A DNA stretch of 42,819 bases from Gemmatimonadota bacterium (GTDB lineage Bacteria; Gemmatimonadota; Gemmatimonadetes; Longimicrobiales; Gaopeijiaceae). Made by a program: the position numbers and the translations under genes. The notes under the pieces are model-generated. The model was not told where the DNA came from. It made no database searches and saw only the letters and a list, made by a program, of their open reading frames with translations. The DNA lies in assembly GCA_029262115.1 (NCBI GenBank), contig JAJCZZ010000029.1, positions 1 through 42,819 on the forward strand, written 5' to 3'. This document shows positions 1-42,819 of this stretch, one piece after another (positions within the stretch are counted from its first letter, which is position 1; each line of letters opens with the position of its first letter).

Positions 1-98
1 GGGGTTGGGGGTGGGGGGGGCGGCGTTGGTGGGGGGGGGGGCCGTCGTACTGACCGTGATTCTGGTGGAGTATTTCGGCCCCGGGTTGTGTTGTGGGT

Positions 99-124
99 GG
101 TCGGCGGGTCCGAACCCGCCGACC
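99..124 (-). terminator. Hairpin after the DUF5777 gene
   Basis: A perfect 11-bp stem (arms 99-109 and 114-124, loop CCGA) lies 24 bases beyond the stop of the minus-strand DUF5777 gene. It has no U-rich tail on that strand, so termination is inferred from position and stem strength only. Confidence 0.5.
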
Positions 125-147
125 TCCGAATCGCTTCTTCTTCGCGG

Positions 148-1023
148 TCAGAACCGCCGCGTGATGTTGAAGCCGAAGCGCAGATTGTCCGCTTCGAACT
201 TCGCCGCGGACCCGATCAGGAACTGGGTCGGGTTGAGCGCTTGTTGGTTCGTCACGATCAGCTTGAAGAAGTGCCCCCCGACGCGCATCTCGATGCCGGC
301 CGTTCCGCTGTCGAACGAGGCCCCGGCCACCTCTTCGCTCGCGACCCACTCGCCCAGCAAGCTCACACGCCGGTTGAGGTAGTACTGAGCATAGAGGCCG
401 AGATGAAGGGCCGTCTCCTCGTCGACCGACTGGATAGCCGCGTTGCCCACCACCCCGGGAGCCACGCCGACGGCCAAGTCGTCGCCCAGGCGCGTGTTCA
501 GAATCAGCTGCGCATACCACTGCGCCTCGTTCCCGTCGATCCCGGCCAACTCCGGCAGTTGGGTGTTTAAAGCAAACCCGCCCTTCACGGCCGCGGCCAG
601 AGGAAGGGAGCCCACCCGCGCGGCGGCCACCCGGACCTTTCCGCTGAAATCGAGATTGTCGGCCAGGTCGCTGCGGACGATCCCGAACGTCAGCCGATCA
701 TTCGGCGCGTAGGACAAACCCAATCGGTTGTTCACCGGGCCGTCGATTCCCCACAGCCCGTCGGCTCCATCCGAGATCACCCCGAACCTGTGGGAAATCT
801 CGAACTGCAACGCGCCGGCCCGCAGCGTCGTCGCGGTCGGGAGGTTGGCCACATGCGGTGAGAGGAAGACGACCACCGGAGGAGGCGCGGGCCGACTCTG
901 CCCGATCCCCGCCGCAGGCAGCAGAGCCGCCCATGCACTACACATGGCCAACACCACGCCAGTCGCTCGTACCCCCGGCCGGTTGGCCTGACAACATGCC
1001 ATCTCCATAAGGTGTGCCCTCAT
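148..1023 (-). CDS. DUF5777-family outer-membrane beta-barrel protein
   Basis: About 291 residues. A hydrophobic signal segment (roughly residues 17-42) is followed by alternating amphipathic strands rich in Gly, Leu and aromatic residues, ending in the aromatic terminus NITRRF, as expected for an outer-membrane barrel. Overall it resembles the DUF5777 family. An upstream in-frame start at 1053 exists, but the ATG at 1023 overlaps the stop of the upstream lipoprotein gene as TGATG, which favours translational coupling and the shorter form. DUF5777 proteins have no established function. Pairing with a haem lipoprotein suggests a role in envelope electron or solute handling, but that is inference. 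Confidence 0.75.
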   Translation of the reverse strand: MRAHLMEMACCQANRPGVRATGVVLAMCSAWAALLPAAGIGQSRPAPPPVVVFLSPHVANLPTATTLRAGALQFEISHRFGVISDGADGLWGIDGPVNNRLGLSYAPNDRLTFGIVRSDLADNLDFSGKVRVAAARVGSLPLAAAVKGGFALNTQLPELAGIDGNEAQWYAQLILNTRLGDDLAVGVAPGVVGNAAIQSVDEETALHLGLYAQYYLNRRVSLLGEWVASEEVAGASFDSGTAGIEMRVGGHFFKLIVTNQQALNPTQFLIGSAAKFEADNLRFGFNITRRF

Positions 1024-1493
1024 CAGTTGTTCTTCGCGCCTTGGTTGATCCAATTCTTCACGTTCGTAAGATCGATGCTGTCGAGCGGCGAGCCGCCGAG
1101 TGGCATTTGCGAGCCCACGATGCCCGAGGCTCCTTCCAGCTTCTTAACGAGGTAGCTGCCCGCGGCGTTACCGGCGATCACCAGGGTCTCGCTCGGACTC
1201 CCGGTGGAAGGATTCCCGACCAGATTGCTGTGCGCACTGCTCGCGGACGTCATGGTCAAACCACCCTCACCGGAGCCGTGACAGCCGGAGGCCGTGCACC
1301 CTCTTCGTGTGAAGATCTCGAAGATGTCCTGGGCGAAGGCCGGATCGGCTTTCACGCTCCGGGCCGAACCGCCTGTTCCACCCGTTCCACCCGTTCCGCC
1401 GGTACCCCCCCCGGGGGTTGTCGGCGAGTCACCGCCACAGCCGGCCGCAATGCCTACAGCCACCACAACTGCCATCGAACGGAAACTTCTCAT
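1023..1493 (-). CDS. Cytochrome c-like lipoprotein with CX4CH haem motif
   Basis: A 156-residue exported lipoprotein. The signal peptide ends in a lipobox (GIAAGC, Cys near residue 19), followed by a flexible Gly-Thr linker made of four GGT-type repeats that are also repeated in the DNA. The body resembles small planctomycete-type c cytochromes. Its only haem motif, GCTASGCH, has four residues between the cysteines (CX4CH) instead of two. A downstream Met in the QMPLGG segment is a candidate sixth haem ligand, as in many class I cytochromes. The stop is coupled (TGATG) to the DUF5777 barrel gene, so the two are probably made together, with this protein tethered to a membrane near the barrel. 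Haem attachment is inferred from the motif. Confidence 0.75.
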   Translation of the reverse strand: MRSFRSMAVVVAVGIAAGCGGDSPTTPGGGTGGTGGTGGTGGSARSVKADPAFAQDIFEIFTRRGCTASGCHGSGEGGLTMTSASSAHSNLVGNPSTGSPSETLVIAGNAAGSYLVKKLEGASGIVGSQMPLGGSPLDSIDLTNVKNWINQGAKNN

Positions 1494-1945
1494 GAGGCCG
1501 ATCTTTTTTTTAGGTGAGCCAAAATTTGTTCAACACGCGAATATATGAAGCATGGACGTTCTAATGCGAGCCCCGCACACAGGGAGGGGTCTGCTCGTGC
1601 GACACGCTGCGCCCCTCTCTACGTACCAAAGTTCGTGATCTTCCCCTGTGATGCCCTCGTATCGGGGACGCTTCTTCTCTTCTGGCAGCAGCGCTTCCTC
1701 CAAACCGTTCTCGATAACCCGCAGTGGACCGGCTCGTTCAGTTCCTGGGCGGACAAGGACCTGCCTGTAGCGCTCGCGCTCGACCTCGTCCACGGGCCGG
1801 GGAGCACGTCACAGCCGCGCTGAGGGATCCCGGAAGGCTGTTGAACCGTACCACCAGTTCTGTCGGATTGACGCTGAAGGCTCCATTCTGACGAGCCGAT
1901 CGCGTCACCGATCGTTCACGTCGTCTCCAAGCACGAGGTCACCGA
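1494..1945. other. Intergenic stretch, no convincing gene
   Basis: About 450 bases between divergent genes. An A-tract (T-tract on plus, around 1504-1511) sits just upstream of the lipoprotein start. A minus-strand frame at 1530-1793 (87 codons, charged, beginning MDEVERERYRQVL) looks faintly protein-like but has no recognisable domain or ribosome site. I treat it as a possible gene remnant at most. Confidence 0.4.
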
Positions 1946-2545
1946 GTGAAGCGCTCAAGCCTGTTCGCCGCCGCTATCCTTTTCTTAGCGGCGGGTCCGG
2001 TCGCTGCCCAGCATGCCTGGTCAGACCTCCCTTCGGAGGCTCAAATCGCGCTTGCGGTTCAGGCGGGCCCGGCGGAGATGCGCGCCGGAGCGACCGTGCA
2101 GGGATACGATCGGTCGGGCCGGTTCGTCACCCTTCGTCGCGGGTCCAACGACCTGATCTGCATGGCGCCCAACCCGGAGCGAGAGACGTTCGAGGTCTCG
2201 TGCCATCATCGGGATCTCGAGCCGTTTTTCGAGCGGGGACGAGAGTTGGCGGCCTCCGGCGTCACCGGCCAGGAGCGGGTTCAGGCACGGTGGGACGAAT
2301 ACACGGCGGGCACGCTGTTCATTCCGCACGGCGGCGTGAACTACATCCTGGCCGGTTCCGGCTTCGACGCCTCGTCCCACGAGGTCACGGACGCCTACCT
2401 GCGTTGGACGATCTACATGCCCAACGCCACGCCGGCGACCACGGGCATCAGCGGCACACCGAGCGCGGGCGGCCCCTGGCTCATGTTCCCCGGTACGCCC
2501 GGGTCGCACATCATGATCACGCCTCCCCGAGGCGGTGGGGAGTAG
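1946..2545 (+). CDS. Secreted protein of unknown function
   Basis: A 199-residue protein I do not recognise. It has a clear Sec signal peptide (positive MKRSS, hydrophobic core, AAQ cleavage near residue 21). The mature part has two Cys (in DLICMAP and VSCHHRD) that could form a disulfide, a WTIYMPNATP segment and a C-terminal Gly/Pro-rich stretch ending PPRGGGE. It is a lone plus-strand gene between the divergent lipoprotein gene and the GntR operon. The composition suggests a soluble periplasmic protein; no catalytic motif is visible. Confidence 0.7.
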   Translation: MKRSSLFAAAILFLAAGPVAAQHAWSDLPSEAQIALAVQAGPAEMRAGATVQGYDRSGRFVTLRRGSNDLICMAPNPERETFEVSCHHRDLEPFFERGRELAASGVTGQERVQARWDEYTAGTLFIPHGGVNYILAGSGFDASSHEVTDAYLRWTIYMPNATPATTGISGTPSAGGPWLMFPGTPGSHIMITPPRGGGE

Positions 2546-2681
2546 GCGGCAGCACCGCAGCGAGTGAGCGGAGTAGGGCGGCAGCCCGGCAACGGTGAGC
2601 GGAGGACGACCGGAGTCGCGCCCGCACCCACAACTTCGACCTCACCTCTTACACCTCGACGAAAGTTCTTGCGCACCAGCC

Positions 2682-2700
2682 GTACTATGTGACATAGTAC
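2682..2700. promoter_or_regulatory. Palindromic operator of the GntR-ABC operon
   Basis: A perfect inverted repeat GTACTATG-TGA-CATAGTAC (8-bp arms, 3-base spacer) ends four bases before the regulator's ATG at 2705. This is the size and symmetry expected for a dimeric GntR operator, so autoregulation is likely. A TTGCGC at 2669 and CATAGT at 2693 (18 bases apart) could be -35 and -10 elements. If so, transcription would begin at about the ATG and the message would be leaderless; no Shine-Dalgarno sequence is visible. Confidence 0.75.
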
Positions 2701-2704
2701 ACTC

Positions 2705-3121
2705 ATGCTGCCCTTTCCCGTGGATCTCAAACCGGGCGAATCGCCTTACCGGCAGGTCGTGTACGCGGCCACCAAGGCGGTCGTGGCGGGCGACCTCCTA
2801 CCGGGGTCGCCCTTCCCTTCCGTTCGGGTCCTCAGCCAGGCGCTCAAGATCAACCCGAACACCGCCCAGAAGGTCGTGTCCGAGCTGTCCAGGAACGGGA
2901 TCCTCGAGGTCCTCCCCGGTGTGGGCACGGTCGTGGCGGAGTGGGGACCGGGCTCGGAGCGCGACCGATCCCGGCTCCTGACCGACGATCTCGAGCCCGT
3001 TCTGGTGGAGGCACGCCGCCTCGGAATGACGCTGCGGGAGGTCGAGGACGCCGTCTCGGATCGATGGAGCGCCCTCTTCGATTCGGTCGGACCGCGCGCC
3101 GAGCGCAAGGAGCGCGCATGA
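2705..3121 (+). CDS. GntR-family transcriptional regulator, YtrA type
   Basis: 138 residues. An N-terminal winged helix-turn-helix spans about residues 12-78, including PSVRVLSQALKINPNTAQK as the recognition region and the wing GVGTVVAE. A short C-terminal helical tail (about 60 residues) replaces the large effector domain of other GntR groups. This length and layout define the YtrA subgroup, which typically controls adjacent ABC transporters. The stop overlaps the ATPase start as ATGA, so the regulator is the first gene of a three-gene operon and probably binds the palindrome just upstream. The ligand is unknown; YtrA relatives often respond to cell-envelope stress or antibiotics. Confidence 0.88.
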   Translation: MLPFPVDLKPGESPYRQVVYAATKAVVAGDLLPGSPFPSVRVLSQALKINPNTAQKVVSELSRNGILEVLPGVGTVVAEWGPGSERDRSRLLTDDLEPVLVEARRLGMTLREVEDAVSDRWSALFDSVGPRAERKERA

Positions 3122-4044
3122 GCGCGGCGGTTCGTGCCCATGACCTCGTGCACCGGTACGGTCGGACTCGCGCGGTGAACGGCCTCACCTTCGAGGTTCC
3201 CGAAGGTGCGCTGTACGCGCTCCTCGGACCGAACGGGGCCGGCAAGACCACCCTGATGAAGATTCTCCTGGGCCTCCATCCCCCGTCGTCCGGACGGGCG
3301 GAAGTCCTGGGGCGGGACGTCTCGGATCTCACGCACAGCGACCGCCTGCGAATCGGCTACGTGGCGGAGGGGCAGGACCTGCCCGGGTCGATGACCCTGC
3401 GCGGCCTGATCGGCTACCTCGCACCGCTTTACCCGGATTGGGACCATCACCTGGCGTCGGAGTTGGCGCGGCGCTTCCGCCTGGCGCCTGACCAGAAGAT
3501 CAAGAGCATGTCGCGCGGACAACGGATGAAGGTGTCATTGCTGTCCGCCCTGGCCCCACGGCCGAAGCTCCTGATCATGGATGAGCCCTTCACAGGCATG
3601 GACGCCGTGGTCAAGGACGATCTGATCGGGGGTCTGCTGGAACTGGCCGGCAAGGAAGGCTGGTCCGTCCTGCTCTCCTCGCACGACATCGGAGAACTCG
3701 AGATGCTCGCGGACTGGGTCGGCATCATGGACGAGGGCCGCATGGTTCTCTCCGAGCCGATGGAGGTACTCCACGACCGATTCAAGTCGGTCGACATCAT
3801 GCTGAACGGCGGGCCCCTCGTGACCACGGAGGAGCTTCCGCCCGACTGGCTCGGCGCCACCCGATCCGGTCGCCGCCTCCACTTCGTCATCGGAAACCAC
3901 GGCGCACCGGAGTGGGAGCGTGACGTGCGCGGTCGCTTTCCCGAGGCGCATCGGCTGACCGTCCGCGCCGCGTCCCTGCGAGAGGTGTTCGTGGCCATCA
4001 CGAGAGATCGCCAAGCCGACCCTTACCAATTGGAGGCATCCTGA
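3118..4044 (+). CDS. ABC transporter ATP-binding protein
   Basis: 308 residues from the ATG at 3118; the frame is open further upstream, but this start overlaps the GntR stop as ATGA. It shows Walker A GPNGAGKT (Lys43), a Q-loop Gln86, the signature SRGQ at 132-135 (a variant of LSGGQ), Walker B LLIMDEP (Asp155, Glu156) and the switch His189 in SSHD. A roughly 90-residue C-terminal extension follows the ATPase core, as in DrrA/YtrB-type exporters. It powers the membrane subunit encoded next, with which it overlaps by one base (TGATG). The substrate cannot be read from the sequence. Confidence 0.9.
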   Translation: MSAAVRAHDLVHRYGRTRAVNGLTFEVPEGALYALLGPNGAGKTTLMKILLGLHPPSSGRAEVLGRDVSDLTHSDRLRIGYVAEGQDLPGSMTLRGLIGYLAPLYPDWDHHLASELARRFRLAPDQKIKSMSRGQRMKVSLLSALAPRPKLLIMDEPFTGMDAVVKDDLIGGLLELAGKEGWSVLLSSHDIGELEMLADWVGIMDEGRMVLSEPMEVLHDRFKSVDIMLNGGPLVTTEELPPDWLGATRSGRRLHFVIGNHGAPEWERDVRGRFPEAHRLTVRAASLREVFVAITRDRQADPYQLEAS

Positions 4045-5678
4045 TGCGCTGGTCGAGGCAGGTGTGGCACGTAGCAACCAAGGACGTGAGGCAACATGCT
4101 CGAGTCCTGGGGATTGGCGTGGTGGCGGTCGTCATCGATATCGCGCGAACGGCCCACTGGGTTGGCGCGGGAGAGGGCGTCGGACAGGCCTGGCCCCTGG
4201 GGAGCGGACTGCCCGTCGGCTTGAGCGTTCTGGTCGGGCTGCTGGCGACTGCGCTCGTCGTGCAGGCCGACCCCCCATCGACCAGTGACGCCTTCTGGAC
4301 CACCCGCCCGCTGCGGCCGAGCGCGGTGTTTTCCGCCAAGGTGTTGGTCATAGGGGCGTTCGTCCTGGCCATACCGCTCATCGCGCAGGGGGTGCTGCTA
4401 TGGTCGCACGGAGTGGCCGCATCGGAACTCGCCGTACACCTATGGCCCTCGTTCTTTGTCTATGGCGGGATGGTATCGGTCGTGGCAATGATCGCAGGCT
4501 TGACCCCCGACCTACGCACGTTGGCCGTATCGCTCGTGGGATTGCTCGTGGCCTGGGCGATCCTGCAAGAGTGGTCGTGGAGGTTCATCCATGGGATTTC
4601 TTCGTTCTCCCAGCAGTCATCAACCGGGGTGCTCCGAGCAGCGCTCATCCTGTTGGGGAGTGCCGCGGCCCTCGGCGTCCAGTATCGGACGCGGAGGCGC
4701 GGTCGGAGCCTCGTTGTAGCGGCGGCCATGCTCGCGGGGTGGGCGCTCGCTCACACGGTGGTCGCGTCGATGTCCGAGCCATGGGAGGCGCGGGCGGCGA
4801 CGGCGACCGCGGCACCGGAGGCACCGGCGGCGACGGTGACGGTGACGGTGACGGATAGGGTGCAGCTCGCTCAGATCGAGCTCACTCCCTCCACGATGGA
4901 AGCCACCCTCGACCAGCCCTGGAACGCTTGGGGCCGGCTGCTCGTCGACGGTACCGACCCCCGCTACGAGTACCGTGCCGACGTCGTGTGGATCGGATAC
5001 GCGGAGGGCGACGCCCCCGCGACGCGCATGGGCGAGTATCGGAACCTTCTCCTTGTGCCGGCTCAGGTGGCCGGGGTCGGGGACCCGGAGTTGCTGGCCC
5101 CGTTCGAGGAGGAGACCAGCCGCCGGATGCGTCTGGGAACGCTGACCGCAGAACAGGTGGCGGTCATCCAGGCGGGGAGGGCACACCTTGAAGTCGAGAT
5201 CACCGTGGGTATCTATCAGTATCGGCATGCAGGCTCGCTTTCCACCGCCCCCGGGTCGCTAACGCGCGTGGGGGGGAGCCTGTTCCGGACCGGGCGGCAG
5301 ACTGGGCATCCCCTCGACTCGTATCTCCTGCTCCTCGCGGAGCGCAGTGAACGACACCGGGACGCCGACACCCACCCGACCGTCCGGGCCGCCCTGTACG
5401 ACCCCACGACCCACGAGGCCCTTCCTCTCGAAGGCGAGAGCCGTAGCAACAACGGACACCCGATGGTCACGCCGGGATCCAGCGTCAGGGTGCATACCAT
5501 GGCGCTCAACCCGGTGTCGGTCCCAACCGGGACCCCTGGCGGAGGCCCGGCCCTGAGCGACATCGACATTGATGAGCGATTCGCTGAGGTCGTGATCTAC
5601 TCTGGTGCGAGGCTGGGCACGTACCGGGTTCGCCGGGTCATCGACGGGCTACCGCCACGCGTGCCCGACTGGAGGTAG
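4044..5678 (+). CDS. ABC transporter membrane subunit with large extracytoplasmic domain
   Basis: 544 residues. The first ~245 contain about six to seven hydrophobic segments (for example VLGIGVVAVVIDIA, VGLSVLVGLLATALVV, VLVIGAFVLAIPLIAQG) typical of ABC-2-type permeases. An Ala/Thr/Val-rich low-complexity hinge (about residues 250-270) leads to a ~270-residue hydrophilic domain with no visible anchor at its end, presumably outside the cytoplasm. TTGGAGG at 4030-4036 is a good ribosome site. It completes the GntR-ATPase-permease operon. The large soluble domain is unusual for this class and I do not recognise its fold. Confidence 0.75.
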   Translation: MRWSRQVWHVATKDVRQHARVLGIGVVAVVIDIARTAHWVGAGEGVGQAWPLGSGLPVGLSVLVGLLATALVVQADPPSTSDAFWTTRPLRPSAVFSAKVLVIGAFVLAIPLIAQGVLLWSHGVAASELAVHLWPSFFVYGGMVSVVAMIAGLTPDLRTLAVSLVGLLVAWAILQEWSWRFIHGISSFSQQSSTGVLRAALILLGSAAALGVQYRTRRRGRSLVVAAAMLAGWALAHTVVASMSEPWEARAATATAAPEAPAATVTVTVTDRVQLAQIELTPSTMEATLDQPWNAWGRLLVDGTDPRYEYRADVVWIGYAEGDAPATRMGEYRNLLLVPAQVAGVGDPELLAPFEEETSRRMRLGTLTAEQVAVIQAGRAHLEVEITVGIYQYRHAGSLSTAPGSLTRVGGSLFRTGRQTGHPLDSYLLLLAERSERHRDADTHPTVRAALYDPTTHEALPLEGESRSNNGHPMVTPGSSVRVHTMALNPVSVPTGTPGGGPALSDIDIDERFAEVVIYSGARLGTYRVRRVIDGLPPRVPDWR

Positions 5679-5709
5679 TGGGCCGCACGGATCGCGCCGG
5701 CGCCGTTCA

Positions 5710-5801
5710 GGCTGGCGCCGCGCGCGCCGGGGCGAGACCTGGACCTCGCTGCTCCGGTCCAGACGGTCGCGGCTGGCGCCGCGCGCGCCGGGGCGAGACC
5801 T
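5710..5801. repeat. 31-bp direct repeat ahead of the selenoprotein gene
   Basis: Two identical 31-base GC-rich copies (5710-5740 and 5771-5801), each starting GGCTGGCGCCGC and ending GCGAGACCT, lie 61 bases apart between the permease stop and the peroxiredoxin gene. The first copy also forms a small hairpin with sequence upstream (CGGCGCC at 5698-5704 with GGCGCCG at 5714-5720). They may be part of the operon's 3' end or the promoter region of the next gene. Confidence 0.8.
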
Positions 5802-5880
5802 TCTTGCGTCACCGGAGTACCCATCCGATCGGTTCGTCCGAGTCGACGGAAACCGAACTACCCCCACCCGAGGAGTCTCG

Positions 5881-6480
5881 ATGCGCACACGCACTGCCGC
5901 GCTCGCTCTTCTCGCGGGGTCGCTGGCCGTGGGCGCGCCCGCCTGCTCCTACGCGCAGGAATCATCGGGAGCGAACTTGATTGCCGTGGGTGAGATGGCG
6001 CCTGACTTCGCCCTGCCGGGCGCAACACGGTTCGGGCAGCTGTCCCGCCCCGTGAGCCTTAGCGACTACCGTGGAAAGACCGTAGTGCTGGCGTTCTTCT
6101 ATCGAGTAAGGACGCCTGGCTGAACAGTTCAAATGACAGCGTACCGTGATCAGTACGCAAGCCTCTTCAACGAAGGACGAAACGTCGTCGTCATGGGGAT
6201 TTCGAACGATTCCCCCGCGGAGCTGCACTCCTGGCTCCACGACGCGGATTTCCCCTTCGTGTTCGCGAGTGACGCGGACAACGACGGTGCCACGTATGCC
6301 GCCTTCGGCGGCGGGCTGCGCGCCAACAACATGGTGGACAGCAGGACCGTCATCGTGGTGGGTCCCGACGGCCGGGTGGCCGGTGTCATCCCGCAGTTCC
6401 GACAGGTGGATCCGCAGGCCTACGACGAACTGGCCGAGATCGTGGACCGCGTGACGCCGGAGCCCGAGGAAGAAGGGTAG
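5881..6480 (+). CDS. Exported peroxiredoxin, probable selenoprotein (in-frame UGA at catalytic position)
   Basis: Read through one TGA (6121-6123), this is a 199-residue AhpC/TSA peroxiredoxin of the BCP/PrxQ type. Residues 1-25 form a signal peptide (cleavage near SYA-QE). The thioredoxin-like fold runs from EMAPDFALPG through KTVVLAFFYRVRTPG to DSRTVIVVGPDGRV. The TGA is codon 81 and falls exactly where peroxiredoxins have the peroxidatic Cys (TPGC-T); the frame continues with TVQMTAYRDQYASLF, so no frameshift is needed. The mature protein has no Cys, so Sec81 would be the sole redox residue. A strong ribosome site (GAGGAG, 5870-5875) precedes the ATG. A SECIS-like hairpin follows the UGA. 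It should reduce peroxides in the periplasm using an external reductant. The alternative is a nonsense-mutated Cys codon. Confidence 0.85.
6139..6158 (+). promoter_or_regulatory. Bacterial SECIS-like hairpin
   Basis: Starting 15 bases after the UGA codon, GCGTAC (6139-6144) pairs perfectly with GTACGC (6153-6158) around the 8-base loop CGTGATCA. Known bacterial SECIS elements are short stem-loops just downstream of UGA, within the coding region, with a G among the first two loop bases. Here the G is loop base two, 22 bases after the UGA. The hairpin would recruit SelB with Sec-tRNA. Confidence 0.7.
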
Positions 6481-6499
6481 ACCGGCGGGGTGATTGGAG

Positions 6500-6529
6500 G
6501 ACGGCCCGGCGCGCTCGCGCCGGGCCGTC
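6500..6529 (+). terminator. Strong hairpin terminator after the peroxiredoxin
   Basis: A perfect 13-bp GC-rich stem (6500-6512 with 6517-6529, loop GCTC) begins 20 bases after the stop and is followed by TTGGTT. The tail is only partly U-rich. It separates two converging genes and could act on both. Confidence 0.75.
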
Positions 6530-6720
6530 TTGGTTGGGCGCTGCGGCGAGCGCGGAGGGTCGCGTCGCAGTGACGCGCGTCGCGGTGGGAGGCCTCGGCG
6601 GGCTCGGCCGGCTCCCGCGTGGCCGAATACGCCATGGACCGACCCCGTGGGACTATCGAGGTTGGTCCAACCCGGGGGGTGGGGTGGTGGTGGTGGTGAT
6701 CGCGCCAAAAAAATCCGTCC

Positions 6721-7161
6721 CTACCGGATCTCCCAGAACAGGTAGAGCCCGCGCTCGCCGGACGGGAAGTCGATGATCACGTTCGCGACGCACTCGGCCC
6801 CACATTCGGCGACGTCGGCGAGCGTGAGTTCACGAATGGTCAGCCTCCCTTCCGAGGCGTTCGGAAGCAGAAACTCAGCATTCCCGGCCACAACCACGGA
6901 ATCGCTCCTGCGGACGGCCAGGTCGAACCGGAGGATGTCCGGCCCCCCGACCCGAACCGGCGGCGTCGACTCGTAAGGGCAGACCGCTCCGTCATCGCAC
7001 GGTTCGTTGAAGTCCGCCGGAAGGAACGTCCGGGCGAACCTGGGGCCGCGGACACGAACTTCCAGGTCCGGAGCCGGCGGATTGGAGGCCCGAAGCTGAA
7101 GCGTCGAGACCTTGTCCGCGCATCCGGTGACGGACGCCGACAGCAGGAGTGCTATCGCCAT
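6721..7161 (-). CDS. Small lipoprotein of unknown function
   Basis: 146 residues from the internal ATG at 7161, chosen because it begins a good lipoprotein signal peptide (MAIALLLSASVTGC); the frame is open to 7248. The mature part has two closely spaced Cys pairs (EPCDDGAVCPY and AECGAECVAN) that could form disulfides, and strands typical of a beta-sandwich. No family is recognised. The gene is alone; a MITE (7260-7440) lies directly upstream in its promoter region. Confidence 0.65.
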   Translation of the reverse strand: MAIALLLSASVTGCADKVSTLQLRASNPPAPDLEVRVRGPRFARTFLPADFNEPCDDGAVCPYESTPPVRVGGPDILRFDLAVRRSDSVVVAGNAEFLLPNASEGRLTIRELTLADVAECGAECVANVIIDFPSGERGLYLFWEIR

Positions 7162-7259
7162 GAATCGAAAAAAAGGGTACGCGCTTCGACCTGCAGACAT
7201 CCAAACCGCATGGGCGCGGGACGGCCTTCTCCGACGCGGGGCGGTCACGGCCAGCGTCT

Positions 7260-7440
7260 AGTGTGGTGACTCGAAAGTGTCTCGGCCATTCGAGGGGACC
7301 ACGCTCGCGCGGTGCCCGCATCCGGCCCTAGGTCGTTGCACCATCCTCGAAGTAGCGCTGCTATTACTCGTCGTCGCGCCTACTAGGATCCGGCGCCTCG
7401 ATCCCTCTCGGTGGCTCGCGAACTTTCGAGTCACCACACT
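7260..7440. mobile_element. 181-bp MITE with 19-bp terminal inverted repeats
   Basis: The ends are perfect inverted repeats: AGTGTGGTGACTCGAAAGT at 7260-7278 and its reverse complement at 7422-7440. The interior has no gene. TCT lies immediately outside both ends (7257-7259, 7441-7443), giving a possible 3-bp target duplication. Alternatively the left TA suggests IS630-like TA targeting with one end mutated. The element abuts the TAG stop of the tlpA-like gene. With no transposase it would depend on a full element elsewhere. Confidence 0.8.
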
Positions 7441-7441
7441 T

Positions 7442-7996
7442 CTAGCTCCCAGCGTGCGCCGTACGGCCGAGAAGCTTCGCCACCTCTCCGACGAGATCCT
7501 GATCGCCACCCGACCCGGTATACACGACCGTCCCGCCAGCGTCCAGTATGACGACCACGGAAGTCGTCGGTGCCTTGTACGCCCGCACGGTCGCACCCTT
7601 CTTGTCCCAGAGGTACGGGTACCCCGGATTGTGCTCTCCCAGATGCCGTTTCACCCGGCGAACCGACTGAGAGACGGCAACGGCGACCGCAACCACATTG
7701 ACCTCGTCGCCGTGCTCCTCCTGAATCCGATCGAGCTGTGGCTGAAGCGCCTCGCAGTTCTCACACCACGTGGCCCAGAACTCGACGAGCGTCGGCTTCC
7801 CCGCCTCCACGTAGTCGAGGAACTGAACCTCGTTGCCGTCGAGGTCCTCAAGCATCGCCGCGGGCGCCTTCGTACCCAGCGGCAGCCCCACTCCTTGCGC
7901 GACAACCGGAGTCGCACCGGCGACGGTCCCCAGCAGTGCGAGACCGGCAATCGATGCCGCCGGCAGCAGTCTGCGTAACAGATTCGTGGAACTCAT
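7442..7996 (-). CDS. TlpA-like thioredoxin-fold protein, exported
   Basis: 184 residues with a signal peptide (cleavage near VVAQ, residue 34) and a redoxin/TlpA fold: entry strand ATWCENC with the redox pair Cys78-Cys81, and the cis-Pro region KAPTTSVVVILD. Such proteins reduce or exchange disulfides in the periplasm, for example during cytochrome c maturation. Its ATG overlaps the stop of the DsbD-like gene (ATGA), so DsbD is the likely electron donor. The stop codon TAG is formed right at the edge of the MITE, so the original C-terminus may have been altered, though the domain looks complete. Confidence 0.88.
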   Translation of the reverse strand: MSSTNLLRRLLPAASIAGLALLGTVAGATPVVAQGVGLPLGTKAPAAMLEDLDGNEVQFLDYVEAGKPTLVEFWATWCENCEALQPQLDRIQEEHGDEVNVVAVAVAVSQSVRRVKRHLGEHNPGYPYLWDKKGATVRAYKAPTTSVVVILDAGGTVVYTGSGGDQDLVGEVAKLLGRTAHAGS

Positions 7997-8724
7997 AGGT
8001 TATAGCCCGCTTGAACGAAGTAGTATTCGGCCATGATCAGCATCACGAGGGCCGCAAAGCGCTTGGCCCAGACCATCCACTTACCCGAACGCGGAAGCAT
8101 GCTGATAGTTCCTGAAAAGATACCCACGAGAATGAGCAGAGTTGTCATTCCCATGGAGAAAACGAACAGGTAGACGAAGCCCATCAGGCCGGCCTGAGTC
8201 GCCGCGACCCATGTGAGAACCACCGCGAAGGCCGGCGCGCCACACGGCGCGGCCACCACGCCCGAGGCGGCGCCCATCACGAAAACCGCCCCGTACGACC
8301 CTCCCTCCCGCTCGGCGGCCCACGCCATCAGGCGCCGGGGGACCGGCACCGGGAGCACGTCCAGCATGCTGAGGGCGAACAGCACGAGCATGTTGCCGAT
8401 GGCCAGAAGAGCCCACGGGCTCGCGCTCACCGTGCCGAACAGGGTGCCGGTGATGCCCGCCAGCGCACCGAGGAAAGCGTACAGCATGGCCATCCCCACC
8501 GCGTAGGTCAGCGTGAGGGCCACCGTCCGGCTCTTGGGCTGCCCCTCCCGCGACGTTCCAGCGATCACCGAGGCCGTGATGGGGATCATCGGATAGACAC
8601 AGGGCGTGAGGCTCGTGAGCACCCCTGCACCGAAGAGGGTCACGAGCGCGAGCGCGGGGCTGTTGCTCAGCGCTTCGGACAGCCCACCCTCGGCGGACTG
8701 GAGAAAGGCGATGGCAAAGTTCAT
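7993..8724 (-). CDS. DsbD/CcdA-type transmembrane thiol electron transporter
   Basis: 243 residues with eight or so hydrophobic helices. The two membrane cysteines of DsbD are in their signature contexts: SLTPCVYPMIP (Cys42) and AAPCGAPAF (Cys161). It lacks the periplasmic alpha and gamma domains of E. coli DsbD, so it is the minimal membrane core, which passes electrons from cytoplasmic thioredoxin to periplasmic partners. The overlapping tlpA-like gene supplies a periplasmic acceptor; the nearby Sec peroxiredoxin is another possible client. A GTG start at 8745 is also open; I prefer the ATG at 8724. It is divergent from the S9 peptidase gene. Confidence 0.88.
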   Translation of the reverse strand: MNFAIAFLQSAEGGLSEALSNSPALALVTLFGAGVLTSLTPCVYPMIPITASVIAGTSREGQPKSRTVALTLTYAVGMAMLYAFLGALAGITGTLFGTVSASPWALLAIGNMLVLFALSMLDVLPVPVPRRLMAWAAEREGGSYGAVFVMGAASGVVAAPCGAPAFAVVLTWVAATQAGLMGFVYLFVFSMGMTTLLILVGIFSGTISMLPRSGKWMVWAKRFAALVMLIMAEYYFVQAGYNL

Positions 8725-8815
8725 GTTCACAAGGTGACCCTTCACGGCGTGCCAGCAAGCTCGTTGGCCTCCGTGTCTGATTTAGGGGTGTCCACGACGT
8801 ATCCGGAGGAGTCCG

Positions 8816-11440
8816 ATGCACGAATGTCTGGTACGATTCGCCCGCCCATTGGCGGTTTTCCCGACCCTGGCCATTCTGGCAGGCGCGTCCGTCCTCGAAG
8901 CCCAGGTGGCCGACCGGCCCGCCGACTGGAATCCGGACGAGGTCCTGGAGCGAGAGAGTTACACCCGACCGCCCAGCACGATCGCCGATGCGGTTCTGGC
9001 ACCCCGCCACCTGAACATGACGCTCAGGGAAATCAGCTCGGACCGGATGTGGTTCCTGAACGAGGTGGGAGACGGCCCGGTTACCATGGACCGGTTCTCC
9101 CTTCCGTTCCATGAACTCGGCGGGGCGTTCATCGACCACGCGGCGAATCGCGCGCGGACCCTCACCGTCCGTAGCAACGTCGGCATCCAACTCGTCTCGG
9201 CGGCCGACGGCACCGTTCGGGAGGTGCAGGTCCCCAGAGGGGCTCGCGTCTCGAACGCAACGTGGTCTCCGGAGGGCGAGCACGTCGCCTTCTTCGCGCA
9301 CACTCCCACGGCGACGCACCTCTACGTGGCCGACGCCACCGGGCAATCGCGCCGCCTGACCGACCGGGCGCTGCTGGCCACGATGTACACTGACTTCGAC
9401 TGGTCGGAGGACGGAAAGACGCTCGCCGCCGTCTTGATCCCTCGGAATCGCCCGGCAATGCCGCAACCGCCCGCACGGCCGATGGGCCCGCAGGTGAAGA
9501 TGACGGAAGAAGGCGAGAACATGCTGCGCGTGTACGCGAGCTTGATGGAGACCCCGTACGACAAGGATCTCCTGGAGTGGCACACCACCGGTCAGGTCGC
9601 CCTGATCGACGTCGAGAGTGGTCGGGTCACTGACGTGGGCAGCCCGACCATGGTCCGCGATCTCGACGTATCGCCCACTGGGGCGCACGTGCTGGTCACG
9701 CGGATGGTGCGACCCTTCAGCTACGTCGTACCGGTTCGTCAATTCGGGTCGGTGCAGGAGGTCTGGGACCGGAGCGGCACCGTCCTGGCCGTGGTCACCG
9801 ACGATCCGCTCGACACCGGAATCGAGGGTGGTCCCCGGGCCGGCGGAGCCGGCTTCTCCGGCTCGGGCGAAGTCGAAGGTCCCCGCTCCGTTTCATGGAT
9901 GGCGGACGGCACGCTCGTGTACATGGAGCAGGAGCCCGAGTCGGATGACGAGGCTGATCGCTCCACCGCTGACGACAGCGACGCGGCCCCGCGTCGGACG
10001 GACCGGGTCGTACGCTGGAGCGCGCCCTTCTCTGCATCGAGCAAGGACGTCCTCTTCGAAAACCCGCGCCGCTTGAACTGGGCGCGTTTCGAGGCCAGCG
10101 GCGACATCCTGTTCGCGTCGGAGCGGCAGAATGGGAAGGTGCACGAATTCGCCGTGATGCTCGACGACGGTGACGCCGAGAAGCACACGCTCGCCCGGTA
10201 CGACGGAGACGACGTGTACGAGAATCCCGGCTCGCTCGTGGGAGACGCCGGCCGATTCCCGGTGCGTCGGCGCTTCGGACCGCCCGCCGCGGACGGAAAC
10301 GTTCTCATGTCCGATGATGGCGATGCGGTCTTCTACGCCGGCATCGAGTACGGCGAGGATCCCATGGAGATGGCGCCTCAGGCGTTCGTCGACCGTGTGG
10401 AAATCGACGGCGGCGAGATACAGCGGATATGGACGTCGAATCGCGACGGCATCTCCGAGCGACCGCTGGCGTACGTTGACCTGGAAGACGGCGACGTGAT
10501 CGTGTCGCGCGAGGGCCGCCGGGAGATCCAGCAAACGTTCCGGAGCCGTGGCGGCGCGCTCACGCAACTCACTCGCAACGTGGATTACACGCCGGACCTC
10601 ACCGCCGCGCCGACGCGCGAGTTCACGGTCACGCGACCGGACGGCTTCAAGTTCCGTGTCAACGTGACGCTGCCGCCGAACTACGTGGAGGGTACACGGC
10701 TGCCGGCCATGTTCTGGTTCTATCCCCGCGAGTACACGGACCAGGACGACTACGACGAGACCGGCCAGACGTACGACAAGTTCGCGTTCCCGAACTTCGG
10801 CACCCGCTCGATGGAGTACCTGGTGCGGCTCGGCTACGCGGTCGTGGAGCCCGACGCCCCGATCGTCGGGAATCAGGGCCGGATGAACGACAACTACGAG
10901 CACGATCTCCGGAACAACCTCGCGGCGGTCATCGACCACCTCGATGAGGAGGGCATCATCGACCGTCGGCGCCTCGGCCTCGGCGGCCACTCGTATGGCG
11001 CGTTCTCCACGGTCAACGCGATGGTGCACACACCGTTCTTCAAAGCCGGAATCGCCGGCGACGGCAACTACAACCGGACGCTGACGCCTCTCCACTTCCA
11101 GAGCGAGCGCCGTACGCTGTGGGAGGCCAAGGACGTGTACATCTCGATGTCGCCGTTCCTGCAGGCCAACAACCTGACCGGCGCGCTCCTGATGTACCAC
11201 GGCCTGGACGATCAGAACGTCGGGACCGACCCGATCCACTCGCCCAAGCTCTTCCACGCGCTGAACGGCCTGAACAAGGAGGCCGCGATGTACCTCTACC
11301 CGTTCGAGGATCACGGCCCCGCGTCGGAGGAGACGATCCTCGATCTCTGGGCGCGGTGGACGGCGTGGCTGGACAAGCATCTCATGGAGGTGCCGGCAAA
11401 GCAGAACGTGATCTCGGAGGATCAGCCGGGAAGCTTCTAG
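8816..11440 (+). CDS. S9-family (prolyl oligopeptidase-like) exported serine peptidase
   Basis: 874 residues with a signal peptide (about 1-30). Residues ~80-580 form a beta-propeller built from YWTD/PD40-like blades. The C-terminal alpha/beta hydrolase domain carries a triad: Ser726 in GGHSYGAF, Asp798 or 799 in GLDDQNVG and His833 in FEDHGP. The sequence around the serine is close to glutamyl endopeptidase-type S9D enzymes. It probably trims peptides in the periplasm, with the propeller limiting access to short substrates. A strong ribosome site (GGAGGAG, 8805-8811) precedes the ATG. It is a single gene, divergent from dsbD, and followed by the repeat island. Confidence 0.9.
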   Translation: MHECLVRFARPLAVFPTLAILAGASVLEAQVADRPADWNPDEVLERESYTRPPSTIADAVLAPRHLNMTLREISSDRMWFLNEVGDGPVTMDRFSLPFHELGGAFIDHAANRARTLTVRSNVGIQLVSAADGTVREVQVPRGARVSNATWSPEGEHVAFFAHTPTATHLYVADATGQSRRLTDRALLATMYTDFDWSEDGKTLAAVLIPRNRPAMPQPPARPMGPQVKMTEEGENMLRVYASLMETPYDKDLLEWHTTGQVALIDVESGRVTDVGSPTMVRDLDVSPTGAHVLVTRMVRPFSYVVPVRQFGSVQEVWDRSGTVLAVVTDDPLDTGIEGGPRAGGAGFSGSGEVEGPRSVSWMADGTLVYMEQEPESDDEADRSTADDSDAAPRRTDRVVRWSAPFSASSKDVLFENPRRLNWARFEASGDILFASERQNGKVHEFAVMLDDGDAEKHTLARYDGDDVYENPGSLVGDAGRFPVRRRFGPPAADGNVLMSDDGDAVFYAGIEYGEDPMEMAPQAFVDRVEIDGGEIQRIWTSNRDGISERPLAYVDLEDGDVIVSREGRREIQQTFRSRGGALTQLTRNVDYTPDLTAAPTREFTVTRPDGFKFRVNVTLPPNYVEGTRLPAMFWFYPREYTDQDDYDETGQTYDKFAFPNFGTRSMEYLVRLGYAVVEPDAPIVGNQGRMNDNYEHDLRNNLAAVIDHLDEEGIIDRRRLGLGGHSYGAFSTVNAMVHTPFFKAGIAGDGNYNRTLTPLHFQSERRTLWEAKDVYISMSPFLQANNLTGALLMYHGLDDQNVGTDPIHSPKLFHALNGLNKEAAMYLYPFEDHGPASEETILDLWARWTAWLDKHLMEVPAKQNVISEDQPGSF

Positions 11441-11492
11441 CCGCCGATGACGGCGAGGCGGCCGGTCTCGGACGTGTCGCCGGTTTAGTGGC

Positions 11493-11655
11493 GGTTGGGT
11501 TCGGCGGCCGCACAGGGTCGGACCAGCTGGTGGTGGTTGGGTTCGTCGGCCGCACAGGTCGGAACGGCTGGTAGTGGTTGGGTTCGGCGGCCGCACAGGG
11601 TCGGACCTGGTGGTGGTGGTTGGGTTCGGCGGCCGCACAGGCTCCAGCGGCTGGA
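11493..11655. repeat. Tandem repeat, four copies of about 42 bp
   Basis: Copies begin GGTTGGGTTCG at 11493, 11535, 11576 and 11618, and each includes CGGCCGCACAGG, mostly with a NotI-like GCGGCCGC. Small indels vary the spacing (42, 41, 42). The copies are contiguous, with no unique spacers. Confidence 0.9.
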
Positions 11656-11659
11656 TGGC

Positions 11660-11689
11660 GGCCGGGTCTCCCGCGAGGGAGGCCCGGCC
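11660..11689 (+). terminator. Terminator-like hairpin downstream of the S9 peptidase
   Basis: A 13-bp stem (11660-11672 with 11677-11689, one G-U pair, loop GCGA) is followed by GTTTCCGTT. It is the first strong hairpin with a T-containing tail after the peptidase, although about 220 bases downstream of its stop. Confidence 0.5.
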
Positions 11690-11769
11690 GTTTCCGTTGG
11701 TTCTCGGGGACGGGCGGTGGTGGGTGCCGTCAGCGGGACACAGCCGGGGGGAACGGTGACGGCAGCGAG

Positions 11770-11984
11770 CGGTGACGGGGATGAGACGTGACGGCCGGGA
11801 GGCCATCCGCGACGGATGACGGGTGCCGAGGCGGACGGTGACGAGGATGATACGCGACGGCGGGGAGGCCAACCCGCGACGGATGACGAGTGCCGAGGCG
11901 GACGGTGACGAGGATGAGACGCGACGGCGGGGAGGCCAATCCGCGACGGATGACGAGTGCCGAGGCGGACGGTGGCGGGGATGA
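11770..11984. repeat. Tandem repeat, about three copies of 67 bp
   Basis: The anchor GACGGATGACG recurs at 11811, 11878 and 11945, exactly 67 bases apart, within units containing CGGTGACGAGGATGA and GGGGAGGCCAA. Each unit carries a small palindrome (ATCCG-CGA-CGGAT or close). The second and third copies are nearly identical; the first is partial and more diverged. Confidence 0.88.
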
Positions 11985-12063
11985 TCGCCTGAGGCCTGGC
12001 GGTGACTGTCCCCCGGGTCTTCGTGGAAGGCACTTCGAAAGCCACCCTCTCCCTCCAACAAGC

Positions 12064-12108
12064 AAAAGTGCACAGTCGATCCACCCGATTCGTCGAGTGT
12101 GCACTTTT
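12064..12108. repeat. Long hairpin with 11-bp AT-containing arms
   Basis: AAAAGTGCACA (12064-12074) pairs perfectly with TGTGCACTTTT (12098-12108) around a 23-base loop that itself contains TCGA...TCGA. It is immediately followed by the twin hairpins below. The local AT content stands out against the GC-rich surroundings. Confidence 0.8.
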
Positions 12109-12111
12109 CGC

Positions 12112-12233
12112 GAATTATTCGACACAACTCACCAATGGTCGATCGGGTCGGACTGCGACTGGTGAGTTGTGTGGAATTATTCGACACACCTCACCAATGG
12201 GTGATTTTCGGCCAACGGTTGGTGAGTTGTGTC
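12112..12233. repeat. Twin hairpins in 62-bp direct repeat
   Basis: Two units start GAATTATTCGACACA at 12112 and 12174 (62 bases apart). In unit one ACACAACTCACCA (12122-12134) pairs with TGGTGAGTTGTGT (12160-12172). In unit two a 15-base arm (12183-12197) pairs with 12219-12233 with one mismatch. The arms are conserved between units while the loops differ, so selection or copying acts on the stems. Confidence 0.85.
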
Positions 12234-12619
12234 GGTTCCGGTGGTCGAACGACCGCCGACGCGGACCGTGGCGGCCCCGCCGATCCGACGAGAGCGTCCC
12301 TGGTGGGACCGCCAGCGGCGAGACGAAAGGATGCTCGCCGTCGCTCGCCCTATCGAGGGTTGCGTGTGGGTGGGTCGGCCTTGTGGACCCACCCTCGACC
12401 GGTCAGGTGGGTGGGAACGAAGATGGCCCGCCGAAGCGCACCCAGGAATAGCTGCATCGGCCCCCGCCTCTCCGCCTCCCCACCCACCAGCCCGATCGCT
12501 CCGACAGCTCACCCTCGGTAGCGGACCCGTCCACCGCCCGACTACTCTCACACCGCTCCCAACACCCACGTCGCCGTCGGGCCCGCGCCCAACGGCGTAT
12601 CCTGAAACCGTTGGTGCCC

Positions 12620-14920
12620 ATGTCCGAAAGACCCGCTGGAAGCCCGGCAGGAGCCGGCCAGCCGACCTTCGCGCGCGACCTAGGCCTGTTCGACGCGACC
12701 ATGATCGGGGTAGGCGCGATGATCGGCGCGGGCATCTTCGTGCTGACCGGGATCGCGGCGGGTGAGTCCGGCCCGGCCTCCATTCTGGCCTTCGCGCTGA
12801 ACGGTGCGGTCACCCTTCTGACCGCCTTCGCCTATGCGGAGCTGGCGGCGGCCATCCCCGAGGCGGGGGGAGGATACGCGTTCGTCCGGAAGGCTTTCCC
12901 GGGCGCGATCGGCTTCACGGCCGGCTGGATGCTGTGGTTCGCGTACACGGTGGCCTGCAGCCTCTACGCGCTGGGCTTCGCGGGGTACTTCTGGGAGTTC
13001 TTCATCAAGTACATGCCGGGCTTCGCTGACGGTGCGTTCGGGGTCGTGGGAGAACACGGGGCGGGCTTGATCGTGACGTTCGTGATCGGCGCGTCGTTCG
13101 TGCGCATCAACATGCGCGGCACGGAAGTAACCGGGATGGCGGAGAACGTGCTCACGGTCGCCAAGCTGATCATCCTGAGCGTCTTCATCGCGTACGGTCT
13201 GAAGGCGGTGGGGGCGGTCCCGGTGGCTGAGACCGCGGCCGCGTTCAACCCCTTCTTCCCGCAGGGATTCGGTGGGGTGATTGTGGCGATGGGACTCACC
13301 TTCATCGCGTTCGAGGGCTACGACCTCATCGCGACGGTAGCCGAGGAGATCAAGGAGCCGGAGAAGAACATCCCCAAGGCGACGTTCATCTCCCTGGCCA
13401 TCACCATGGTCTTCTACCTGCTCATCCTCTTCGTGTCGCTGGCGGCCGTGCGTCCGCCGGACGGTGGACCCGCGTGGCAGTTCCTGGGCGACTACGGAGA
13501 GACGGCCGTGGTCCGCGCCGCCGAGGGCTTCATGCCGGCGTTCGGCGTCGCCGTGATCGTGTTCGGCGGACTCCTCTCCACGATGTCCGCCCTCAACGCC
13601 ACCGTTCTGGCGTCGTCACGGGTCGCGTTCTCGATGGCGCGCGACGGCCTCTTGCCCGGACCGGTCGCAACGATTCACCCGGAGCGCCGGACGCCCCACA
13701 TCGCCATCGCCGTGACCGGTGTCATTCTACTGGTGATGGCGCTTACCCTGCCCATCGAAGCGGTCGGTTCCGCGGCCAGCCTGATCTTCCTGCTGACGTT
13801 CGCGATGGTGAACCTTTCGCTGATCGTGTTGAGGCGGAAGATGCCGGACCTGCCGCGGCGGTACCGGGTGCCGCTGTACCCGTTCGTTCCGATTCTGGGT
13901 ATCGTGCTCAACGTCTTCCTGGCCGTCTATCAGTTCACGTTCCAGCCGCTCGCGTGGTACGTGACGGCCGGATGGGTCGCGATCGGCCTGGTGCTCTACT
14001 ATGGCTACTTCCGGGGCCAGGCGGTCCAGGATGGAAGGGCGGTGCTGGAGAAGCCGGTCCCCGCCGGACTGGCCAAGGACGACTCGGTGGTGGTCCCGCT
14101 CCACAATCCGGACCACGTCGGTACCCTGCTCGACTACGCGCGACCCATTGCCGAGGCACGGGGCCACTCCCTCGTGGCGTACACGGTCGTCGAGGTGCCG
14201 AGACAGCTCCCGGTCAATCAAGGCGAGCGCTTCATGGACCAGCGAGCCGGGCTTCTGGAGGCCGCCCGTGGCCACGCCGCAGCCGGGGGCTTCGCGCTCC
14301 AGACCGACACCGTCATTGCGCACCACGCCTCCGACGGCATCCTGGCCGGCGCGACGCGATACCGGGGCGATTGCCTGGTGATGGGATGGAAGGGATACAC
14401 GGACACGCGGGACCGCATCATGGGCGAGGTCGCCGACGACGTGATCCGCCACGCCCCGTGCGATCTCGCGCTCTTGAAAGTGGGCCGCCCCGGTCGGCCG
14501 CGTCGGTGCCTGTTCCCGACCGCCGGTGGGATGCATGCACGCCTCGCTGCGGAGATGCTGAATGTCCTGGCACCCGCATTCGGGATGGAGGTCACCACCT
14601 GCTACGTGGTGCCACCCGGCGCGTCCGAGGACGAACGCCGCCAGGCCGACCGATGGATGGGCAAGACGCTCGAGAGTCTCGAGGTCGACATGGACGTCGA
14701 GCGCCTCGTGATCGAGGCCAAGTCGGTGGCGGCCGGCATCGTCGAAGCGAGTCAGGACTACGATCTGGTCGTGTTGGGCGCCGCCCGCGAGCCGTATCTC
14801 CAGCAGGTCGTCTTCGGGGAGATTCCCGAAAAGGTGGCGCGGTCGTCACCGGCCTCGGTGCTCGTGGTGAAGCGGTACGAGGGACCGGTTCGCGGCTGGC
14901 TGAAGAGCATGTTCGGATAG
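12620..14920 (+). CDS. APC-family amino acid permease fused to two UspA domains
   Basis: About 766 residues. Residues ~15-460 form a 12-helix APC (amino acid-polyamine-organocation) transporter, with the helix 1 motif GVGAMIGAGIFVLTG and helix 6 FIAFEGYDLIATVAEE. Two cytoplasmic universal-stress-protein domains follow (about 485-625 and 630-760); the second keeps a nucleotide-binding-like end (DLVVLGAARE, then SSPASVLVVKR). APC-Usp fusions are known in bacteria, and the Usp part may sense nucleotides and gate transport. The frame is also open nine bases upstream, from a non-ATG codon. The transported substrate is unknown. Confidence 0.9.
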   Translation: MSERPAGSPAGAGQPTFARDLGLFDATMIGVGAMIGAGIFVLTGIAAGESGPASILAFALNGAVTLLTAFAYAELAAAIPEAGGGYAFVRKAFPGAIGFTAGWMLWFAYTVACSLYALGFAGYFWEFFIKYMPGFADGAFGVVGEHGAGLIVTFVIGASFVRINMRGTEVTGMAENVLTVAKLIILSVFIAYGLKAVGAVPVAETAAAFNPFFPQGFGGVIVAMGLTFIAFEGYDLIATVAEEIKEPEKNIPKATFISLAITMVFYLLILFVSLAAVRPPDGGPAWQFLGDYGETAVVRAAEGFMPAFGVAVIVFGGLLSTMSALNATVLASSRVAFSMARDGLLPGPVATIHPERRTPHIAIAVTGVILLVMALTLPIEAVGSAASLIFLLTFAMVNLSLIVLRRKMPDLPRRYRVPLYPFVPILGIVLNVFLAVYQFTFQPLAWYVTAGWVAIGLVLYYGYFRGQAVQDGRAVLEKPVPAGLAKDDSVVVPLHNPDHVGTLLDYARPIAEARGHSLVAYTVVEVPRQLPVNQGERFMDQRAGLLEAARGHAAAGGFALQTDTVIAHHASDGILAGATRYRGDCLVMGWKGYTDTRDRIMGEVADDVIRHAPCDLALLKVGRPGRPRRCLFPTAGGMHARLAAEMLNVLAPAFGMEVTTCYVVPPGASEDERRQADRWMGKTLESLEVDMDVERLVIEAKSVAAGIVEASQDYDLVVLGAAREPYLQQVVFGEIPEKVARSSPASVLVVKRYEGPVRGWLKSMFG

Positions 14921-15084
14921 GGTACGATCCTCCCTCCGACCGCCGCGGCCCCCGCCCGCTCCGCTCGCCAGGTCACTCGCTCGCGGAGGCCGGCCTGATC
15001 TCGCGTTCCGCTCCTCGCCGGATCGACACGCATCGGCCCGGTGAAACCCCACCGCTCCCCGCCGCGTAGAGCCCTGAGTCACAA

Positions 15085-15099
15085 CCTCACCAAGTGAGG
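15085..15099. promoter_or_regulatory. Inverted repeat in the padR upstream region
   Basis: CCTCAC-CAA-GTGAGG is a perfect 6-bp inverted repeat lying 120 bases before the PadR start, in an otherwise gene-free 299-base gap (14921-15219). It may be the operator of the padR-ADOP-cytochrome operon. I see nothing else notable in the gap. Confidence 0.4.
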
Positions 15100-15219
15100 C
15101 AATAACCTGGCGCGCTCTCGACGGGACGCTCCGGCGGGGGATCCATCCCATGACGATGGCCCCCACCGCCGAGGGTGCTCCACCACGATCCGTCGATCCA
15201 TCCAAGTGACGAGGTAGCA

Positions 15220-15564
15220 ATGGCTTCAAAATCTCGCGGACTCCTCCCGGGCACGGTCGACCTGGTGGTCCTCCAGACCCTCACGGCGGGAGCCAAGCAC
15301 GGCTTCGCGGTCTCGCGATCGATCCGTGCCCGATCGAACGGTGTGCTCGACCTCCAGGACGCAGCGCTCTACCAGGCGCTCCATCGCATGGAAAAGAGCG
15401 GCTGGGTGGCCTCCGAATGGGGCATCTCGGAAAAGGGCAAACGCGCAAAGTTCTATCACCTGACGGAGGAGGGGGGCGGCCGCCTGAGCGAGGAGGCCAC
15501 CTTCTGGCGCCGCTACGCAGCAGCGGTCGCGGACGTCCTCGAGCCCATGCCGACGGAGGGCTGA
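15220..15564 (+). CDS. PadR-family transcriptional regulator
   Basis: 114 residues from the ATG at 15220 (GAGG ribosome site at 15211); a longer frame from 15175 is unlikely. It has the PadR winged helix: LLPGTVDLVVLQTLTAGAKHGFAVSRSI, the pairing helix DLQDAALYQALHRMEKSGWV and the wing with KRAKFYHLTEEGG. These short PadR proteins (s-PadR) are typically encoded just before ADOP permeases in Acidobacteria and Gemmatimonadota. The permease gene follows after 5 bases, so it very likely represses this operon. The effector is unknown. Confidence 0.92.
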   Translation: MASKSRGLLPGTVDLVVLQTLTAGAKHGFAVSRSIRARSNGVLDLQDAALYQALHRMEKSGWVASEWGISEKGKRAKFYHLTEEGGGRLSEEATFWRRYAAAVADVLEPMPTEG

Positions 15565-15569
15565 GCACC

Positions 15570-18239
15570 GTGGCCGGTGACTACAAGCGTGCCTTCCGAC
15601 TCAACCGCCGCCGAGCGGGCGACGCGCGAGGTGCGGTCGACGACGAGTTGGCGCTCCACATCGAGATGTGCGTGGACGAGTTGATCGAGCAGGGGTGGGC
15701 GCCCGACGCGGCCCGCCAAGAAGCGATTCGACAGTTCGGGGACGTCGAACAGACCCGGACCTACTGTACGGACATGCAGACCCGGCGGGGACGGGGGGAG
15801 AGGCGATCGATGGTAGCGGATGATTTGCGGCAGGATCTGGTCTACGCGGTCCGGGCGCTCTTCAGGGCGCCCGGCTACGCCGCGCTGGTGATCATCACAC
15901 TGGCGTTCGGCATCGCGGCCAACACGACGATCTTCAGCGTGATGAACCCATACCTGTTCCGCCCGCTGCCGTACGGCGACGCGGACCGGCTCGTCCATGT
16001 GACCCAGGTCGACCCGGTCACGGGATGGCACATGGCTCGTTTCTCGTCACCGATCGTCGAGGACTGGAAGGCCCGGACCCGCACGCTCGAGTCGGTGGCG
16101 GCGTACAGTTATCGCGGCGCCAACCTGACAGGCCCCGAGGGCGCGGAGACGCTGACCGTCTCCTACGTGTCGGCGGACCTGTTCGAAGTTCTGGACGCGA
16201 CTCCCGTCCTCGGGCGGACCTTCGCTTCCGAGGAGGGCGGCCCGGGCGGGCAGGACGTCGTCGTGTTGAGCGAGTCGCTGTGGCAGCGTCGCTGGACGGG
16301 TGACCCCGCCGTCATCGGGCGGGTGATCCAGGTGGATGGGGTCCCCCACACGGTGGTCGGCGTCATGCAGGAGGACTTCGTCTTCCCGTTCGGGGGGGTA
16401 CGCATGTGGCTCCCGATCCGGGAGGATCCGACCGCGACCGCTCGGGGTCCGCGGGTGCCCTACCTGATGGTCGGCCGGATGGCCCCGGGCGCCACACGCG
16501 AGAGCGTGGAACGGGAGCTCACCTCCGTCCAGGCCGAGTTGGGCGCCATGTATCCGGCTCAAGACGGGAAGTGGCGGGGGGTGACCGTGCTTCCCATGCG
16601 TCAGGCCCTCAACTTCGTATGGGACGTCGTGAGCGTCGGGTTCACCGTGCTTCTGGTTGCGGTGGTCTTCGTCCTGGCCATCGCCTGCGTGAACGTGGCG
16701 GGCCTCACGTTGGCGCGGGGAAGTTCCCGGACGCGCGAACTGTCCGTGCGCAGCGCGCTCGGAGCCCCGAGGGGCCGCGTCGTTCGACAGCTTCTGGCGG
16801 AGAGCCTCGTCCTGGCCCTCGTGGGCGGAGTCCTCGGCGTGACGCTGTCCTACGCGGCCGCGGCCGTGATCGGGCCGCTCATTCCGGAAGACCTATACCG
16901 AGTCGGGAAGATCTCCATCGACGGGACCGTCCTCGTGTTTTCATTGCTCGTGACGCTGGCGACTCCACTCCTGTTCGGGCTCGCTCCCGCACTGGCGGCA
17001 ACCAGGCGCAGCTTGTCGGACGGCCTGAAAGAGGGATCGAAGTCGTCGGCGAGCGCCACCACATCGAGGGGACGGCGGGCCCTGGTCACCATTCAGGTGG
17101 CGCTGGCCGTCGTGCTGACCACAGGCGCCGGACTGATGTTACGCAGCTTCTCCGCAGTCCAGGGGCTCGATGTGGGATTCACACCGGACCGGGTGGTGGT
17201 TGCCACCGTACAGCCTCCGCAGGCCGACTACTCGCTGGATGAGGTCAAGGCGTACGTGGCCCGCGCGACGGAGGAGCTTCAGGCGCTCCCGGGCGTCCGG
17301 TCGGCCTCGGCTTCGCTGTACATTCCCCTCAATCACGAAACGCCTGCCGCCCAGATCGCCACGCGAGAAACGTCAGGCCTTCCAGCCGAAGAGTGGCCCG
17401 TGGCCGTGCCCAACTATCCCTACCCGGGCTACTTCGAGACTATGGGGATTCCGCTTCTGGCGGGTCGCACGTTCAGTCCGGCCGACAACGTCGACGCGGA
17501 ACGGGTCGTCATCGTGAGCCAGGCCATGGCGGAGCGCTACTGGCCGGGCGGGAGCCCGATCGGGGAGACCCTGCTAACCGGTGAGCCCACCGACTTCCAG
17601 GAGCTGACGGTCATCGGAGTCGTGGGAACCGTGCGGCATCAGGATCTGGAGGGTCCGTCCCTCGGTACCCAGATCTACATCCCCGCCCTGCAAGGAGGGG
17701 GTCGCCGGCACTTCCTGCTGGCCCGGACCGACGGTGATCCCGCATCGCTCATTGCCGAGACGCGATCGACGCTTCGGGGTCTCGACCCGAACCTGCCCGT
17801 GATCATCCGTCCCATGTCCGACATCGTCGCAGAAAACACGCTCCAGTGGAGTCTGGGAGCCGTTTTCCTGGCGGTCTTCAGCGGCGGCGCTCTCTTGCTT
17901 GCCACGCTCGGGATCTACGGGACGATCTCGTTCGGCGTCTCGCAGCGACGGCGGGAGATGGGCGTCCGGATGGCGCTCGGCGCTTCTCGCGCCGACGTGC
18001 GCCGTGTGATCGTCGGAGAGGGGTTGAGGCTGACGGGTGTCGGAGTGGCCACCGGATTCGTTCTGGCCGTGGTGATGGCGCAGTTGATCGCCGCGCTCCT
18101 CTACGGCGTCTCCCCCCTCGACCCCCTCACGCTCGGAGGGGTACTGATGCTGTTCATCGCGGTGGGCGCGTTGGCGTCGTGGATCCCCGCCGAGCGGGCC
18201 TCCAGAACCAATCCGACGACGGTGCTACGAACGGAGTGA
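15570..18239 (+). CDS. ADOP/MacB-like permease (FtsX domains)
   Basis: 889 residues from a GTG at 15570, preceded by GGAGGG at 15555-15560 and five bases after the PadR stop. Layout: a helical cytoplasmic prefix (~1-90) typical of ADOP proteins, a first membrane helix near AALVIITLAFGIAANTTIF, a MacB-type periplasmic domain (~125-350), FtsX membrane segments (~365-480), a second periplasmic domain (~515-725) and final FtsX segments (~750-880) with SQRRREMGVRMALGASR. ADOP (acidobacterial duplicated orphan permease) proteins lack a linked ATPase gene, as here. By analogy with MacB they may couple envelope events rather than form a channel. It is the second gene of a five-gene run. Confidence 0.9.
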   Translation: MAGDYKRAFRLNRRRAGDARGAVDDELALHIEMCVDELIEQGWAPDAARQEAIRQFGDVEQTRTYCTDMQTRRGRGERRSMVADDLRQDLVYAVRALFRAPGYAALVIITLAFGIAANTTIFSVMNPYLFRPLPYGDADRLVHVTQVDPVTGWHMARFSSPIVEDWKARTRTLESVAAYSYRGANLTGPEGAETLTVSYVSADLFEVLDATPVLGRTFASEEGGPGGQDVVVLSESLWQRRWTGDPAVIGRVIQVDGVPHTVVGVMQEDFVFPFGGVRMWLPIREDPTATARGPRVPYLMVGRMAPGATRESVERELTSVQAELGAMYPAQDGKWRGVTVLPMRQALNFVWDVVSVGFTVLLVAVVFVLAIACVNVAGLTLARGSSRTRELSVRSALGAPRGRVVRQLLAESLVLALVGGVLGVTLSYAAAAVIGPLIPEDLYRVGKISIDGTVLVFSLLVTLATPLLFGLAPALAATRRSLSDGLKEGSKSSASATTSRGRRALVTIQVALAVVLTTGAGLMLRSFSAVQGLDVGFTPDRVVVATVQPPQADYSLDEVKAYVARATEELQALPGVRSASASLYIPLNHETPAAQIATRETSGLPAEEWPVAVPNYPYPGYFETMGIPLLAGRTFSPADNVDAERVVIVSQAMAERYWPGGSPIGETLLTGEPTDFQELTVIGVVGTVRHQDLEGPSLGTQIYIPALQGGGRRHFLLARTDGDPASLIAETRSTLRGLDPNLPVIIRPMSDIVAENTLQWSLGAVFLAVFSGGALLLATLGIYGTISFGVSQRRREMGVRMALGASRADVRRVIVGEGLRLTGVGVATGFVLAVVMAQLIAALLYGVSPLDPLTLGGVLMLFIAVGALASWIPAERASRTNPTTVLRTE

Positions 18240-18282
18240 GCCACGCTTGACACACCGTGGCGCCGCGCCGAGGGTTCGCCTC

Positions 18283-19779
18283 ATGTCTACTACCTCCCTC
18301 GTTGCCACCGGCGTCACGGTCGTCACCCTGCTGGGGAGTGGATATGGCGGGCTTGCCGCCCAAGCGCGTGGGGCCGCCCTGGCAGGCGAACTCGGGTGCG
18401 GAGCCTGCCATTCCGGTGTGCCGAACGCCCGAGCGATTCGAGAGCGGGCGCCCGCTCTCGGTCGCGCCGGGACGCCGTTGGAGGCCGACTTCATCTTTTC
18501 GTACCTCGCCAGTCCGGTACGTAGGCGGGAGGACATCGGGGCGTCCCGGATGCCCGATTTCGGTCTCGACGAAGGGGAGAGGGTCGCGCTGGCGCTGTAT
18601 CTCGGGAGCGGGAGGATCCAGGGTCCGATCGCGTCGGCTCGCGCGCGGCACGAGGGCGCGGATGCGCAGCTCGGCGCGCGGATCTGGGACGCCCTCGGAT
18701 GTCAGGGGTGCCATGGGTCGCCCGAGCGGCCCGAGACACCCGCAGGGCCGACGACATCCGGGGGAACGACGCGTTCCTTCGTAGACGCCGTCCCGGGTAC
18801 ACCCGGCCCGGATCTCTCGCGGGAAGGGGCCCGTGTCCGGCGCGAGTGGCTGCAGGCGTATCTGGCCGAGCCGGGGCCGGTGCGATCGCCCGCCCACCCG
18901 TCCAGTCCGGGAAGCCGGATGCCGGATTTCGATCTGACCGAGGGCGAAGTGGACGCGCTGACCACATGGATCGGGACTCTCGGGGCTGCGGGTCGGGAAG
19001 GTCGATCACCACCCCCGCTCACCCCACACGAGGCCGAGCGAACGCGACGGATGCTTTCGAGCCGGGTCGCCTGTCTCGGGTGCCACGTGATCGGGCCCGC
19101 CGGGGGCGCGATCGGACCCGGCGGGGGTGCGATCGGGCCCTCCCTCCTGGAGGTGAGCGGCAGACTTCGTCCCGCTTTCGTCACCGAGATGATCCTCGAC
19201 CCGCGGACCGCCGCGCCCGGAGCGCCCATGCCCCGGCAGCCGATGCCTGAGCGCGAGGCTCTTCGGCTGGCACGGTTGATCCTGGACGGAAGCGCGGAGT
19301 CGGGGACCCGTGCCTGGACACCGCGCCCGTACCGGTCCCTGGCGGACCCCGGTCACCCGGCGTGGGCGGTTCGGGCCGGCGACGACTCGGAAGCGGTCGG
19401 AGCCGACGCACCGGCCGCTGGCGCACCCGCGGACGCCGTGCCTGCGCCAGTCAGGCCCGCGGACGCGTCCATGTCGGGCGCCGCCCTATACGCCCGCCAC
19501 TGTGCCGCCTGCCATGGCCCGAGTGGTCGGGGCGATGGCTGGAACGCAACGGACCTGCCCGTGCCGCCAACGGCACACGCGGACGGAGCACTCATGGCCC
19601 GGCGTCCGGATGACACCCTGTACGACGGCATCCATGCGGGCGCGTGGGTCCTGGACGGGAGCCCGCGCATGCCACCCTTCGGTCAGATGTTGAGTGCGCA
19701 GGAGATCCGGTCGCTCGTGGCGTATATCCGGCGACTCTGCGACTGCGAGCAGCCCGCGTGGGCGGGGGACGGCCGGTGA
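18283..19779 (+). CDS. Tetrahaem c-type cytochrome, exported
   Basis: About 498 residues from the ATG at 18283, which starts a signal peptide; 18247 is also in frame. It has four CXXCH haem sites: CGACH (~residue 40), CQGCH (~140), CLGCH (~265) and CAACH (~405). Each lies in a class I cytochrome c-like module, with candidate Met ligands in SRMPDFGL, SRMPDFDL, APMPRQPM and SPRMPPFG. The near-identical SRMPDF motifs suggest internal duplication of modules one and two. A Pro/Ala linker (~365-395) precedes the last module. It is likely a periplasmic electron wire. Its stop overlaps the octahaem gene by GTGA, so the two should work together. Confidence 0.88.
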   Translation: MSTTSLVATGVTVVTLLGSGYGGLAAQARGAALAGELGCGACHSGVPNARAIRERAPALGRAGTPLEADFIFSYLASPVRRREDIGASRMPDFGLDEGERVALALYLGSGRIQGPIASARARHEGADAQLGARIWDALGCQGCHGSPERPETPAGPTTSGGTTRSFVDAVPGTPGPDLSREGARVRREWLQAYLAEPGPVRSPAHPSSPGSRMPDFDLTEGEVDALTTWIGTLGAAGREGRSPPPLTPHEAERTRRMLSSRVACLGCHVIGPAGGAIGPGGGAIGPSLLEVSGRLRPAFVTEMILDPRTAAPGAPMPRQPMPEREALRLARLILDGSAESGTRAWTPRPYRSLADPGHPAWAVRAGDDSEAVGADAPAAGAPADAVPAPVRPADASMSGAALYARHCAACHGPSGRGDGWNATDLPVPPTAHADGALMARRPDDTLYDGIHAGAWVLDGSPRMPPFGQMLSAQEIRSLVAYIRRLCDCEQPAWAGDGR

Positions 19780-22058
19780 CCGCGGGCGGGCAGTGGCCGA
19801 TCCGGGTCGTCCTCCTCGTCGGCGTCGCGGGCGCGTGCGGCGACCGCACGGACGAGCCCTCCGCCTCGCTGGACTTCCCCGCCCCTCCACCGACCGCAAC
19901 GGCCTCGGTCTCGCGCGTGGACTTCGTCGGCTCGGCGGCGTGCGCGTCGTGCCACACCACGCAACACGACGCCTGGTCGGCCTCGACGCACGGTCGAGCG
20001 GGCAACCGACCGGGCCGGGACCAGATCATCGCGCCGTTCGATGGCCGAGCCATCCCGTTCGCCGATGGGACCGTCACGCCGCGCATCCGTTCCGGCTCGT
20101 ACGAGTTCGTGGTCCGCCAAACCGGCTTCCGGGACACGACCTTTGTGGTGTCCGGGGTCATCGGTCGGGGCCACATGTTGGGCGGCGGGACCCAGGGCTT
20201 TTTGACGTCGATGCTCGACGGGACTGAGCGCTTCCTCCCGTGGGACTGGTCCGACGCCGAGAGCACGTGGTTCTGCAACACCGGAAGTCGGCTCGACCAG
20301 GGGTGGATTCCGATCGGGCGGAGTCTGCGCATGGCCGACTGCGGCGACTGGCCGCCCGTCCGGCCCATCGGCACGGTGGATCGATTCGCGAACTGCCAGG
20401 ACTGCCACGGCAGCCAGATCACCGCCTCGTTCGACGCGGACGCCCACCGGTTCGACACCGAGTATACCACCCTGCAGGTAAACTGCGAGTCGTGCCACGG
20501 TCCGGCCCGTGAGCACGTCGAACGCGCGGAAGCCGGAACGCTCGCCGACGGCGTCGCGCTGACGAGCCTCGCGTATCTCGAGAAGGACGAGTCGCTGGGA
20601 GTGTGCCTACAATGCCACGCATTGAAGGACGTCATCAAACCCGGCTATCTCCCGGGAGAGCCGTTCGAGGAGTACTACGCGCTCAAGTTCGCCGTCCTGG
20701 GAGACCAGCCGTACTTCGCGGACGGGCGCGTCCGCTCGTTCGCCTACCAGGCAAACCACCTCGCGAGCGCGTGCTACCTGCAGGGTCCGATGGACTGCGT
20801 GAGCTGTCACGAGCCTCACAGCCAGGGCTACTGGGACACGAACAAACGCCCGCTCGCCTCACCCCTCGACGACGGCCAATGCACCTCGTGCCACGCGTCG
20901 AAGGCGGAGAATCCCGAGGCACACACGTTCCATCCGCCCGCATCCGCCGGTGCCCGGTGCGTGTCCTGCCACATGCCCTACCTGCAGCACCCCGAGGTCG
21001 GACCAGAGATCGCCTTCGCGCGATCCGACCACACGATTGCCGTGCCGCGGCCGGTGTTCGATGGAGATCTGGGAATCGTAGGCGCGTGTGCCGGGTGCCA
21101 CGAGGATCAGACCCCCCTCCAGCTCCAGGGACAAACGCGAAGGTGGTGGGGCGAGCTGAAGCCACACCGACCCCTCATCCAGGGGCAAGTCGACGAACTT
21201 CGTGCCCGTAACGTTACCGAAGCAGCGGATCTACTGCTCATTCCGGACGAAGTGGATCCGCTCATCCAGTTTCAGGCGCTGGCCCGCCTGGTCACGGGGT
21301 ACCTGCAGGCCGATTCCGAACTCCCGACCACGGTAGTCGATCGACTGACGGGGCTCACGGCTTCGCCCGATCTGGACGTGCGCTCCCTCGCGCTGGCCGC
21401 CCTCCACTGGAGCCGCGGGCAGGATCCAGCCACGCGCCGGACGCTCGTGGCGGCGCTCGGATCGGCCCCCAACGACGCGGCGCTCAGGGGGCGGTGGGTC
21501 CTCGCGCTGGGCTTCCTCGGCGACCGGCATCGGGAGCGCGGCGAATCCCGGGCCAGCGAACGTGCCTACCGGAAGGCGCTGGAACTCGTGCCCGGAAATC
21601 CGCGCGTCACGGCCAACCTCGGTCTCCTCTACAACCAGGACGGTCGGAGCGCGGGCGCCGTAGCACTCTTCCGCGAGAGCCTGGCGGCCGATCCGGTCCA
21701 GCCCCTCAACTGGGTCAATCTCGGAATCGCCCTCGCCGCCGAAGGCGATGTGGCCGGCGCACGCCAAGCGTATGAAGAGGCCATCCGCCTGAATCCGTTC
21801 GAGGCCGTCGCGCACTTCAACCTCGGAAACCTGCACCAGCGTGCGCAGCGGCTGGACGCGGCGGTGGCGTCGTACCAGCGCGCGGTCGCCGCGGACCCCG
21901 GCCTCGGGCGGGCTCACTTCGAGGCCGGGCGGACGCTGATCCGGCTGGAGCGGTACACCGAGGCGCTGCCACACGCCCGTCGCGCCGTCGAGTTCATGCC
22001 GGACCACGCCTCGTCCCGTCAGATGCTCTCCGACCTTCTCCAGGTGGTGGGCCCATGA
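19776..22058 (+). CDS. Octahaem c-type cytochrome fused to TPR domain, probable lipoprotein
   Basis: 760 residues from a GTG at 19776 that overlaps the previous stop (GTGA). The signal ends in VAGACGD, a possible lipobox (Cys21). There are eight CXXCH motifs between residues ~56 and 440: CASCH, CQDCH, CESCH, CLQCH, CVSCH, CTSCH, CVSCH and CAGCH. The pattern resembles cytochrome c554-type multihaem folds. The C-terminal part has a helical repeat region (~480-580), then about four TPRs (~580-755, e.g. NWVNLGIALAAEGDVAGARQ). TPRs probably dock partners. The tetrahaem protein just upstream is the likely partner. The substrate, if it is an enzyme rather than a wire, is unknown. Confidence 0.88.
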   Translation: MTAGGQWPIRVVLLVGVAGACGDRTDEPSASLDFPAPPPTATASVSRVDFVGSAACASCHTTQHDAWSASTHGRAGNRPGRDQIIAPFDGRAIPFADGTVTPRIRSGSYEFVVRQTGFRDTTFVVSGVIGRGHMLGGGTQGFLTSMLDGTERFLPWDWSDAESTWFCNTGSRLDQGWIPIGRSLRMADCGDWPPVRPIGTVDRFANCQDCHGSQITASFDADAHRFDTEYTTLQVNCESCHGPAREHVERAEAGTLADGVALTSLAYLEKDESLGVCLQCHALKDVIKPGYLPGEPFEEYYALKFAVLGDQPYFADGRVRSFAYQANHLASACYLQGPMDCVSCHEPHSQGYWDTNKRPLASPLDDGQCTSCHASKAENPEAHTFHPPASAGARCVSCHMPYLQHPEVGPEIAFARSDHTIAVPRPVFDGDLGIVGACAGCHEDQTPLQLQGQTRRWWGELKPHRPLIQGQVDELRARNVTEAADLLLIPDEVDPLIQFQALARLVTGYLQADSELPTTVVDRLTGLTASPDLDVRSLALAALHWSRGQDPATRRTLVAALGSAPNDAALRGRWVLALGFLGDRHRERGESRASERAYRKALELVPGNPRVTANLGLLYNQDGRSAGAVALFRESLAADPVQPLNWVNLGIALAAEGDVAGARQAYEEAIRLNPFEAVAHFNLGNLHQRAQRLDAAVASYQRAVAADPGLGRAHFEAGRTLIRLERYTEALPHARRAVEFMPDHASSRQMLSDLLQVVGP

Positions 22059-23557
22059 CGCACGACGAGTACCTCTCCCACGATGCCACCGGTCTGGCCG
22101 AGCGGGTCCAGGCGGGCGAGGTCCAGGCGCTGGAACTGCTCGAAATCGCCATCGCCCGGGTGGAGGCGCTCAATCCGGCGGTGAACGCGGTGGTCTACCG
22201 CATGTACGACGAGGCACGGGCGGCGGCCGCGACGGGAGTGCCCGCTGGCCCGTTCACGGGAGTTCCCTTCCTCGCCAAAGACCTCCTCAGCGATCATGCG
22301 GGGCACCCGACGACCGGAGCCAGTCGACTCCGCGAGGACATCCGCATGCCCGTGGACTCGGAGTTGGTGCGAAGGGTGCGGGCCGCGGGCTCGATCGTGA
22401 TGGGCAAGACGAACCTTCCGGAGTGGGGCATCGTCCCGTTCACGGAATCGGAGATGTACGGAACCTGCAGCAACCCGTGGGATCTCGAGCGCACGCCCGG
22501 AGGATCCAGCGGAGGGTCGGCCGCGGCCGTGGCGGCTGGGATCGTGCCGATGGCCGGGGGCGGCGACGGCGGCGGATCGATCCGCATTCCCGCCTCGTGC
22601 TGTGGCCTCTTCGGGATGAAGCCGACGCGCGGCCGCACACCGACCGGACCGACGAACGGCCTCCTGTGGCGGGGTGCCACGGTCGAGCATGTCCTCACGC
22701 GGTCCGTCCGCGACTCCGCCGCCATGCTCGACGCGACGAGAGGGCCCGACGCCGGGGCACCGACGCAGCCGCCACCTCCGGATCGCCCGTACGCCGCGGA
22801 AGTCAAAGGCGAGTGCGCCCCCCTCCGCATCGGATGGACCGTGCAGCCGTTCCTGGGAAACGATGTCCACCCCGACTGCGTCGCCGCGCTGCACGACGCC
22901 GTCGAACTCCTCGAATCGCTCGGACATTCTGTGGAGGAGACGACCGTCCCCATGGGCGGAGCCGCCTTTTCCAAGGCGTTCCTGACGATGGTCGCGTGCG
23001 AGCTGGCAGCCGACATCGCCGACGTGGAGCGGCGGTTCGGCAAGAAGGCGAGTCGATCGGATCTGGAGGCCCCGACCTGGGCGCTCGCGCTGCTAGGGCG
23101 CTCGATTCCAGGGAGCGAGTATGCGGCGGCACTTCGGACGCTCGAGCGGACGGGCCGAGACATCGGTCCGTCCTTCGAGCGCTACGAGGTCGTCCTCACG
23201 CCTACGCTGGCGTCCCCACCCCCCCGGCACGGAACGCTCGGCCCGACCAAGCCGGAGGAGCGACTGCTTGGCCTCCTCGGCCGATTGGGCTCCGGCCGGC
23301 TGGTGCGAGCCGCCGGGCTGCTCGAACAGGCGGCTGAGGACGCCTTCGACTTCATCCCGTGGACGCCCGTCTTCAACGCTACGGGACAGCCGGCCATGTC
23401 GGTGCCGCTCCACTGGAACGACGACGGACTCCCGATCGGCGTCCACCTGGTGGGGCGCTTCGCGGACGAGGGCACGCTCTTCCGGCTGGCCGCCCAGTTG
23501 GAGCGCGCCCGACCCTGGTTCGATCGGCTCCCGGAGTTGGCGCGGTCGCTGGGCTGA
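22055..23557 (+). CDS. Amidase-signature family hydrolase
   Basis: 500 residues with the amidase signature. The Ser-cisSer-Lys triad is visible: Lys75 (GVPFLAKDL), cis-Ser151 ([11 protein letters not shown]) and nucleophile Ser175 (DGGGSIRIP). The family hydrolyses amides, including fatty acid amides and aryl-acylamides. No signal peptide is seen, so it is probably cytoplasmic. The overall layout resembles fatty acid amide hydrolase-like members and it lacks GatB/GatC neighbours, so a GatA role is unlikely. Its ATG overlaps the cytochrome stop (ATGA); the reason for an amidase in a cytochrome operon is unclear. Confidence 0.9.
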
Positions 23558-23559
23558 CC

Positions 23560-23585
23560 GGGCGGCCGGGATGTCCCGACCGCCC
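23560..23585. terminator. Bidirectional terminator between converging genes
   Basis: An 11-bp stem with one mismatch (arms 23560-23570 and 23575-23585, loop ATGT) sits in the 37-base gap between the amidase stop and the TonB-like gene's stop on the other strand. The tail is not T-rich. Confidence 0.6.
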
Positions 23586-23594
23586 ATACCCCGC

Positions 23595-24251
23595 TTACCG
23601 CACGCGGAACGTCACCGGCATGCGGATCCAGACGGCCACGTACTTGTCACGATTCATGGCCGGGCTGAACTCCATCACTCCCGCTACGCGCAGGGCCGCC
23701 TCGTCGAGCGACTCGTACCCCGACGTCGCCTCCACCCTCGATTCCAGCACCGAGCCGTCGACATCGACGTGGATCAGCAGCGGTACCGTGGCGCCGAGTC
23801 CGGCGTCCTTCAGCAGCGAGGGGTACACCCGCTCCAGAACGCGCTGGGTCTGAGACCCGTTCAGAAGGCGGGGCGCCTGGGTGAACGCGGTGAAGGGGGT
23901 GGCACCAACGGTCTCGGTGGGACCCTCCGGCGGAGGCGGGGGCATCTCCGGCACGTCGCGCCACTGCGGCATCTCGGGCACGAAGTCGGCGGACACGTCC
24001 GGCGACGCTACGATCGGGCCCAGCGGACGAGGCATGGCCTCCGGGGGCGGCGGAATCTCCACCTCCGGCAGTTGGATGACCGTGGTCGCCTCACGGGCGG
24101 ACGCCAGAACCTCGGCCTGCATGTCCGGCCACAACGCGAACACGGCCGCGTGCAACGCGGTCGCCGCGATCAGGCTTGCCCAGAGGCGGGCGCTGTAGCC
24201 CGCCTTGAGCCGCTCGTTCGCGGTGTCCCCGACTTCGATGTGCTTTGGCAC
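23595..24251 (-). CDS. TonB-family energy transducer
   Basis: 218 residues, GTG start at 24251. Classic TonB layout: a short cytoplasmic N-terminus, one membrane helix (~24-41, ASLIAATALHAAVFALW), a Pro-rich periplasmic spacer (PPPPEAMPRP, PEMPPPPPEGPTE), then a C-terminal TonB domain (~130-218) with YPSLLKDAGLGATVPLLIHVD, ATSGYESLDEAALRVAGVMEFSPA. It would pass energy from an ExbBD complex to outer-membrane receptors. No exbBD or receptor gene is present here, so it is an orphan. The ribosome site is unusually strong (see next feature). Confidence 0.9.
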   Translation of the reverse strand: MPKHIEVGDTANERLKAGYSARLWASLIAATALHAAVFALWPDMQAEVLASAREATTVIQLPEVEIPPPPEAMPRPLGPIVASPDVSADFVPEMPQWRDVPEMPPPPPEGPTETVGATPFTAFTQAPRLLNGSQTQRVLERVYPSLLKDAGLGATVPLLIHVDVDGSVLESRVEATSGYESLDEAALRVAGVMEFSPAMNRDKYVAVWIRMPVTFRVR

Positions 24252-24262
24252 GGATCACCTCC
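24252..24262 (-). promoter_or_regulatory. Extended Shine-Dalgarno of the TonB-like gene
   Basis: On the minus strand GGAGGTGATCC directly precedes the GTG start. It matches the usual 16S anti-Shine-Dalgarno tail over 10-11 bases, which supports the GTG as the true start and predicts strong translation. Confidence 0.75.
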
Positions 24263-24307
24263 ACTACGTGAGGGAATCCGGACCGGTCGCGGACAATCGC
24301 TGCAGGA

Positions 24308-24342
24308 GCGGTGCCACGGCGGCGGCGAGGCCGTGGCACCGC
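24308..24342 (-). terminator. Terminator hairpin after the propeller/amidohydrolase gene
   Basis: A perfect 13-bp stem (24308-24320 with 24330-24342, 9-base loop) lies 21 bases beyond the stop of the minus-strand amidohydrolase and upstream of the TonB-like gene. It implies that the TonB-like gene has its own promoter between about 24263 and 24307. Confidence 0.7.
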
Positions 24343-24362
24343 CTACCCCAGTGCCTCTTTCC

Positions 24363-27300
24363 TCAGCGACCGCCCCCACCCACCGGGCGGGCGTCATCTC
24401 TCAGGGACGCATCGTCCACCCAGTAGTACGGACCGAACGCGCGCTGCCTCGGCCAGACCTCGTCGAGCGTCTCCGCCTCGTAGACGACGCCGCCCTTCAC
24501 CACCCAGCGGATGTCGGCCGTGTTGCGGATATCGTCCAACGGGTTGCCGCGGAGGATGAGCATATCCGCGAGCTTGCCCGTGCGGATGGAGCCCAGGTCC
24601 TCTTCCGCGCCCAGGAAGTGCGCGCCGTGGAGGCTCGCGACGCGGAGCGCTTCCATCGGCCCCATCGCGGACGCCGCCATCCACACCTCCCACTGGGCGT
24701 CCGGTCCGTGGTGCTCGCCGTGGGATCCGATGGCGCCGTATCCCCCTTCAGAAATGATGTCGGCCATGCCCTGGGCGACCAACGGGAACGAGTAGTCGGT
24801 GGCCGGCCGGAGCGTCCGGCGGCGCAGGTGGCCCGCGTTCATGCGCCACGGCATCCAGCGGCGTTGCTTCTCGTCCCGCCAGACATCAGACTCCGCGAAC
24901 CAGTAGTCGATGTTGGCCGGACCCGGACCCGCCACCACGAAGGTCGGCGAGTAGACGATGCCCGCCCGTCCGAAGAAGCGCGCGGCGTCGCTGAAAAGGG
25001 GGATGTAGCTGAGCGAGTGCTCCCAGGCGGTCTGCCCGTCGATGATCATGCTGAGGTTGTAGAACAGGTCGCCCCCTTCCGCCGTGACCATGAGGCCTTC
25101 GTCCCGAGCGACGTCCGACACCCACTGCCGGTGGTCCCGGCGCGGCTGCATGTACTGCTTGATCGACACCGCTCCCCACGACTTCAGGCGCCGCACGTTG
25201 TACGCCGTCTCTTCGAACGTGCTCAACTCGTTCTGCCGTGCCGCGTCGCCCCGGTACAGCGGATCGCCGGAGCTGAACGTCCGCGGTCCGATCATGCGGC
25301 CGGCCTTCACCATCTCGGCCGTGGGAAAGATGTTCTGGCTCCACATGCTGTTGTCGAGGCTCGTCGTGACCCCGTACGCGAGGTAGATGGCCAGTTCGTA
25401 GTCGCGCAGCGGCCGGTAGCCGCGGTGCTCCCGGTAGTGGTGGGAGTGCATGTCCACGAAGCCGGGGATGATCGTGGTGCCCGATGCGTCCATCACGCGG
25501 TCGGCACCCGATGTGTCACAGTCTCCGACGCACACGATGCGGGCGCCGTCCACCACGACCGTGCCGCGGTCGATGACTTCGTCGCCTTCGAGCGTGACGA
25601 TGCGCGCGCCGGTGAACGCGACCGTACCGCTCGGGATGTCGCGGTCGACCCGAAGTGACAGGTCCACCGTGTCCGTCACCTCCGTGGCCGGGTTCCACAC
25701 GTAGTACTGATCCGAGGAGCCGAACTCCAGCGTGCCGTCGCCCCGCCAACGGGGGAAGAGACCGCCCTCGTTGCTCAGGCGGTGGACGGGTAGCCGGCCG
25801 CCGCGCTTCTCCAACTCGACCGCTTCGCCGCCCGTGCCGGAGTACGGGAACGGCGTGGCGTACACGTTGTCGCCCTCCTGGAACGCGACCCATCGGCCGT
25901 CCGCGCTGGCCGCCATCTCGTCCGCGTTGGCGATGAGGAGGTGCCGGCGCAGGTCACTCCCATCGGCCCGGACCGAGGTCAGCGTCAGGTCACCGTCCAC
26001 AGGAGCGGGAAAGAAGATCCGGTCGTCGGGCCCGTACGACGGTGCCACCACACCGCGCCGCGCCCAGGACGAGGGGTTCTGCTCGGCGGGAATCGACAGC
26101 TGAGCGACCTCCGTCGCGCTGCCCCCGTCCGCCGGAACGGTCACGATGTCCCACCAAGGATTGTGCGTGACCGTACGTCCGCGCCGGGTCGCGCCCGCTC
26201 CGCGAGCCAGGACGATCACGCGCCCGTCGCCTCGCCAGGCCGGATGGACATACTCGCCCATCGCCTGGGTGAGACGCACGGGACGACCACCCGAGGCCGG
26301 CACCTTCCACAGCGCCCCTCCGTCGGTGTCGTGCCACGTGGTGAATGCGATCCAGCGCCCGTCCGGCGACCAGGCGGGTCCGAATTCCTGGACGTCGCCG
26401 ACGTCGGCGGGAGTGAGCCGCCGCGCCGTGCCGCCGCTACGAGGCTGCAGCCAGATCCGCCCGATGGCCTGGAACGCCACTGTGGCCCCGTCCGGCGAGG
26501 CCGTCTGCCACCGCATGTACTGAGCGTCGAACGGCCCGTCGTCGATGCGGAACGGTTCGTACGCGAGCCCCGACAGGGTGCGCTGCACGCGGGCTTCGAA
26601 GGGCAACGCGGTAACCTGGCCGGACGCTACGTCGACCCGGTGGATCTTGCCGCCCTCCCAGATGACGATCGACCGACCGCTGCGGTTCCACGCGTACCCA
26701 GGCAGAATCCGGAGGCTCTTCGAGCCGCTCTCGATGGCCACGCCGATGGGGTCCATGACCACCCGCTCAGCTCCGGTCTGCAGATCGCGCACCCACAGCG
26801 CCGTCCGAGGTCCGTACTCGTGCCCCTTCCAGGTGATGGTGCCATCCGGGATCTGTCGGGCGAAGGCGAGCCAGCGACCGTCGGGCGAGATCTCCGGGGC
26901 GAAGCCGCCGCCGGACGACGCGCGGCTGGCGGCGGGACCGTCCGCGTCACCGGCGGTGATGGCCACGATGGTGCCGGTGCGGCGGTCGAATCGCCGCACC
27001 TGATAGTGGCCGGCCAGCGCGTCGGCCGACCCGTCGCGCGTTTGGTAGTACACGTACCGTCCGTCCGGCGACGGAGACGGCCAGGTGGCCGCGCCGTCCT
27101 CGATCAGCCGGACGCCGTCGCCCCCGGTGCGGTGGTACATCCAGATCCCGCCCTGTCCCTGACCGCCTCCGCTGCCCACATACGAGCGGTCGACAAGGAT
27201 GTACTGCCCGTCCGCCGTCCAGGCGGGCAGTGACGCACGCACGTTCCGATCGGTGAAGACCGCGCGCGGGTCGGAGCCGTCGGCGTCCATCGTCCAGAGG

Positions 27301-27683
27301 TTGTTCTGACCCTCCCGATCGGAGATGAACGCGATGGACGCTCCGTCGGGGGAGATCCGGGGATGGTAGTTCATGGCGGCGCCGCTGTTCTGCGTGAGCG
27401 CCACCGCCGCTCCCCTCCCGTCCGTCGGCGCCCGGTAGATGTGGCCGAGAAGGTCGAACACCATCCACGACCCGTCCGGCGACACGTCGACCGACAGCCA
27501 CGTTCCTTCGTCGACCGTGAAGTCGAGCTCGCGGGTCTGGCCCCTCGTCTCGGTCACGTCCCAGGCCGGACGTTCCTGATCGACCGGTCGGTCCTGGCCG
27601 CTCACGTCGGTGGCGGACGCCGGTGCCGCCATCAGCAGCGTGACCAACGCGAGGGGACTGGCACACTTCGTCATCATCTCCAT
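24363..27683 (-). CDS. Exported TolB-like propeller plus amidohydrolase protein
   Basis: 1106 residues from the ATG at 27683, which begins a signal peptide (cleavage near ASA); an earlier frame start at 27761 is unlikely. Residues ~55-700 contain many WD40-like/PD40 blades (SPDGRWIAF, SPDGASIAF, SADGRWVAF types), probably two propellers. Residues ~720-1100 form an amidohydrolase TIM barrel with the metal motif HSHH in GFVDMHSHHYREH and a later SHGEHHGPDAQWE. Such proteins are common in Gemmatimonadota and Bacteroidota and are usually annotated as peptidase or dipeptidase-like amidohydrolases. The actual substrate is unknown. It is a single-gene unit with a downstream terminator. Confidence 0.88.
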   Translation of the reverse strand: MEMMTKCASPLALVTLLMAAPASATDVSGQDRPVDQERPAWDVTETRGQTRELDFTVDEGTWLSVDVSPDGSWMVFDLLGHIYRAPTDGRGAAVALTQNSGAAMNYHPRISPDGASIAFISDREGQNNLWTMDADGSDPRAVFTDRNVRASLPAWTADGQYILVDRSYVGSGGGQGQGGIWMYHRTGGDGVRLIEDGAATWPSPSPDGRYVYYQTRDGSADALAGHYQVRRFDRRTGTIVAITAGDADGPAASRASSGGGFAPEISPDGRWLAFARQIPDGTITWKGHEYGPRTALWVRDLQTGAERVVMDPIGVAIESGSKSLRILPGYAWNRSGRSIVIWEGGKIHRVDVASGQVTALPFEARVQRTLSGLAYEPFRIDDGPFDAQYMRWQTASPDGATVAFQAIGRIWLQPRSGGTARRLTPADVGDVQEFGPAWSPDGRWIAFTTWHDTDGGALWKVPASGGRPVRLTQAMGEYVHPAWRGDGRVIVLARGAGATRRGRTVTHNPWWDIVTVPADGGSATEVAQLSIPAEQNPSSWARRGVVAPSYGPDDRIFFPAPVDGDLTLTSVRADGSDLRRHLLIANADEMAASADGRWVAFQEGDNVYATPFPYSGTGGEAVELEKRGGRLPVHRLSNEGGLFPRWRGDGTLEFGSSDQYYVWNPATEVTDTVDLSLRVDRDIPSGTVAFTGARIVTLEGDEVIDRGTVVVDGARIVCVGDCDTSGADRVMDASGTTIIPGFVDMHSHHYREHRGYRPLRDYELAIYLAYGVTTSLDNSMWSQNIFPTAEMVKAGRMIGPRTFSSGDPLYRGDAARQNELSTFEETAYNVRRLKSWGAVSIKQYMQPRRDHRQWVSDVARDEGLMVTAEGGDLFYNLSMIIDGQTAWEHSLSYIPLFSDAARFFGRAGIVYSPTFVVAGPGPANIDYWFAESDVWRDEKQRRWMPWRMNAGHLRRRTLRPATDYSFPLVAQGMADIISEGGYGAIGSHGEHHGPDAQWEVWMAASAMGPMEALRVASLHGAHFLGAEEDLGSIRTGKLADMLILRGNPLDDIRNTADIRWVVKGGVVYEAETLDEVWPRQRAFGPYYWVDDASLRDDARPVGGGGR

Positions 27684-27795
27684 CACCGTACATCTCCACA
27701 ATCGAAGGGCGAGCACAACGTGACACGGATCCACACTGCCGGGGACACGCGCCGACGGCAATGTGCAGACGGACCGGCCTGCGGTCCGTCCGACC

Positions 27796-28332
27796 TCATC
27801 TCAGCGTCAGCCAGTGGGGCGGATGGCCGCGGGCGACGAGGAAATCGACGAGGTCGGCGCCGGAAACCGCGGTGGTCATTCGGTTGTCCAGCGGATGAGC
27901 GTTCCAAACGTCGAAGTCCCGAAGACCCCGGTCGAGAACGACCTCGACGGCGCCCGCCGGATCATTCACCACGGCGAACGGAGTCACCGAGCCTGGTCGC
28001 ACACCGAGGAACCTCATGAGTCGGTCCTCGCTCCCGAACGACAGGCGGCCGCGCGCGCCCAGCATCGGGCCGAGCCCCCGGAGGTCCACCGCCCGATCGT
28101 GCAGGGCCACGACCAACCACATCATCCCTTTCTTGTCGCGGAGGAAGAGGTTCTTGGTGTGCGCTCCCGGGAGTCGACCCTTGAGAGCCTGAGCTTCCTC
28201 CACCGTGAAGACCGGCGGATGCTCGTGGGTTTCGACCTGGATGCCCGCCTCGGTCAGGGAGTCGAACAGCCGGCGCGGGGTCCACGGCTCCGACCCATCC
28301 CCGAGCAGCGGTCGCGCTCCCACATCACTCAC
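27796..28332 (-). CDS. ProXp-ala/PrdX-type aminoacyl-tRNA deacylase
   Basis: 178 residues of the YbaK/INS fold. The conserved Lys is in GAHTKNLFLRDKK, and the family motifs RFLGVRPGSVTPFAVVND and VEVVLDR are present. Free-standing members of this group hydrolyse mischarged Ala-tRNA(Pro), correcting errors of prolyl-tRNA synthetase in the cytoplasm. The start is GTG and overlaps the stop of the upstream hydrolase gene (GTGA), so it is co-transcribed with an unrelated enzyme. The length is typical. Confidence 0.9.
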   Translation of the reverse strand: MSDVGARPLLGDGSEPWTPRRLFDSLTEAGIQVETHEHPPVFTVEEAQALKGRLPGAHTKNLFLRDKKGMMWLVVALHDRAVDLRGLGPMLGARGRLSFGSEDRLMRFLGVRPGSVTPFAVVNDPAGAVEVVLDRGLRDFDVWNAHPLDNRMTTAVSGADLVDFLVARGHPPHWLTLR

Positions 28333-29378
28333 GGAGGACCCGCGTCGACTCCCACAATGGGCCTGAGGAACGACAGAATCTCCGACACCAGGCTGTCCGT
28401 GCTCTCCGGCGACTTGATGGCGCCCCCGAGCACGTGGCTCTGCGGGTCCGTGCTGCGGTCGAAGGGGACCAGCGCCTTGGTCTCGCTACCGAGCCGCCCG
28501 AACATGCGCACGGTTCGGACAGGATCGACGACCTCGTCCTCGGTCGAATAGACGACGAGGGTCGGAACCGTCATCTCTGAGAGGTCCATGGTCCGGACCC
28601 GCTCGACCAGCGCCATCATCGGAAGGAGCACGCGAGTCGGGTAGCACGTTGTCCAGTGTAGCGCCTCGGCCTCCGATGCCGGCTCAAAACAGCGCTCGGG
28701 TCCCAGGAAGACCCTCGCCAGAGCCCCGCCCCACGGAAGCAGAAGCAAGCGGCTGTTCGGGTCCGCTGGATGAAGATTCGGGGACACGAGCACGGTGGCC
28801 GCGAAGTCGTCCGAGAAGCCCAGCGACGCCGCGGCCCACAGGGCGAGCGTGGCGCCGGTGGAGGTCCCCATGACAATGACCTGCTCGCCCAGGTTCCGAC
28901 CCACCGCCACCGCTTCTGCCGCGTCCCGGAACCACTCCTCCGCCGTGGCTTCGCCCAGCGCGGCCCCGTCCTGGCCGTGCCCCGTGAACCGCGCGAGAAA
29001 CAGGTTGGCACCGAGCGCTTCGGCCACACGCTGGGGGACCGGGTCGATCTCGTGCCGGTCGGCGCTGAATCCGTGGAGGTACACGACCGAGAACGGTGTC
29101 TTCGACGGCGACGCGGAATCCGCCCACACGAGCGTCTTCTCCTCACCCGGTCTCAGGTTGGCGATGCTCGCCTCGGAGTCCGCGAGCCACTGCGCCACAT
29201 CTCCGGGCACCTCGACCCCATCCACCTGGTCGTCGACCTCCGCTCGTGGCCCCGCGAGGATCAGGGCGAGGGTCAACGCCATGGGAAGCCCTACCCGCGC
29301 CGGCATGTGCGGGAGGCGACGTCGGAGCCCCACACGGTGTGCTTGGGTGTCTCCCTCGTTGACTTCGTCGGTGCTCAA
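28329..29378 (-). CDS. Alpha/beta hydrolase, membrane-anchored or exported
   Basis: 349 residues with an N-terminal positive stretch and hydrophobic segment (MALTLALILAG). An alternative ATG at 29306 would give a shorter signal sequence. The fold shows VVYLHGFSADRHE (oxyanion region), nucleophile Ser in MGTSTGATLAL, Asp in VVYSTEDEVVDP and His in DPQSHVLGG. These fit serine esterase/lipase-type hydrolases such as monoacylglycerol lipase-like or carboxylesterase proteins. It is divergent from the quinoprotein gene and overlaps the deacylase gene downstream. The substrate is not evident. Confidence 0.85.
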   Translation of the reverse strand: MSTDEVNEGDTQAHRVGLRRRLPHMPARVGLPMALTLALILAGPRAEVDDQVDGVEVPGDVAQWLADSEASIANLRPGEEKTLVWADSASPSKTPFSVVYLHGFSADRHEIDPVPQRVAEALGANLFLARFTGHGQDGAALGEATAEEWFRDAAEAVAVGRNLGEQVIVMGTSTGATLALWAAASLGFSDDFAATVLVSPNLHPADPNSRLLLLPWGGALARVFLGPERCFEPASEAEALHWTTCYPTRVLLPMMALVERVRTMDLSEMTVPTLVVYSTEDEVVDPVRTVRMFGRLGSETKALVPFDRSTDPQSHVLGGAIKSPESTDSLVSEILSFLRPIVGVDAGPP

Positions 29379-29548
29379 AGTGGCGTCCGTATCTGGCGCG
29401 GCATGGTGTACAGGCGCTTCGAAGCGCAGAGAATGTGGCGGTTTGCCGCCGTCCGGGCCATGCGGTGCGGCGACGAGTACGTCGGGTGGCGGGCGTTCAC
29501 GCTTCCCATAACCTTACGCGCCTCACCCACCTCTACGAAGACCCTACG

Positions 29549-31486
29549 ATGATCCGTTTCATCTCCATCACGTCGGCGCTGGTGTCGATGAGCGTTTTCG
29601 CGACATCGCCCGCCATGGCTCAGGCCACGGGCGGCGGCTCCGCGCTGGCGGGGGAATGGCCGGTGTATGGGGGATCCCCGAGTCACGACCGATACACCGC
29701 GCTGGCTCAGATCGATCGCGGCAACGTCTCCGATCTGGAGGTCGCGTGGCGGTGGAGCACGGCCGGCTTCGGGCCGACGCCGGAAGCCAGGAACGCCTCC
29801 ACCCCGCTGATGGTGGACGGGGTCGTGTACGTGACCGCCGGATCACGACGTGCCGTTGTGGCTCTGGACGCGGGCACGGGGAAGACGCTCTGGTCGTGGG
29901 AGCCCGCCGAGGAGGACCGGCTCGAAGATGCGCCGCGGCTGAATTCCGGTCGGGGCGTCACCTACTGGAGCGACGGCGAGGGAGATGCACGGATTCTGGT
30001 CGTGACGCCGGGGTATCACATGGTGGCGCTGAACGCCCGAACCGGGGAGCCGGTCGCCTCGTTCGCCCTTGCGGGCACGCTCGACCTGATGGCCGAGCAT
30101 CGGACGCGGCCGGACATCCCGCTCGTCGGCACCATCGGCGCCTCGTCCCCCGCGGTGGTCGTGAACGACGTCATCGTCGTGGGCTCGGCCCACCACGTGG
30201 GCATGCGCCCCCCGTCCCGCGTGAACACGCCGGGCGACATCCGTGGGTACGACGTGCGCACCGGGGCGCTCCTGTGGACCTTCCACACCATCCCCGAGGA
30301 GGGGGAGTTCGGGCGGGACACCTGGCGGGAAGGCTCGGCGGACTATTCTGGGAATGCCGCCGTCTGGGCGCCCATGTCGTACGACCCGGAGCTCGGGCTG
30401 GTCTACCTGCCCACCGAAGCGGCCACCGGCGACCTGTACGGTGGCCATCGGCCGGGCGCCAACCTGTATTCGTCGAGCCTGGTCGCGCTCGACGCGCGCA
30501 CGGGTCAGCCCGCCTGGCACTACCAGCTCGTGCATCACGACATCTGGGACTGGGACAACCCGACCGCGCCGATCCTCGCCGACGTCACGGTGGACGGACG
30601 CCCCCGGCGGATCGTGGCCCAGATCACCAAGCAGTCGTTCGTGTACGTGTTCGATCGCGCCACCGGAGAGCCGATCTGGCCCATCGAAGAACGCCCGGTG
30701 CCGCAGACCGACGTCCCGGGTGAGTGGACCTCACCGACGCAGCCGATCCCGACACGACCCGCCCCGTTCGATCGGCAAGGCTTCACGGAAGGCGATCTCC
30801 TGGACTTCACGCCGGAGATCCGGGAACGGGCCCGTGCGGTCGCCAACCGCCACCGGTGGGGCACGCTCTTCTCTCCTCCCTCCGCGATGAATGAGGACGG
30901 GACCGGCGGCACGCTGATGATGCCGAGCACGACGGGTGGAGCAAACTGGGAGGGCGCCGCGCTCGACCCCACGTCGGGGGTGCTGTTCGTTCCCTCCGTG
31001 AGCAGCCCGTCGGTCTACGGGCTCATTCCCGGCGGCGAGGTTTCCGACATGGACTGGATCGCGGGATTCGCGCGGACGGGGGTGGCGCCCGGCGTCCCGA
31101 TCGTCCGCCCGCCCTGGGGCCGTATCACCGCGATCGACCTGGACACCGGCGACCACGTCTGGAGCGTGGTCAACGCCGACACACCCGACCACATCGCGCG
31201 GAGGCTCGGGCTCGACCCGAACGCCATCCCCAGAACCGGAAAACCACTGCGCAGTATGCTACTGGCGACCTCGACGCTCCTCTTCGCGGGCGAAGGGTTC
31301 GGGGGAGACGCCCTGCTCCGAGCGCTCGACAAGACGACGGGGGAGACGGTCACGGATATCGCGTTGCCGGCGGCCGCGACAGGCCACCCGATCTCGTACG
31401 TCCACGACGGTCGGCAATACATCGTGGTTGCGGTGGGCTCGACGGATCACCCGGCGGAATTCGTAGCGCTGACGCTTCGCAGGTAA
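29549..31486 (+). CDS. PQQ-dependent (quinoprotein) dehydrogenase, exported (copy 1)
   Basis: 645 residues from the ATG at 29549, chosen for its signal peptide (MIRFISITSAL...AMAQA); the frame is open upstream without a credible start. It is an eight-bladed propeller of the glucose/quinate-type quinoprotein family, with repeated W-motif segments (GDIRGYDVRTGALLWTF, LVALDARTGQPAWHYQ, HHDIWDWDNP) and the final INPF-type segment GHPISYVHDGRQYIVV. It oxidises an alcohol or sugar in the periplasm and needs PQQ and a divalent metal. There is no attached haem domain and no adjacent cytochrome gene, unlike copy 2, so its electron acceptor is probably encoded elsewhere. Confidence 0.9.
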   Translation: MIRFISITSALVSMSVFATSPAMAQATGGGSALAGEWPVYGGSPSHDRYTALAQIDRGNVSDLEVAWRWSTAGFGPTPEARNASTPLMVDGVVYVTAGSRRAVVALDAGTGKTLWSWEPAEEDRLEDAPRLNSGRGVTYWSDGEGDARILVVTPGYHMVALNARTGEPVASFALAGTLDLMAEHRTRPDIPLVGTIGASSPAVVVNDVIVVGSAHHVGMRPPSRVNTPGDIRGYDVRTGALLWTFHTIPEEGEFGRDTWREGSADYSGNAAVWAPMSYDPELGLVYLPTEAATGDLYGGHRPGANLYSSSLVALDARTGQPAWHYQLVHHDIWDWDNPTAPILADVTVDGRPRRIVAQITKQSFVYVFDRATGEPIWPIEERPVPQTDVPGEWTSPTQPIPTRPAPFDRQGFTEGDLLDFTPEIRERARAVANRHRWGTLFSPPSAMNEDGTGGTLMMPSTTGGANWEGAALDPTSGVLFVPSVSSPSVYGLIPGGEVSDMDWIAGFARTGVAPGVPIVRPPWGRITAIDLDTGDHVWSVVNADTPDHIARRLGLDPNAIPRTGKPLRSMLLATSTLLFAGEGFGGDALLRALDKTTGETVTDIALPAAATGHPISYVHDGRQYIVVAVGSTDHPAEFVALTLRR

Positions 31487-31554
31487 GGCATCCGGGGAAA
31501 CTCCAGGATCGGGACGTCTCTAAAGGGGACAGCCACCTTGACCCCGAGGCCGTG

Positions 31555-32850
31555 ATGAGACCCATGGATTCTCCCCGACTCGGCGTACCCCACTGGGGAT
31601 GCCGTACGCTCCTTTCCGCCATCACTACCGCCGCACTGATCGCTCTTCCGTCTTGCGGTGGTGACTCTGGAACGGGACCGACCCAGACACCTCCCGATCG
31701 GGTGTCCGTCGTCATCTCGCCCTCCTCGCTGTCGATCCTCGTAGGGGAGACCGCCGGGGTCTCGGCCACCGTCCTCAACGGATCTTCCGCGGTCACGTGG
31801 AGATCGTCCAACACGGACATCGTCGAAGTGTTCTCGGATGGTCGCGTCCTCGGGATGGGACCCGGTTCGGCCACCGTCACGGCGACATCGGTACAGGATC
31901 CGAACGCGTCGTCGTCCGTGCCGGTAACGGTCACGCCACCTCTGACGGAGGTGTCGGTCGTCCCGAGCAACCAAACCATGAGCGTGGGAGAGACCTACAC
32001 ATTCTCGGCCTCCGTGACGGGGCCCCAGGACACCCGGGTCACGTGGACCACGTCGGCCAGCTCCGTGGCGACCGTGGACGGTTCCGGGTTCGTGCGCGCC
32101 GTCGGGCCAGGCACGGCCTCCATTCGCGCCACATCGGTCGCGGACCCGGGAGCTTCCGCGGCTGCGACCGTGACGGTCACCGGGCCCCCTACGTCGGTCA
32201 CGATCGTCGTCACCAACCAACTCCTGAACCCCATCAACGTGGAGGTCAACGGTATCGTGCGGGGATCGGTCGACGGTGGCGACACCCGCCAGACCACGGT
32301 GCCCTACTCGACCTCCCTCGCCGTATCATGGACGCTCATTCGCTCCACCACGAGCCAGGGCACTCCGGTGGGAGATGATATCGGTGGGGACTTCTCGGTG
32401 GTGACGAATCCGGGCAGCCGGCTCAGCTACACGGTCGACGCGGTCATCGGCGACACCCACATCTTTCGGCCGCAGATCGTCAACCAGACCGCCGTGGCGC
32501 TGCTCATGGGAGTCAACGAGGGCCTTCAGGCCCAGAACCGATGCAACTGCGTCGTCTCGGCCTTTTCATCCGGCACGGAGATCGGCTACTACCTGCTCTA
32601 CAGTAACTCCAACGTACGAGCCTACCGACAGAGCAACGGGTACGCGGGTGGCTATCTCTACTGGGACGACTTCGCCAACTCGGTGAACTCGGTCACCGGA
32701 TCAATCCGCCTGACCGCCACACAAGCGCCGTCGGCGGCCGGGGCGGCGCGGATCGGCCCGCTGGGACTCGCCTCGGTCCCCGACCCGGTCGAATCCGGAA
32801 CGGGTCCGCCACGCGGATCGAATTCGGACGACGTCTTCCGGGTGCGGTGA
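31555..32850 (+). CDS. Lipoprotein with two BIG2 Ig-like domains
   Basis: 431 residues from the ATG at 31555 (GAGG at 31546-31549); a GTG start lies just upstream. The signal ends at a lipobox (ALPSCGGD). Two BIG2 domains follow (about 50-125 and 130-210), each with SLSILVGET/TMSVGETYTFSA and GPGSATVTATS/GPGTASIRATS strands. The C-terminal half is an unrecognised beta-rich domain with NRCNCVV, two Cys separated by one residue. BIG2 lipoproteins of this type are abundant in Gemmatimonadota and face the cell surface or periplasm. The gene may be cotranscribed with the quinoprotein 65 bases upstream. Confidence 0.85.
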   Translation: MRPMDSPRLGVPHWGCRTLLSAITTAALIALPSCGGDSGTGPTQTPPDRVSVVISPSSLSILVGETAGVSATVLNGSSAVTWRSSNTDIVEVFSDGRVLGMGPGSATVTATSVQDPNASSSVPVTVTPPLTEVSVVPSNQTMSVGETYTFSASVTGPQDTRVTWTTSASSVATVDGSGFVRAVGPGTASIRATSVADPGASAAATVTVTGPPTSVTIVVTNQLLNPINVEVNGIVRGSVDGGDTRQTTVPYSTSLAVSWTLIRSTTSQGTPVGDDIGGDFSVVTNPGSRLSYTVDAVIGDTHIFRPQIVNQTAVALLMGVNEGLQAQNRCNCVVSAFSSGTEIGYYLLYSNSNVRAYRQSNGYAGGYLYWDDFANSVNSVTGSIRLTATQAPSAAGAARIGPLGLASVPDPVESGTGPPRGSNSDDVFRVR

Positions 32851-32854
32851 CCCA

Positions 32855-32886
32855 GGGAGGAGGGGGCTCCAAAGCCCCCTCCTCCC
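32855..32886 (+). terminator. Strong intrinsic terminator after the BIG2 gene
   Basis: A perfect 14-bp stem (32855-32868 with 32873-32886, loop CCAA) begins 5 bases after the stop and is followed by CTTCTTC. It closes the quinoprotein-BIG2 unit. Confidence 0.85.
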
Positions 32887-33097
32887 CTTCTTCGGTCGCT
32901 CCGGGAGCGCGAATGGTCACACGCCACCCCAAGCACGACTCTTCGCAACTCCATGTCTCGGTATCACTTGCACCGGTTGGCCACCTACGGACCCACGGAA
33001 TGATCTCCATCTGATGGTCGCCTGACCGGCGGATGAGAGGCCGACGGCATCCTGCTCTACGACGGGCGCAAGCCCCTTCCCCGAGCAAGGAGCCACG

Positions 33098-33859
33098 ATG
33101 GCCGACCACACGATTTTCATGGACAACCTCGATGACATCGAACGGACGATCGCACGGGTCTGCGGACGTGCCGGGTGGTTCGCGGCCGATGCCGACGACT
33201 TCCGATCCTGGGTATTCCTCAAGCTTCTGGAGCAGGACTGCCGGATTCTCAACGCCCATCGAGGCTGTAGCAGCATGCGGACTTATATCGCGGTGGTCAC
33301 GACGAACCTGATGCGTGACTTCCGTAACTCCCGTTTGGGCAAGTGGCGCCCCTCTCAGCACTCCCGGCGTCGCGGCCACCTGGCGGTCAAGCTCGACCGA
33401 CTGATGAACCGAGACCGTCTCAGGGTCGACCAGGCCATCCGGTCACTCATCCGGCGAGCCGACTGTGATGCGTCGGAGTCCGATCTTCGTGAGTTGGCCG
33501 CGGGCGTTCCGATGCGCCCTCGCCGACGTCTCGTCTGCCTGGACGACGCGGGCCAGGTGGAAGGCAGGCGGTGGGCCGACGCACCCCTCTCGGCCAGCGA
33601 GCGTGCCACGGCCGTCGAGCGCCTGTCAGGTGAGTTGGAGCGTTGCCTCGAAGCCCTCGACGACGAGGACCAGGTCATCATCCGACTCAGGTACTGGGAC
33701 GGCCTGTCCATTGCCGATGTCGCGCGCGCCCTGGGAATTCCACAGAAGCCACTCTACCGACGGGTCCGAAGGTGCCTCGAGCGCCTGGCCGACGGCCTGA
33801 CGGCGCGCGGAGTCGACGTCTCGGATGTGCGCGAGGTCCTGGTCGCCAGTGCCGACTGA
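33098..33859 (+). CDS. RNA polymerase sigma factor, ECF-like
   Basis: 253 residues with a GGAG ribosome site around 33090. A sigma-2 region (~10-85) includes DADDFRSWVFLKLLEQD and MRTYIAVVTTNLMRDFRNSRLGKW. A sigma-4 helix-turn-helix (~185-235) includes DEDQVIIRLRYWDGLSIADVARALGIP and PLYRRVRRCLERL. The ~100-residue linker between them is longer than in most ECF factors and is Arg-rich. A tiny ORF overlaps its end and may be its regulator. A terminator separates it from the upstream genes. Confidence 0.85.
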   Translation: MADHTIFMDNLDDIERTIARVCGRAGWFAADADDFRSWVFLKLLEQDCRILNAHRGCSSMRTYIAVVTTNLMRDFRNSRLGKWRPSQHSRRRGHLAVKLDRLMNRDRLRVDQAIRSLIRRADCDASESDLRELAAGVPMRPRRRLVCLDDAGQVEGRRWADAPLSASERATAVERLSGELERCLEALDDEDQVIIRLRYWDGLSIADVARALGIPQKPLYRRVRRCLERLADGLTARGVDVSDVREVLVASAD

Positions 33860-34037
33860 TCAGAACGCCGAACTGTCCAGGGCGGAGCGACTGGCCGCGC
33901 TGTTGGACGCCCGACTCACCCCTGAGGAACGTGAACGGTTGATACACGTGCTTGCGCGTTCGAGCACAGAGCGTGAGGTGCTGGCCCGAGTCGTTCTCTA
34001 CCTTGTGGACGACCCCACGTGCGGGCCGGAACCGTGA
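33849..34037 (+). CDS. Small acidic-basic helical protein, possible sigma-factor partner
   Basis: 62 residues from a GTG at 33849 that lies inside the end of the sigma gene (11-base overlap, shifted frame); an ATG at 33825 is also open. The predicted chain is one or two charged helices (LSRAERLAALLDARLTPEER, VLARVVLYLVDD). It resembles the N-terminal helical part of anti-sigma proteins but has no zinc-binding HxxxCxxC motif and no membrane segment. The overlap suggests translational coupling, so an anti-sigma or accessory role is plausible but unproven. Confidence 0.6.
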   Translation: MPTDQNAELSRAERLAALLDARLTPEERERLIHVLARSSTEREVLARVVLYLVDDPTCGPEP

Positions 34038-34056
34038 GGCAGCAGGGTCCGTCGCG

Positions 34057-34391
34057 CTACGTTCCGCACGCCAGATCGGCGACCGCTTTCACCGTTCGGT
34101 CCACTTCGTCGAACGTGTTCCGAACGGAGGGAGAGAGGCGGAGATGATGCTCCTGGGCGCCCACGCGGTGATCCCTGAGGGAAACGGTCGCTGAAATACG
34201 GTGGTCGCGCCCTCTACGCGGAGCCCCTCTACCGACTCGAGGAGGCTGCGGTAGGCGTCTGCACGCGCGGCTTCGAATGCGAGGATCGCCTCCTGCCCAG
34301 GGGAGCGGGACTGGGCGGAGGCGGAGGGTGGGATCAGGAGGAGGGAAAGTGCTGCGGTGACCAGCAGTAGAATACGACCGTGCGTGGCCAT
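34057..34391 (-). pseudogene. Class V aminotransferase remnant joined to a signal peptide
   Basis: The frame starting at 34391 encodes a signal peptide (MATHGRILLLVTAALSLLL, cleavage near SASAQ), then EAARADAYRSLLESVEGLRV. Near 34205 the sensible reading shifts frame to DHRISATVSLRDHR, then HLRLSPSVRNTFDEVDRTVK and a stop at 34057. This latter piece looks like the C-terminal end of class V PLP-dependent aminotransferases. The central domain and PLP lysine are absent. I read it as an internally deleted and frameshifted gene. It could instead be a short unknown secreted protein ending at 34089 in the first frame. Confidence 0.55.
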
Positions 34392-34694
34392 TTTGTGCTC
34401 CCTGAAGGAAGGGTAGGCAGAGCTCGGCCAATTCCGCCGTGCTCACATCCCAGGGACGGACGTGTTTGTAGAATTTCCCCCTGCCACCGTGAGTGAATAC
34501 CGTAAGGGGCGGCCAATCGGACTTTTCACGTCCCCCTGTGGCGCGTCACGCTACCGGCCCCCAAAATGCACGCGCACCGTGACCCTTTCGCACGTACAAC
34601 CCCGACCTGAAAGAGCCCCACCAACTCCTGGATGCGGCCGAGGCCGTTCTGCGGCAGGTCCAGGAACAGGGGGCGGACTGGAGATGGTCTCAGA
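34392..34694. other. Intergenic stretch with a coding-like fragment
   Basis: 303 bases. In one plus-strand frame from about 34588 the sequence reads TYNPDLKEPHQLLDAAEAVL, followed by a Gln-rich stretch, after an in-frame stop. It looks like the tail of a lost gene, not a living one. The segment also serves as upstream region for the cytochrome c gene at 34695. Confidence 0.4.
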
Positions 34695-35195
34695 ATGATC
34701 CGAAGCAGAATCGCCACGCTGGTGGCGTTGTCGACGCTGGTTTCCGCATGCGCGTCCGCGTCTTCGTCAGGAGACGGCGACGCAGCCGCCACGCCACCCA
34801 CGCGTGATGCCCGCACCGAGGCCGCACCGCGCGCGCAGGCGCCGGCTACGTCGGTCCCGGACGGCATGCGTTCGTCGGGCGACGGTGTGTACACGAACGG
34901 GCAGGCTCAGGAGGGGGCTCAGGTCTTCCAAGGCGTGTGCTCCGAATGCCACACGCGTGACGAGTTCCGGGGCGATGCCATGGCCGGCTGGGACGGCGCC
35001 TCGCTCTACGACATGTACGACCTGATCAGCAACACGATGCCGGAGAGCAATCCGGGCAGTCTGAACCGGAGCCAGTACGCCGCCGTCGTCGCCTTCATCC
35101 TGGACCTCAACGACATGCCTACCGGTCAGGACAACCTGTCGACACGAGCGTCGGTGCTCAGGAACATCATCTTCACCCGCGGAGATCAACCATGA
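34695..35195 (+). CDS. Monohaem cytochrome c lipoprotein, partner of the quinoprotein dehydrogenase
   Basis: 166 residues from the ATG at 34695, which starts a lipoprotein signal (LSTLVSAC, lipobox Cys19). A low-complexity Ala/Ser/Pro linker (~20-60) tethers a class I cytochrome c domain: haem motif CSECH, probable Met ligand in NTMPESNPG and a C-terminal helix (YAAVVAFILDLNDMP). The stop overlaps the dehydrogenase start (ATGA), so it is very probably the electron acceptor of that enzyme, held at the membrane. The upstream frame to 34632 has no signal and is not used. Confidence 0.9.
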   Translation: MIRSRIATLVALSTLVSACASASSSGDGDAAATPPTRDARTEAAPRAQAPATSVPDGMRSSGDGVYTNGQAQEGAQVFQGVCSECHTRDEFRGDAMAGWDGASLYDMYDLISNTMPESNPGSLNRSQYAAVVAFILDLNDMPTGQDNLSTRASVLRNIIFTRGDQP

Positions 35196-37168
35196 TCGGT
35201 ACCACCATGTGCGGCGTCGCACTGCTCGGACTCCTGACAGCGGCTACGCTGCCCGTTGCCGCCCAGACCCTACCTGGCACGGAGAACGGCGAGTGGCGCT
35301 ACTGGGGCGGCGACGAGGGGAGCTCGCGCTACTCTCCGGCCGACCAGATCAACGCATCGAACGTCGAGGATCTCGAGATCCAGTGGGAGTGGCACGCCGC
35401 CAACTTTGGGCCGCAGGTCGACTTCATCTACCGTGGCACGCCGCTGTACGTGAACGGCAAGCTGTACAACGTAGCCGGCTCCCGGCGGACGGTCGTGTCC
35501 GTCGACGCCCAAACCGGTGAGACGCTGTGGATGTGGCGGATGAAGGACAATCCACGCTACCAGTACTCGACCCGCCAGAACTACGGTAAAGGGGTCGCGT
35601 ACGCGGAGGTGGACGGTCGGCCGACGATCTACGTCATCACGCCGGGCTACTATCTGGTGGCTCTGGACGCCGACAGCGGGCTGCCGATCCCGCAGTTCGG
35701 GATCAATGGGGTCATCGACCTCCACCTGGGCATGGGCGACTACCCCGTGGATTCCGAGACCGGAATCCTCGAGTCGGGGGATATCACAGCGTCGTCACCC
35801 CCCATCGTGGTCAACGGCATGATCGTCGTGGGCAACTCGCACGATCGCGGGTACTACCCGGAGCGCAAGGAGAACGTCCCCGGACATATCCGCGGCTTCG
35901 ACGCGAAGACCGGTGAGCGGAAGTGGATCTTCCACGTCCTCCCGCAGCCCGGCGAGTTCGGTCACGACACGTGGGAAGACGACGGCTGGACGTTCACCGG
36001 CAACATCTCCGGGTGGGCTCCCCTGTCCGCGGATTCGGAGCGCGGGCTGGTCTACATTCCCACCGACACGCCGACGAACGACTACTACGGCGGGCACCGC
36101 CCGGGCGGAAATCTCTTCGGAACGAGCCTGGTCGCGCTCGACGTGCAGACCGGCGAGCGTCGTTGGCACTTCCAGATGGTACACCACGACGTCTGGAACA
36201 TGGACAACCCCGACGCGCCCCACCTTCTGGACGTGAACGTCAACGGACGGCGCGTTCCGATCGTCGCGGCCGTCACGAAGCAGGGCTTCACGTACGTGTT
36301 CAATCGTGAGACGGGCGAGCCGGTGTGGCCCATCGAGGAACGCGCGGTTCCTCAGTCGGATGTACCCTACGAGGAGACCGCACCGACTCAGCCCTTCCCG
36401 ACCAAGCCCGCCCCGTTCGAGATGCAGGGCATGACCGAGGACAACCTGATCAACTTCACGCCGGAGCTACGGGCTCAGGCGCTGGAGATCGCCGGGCAGT
36501 ACCGCATGGGCCCGATCTTCACGCCCCCATCGCTCCGCGAAGCGTCAGACGGCACTCAGGGCGCGTTCGTGGTACCCGGCGCCAACGGCGGCGCGAACAT
36601 CCCCGGCGGTGCGGCCGTCGATCCCGAGACCGGGATCATGTACGTGGCCAGTCAGCGCGGGCACTCGGTCATCGCCTTGATTCCGGGAGATCAGCGCTCG
36701 GAAGTCGTGGGCGGTGAGGACTCCAACATGCATTACGTGTCGTCCGGCCCCGGCGGGATCCGCGGCCCTCAGGGTCTCCCGATCCTGAAGCCGCCGTACG
36801 GCTCGATCACCGCCATCGACCTGAATTCGGGCGATCACGTCTGGCAGATCCCGAACGGGCAGACCCCGGAGAACATCCGGGATCACCCAGCGTTGCGGGC
36901 CATGAACCTCGAGAACACCGGGAAGAACGCCCACGCCAACATCCTGGTGACCAAGACGCTGCTGTTCTACGGTGAAGGGCGTGGCCAGGACCCGATCCTG
37001 CACGTCGTCGACAAGGCAACCGGTCGTGAACTCGCGACGATCGATCTCCCGGCCCCCACGAACACGGCGCCGATGAGCTACATCCACAACGGCAAGCAGT
37101 ACATCATCCTGTCGGTGGCCGGGCAGGGCGTCCCGGCGCGTATGGTGGCGTTGGCGTTGCCGGACTGA
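35192..37168 (+). CDS. PQQ-dependent (quinoprotein) dehydrogenase, exported (copy 2)
   Basis: 658 residues with a signal peptide (cleavage near PVAAQ). It is the same quinoprotein family as the copy at 29549 and similar across the whole length: GHIRGFDAKTGERKWIFHVL, MVHHDVWNMDNPDAPH, VTKQGFTYVFNRETGEPVWP and the closing PMSYIHNGKQYIILSVAG. It oxidises an alcohol or sugar in the periplasm and hands electrons to the cytochrome encoded just upstream (ATGA overlap). The substrate cannot be deduced. The two copies probably differ in substrate or electron acceptor. Confidence 0.92.
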   Translation: MIGTTMCGVALLGLLTAATLPVAAQTLPGTENGEWRYWGGDEGSSRYSPADQINASNVEDLEIQWEWHAANFGPQVDFIYRGTPLYVNGKLYNVAGSRRTVVSVDAQTGETLWMWRMKDNPRYQYSTRQNYGKGVAYAEVDGRPTIYVITPGYYLVALDADSGLPIPQFGINGVIDLHLGMGDYPVDSETGILESGDITASSPPIVVNGMIVVGNSHDRGYYPERKENVPGHIRGFDAKTGERKWIFHVLPQPGEFGHDTWEDDGWTFTGNISGWAPLSADSERGLVYIPTDTPTNDYYGGHRPGGNLFGTSLVALDVQTGERRWHFQMVHHDVWNMDNPDAPHLLDVNVNGRRVPIVAAVTKQGFTYVFNRETGEPVWPIEERAVPQSDVPYEETAPTQPFPTKPAPFEMQGMTEDNLINFTPELRAQALEIAGQYRMGPIFTPPSLREASDGTQGAFVVPGANGGANIPGGAAVDPETGIMYVASQRGHSVIALIPGDQRSEVVGGEDSNMHYVSSGPGGIRGPQGLPILKPPYGSITAIDLNSGDHVWQIPNGQTPENIRDHPALRAMNLENTGKNAHANILVTKTLLFYGEGRGQDPILHVVDKATGRELATIDLPAPTNTAPMSYIHNGKQYIILSVAGQGVPARMVALALPD

Positions 37169-37172
37169 TCCG

Positions 37173-37580
37173 TTAGCCCAGGATCTCCAAGAGATCGGCC
37201 GGGCTGCGCGCGGGAATGGGCGAGCGCTGGAAGTCGGTCAGGTTACGCGTGGCGATCCACTCGGCCCCGCACGCCTGAGCCGCTGCGACCTGCATCGCGT
37301 CTTCGAGGTCGGTCATCGGAAGACCGAGCGCGAACCGGAACGACTCCGCGTCGGTCGGTGCCACCCGGAGGAATCCGGTCAACTCTCCCAGGAATTCCCG
37401 GACCGTCGCCCCCTCGCGCTTGCTCTGCAACAGGTAGTACAGGTTGGAGAGAGTGTGCCAGGCCACGAACGCCCGGTTCGGACCGACTTCAAGTCGCCTC
37501 AACAGGGTGGCCGACTCATTCCCCCAGGGTGGGCGATCCAGCGCGACGTCCAGAATGACGTCCATATCCACGAGGATCAT
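37173..37580 (-). CDS. PIN-domain toxin (VapC-like)
   Basis: 135 residues from the ATG at 37580; the frame is open further upstream, but the antitoxin gene occupies that DNA. PIN-domain features: an N-terminal acidic strand MILVDMDVILDVALDR (Asp5/Asp7/Asp11), LPMTDLEDAMQVAAA and ATRNLTDFQRSPIP with the last Asp. These acidic residues bind metal in PIN ribonucleases. It lies 16 bases after its antitoxin gene, the usual order. It converges on the quinoprotein gene with a four-base gap. Confidence 0.9.
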   Translation of the reverse strand: MILVDMDVILDVALDRPPWGNESATLLRRLEVGPNRAFVAWHTLSNLYYLLQSKREGATVREFLGELTGFLRVAPTDAESFRFALGLPMTDLEDAMQVAAAQACGAEWIATRNLTDFQRSPIPARSPADLLEILG

Positions 37581-37596
37581 ACGCGGGTCGCCCGGA

Positions 37597-37818
37597 TCAT
37601 CCGTATTTTTCGACCAGGGCCGCAAAGCGTTCGTCGTCTCGCTCGGCCAAGGACATGGTTCCCCGCCAGCGCTCGGCAAACGACCCGCTCTCGCCGAGCG
37701 TCATCTCATTCAACGCAGCCTCGACGAGGTGAGATAGGGAGACGCCCCGTTCCCGTGCAAACCGTTTGGCACGCGGAACGAGATCTCGATCGATCGACAG
37801 GGTGAGTTTCGTTTTCAC
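37597..37818 (-). CDS. DUF6364-type antitoxin
   Basis: 73 residues, GTG start at 37818. The N-terminus MKTKLTLSIDRDLVPRAKRF is a ribbon-helix-helix DNA-binding module typical of DUF6364 antitoxins. The C-terminal ~30 residues (GSFAERWRGTMSLAERDDER) would wrap the PIN toxin. The start codon lies inside an ACGT-rich palindrome, so the protein probably represses its own gene by binding over the start. Confidence 0.88.
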   Translation of the reverse strand: MKTKLTLSIDRDLVPRAKRFARERGVSLSHLVEAALNEMTLGESGSFAERWRGTMSLAERDDERFAALVEKYG

Positions 37819-37847
37819 GTATACGTATCTCTTGTGAAGTACACGTA
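37817..37847. promoter_or_regulatory. Probable autoregulatory operator of the toxin-antitoxin pair
   Basis: The palindrome ACGTATACGT (37817-37826) overlaps the antitoxin's GTG start, and a related box TACACGTA lies at 37840-37847, about two helix turns away. Paired short boxes suit a ribbon-helix-helix repressor. Confidence 0.55.
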
Positions 37848-37884
37848 AAATTCATCCACCTGTAACGGAATCGGCAAGCCCAGC

Positions 37885-37913
37885 GCGGGCGCGGCCTGAG
37901 CGGCCGCGCCCGC
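37885..37913. terminator. Hairpin after the VOC gene
   Basis: A perfect 12-bp GC-rich stem (37885-37896 with 37902-37913, loop TGAGC) lies 15 bases beyond the stop of the minus-strand VOC gene. The T-tract is weak on either strand. Confidence 0.6.
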
Positions 37914-37927
37914 TTCCTGCGGACGTC

Positions 37928-38701
37928 TTACTCCTTCGCGAACATGTGCACCGCGAACGCGGCGCCCTGCGGATCCATGCACGCGGCCACCTTGTCGCCG
38001 CCGGGAACGTCCATCGGCCCCATCATGACCTGACCACCGTTCTCCTTGACCCGCTCCACGGCCGCGTCGATGTCCGCCACGTTCACGTAGTACATCCATG
38101 CCGACATCGGCATCCCCTCGGGGAGGCCCATCATGCCGCCGAAGTCGGATCCGTTCACCTGAACGAGCTGGTAGGTGCCGGCATCGCCCATGTCCATCGC
38201 GGTGCCCTTCTCCCACCCGAAGAGGTCGGAGTAGAAGTCGAACGCCTTCTCCCAGTCCTTGCTCATGAGCTCGTGCCAGGAGACGTCGCCCGGCTGTGCG
38301 CGGCCTTCTCTCTCGGGGCTTTCGCCGGCGGGGGTGAAGGCGCAGAAGACCGCGCCGAACGGGTCACGGATGACCGCGATCTTCCCGACATCCGGCACGT
38401 CCTGCCTTATCATGACCGTACCGCCCAGCTCCTCGGCCCGCGCCGCTGTCGCGTCGCGGTCGGTCGTGGCGATGTACGCCAGCCAGTGCGACGGCGCCCC
38501 CGCCTCACGCGCCTCGGCCGGCAACTCCACGACCCCGCCGATCGGGTTCCCCTCGACCGTCCACATGTCGTACGGCGTGGGGCTGCCGACGAACGGCATC
38601 GTGCCCCAACCGACGACCTTGCCGTAGAAGTCCTTGGCGCCCGGTACGTCGGTCGTCATCAGGTCGTACCACACGTGCTTTCCCTTCGTCGCGGCCATCA
38701 T
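37928..38701 (-). CDS. Two-domain VOC (glyoxalase-fold) protein
   Basis: 257 residues, with a strong GGGAGGGG ribosome site before tandem ATGs. There are two VOC (vicinal oxygen chelate) domains: residues 5-120 (KHVWYDLMTTDVPGAKDFYG, then DPFGAVFCAF) and 135-255 (VSWHELMSKDWEKAFDFYSD, then DPQGAAFAVH). Family members bind a metal through His and Glu. Here the first-strand His is replaced by Tyr in domain one (WYDL) and retained in domain two (WHEL), and no full metal set is obvious, so catalysis is uncertain. Its role is unknown, as for most 27-kDa VOC proteins. Confidence 0.88.
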   Translation of the reverse strand: MMAATKGKHVWYDLMTTDVPGAKDFYGKVVGWGTMPFVGSPTPYDMWTVEGNPIGGVVELPAEAREAGAPSHWLAYIATTDRDATAARAEELGGTVMIRQDVPDVGKIAVIRDPFGAVFCAFTPAGESPEREGRAQPGDVSWHELMSKDWEKAFDFYSDLFGWEKGTAMDMGDAGTYQLVQVNGSDFGGMMGLPEGMPMSAWMYYVNVADIDAAVERVKENGGQVMMGPMDVPGGDKVAACMDPQGAAFAVHMFAKE

Positions 38702-38873
38702 CCCCTCCCTTTGTTGATGTTGAAGTGCGAGGCAGCGGACCCATCCGCAGCCCGGTCCTCACATGCTCGCGGTCTCGGACACCCGACGCCCCAGTGTGAC
38801 CCTCGGCATTACAACCGCGTACCTCGGAGCAACCGTGTACGTCGGCAACGACGTACGTCAGGAGCGACGCCCG

Positions 38874-39419
38874 TCAGTCCTGCCCCGGACCGCGCACGGC
38901 CCCCGGATATCCTGCGATTCGTCGGCTCAGCGCCAACTGACCGGCGTGATACGCCTGGTGGAACGCGAGCAAGCCGAGCAGCGAGCCGCGCGTGGTCTCC
39001 CCTCCGAACGGGTGGGGGACGCCGCCTTGCGCCAGATCCGCATCGCTCAGGCCGTCGATGGCAGCCAGGCATCGCCCTGCGGAACCCAGGAACGCATCGC
39101 GCATGGCTTCGAAGTCGATGGCCTCCGCGCCCGAGGTGATGGGGTCGAAGCCCGCACGCTCCAGTTCGTCGCTCTCCCAGACGGGGGCCTCGCCGAGAAG
39201 CCCCATCACGTTGTTCTGAACGTCGGTCAGGTGCCCCAGGATCCAGTTGGCGCAGTTGCCGCCGCCAGCGGGCTGCACCACGGAATCCTCCTGTGTCAGC
39301 CCGGCGAGGTTGTCCCCGAGGGTTCCGTACATCACCTGAACCTGCGTCTTCAGTACGTCCTTCAGCCCCACCGGTGTGGTGGCGTCGCTCGCACTCACCG
39401 CGTCTTTCGTCGTGCTCAT
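38874..39419 (-). CDS. DinB-family protein
   Basis: 181 residues of the DinB/YfiT four-helix-bundle type. Metal-binding His candidates are in ANWILGHLTDVQNN and FHQAYHAGQL, in the usual first- and last-helix positions. DinB relatives include thiol-dependent transferases, but most members have no known reaction. Its ATG overlaps the MarR stop (ATGA), so it is regulated by that protein. It may act in detoxification, as in many MarR-linked enzymes. Confidence 0.85.
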   Translation of the reverse strand: MSTTKDAVSASDATTPVGLKDVLKTQVQVMYGTLGDNLAGLTQEDSVVQPAGGGNCANWILGHLTDVQNNVMGLLGEAPVWESDELERAGFDPITSGAEAIDFEAMRDAFLGSAGRCLAAIDGLSDADLAQGGVPHPFGGETTRGSLLGLLAFHQAYHAGQLALSRRIAGYPGAVRGPGQD

Positions 39420-39865
39420 GATTCCTCTCTCGTTGCCGTCAGATCCACCTTGGTCAGGTCGGCAATGGCTCTCATCACCGCCTGGAAACCGGCGAGATCC
39501 CGCGCGTTGATCCGCGAATAGATCTCCTCTTCCATGTCCTCGAGCATCTTCCTCAGCTCCGTCGCGATGTCGGCGCCCTCGGGCGTCGTGGACACCAGGA
39601 CCGAGCGCCGATCGTCCGGATTGGGCTGCCTCACAAGGAGGTCCCGACTCTCCAATCGGTCGAGCATGCTCGTGAGGGTGGACGGTTTGTGACCGAACAC
39701 CCTCGCCACCTGTGACACCGGGCAGGGACCGTACAACGTCACGTAAGAGAGGAGATGGCCCTCCACGGGCTCCACCCCCCGCCGACGCGAATCGGCCTCC
39801 ATGTACTCCGCGAGCTGTCGCTCCGCCTTGTGGAGCGGTGACACGAATTGAAGCGGCTTGGGCAC
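39416..39865 (-). CDS. MarR-family transcriptional regulator
   Basis: 149 residues from the GTG at 39865 (AGGCGAG just upstream); the frame is open to 39985, but that part covers the operators. The winged helix lies at ~40-105: PVSQVARVFGHKPSTLTSMLDRLESRDLLV and the wing PNPDDRRSVLVSTTPEG. Flanking helices form the dimer interface. MarR proteins usually repress their own operon until a small, often toxic or phenolic molecule binds. Three repeated sites upstream are likely its operators. The DinB gene is the only other gene of the operon. Confidence 0.9.
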   Translation of the reverse strand: MPKPLQFVSPLHKAERQLAEYMEADSRRRGVEPVEGHLLSYVTLYGPCPVSQVARVFGHKPSTLTSMLDRLESRDLLVRQPNPDDRRSVLVSTTPEGADIATELRKMLEDMEEEIYSRINARDLAGFQAVMRAIADLTKVDLTATREES

Positions 39866-39925
39866 GGGTTCTCGCCTTGTCTGTCTCGTCGTGAGTGAGC
39901 GTCCTGCGCGGCGGTGCACCACCAC

Positions 39926-39972
39926 ATTACTACGACGCCGTATTACACGACGTCGCATTATACGATATCGTA
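39926..39972. promoter_or_regulatory. Triple operator repeat upstream of marR
   Basis: Three related 15-16-base units follow head to tail: ATTACTACGACGCCGT (39926), ATTACACGACGTCGC (39942) and ATTATACGATATCGTA (39957). Each has a palindromic core (CGACGTCG, TACGATATCGTA). Three contiguous sites 16 and 15 bases apart suggest cooperative MarR binding over the promoter. Confidence 0.75.
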
Positions 39973-39985
39973 CTAGAACGGTCAA

Positions 39986-40120
39986 CGGGGGTGTTTGAAG
40001 ATGGGGTGGTGGGTGGGTATCGGTAGGGGTGGGTGGTGGTGGGGGGTTGGGGGCGGGGCGATGGTGAGGGGGTGGCGGATGCGGGTGGGGGTGGCGGGCG
40101 CATTATCCACGACAACCGGA
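39986..40120. repeat. G-rich tract with quadruplex potential
   Basis: From about 39986 to 40100 the plus strand has many runs of three to six G (GGGGTGGTGGGTGGG, GGTGGTGGGGGGTTGGGGG). It separates the MarR promoter from the decayed formyltransferase. The gap 39866-40229 holds this tract and the operators, with no gene. Confidence 0.7.
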
Positions 40121-40229
40121 CAGTGGTGGTCCTTTGGAGCATCGCACGACGCCAAGCACACGTGGCCGGGGTGTCGGCCCCCGTCGCTTCACGCGAAAGG
40201 CCTCCGGAACGCGTTCGCCGAGCCCTGGT

Positions 40230-40635
40230 CGCGGCCGTCTCCGGGCGTGTCGCTCCCTGTCGGGATGGACCCCGTGGTGGTCCCGACGTTGAACTCGACG
40301 GCGGCGGTCGACGCCACGATCTCCAGCAAGTCGTCCGTCGTGTGCCTGATGGGCACGCGGATCATCTCGAGGGATACCCTGCGCGCCCTCGAAGGTATGA
40401 CCCTGATCAATATCCACTGATCGGATCCTGAGTTCGTGCGAGGAGGGCCGCCGTTCGTCTGGGAGATCCTCGACGGCCGCGCCGAAGCCAGGCTGACGGA
40501 GCACGAGGCCGTGGAGAAGCTGGACGCCGGCGAGATCTACGCGCAGGCCGAAACCCCCATTCGCTTTCGCCCCACCCTACGAGCCACGCTCGCCGCCACG
40601 GGTGAGGCCGCCGAGGCGATCGCCGCTGACCCCGT
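40230..40635 (+). pseudogene. Formyltransferase-like remnant
   Basis: One frame reads VVVPTLNSTAAVDATI, then CLMGTRIISRDTLRALEGM and TLINIH, a TGA stop (40418-40420), then SDPEFVRGGPPFVWEILDGR and EKLDAGEIYAQAETPIR. This matches the middle of formyl_trans_N proteins (Met-tRNA or sugar formyltransferase type, with the conserved NxH). There is no proper start, the N-terminal third is unrecognisable and the 3' end runs into the recombinase gene, so it is a broken gene. The TGA is a nonsense change, not a likely Sec site. Confidence 0.65.
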
Positions 40636-40682
40636 CTCGTATGGCCATGGGTGCGGCTCGGGCTCGGCGTTCGCATCCTGCC

Positions 40683-42080
40683 ATGGCACACAACACACGA
40701 AATGGGGGGAGTCGGCCGCGAAAGTCGCGTCTAGTGACCGTCCGGCGCTTTCCCGATCGCCTGGAGGTCGAACTCGGGCGGGGGTTCTCGGATGAGGATC
40801 TGGCCATCATGCGGTCGCTTCCTCGGCGGCGATACGATGTGGCGCGGTGTCGATGGATCATCCCGCGACCGGTGCCGGCCCTCGAGCGGCTCGAGGCCGC
40901 GTTCGGCGCGGACCGGCTCCGCCTTGTCGATCCCGCGGAAGCCGGTGGATCCCGCGTAGCGGGTCCGATTCAGGCGGGCGGCGCACCGTCCGGTTCGCCC
41001 GGTCGAGCCGAAGCGAGACCCCAGACGCCGGGGGGCATGCGATCTCTCGATCGGATCGAGCGGACGGAGAAAGGCTGCGTGTCGTCGGAATTCTCCAATC
41101 CGACCGGGATGACATCCCCGAGCCGTTCGGCGCAGCGATCGGATGCTCGGAGCGAGCCGACGCACAAGATCCAAACGCCGTCCCGAGTTCACGACCGGAA
41201 GGAGCCGGAGTCCGAACGGTCGAAGACCGTTGAACCAACCGAGTCCCTTGACGTGATGCGTCGAGCTCTCGTACTGCGCGGATACAGCCCGCGAACGCGA
41301 AAGGTCTACCTCGGGCACCTTCACCGCTTTCTCGCCTGGGCCGGCACAGGTTTGGACGGGCTCCCCGACGATACAACCGAACTCGCGCAGCGCTATATCT
41401 TAGAGCTTGCCGAGCGCCGCAGGGTGTCGCGGAGCTATCACAGTCAGGTTGTCAGCGCTCTGCGCTTCCTGTTCGAGACCGTGCTTCAGCGGCCGAGCTT
41501 GGCGCTCCAGATTCCGAGGCCACGCAAGGAGAGTAGACTCCCGACGGTCTTGAGTACGGACGAGGTGGCACGGCTGCTCGCTCGTCCCCGCAACCACAAG
41601 CATCGTGCCCTCTTGACGCTGCTCTACTCATCCGGACTGCGGGTCGGTGAGGTCGTACGTCTGCGGGCTGCGGATCTCGACACGGACCGCAGGATGCTGC
41701 GCGTCCGGGGCGGGAAGGGACGGAAGGACCGCTACACGCTCCTGGCTCGGCGGGCGGTTGAGACTGTGAATGTCTACCGGGACGCGTATCCGACGGATCA
41801 TTGGCTCTTTCCCGGCGGACGAATGGACCGGCACCTCACCACACGCTCCGTTCAACGGGTAGTAGAACGTGCCGCCCGCAGCGCGGGCATTCCCAAGAAG
41901 GTGACGCCTCATACACTGCGACATAGCTTCGCGACGCACCTCTTGGAAGGCGGCACCAACCTCCGGATCATCCAGGAACTCCTTGGCCACTCGAGCGCCA
42001 GCACGACGCAGATCTACACCCATGTCGCCCGGTCGACATTCGAGGCCGTCCGGAGTCCGTTGGACAACCTAGGCGAGTAG
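40683..42080 (+). CDS. Tyrosine recombinase (integrase) with extra N-terminal domain
   Basis: About 465 residues from the ATG at 40683; 40602 and a GTG at 40734 are also possible. The C-terminal half is a XerC/D-like core: SAM-like domain (~200-285, YSPRTRKVYLGHLHRFLAWA), catalytic Arg in SSGLRVGEVVRL, Lys in GGKGRKDRY, HTLRHSFATHL (His and Arg), LGHSSASTTQ (His) and Tyr in IYTHVA. The extra insertion typical of integron IntI proteins is not visible. The first ~60 residues (VRRFPDRLEVELGRGF, then CRWIIPRP) resemble a HARP-like module, joined by a low-complexity linker. It probably drives a local mobile element and adjoins attC-like repeats. Confidence 0.85.
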   Translation: MAHNTRNGGSRPRKSRLVTVRRFPDRLEVELGRGFSDEDLAIMRSLPRRRYDVARCRWIIPRPVPALERLEAAFGADRLRLVDPAEAGGSRVAGPIQAGGAPSGSPGRAEARPQTPGGMRSLDRIERTEKGCVSSEFSNPTGMTSPSRSAQRSDARSEPTHKIQTPSRVHDRKEPESERSKTVEPTESLDVMRRALVLRGYSPRTRKVYLGHLHRFLAWAGTGLDGLPDDTTELAQRYILELAERRRVSRSYHSQVVSALRFLFETVLQRPSLALQIPRPRKESRLPTVLSTDEVARLLARPRNHKHRALLTLLYSSGLRVGEVVRLRAADLDTDRRMLRVRGGKGRKDRYTLLARRAVETVNVYRDAYPTDHWLFPGGRMDRHLTTRSVQRVVERAARSAGIPKKVTPHTLRHSFATHLLEGGTNLRIIQELLGHSSASTTQIYTHVARSTFEAVRSPLDNLGE

Positions 42081-42223
42081 GGAGAACTCATGCCGGGATT
42101 GCTTGCTTGCCGCTGAGAGCGCAAGGTTAGGGTGGTTGGGCAGCGGCCAGGTTATTGCGACACGCCGCGTCGGAAAACCCTGGGGTGCGAAGGATTGGAG
42201 AACCGGCTCTACGGCAATAACGA

Positions 42224-42543
42224 GTTAGGCGAAACGGGTCAGCGCCTCCAGAATGCCGGTGCCGAGCGAAGCCTTGGGGTGGGACTGGGACGGTTGAGGT
42301 AGGAACCGCCACCCCGGTCCCCGAAAAAGGGAAAACTGGACCCCCACCGCCCTTCCCCCGGCAATTGGCGGGGGCGTGGTTCGCGGGGGAGCGTCGGGGG
42401 ACCGGGGTAGGCTACCGGTGTCCTCGGAATGGATGCGGAGTGGAGGACCGAGCGTCGGCTTCTCTCGGCTCGTCATGACGAGGCCCCGTGAGAATCGGTG
42501 GCGATCAAGCATCGCAGGCGAGCGCTGACCCGCTGCGCCTAAC
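42224..42543. repeat. Inverted repeat pair with GCCTAAC boxes
   Basis: GTTAGGCGAAACGGGTCAGC (from 42224) and the near reverse complement ending GCTGCGCCTAAC (42524-42543) enclose about 280 bases. They match at 17 of 20 positions. Both carry a box identical to the R'' core of integron attC sites, facing outward. Confidence 0.75.
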
Positions 42544-42696
42544 ACACGGGTGCCGCCTGCGCTCGCGGGGCTCGCTCCGGAGAACATGGCCCTCTACCAT
42601 TGTTGGGAGGGTCGGCGGAGCAGTTGGGCTCACGCAGAATCGGTCGGACGGCCTGTATCTGTGCCGGGCCACGTCGGCACCCTATGAACGTTAGCG
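42537..42696 (+). other. attC-like recombination site
   Basis: Ordered boxes resemble an attC site: R'' GCCTAAC (42537-42543), L'' GGGTGCCG (42548-42555), a long self-complementary middle, L' CGGCACCC (42675-42682) and R' GTTAGCG (42690-42696). L''/L' pair perfectly; R''/R' pair over five of seven bases. The spacers (4 and 7 bases) are less regular than usual, so this is tentative. Confidence 0.45.
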
Positions 42697-42819
42697 GACA
42701 TCGGCGACCATGGTGCGGTGAACGAAGGAGCCAGGACGAACGACTTAGGCGCGTGGATTTCGGCCAGGTATCCGAGGGACGGACATGGTTCACGCGACCG
42801 GACGCGGAGGGGCTGGGGA

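Follow-up and report, generated by a model that had tools for sequence, protein, structure and literature searches.

The gene at positions 5,881..6,480 on the forward strand of the window (the whole 42,819-nt stretch of Gemmatimonadota DNA that was analysed) is, as judged by every computational test available, a selenoprotein gene. Its product is very probably a BCP/PrxQ-AhpE-like peroxiredoxin that is exported and whose sole redox residue would be a selenocysteine (Sec81) inserted through an in-frame UGA, SelB, tRNA-Sec and a downstream hairpin, and whose reductant would most likely be a neighbouring TlpA-CcdA pair. The computational evidence comprises an exchange of UGA and Cys codons among homologues, the selenocysteine machinery of the genome, a SECIS under constraint, the modelled fold with its catalytic residues, the lack of a second Cys, and conserved neighbouring genes.

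An in-frame UGA at the peroxidatic position

The reading frame extends from the ATG at 5,881 to the TAG at 6,478–6,480 and contains a single internal stop, the TGA at 6,121..6,123 (codon 81, forward strand), giving 199 residues once this codon is read through as Sec. This bears out the sequence-only reading, which had described two open stretches in one frame split only by the TGA; under translation table 11 the same frame yields two ORFs, the second from the ATG at 6,133. The Pfam family AhpC-TSA (PF00578) matches residues 36–167, on both sides of the TGA (E = 1.4e-23, 83.6 bits against a cut-off of 26), and comparison of homologous codons places codon 81 at the peroxidatic position (RVRTPGU), so the flanking peptide is indeed a peroxiredoxin active-site region, as had been proposed. 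The Pro of the TPG highlighted in that proposal varies within the family, for which the conserved core around Sec is R-T-x-G-U-T-x-Q-M-x-A-Y-R-D. Screening with a composition filter revealed no other convincing TGA-interrupted gene in the window.

A TGA at codon 81 with conserved protein on either side was found initially in 55 distinct sequences and later in 101 distinct genes, indicating that the in-frame TGA is not a chance event. In a class-wide search of 295 genomes, a relative of some kind was detected in 289, and about 150 of the matches listed contained exactly one TGA, at 47–78% identity; across the class, the TGA persists to ~44% identity. Codon 81 was read at 138 loci with UGA and 9 with Cys, some genomes being represented twice, from two collections, and was always TGA or TGC/TGT, never another codon; UGA and Cys, the two states for which homologues were to be checked, are the only ones found. 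Were the UGA a true stop, the gene would be a pseudogene or a split gene, as the two ORFs under table 11 would have it. However, both halves are conserved in the 101 distinct genes down to the same ~44% identity with the TGA kept, the fold requires both halves, and the exchange of TGA for Cys is exact, making this explanation exceedingly improbable. Decay of the downstream frame in homologues, which the sequence-only reading had named as a contrary sign, was looked for, and the frame was found to be conserved instead.

In a quick phylogenetic tree, in which the deep branches are weak, the Sec genes group into a single large cluster, and the state changes three times in all. Cys is carried by early-branching Gemmatimonadaceae forms and by all relatives found from other phyla, and the few UGA loci labelled as other phyla are probably mislabelled bins. 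Two Cys forms lie inside the Sec cluster (L146 in genome G002 and L147 in G077), a placement that is as expected for Sec-to-Cys reversions. Genome G077 lacks selA, selD and any selB above the cut-off, while G002 retains selA, selB and selD, and its gene preserves a hairpin remnant with three changes, resembling the remnant SECIS described in PMC1794560. Some genomes contain two UGA paralogues (L148 in G014, L172 and L039 in G120, and L158/L159 in G182).

Selenocysteine machinery and the downstream hairpin

The source genome (5.45 Mb, 110 contigs, 96% complete) was searched for selA, selB, selD and a tRNA-Sec with anticodon UCA, the check suggested with the original assignment, and all four are present. 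The selA match (430 bits) is over the cut-off and has no internal stop, selB was identified, and the tRNA-Sec (97 nt) has the anticodon UCA. The selD gene (382 bits) has one in-frame UGA of its own (SHGAGUACK), which means that the organism can make its own selenophosphate synthetase only by decoding UGA as Sec. A generic GTPase search of the genome returned 19 matches, none with an internal TGA; together with the uninterrupted selA, this indicates that UGA is otherwise a stop in this genome. Read-through by itself is no proof of Sec, and a near-cognate or altered tRNA might instead insert Trp or Cys at the UGA. The dedicated tRNA-Sec, SelA, SelB and SelD, the lack of TGA inside selA and the GTPase matches, and a hairpin that tracks the Sec machinery argue against such decoding, which we consider very improbable. 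The assignment of the UGA to selenocysteine is strongly supported by the machinery, the TGA/Cys exchange and the SECIS hairpin, and Sec would accordingly be the residue expected at codon 81.

Two further UGA genes were observed in the source genome. In most of the class, selD contains a UGA (SHGAGUACK; source copy G000:C17:3609-4535, locus L125; others L178–L206). In G022, G059, G071, G083, G097 and G103, the selD matches do not include the N-terminal segment with Sec and lie inside open frames of ~750–860 aa, perhaps fusion proteins without a UGA. A second selenoprotein candidate (G000:C5:103665-103913, locus L015) is Prx-like, contains the UxxC sequence YRGHWUPWC, and has a hairpin of 6 bp ~21 nt past its UGA. 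The idea of one SECIS common to all selenoproteins of the genome was rejected, as selD and this second Prx-like gene have different hairpins.

The candidate SECIS of the peroxiredoxin gene (6,139..6,158, forward strand; GCGUAC-CGUGAUCA-GUACGC) consists of a 6-bp stem and an 8-nt loop with G at loop position 2, and begins 15 nt after the UGA. Published bSECIS criteria (PMC13188914) specify an upper stem of 4–16 bp, a loop of 3–9 nt with a G in its first two positions, a distance of 16–37 nt from the UGA and an MFE of at most -7.5; the hairpin falls within all of these (6 bp, 8 nt, loop starting CG, 21 nt from UGA to loop, -8.5 kcal/mol with flanks). Its folding is modest, with -7.0 kcal/mol for the bare 20-mer and a z of -0.8 against shuffles for the single-sequence fold of a 56-nt stretch, and Rfam at the gathering threshold gave no match in the window. 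A comparative codon analysis was therefore needed to assess the SECIS.

In the 101 distinct UGA genes the hairpin is identical or one to two bases off, synonymous positions included: codons +6 to +11 (Ala-Tyr-Arg-Asp-Gln-Tyr) are frozen, while most codons farther off vary freely. Compared with their use elsewhere in the same genes, Ala is GCG in 100/100 cases (45% elsewhere), the first Tyr TAC in 101/101 (80%), Arg CGT in 98/101 (13%), Asp GAT in 98/101 (24%), Gln CAG in 99/99 (83%) and the second Tyr TAC in 100/101 (80%). Among the UGA genes looked at, eight hairpin variants have one base change and one has two; in three of the variants the loop CGU has become CGG, the sole alternative under the bSECIS rule G[G|U], and one is a stem C to U change that preserves a G-U pair. 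In Cys homologues that have SYRDQYA or SYRDKYA here, SYRD is mostly encoded as TCG TAT CGC GAC, which preserves the residues but not the hairpin.

The exact 20-mer is present in 175 of the 295 genomes, compared with none for a reversed control string. There is one copy per genome save in G120 and G182, which have two each, both in paralogues of the Sec-peroxiredoxin gene, and in every case looked at it lies inside this gene at the fixed distance from the UGA. Genomes with the 20-mer contain selA in 166/175 cases, versus 58/120 without it (Fisher p = 1.2e-20; this and the binomial p-values take no account of shared ancestry). All nine 20-mer genomes without selA have tRNA-Sec and eight have selB, suggesting that these are probably incomplete assemblies.

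Since pairing alone would permit other codons (for example GCA with TAT), the letters as well as the hairpin shape seem to be under selection. This strictness, beyond what structure alone requires, could also reflect a DNA operator or other nucleic-acid signal, rather than or besides a SECIS: the 20-mer is a perfect inverted repeat (GCGTAC-N8-GTACGC), and the selD hairpin of the same genomes (CTCGG-N5-CCGAG) is not frozen likewise, its stem being kept while the loop and synonymous positions vary. An operator is nevertheless improbable, given that the 20-mer occurs essentially once per genome, in-gene and at its fixed spacing, is lost in Cys homologues, and tolerates a loop change that fits the bSECIS rule.

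Predicted export and fold, and the neighbouring TlpA-CcdA genes

Residues 1–25 (5,881..5,955, forward strand) were recognized by eye as a predicted Sec/SPase I signal peptide with cleavage at MRTRTAALALLAGSLAVGAPACSYA/Q, and the N-termini of relatives, also inspected by eye, display the same A-x-A/Q pattern (e.g. ...GAPVDAGAQ/D), consistent with export of the peroxiredoxin. This signal peptide holds the one remaining Cys (residue 22), and the mature protein would thus contain no Cys, as the sequence-only reading had stated; likewise, no further (resolving) Cys was found in 147 mature sequences of the family. By sequence, the protein is therefore a 1-Sec enzyme, in which an internal selenenylsulfide is impossible and reduction must come from outside.

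Modelling of the mature protein with AlphaFold2 (mean pLDDT 95, pTM 0.90) places residue 81 at the opening of the first long helix. In a structural comparison of this model, the closest fold is that of the 1-Cys peroxiredoxin AhpE from M. tuberculosis (Z 23), followed by BCP proteins. The catalytic Thr at -3 (Thr78) is present in 59/63 members, with Ser in 2, and the distal catalytic Arg155 in 63/63. The classical PxxxTxxC motif has Pro at -7, a position occupied by Tyr74 in this protein; of the 63 members, 52 have Phe or Tyr there and 11 have Pro. The active site is thus not quite classical, and the protein is best described as a peroxiredoxin-fold enzyme with a variant motif. A Met four residues past Sec (window 6,133–6,135) is found in 62/63 of the family, in Cys forms as well; in outgroups the residue is mostly Ala. 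The loss of the motif Pro, together with a reductant known by inference only, leaves some room for a thiol-disulfide or other redox partner instead of a peroxidase. The catalytic Thr and Arg are kept, there is no CxxC or UxxC motif, and the best structural match is a 1-Cys peroxiredoxin; such a role is accordingly unlikely, and peroxide would be the expected substrate.

Downstream of the peroxiredoxin gene and tail-to-tail with it are genes for a TlpA/ResA-like exported thioredoxin (WCENC; 7,442..7,996, reverse strand) and a CcdA/DsbD-type transmembrane thiol electron carrier (7,993..8,745, reverse strand), which overlap by 4 bases and probably form one operon. Among 49 close relatives with enough flank, the TlpA-like gene is a neighbour in 39 and the CcdA gene in 38; the pair is downstream in 38 and never upstream. 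More distant relatives, and 10 of the 49 close ones, did not show the pair next to the gene. The upstream GntR/ABC/membrane operon (2,705–5,678), the small protein at 6,721–7,248 and the S9 peptidase were not seen next to the gene in relatives and were therefore not counted as part of the system. CcdA-type proteins hand electrons across the membrane to periplasmic thioredoxins, which makes the TlpA-CcdA pair a natural reductant, the TlpA-like thioredoxin being the likely periplasmic reductant and CcdA the likely electron source.

We propose a mechanism in which SelB and tRNA-Sec would insert Sec81 at the UGA, guided by the hairpin. In the periplasm, the selenolate of Sec81, activated by Thr78 and Arg155, would reduce peroxide and be converted to a selenenic acid. 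An external thiol, most probably that of the neighbouring TlpA-like thioredoxin, would then reduce this acid, and CcdA would keep the thioredoxin reduced across the membrane.

Relation to known peroxiredoxins and significance

Sec-containing peroxiredoxins (Prx, COG1225/PF00578, TxxU) are exemplified by PrxU of Eubacterium acidaminophilum (PMC9312934, PMC13188914), and the Sargasso Sea set contains 43 Prx genes (PMC1088965). Like PrxU, the Gemmatimonadota protein has an AhpC/TSA fold, a putative Sec at the TxxU peroxidatic position and a bacterial SECIS directly downstream. It differs in scoring 46.3 bits against NF040737, below the curated cut-off of 270, and in having a predicted signal peptide, no second Cys, almost invariant SECIS letters and a class-wide distribution in Gemmatimonadota. 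Since TxxU Sec-peroxiredoxins are an established bacterial selenoprotein family, the earlier description of the protein as notable needs tempering. What appears new is an exported 1-Sec branch of this known kind, in which Sec would be the single redox residue, its class-wide spread in Gemmatimonadota and the unusually fixed SECIS. No description of Gemmatimonadota selenoproteins was found in the freely accessible literature covered, and such sequences may already be present, labelled 'Prx', in earlier marine metagenome sets.

By sequence, the closest proteins are the BCP/PrxQ thiol peroxidases (PRK09437; PDB 2cx4, 3hjp, 5epf), which share the TxxC core, the RD helix and the catalytic Arg; here Sec would replace Cys, the protein is predicted to be exported, and most members have lost the motif Pro. 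Many outgroup BCP sequences have a second Cys five positions further along (CTxQAC), which is absent here. The modelled likeness to AhpE (rmsd 1.7 over 152 residues) extends to the single redox residue, at 24% sequence identity. AhpE is a Cys enzyme without a signal peptide. In Caulobacter, Cho et al. (2012; cited in PMC4491210) reportedly described a pathway of ScsB, a TlpA-like thioredoxin and a cell-envelope peroxiredoxin, which is taken here as a lead only. This pathway reportedly likewise combines a membrane thiol carrier, a TlpA-like thioredoxin and an exported peroxiredoxin, but is Cys-based and uses ScsB, whereas the present system would be Sec-based with CcdA, linked by gene neighbourhood.

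Because a standard gene caller breaks such genes in two at the UGA, an enzyme present in ~60% of the sampled genomes of the class would be missed. Many Gemmatimonadota are aerobes. Published surveys tie Sec use to low oxygen (PMC1794560), and against this background a class-wide Sec peroxidase in the oxidizing envelope is worth testing. A sequence-locked SECIS, in which SelB reads letters of the stem and loop and not just their shape, combined with an exported 1-Sec peroxidase fed by CcdA-TlpA, might constitute a selenium-based defence of the envelope against peroxide, of ancient standing within the class, a suggestion we make tentatively and hold at somewhat less than even chance. The almost invariant peroxiredoxin SECIS beside the variable selD SECIS in the same genomes provides a natural test of which features of the RNA SelB reads.

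Follow-up and report, generated by a model that had tools for sequence, protein, structure and literature searches.

A six-arm palindromic repeat dispersed over ten intergenic places of a Gemmatimonadota genome

The window, that is, the whole stretch of 42,819 nucleotides analysed here, is the entire 42.8-kb contig C29 of a genome of 5.45 Mb in 110 contigs (95.7% complete). Within it, a gap at positions 11441-12619 separates a gene for a peptidase of the prolyl oligopeptidase family S9 (8816-11440, + strand; Pfam PF00326, E 1.7e-23), with its stop at 11440, from a gene for an amino-acid permease with a Usp domain (12620-14920, + strand; Pfam PF13520 and PF00582), which starts at 12620. An earlier reading, made from the sequence alone, had described this gap as an island of three repeat types with no gene. 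The observation is real: the three repeats are present and no gene was found in the gap by codon usage with a crude home-made caller, although some long open reading frames overlap it mechanically. Tandem Repeats Finder returned both of the tandem arrays described, a 42-bp minisatellite of 3.7 copies at 11488-11641 (also called as 2 x 83 and then reaching 11654, 11488-11654 in all) and a 67-bp minisatellite of 3.2 copies at 11770-11984. The remainder of the gap, 12239-12619, is free of the 42-mer, 67-mer and hairpin repeats.

The three long hairpins lie in series at 12056-12238, as confirmed by inverted repeats and folding. Hairpin 1 (12062-12111; DNA fold, inverted repeat 12064-12079/12093-12108, 94%) has arms of type A (AAAAGTGCACACTCG-like), its stem being preceded by an A-run and followed by a T-run. 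Hairpin 2 (12113-12181; DNA fold, inverted repeat 12111-12134/12160-12183, 92%), which is the element core, and hairpin 3 (12182-12234; DNA fold, repeats D4/D5) have arms of type B (ACAACTCACCA). Hairpins 2 and 3 share their arms, as had been noticed for all three, but the arm of hairpin 1, although related, is different. The inverted repeat 12120-12135/12219-12234 is a 100% match, near-palindromic GAATTATTC linkers sit at the base of hairpin 2, and the right arm of hairpin 2, the linker and the left arm of hairpin 3 together form a 35-bp near-palindrome (12161-12195, 30/35 self-complementary). Compared with 200 dinucleotide shuffles, the hairpin block folds with a z of -6.5 as RNA and -8.2 as DNA (0/200 shuffles as good), and eight pairs of inverted 16-mers (15/16 matches or more, no further than 100 nt apart) were observed vs none in 30 shuffles. 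The hairpins are beyond chance. With 50.8% GC, they are not AT-rich, as had been stated, but they are less GC-rich than their flanks (70.8%).

A blastn search of the hairpin block against its own genome gave 18 matches at ten places on ten contigs, and a covariance model of hairpin 2 found the same ten places and no others among the best 150 of 4702 candidates, with no fragments of the element elsewhere in the genome among these candidates. By blastn, the covariance model and the arm spacing, the block at 12056-12238 is thus one of ten copies of a dispersed six-arm palindromic element of 183 bp. The pattern TGAGTTGTGTN{0,12}ATTATTCG matched the window copy alone and was too narrow. In the comparisons listed, homology between copies stops near the element borders (for example, L012/L013 434-618, with a core of ~451-610), the exception being L004/L005, with ~50 bp of further homology on one side. 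The copies on contigs C9 and C90 (L054 from 10120 onward, L055 from 10140 onward) have ~50 bp in common past the border (435-667 in blast), which suggests that the element has a longer form or that the two were duplicated together. The GC content of the element is 51-57%, vs 65-74% in the flanking 300 bp. No two copies are near-identical, the best pair reaching 81-83%, which argues against recent movement. The element is dispersed, with sharp ends and unrelated flanks; we infer that it has moved in the past, and it is best read as old.

The same genome-wide search, which the sequence-only reading had proposed for all three repeats, found no second copy of the 42-mer array or of the 67-mer array in the genome. 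An absence of further copies, which that reading had named as counting against it, is thus what the two arrays show, while the hairpins do have copies elsewhere. Since the arrays are single-copy while the hairpin block has ten places, the 42-mer array, the 67-mer array and the hairpin block are separate things and do not form one unit, contrary to the idea of a single island. Minisatellites are common in this genome, with 29 merged arrays, mostly intergenic, in the 201 kb surveyed (the window and nine stretches of the same genome), and we read the two arrays as independent slippage minisatellites, ordinary local tandem repeats. Tandem arrays occur in 7/10 of the gaps that hold the element vs 11/28 of the other gaps of at least 300 bp, a difference that is not significant (Fisher p 0.14); arrays make up 20% of the bases in element gaps vs 4.5% in other gaps, a figure behind which there are few loci. 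The copy on contig C86 is flanked on both sides by large minisatellites (L059 7358-7592 and 8047-8333), one of them of period 67.

The frame of the element consists of six alternately inverted arms. Anchored on six 6-bp arm cores, the start-to-start spacings are 31-29-33-29-31 in six of the ten copies and are off by one or two bases in L003, L005, L007 and L008. This spacing is mirror-symmetric and nearly base-exact, so that the same frame is presented on both strands. Every arm resembles one motif, being of type B or type A or an intermediate, such as AAAAGTCACCACTCG, and the linkers are mostly centred on GAAYTATTC, nearly palindromic itself, with another centre in one linker each of L007, L008, L012 and L013. 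The mean pairwise identity over the 45 pairs (with the orientation picked per pair for cores and linkers, and direct for inner loops) is 99% and 96% for the two central arm cores, 66-84% for the other cores, 63-73% for the linkers and 33-41%, near random, for the inner loops, the lengths of which hardly vary between copies despite the divergence of their sequence. A covariation test of the central hairpin (12 rows), an analysis that had been proposed for the stems, gave no compensatory changes beyond shuffles, as is expected of a DNA motif. This conservation agrees with arms that are constrained in their DNA sequence and spacing, or that are corrected repeatedly.

The arms might equally be constrained by a host protein that binds them. 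The main rival to a mobile repeat, which we consider unlikely, is a host protein-binding array: at each of ten places on the chromosome, six alternately inverted half-sites, about three helical turns apart, would be bound by a nucleoid, partition or regulatory protein. The near base-exact mirror spacing, the near-invariant central arms next to near-random loops, the near-palindromic linker and the lack of covariation would all suit such an array, as would the preservation of the whole frame in 10/10 copies, with no fragments among the best 150 of 4702 candidates. However, spacings of 29, 31 and 33 are unevenly phased, the outer arms are variable (66-84%) and the copies have no common neighbour gene, while absence from a same-genus genome (89% complete) and from all the relatives searched is odd for a housekeeping site. 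The mobile-repeat and the host-binding readings are not exclusive, as REPs can acquire host roles.

Within this frame, the copies differ in how the arms pair. The best pairing in L001, L003, L007, L012 and L013 is of arm 1 with arm 2 and of arm 5 with arm 6, so that three hairpins stand side by side. In L004, L005 and L006, arm 1 pairs better with arm 6 and arm 2 with arm 5, which encloses hairpin 2 in a single nested hairpin; L002 and L008 lean towards the nested layout by small margins (23 vs 19 and 23 vs 21 of 32). As we see it, two successive internal inversions would convert one layout into the other. Loop 2 of L004 and L006 has 13/17 matches inverted vs 7/17 direct, and loop 1 of the same pair 11/15 direct; in 400 shuffled sets of all 135 loop comparisons, the maximum was 12 inverted matches. 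L004 vs L006 is the sole clear local loop flip. The loop of L001 vs L004 gives 14/17 inverted, and this pair also aligns better reversed overall, so it may be a whole-element reversal and not a local flip. According to the account in PMC8794818, template switching at hairpins inverts the loop and keeps the stem; the cases in that paper are mainly rRNA genes, where the loops measure 4-8 nt, unlike the ~17-nt loop of the dispersed DNA repeat seen here.

Template switching also underlies a second alternative, namely that the copies are what remains of an ancient multi-copy element that has lost function and movement, recognisable solely because template switching corrects the palindromes. The high divergence of the copies, among which there is no near-identical pair, speaks for it, and the loop flip and the count of only ten copies (among the best 150 of 4702 candidates) point the same way. 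The central arm cores are nevertheless 96-99% identical across unlinked loci, next to near-random loops, and template switching would act on the arms inside a single element and not carry them from locus to locus, which makes this account improbable.

All ten copies are intergenic, as judged with the home-made codon-usage caller. For the nine scorable copies, those with both neighbouring genes known, five lie in gaps between convergent genes, vs 3/28 of the other gaps of at least 300 bp (Fisher p 0.012), and none lies in a divergent gap, vs 10/28 (Fisher p 0.079). There is no transposase among the 19 genes adjoining the copies, which have ordinary metabolic, transport or protease annotations, or none, and no neighbour in common. 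A DNA-enzyme-like domain was seen in just one neighbour, at L057 10274-11122, which starts close downstream of the copy on contig C45 and carries a nuclease-like DUF559/MTES_1575 domain. The gene content of the genome includes several pairs combining PadR-like and MacB/FtsX-type permease genes.

The position after genes, with 0/9 scorable copies in divergent gaps, is also what a transcribed RNA element would show, whether a 3′-end stabiliser, a bidirectional terminator or a small RNA with three stem-loops; the RNA fold (z -6.5) and the A-run before and T-run after the stem of hairpin 1 agree with it. We find this reading distinctly unlikely, given that the terminator scan did not call the element, that Rfam gave nothing in the window at the gathering score or in L009, L002, L004, L012 and L008 up to E 1, and that the same frame holds two incompatible pairing topologies. 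The near-palindromic linkers would be unnecessary for an RNA, and covariation is lacking in the central hairpin. The structured RNA suggested from the sequence thus finds no backing in the arms or in Rfam.

We then considered the distribution of the element beyond this genome. A blastn search of the element matched 0/38 relatives, and the hairpin model, with stricter filters, matched 0/153 other genomes of the order and 0/394 other genomes sampled from the phylum, a set that overlaps that of the order. The exact arm pattern occurs nine times in its own genome and in 0/153 others of the order; its reversed form, the control, is absent from this genome and has a single match each in two others of the order. 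There were no matches among viral contigs in three pattern scans, nor any match to the element in phages and plasmids; these scans and that of GTDB contigs may omit records of the window's own genome. The lone GTDB-contig pattern match (L061, from a Chitinophaga MAG) was rejected: it is perfectly palindromic, lies at one end of its stretch and has no linkers, the best model match in that genome being E 0.95, and it is taken as chance or an assembly artefact. Hence, the element is species-restricted, being absent from all the relatives searched, a conclusion that is provisional since there is only one same-genus genome (89% complete). No S9 gene was found within 1.5 kb either side of the three closest permease orthologues (G006, G014 and G008; 75-78%, family members), in flank sequence inspected upstream for L065 and downstream for L064 and L066, so there is no empty-site comparison. 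In the literature searched, we found no title or abstract opening that describes the element, which is not proof of its being unpublished.

The same genome also contains other repeats. A second dispersed palindromic, MITE-like repeat lies at 7259-7443 of the window, with the terminal inverted repeats TAGTGTGGTG...CACCACACT. Further copies are found at L052 4454-4709 and 1-145 and at L059 1-189 and 4454-4622, with a short one at L058 19470-19530, so that, besides the window, three of the other nine stretches fetched contain it. Identity among its copies reaches 97% over 189 bp, and two copies lie at contig ends; the repeat was probably active recently. Inside two of the copies, at L052 4521-4709 and L059 1-189, a hairpin module around GGGTACCC...GTCCGCAGGAC...GGGTCGCGCC occurs twice in a row and looks like a nested smaller repeat. 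In addition, the intergenic stretches L054 9787-9864 and window 6630-6704 match over 79 bp (78%), perhaps as a further dispersed repeat.

Among known systems, REPINs are characterised by two highly conserved inverted ends at a fixed distance, with a spacer, that form a hairpin and are dispersed between genes, as set out in Bertels and Rainey 2011 (PMC3116915). Like them, the element has conserved inverted ends, a spacer, a hairpin and dispersed intergenic copies; unlike them, it has three hairpins per unit, 10 copies only and two pairing topologies, and it lacks the constant GTAG foot (GTAG or its complement occurs in 3/10 copies, at several positions). Its genome, 95.7% complete, has 0 matches to the Y1 transposase model Y1_Tnp (PF01797), which matches 5/14 control genomes, and a RAYT partner was therefore rejected. 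Failing on both the GTAG foot and the RAYT partner, the element is not filed as a REPIN. The description as REP-like made from the sequence holds for its behaviour, as ten palindromic copies dispersed between genes, but not for a REP in the strict sense, with a Y1 gene and a GTAG or CGTC foot. CGTC REPs, as PMC3733652 presents them, are palindromic dispersed repeats with 8-9 bp stems and CGTC at one end, without a dedicated transposase. The element is likewise palindromic, dispersed and without a dedicated transposase, but its unit is 183 bp long and CGTC is not constant at the stem end, where it or its complement is scattered, and absent in L007.

The element resembles bacterial MITEs in being short, non-coding, palindromic, dispersed and without a transposase of its own, and differs from them in the lack of a target duplication, in its weak outer terminal repeats and in that no parent insertion sequence was found, no copy lying next to a transposase among the 19 adjacent genes. 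The longest flank match is 0 in 5/10 copies, with a mean of 1.4 nt vs 2.1 for mismatched flanks; the outermost 12 bp have an inverted match of 3-9/12 and the outermost arms, 1 and 6, match at 8-13/16. A CRISPR array was rejected because the loops are homologous between loci (loop 1 of L005/L006 13/15). Integron attC sites have the core sites R′ GTTRRRY and R″ RYYYAAC, and this identity was also rejected, GTTRRRY occurring in 0/10 copies and RYYYAAC in 2/10. For stem-loop repeat families, the mobiliser is often unknown, and we know of no six-arm mirror-spaced frame in families of the ERIC, BIME or YPAL type. The element is like these in being a lineage-limited, intergenic stem-loop repeat. PMC2267715 reports 92 stem-loop repeat families from a set of 40 genomes and treats ERIC, BIME, YPAL and others as lineage-limited stem-loop repeats, many of them intergenic, Table 4 of that source giving only the structure type.

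On balance, we lean towards reading the hairpin block as a copy of a palindromic mobile repeat, species-restricted and non-autonomous, which behaves as a REPIN or MITE does; the 183-bp element is probably a small DNA repeat of a selfish or structural kind. In this reading, a trans-acting enzyme would once have copied the unit by recognition of its arms at the DNA level, probably in the form of single-stranded hairpins or of a cruciform, and the element would prefer, or survive in, DNA downstream of genes. The six arms all look like descendants of a single motif, so that template switching during replication, or recombination between arms, would then flip loops and swap arms, keeping the arms palindromic while the loops drift. 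The second palindromic repeat, present in the window and in three fetched stretches, means that this genome does carry miniature elements. What weighs against a mobile repeat is that no Y1 gene was found in the genome and no transposase among the 19 adjacent genes, that target duplications are lacking, that no two copies are nearly identical and that no empty site was found. We are doubtful of the bolder idea of a new kind of palindromic element, in which six interchangeable inverted arms would switch between three hairpins and a nested cruciform through internal inversions and be moved or rearranged by a non-RAYT enzyme.

Most of the palindromic repeats known from bacteria consist of one or two hairpins, and a Y1 transposase often accompanies them. 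The geometry of this element is unusual, and it is a modest addition to them unless a mobilising enzyme or a binding protein is found. With its nearly exact spacing, its near-random loops and its two ways of pairing, a six-arm unit from a genome in which no Y1 was detected would be a clean case for asking whether the arms are kept constant by an enzyme, by the binding of a protein or by template switching, and its ten copies are a natural test set for this arm constancy.
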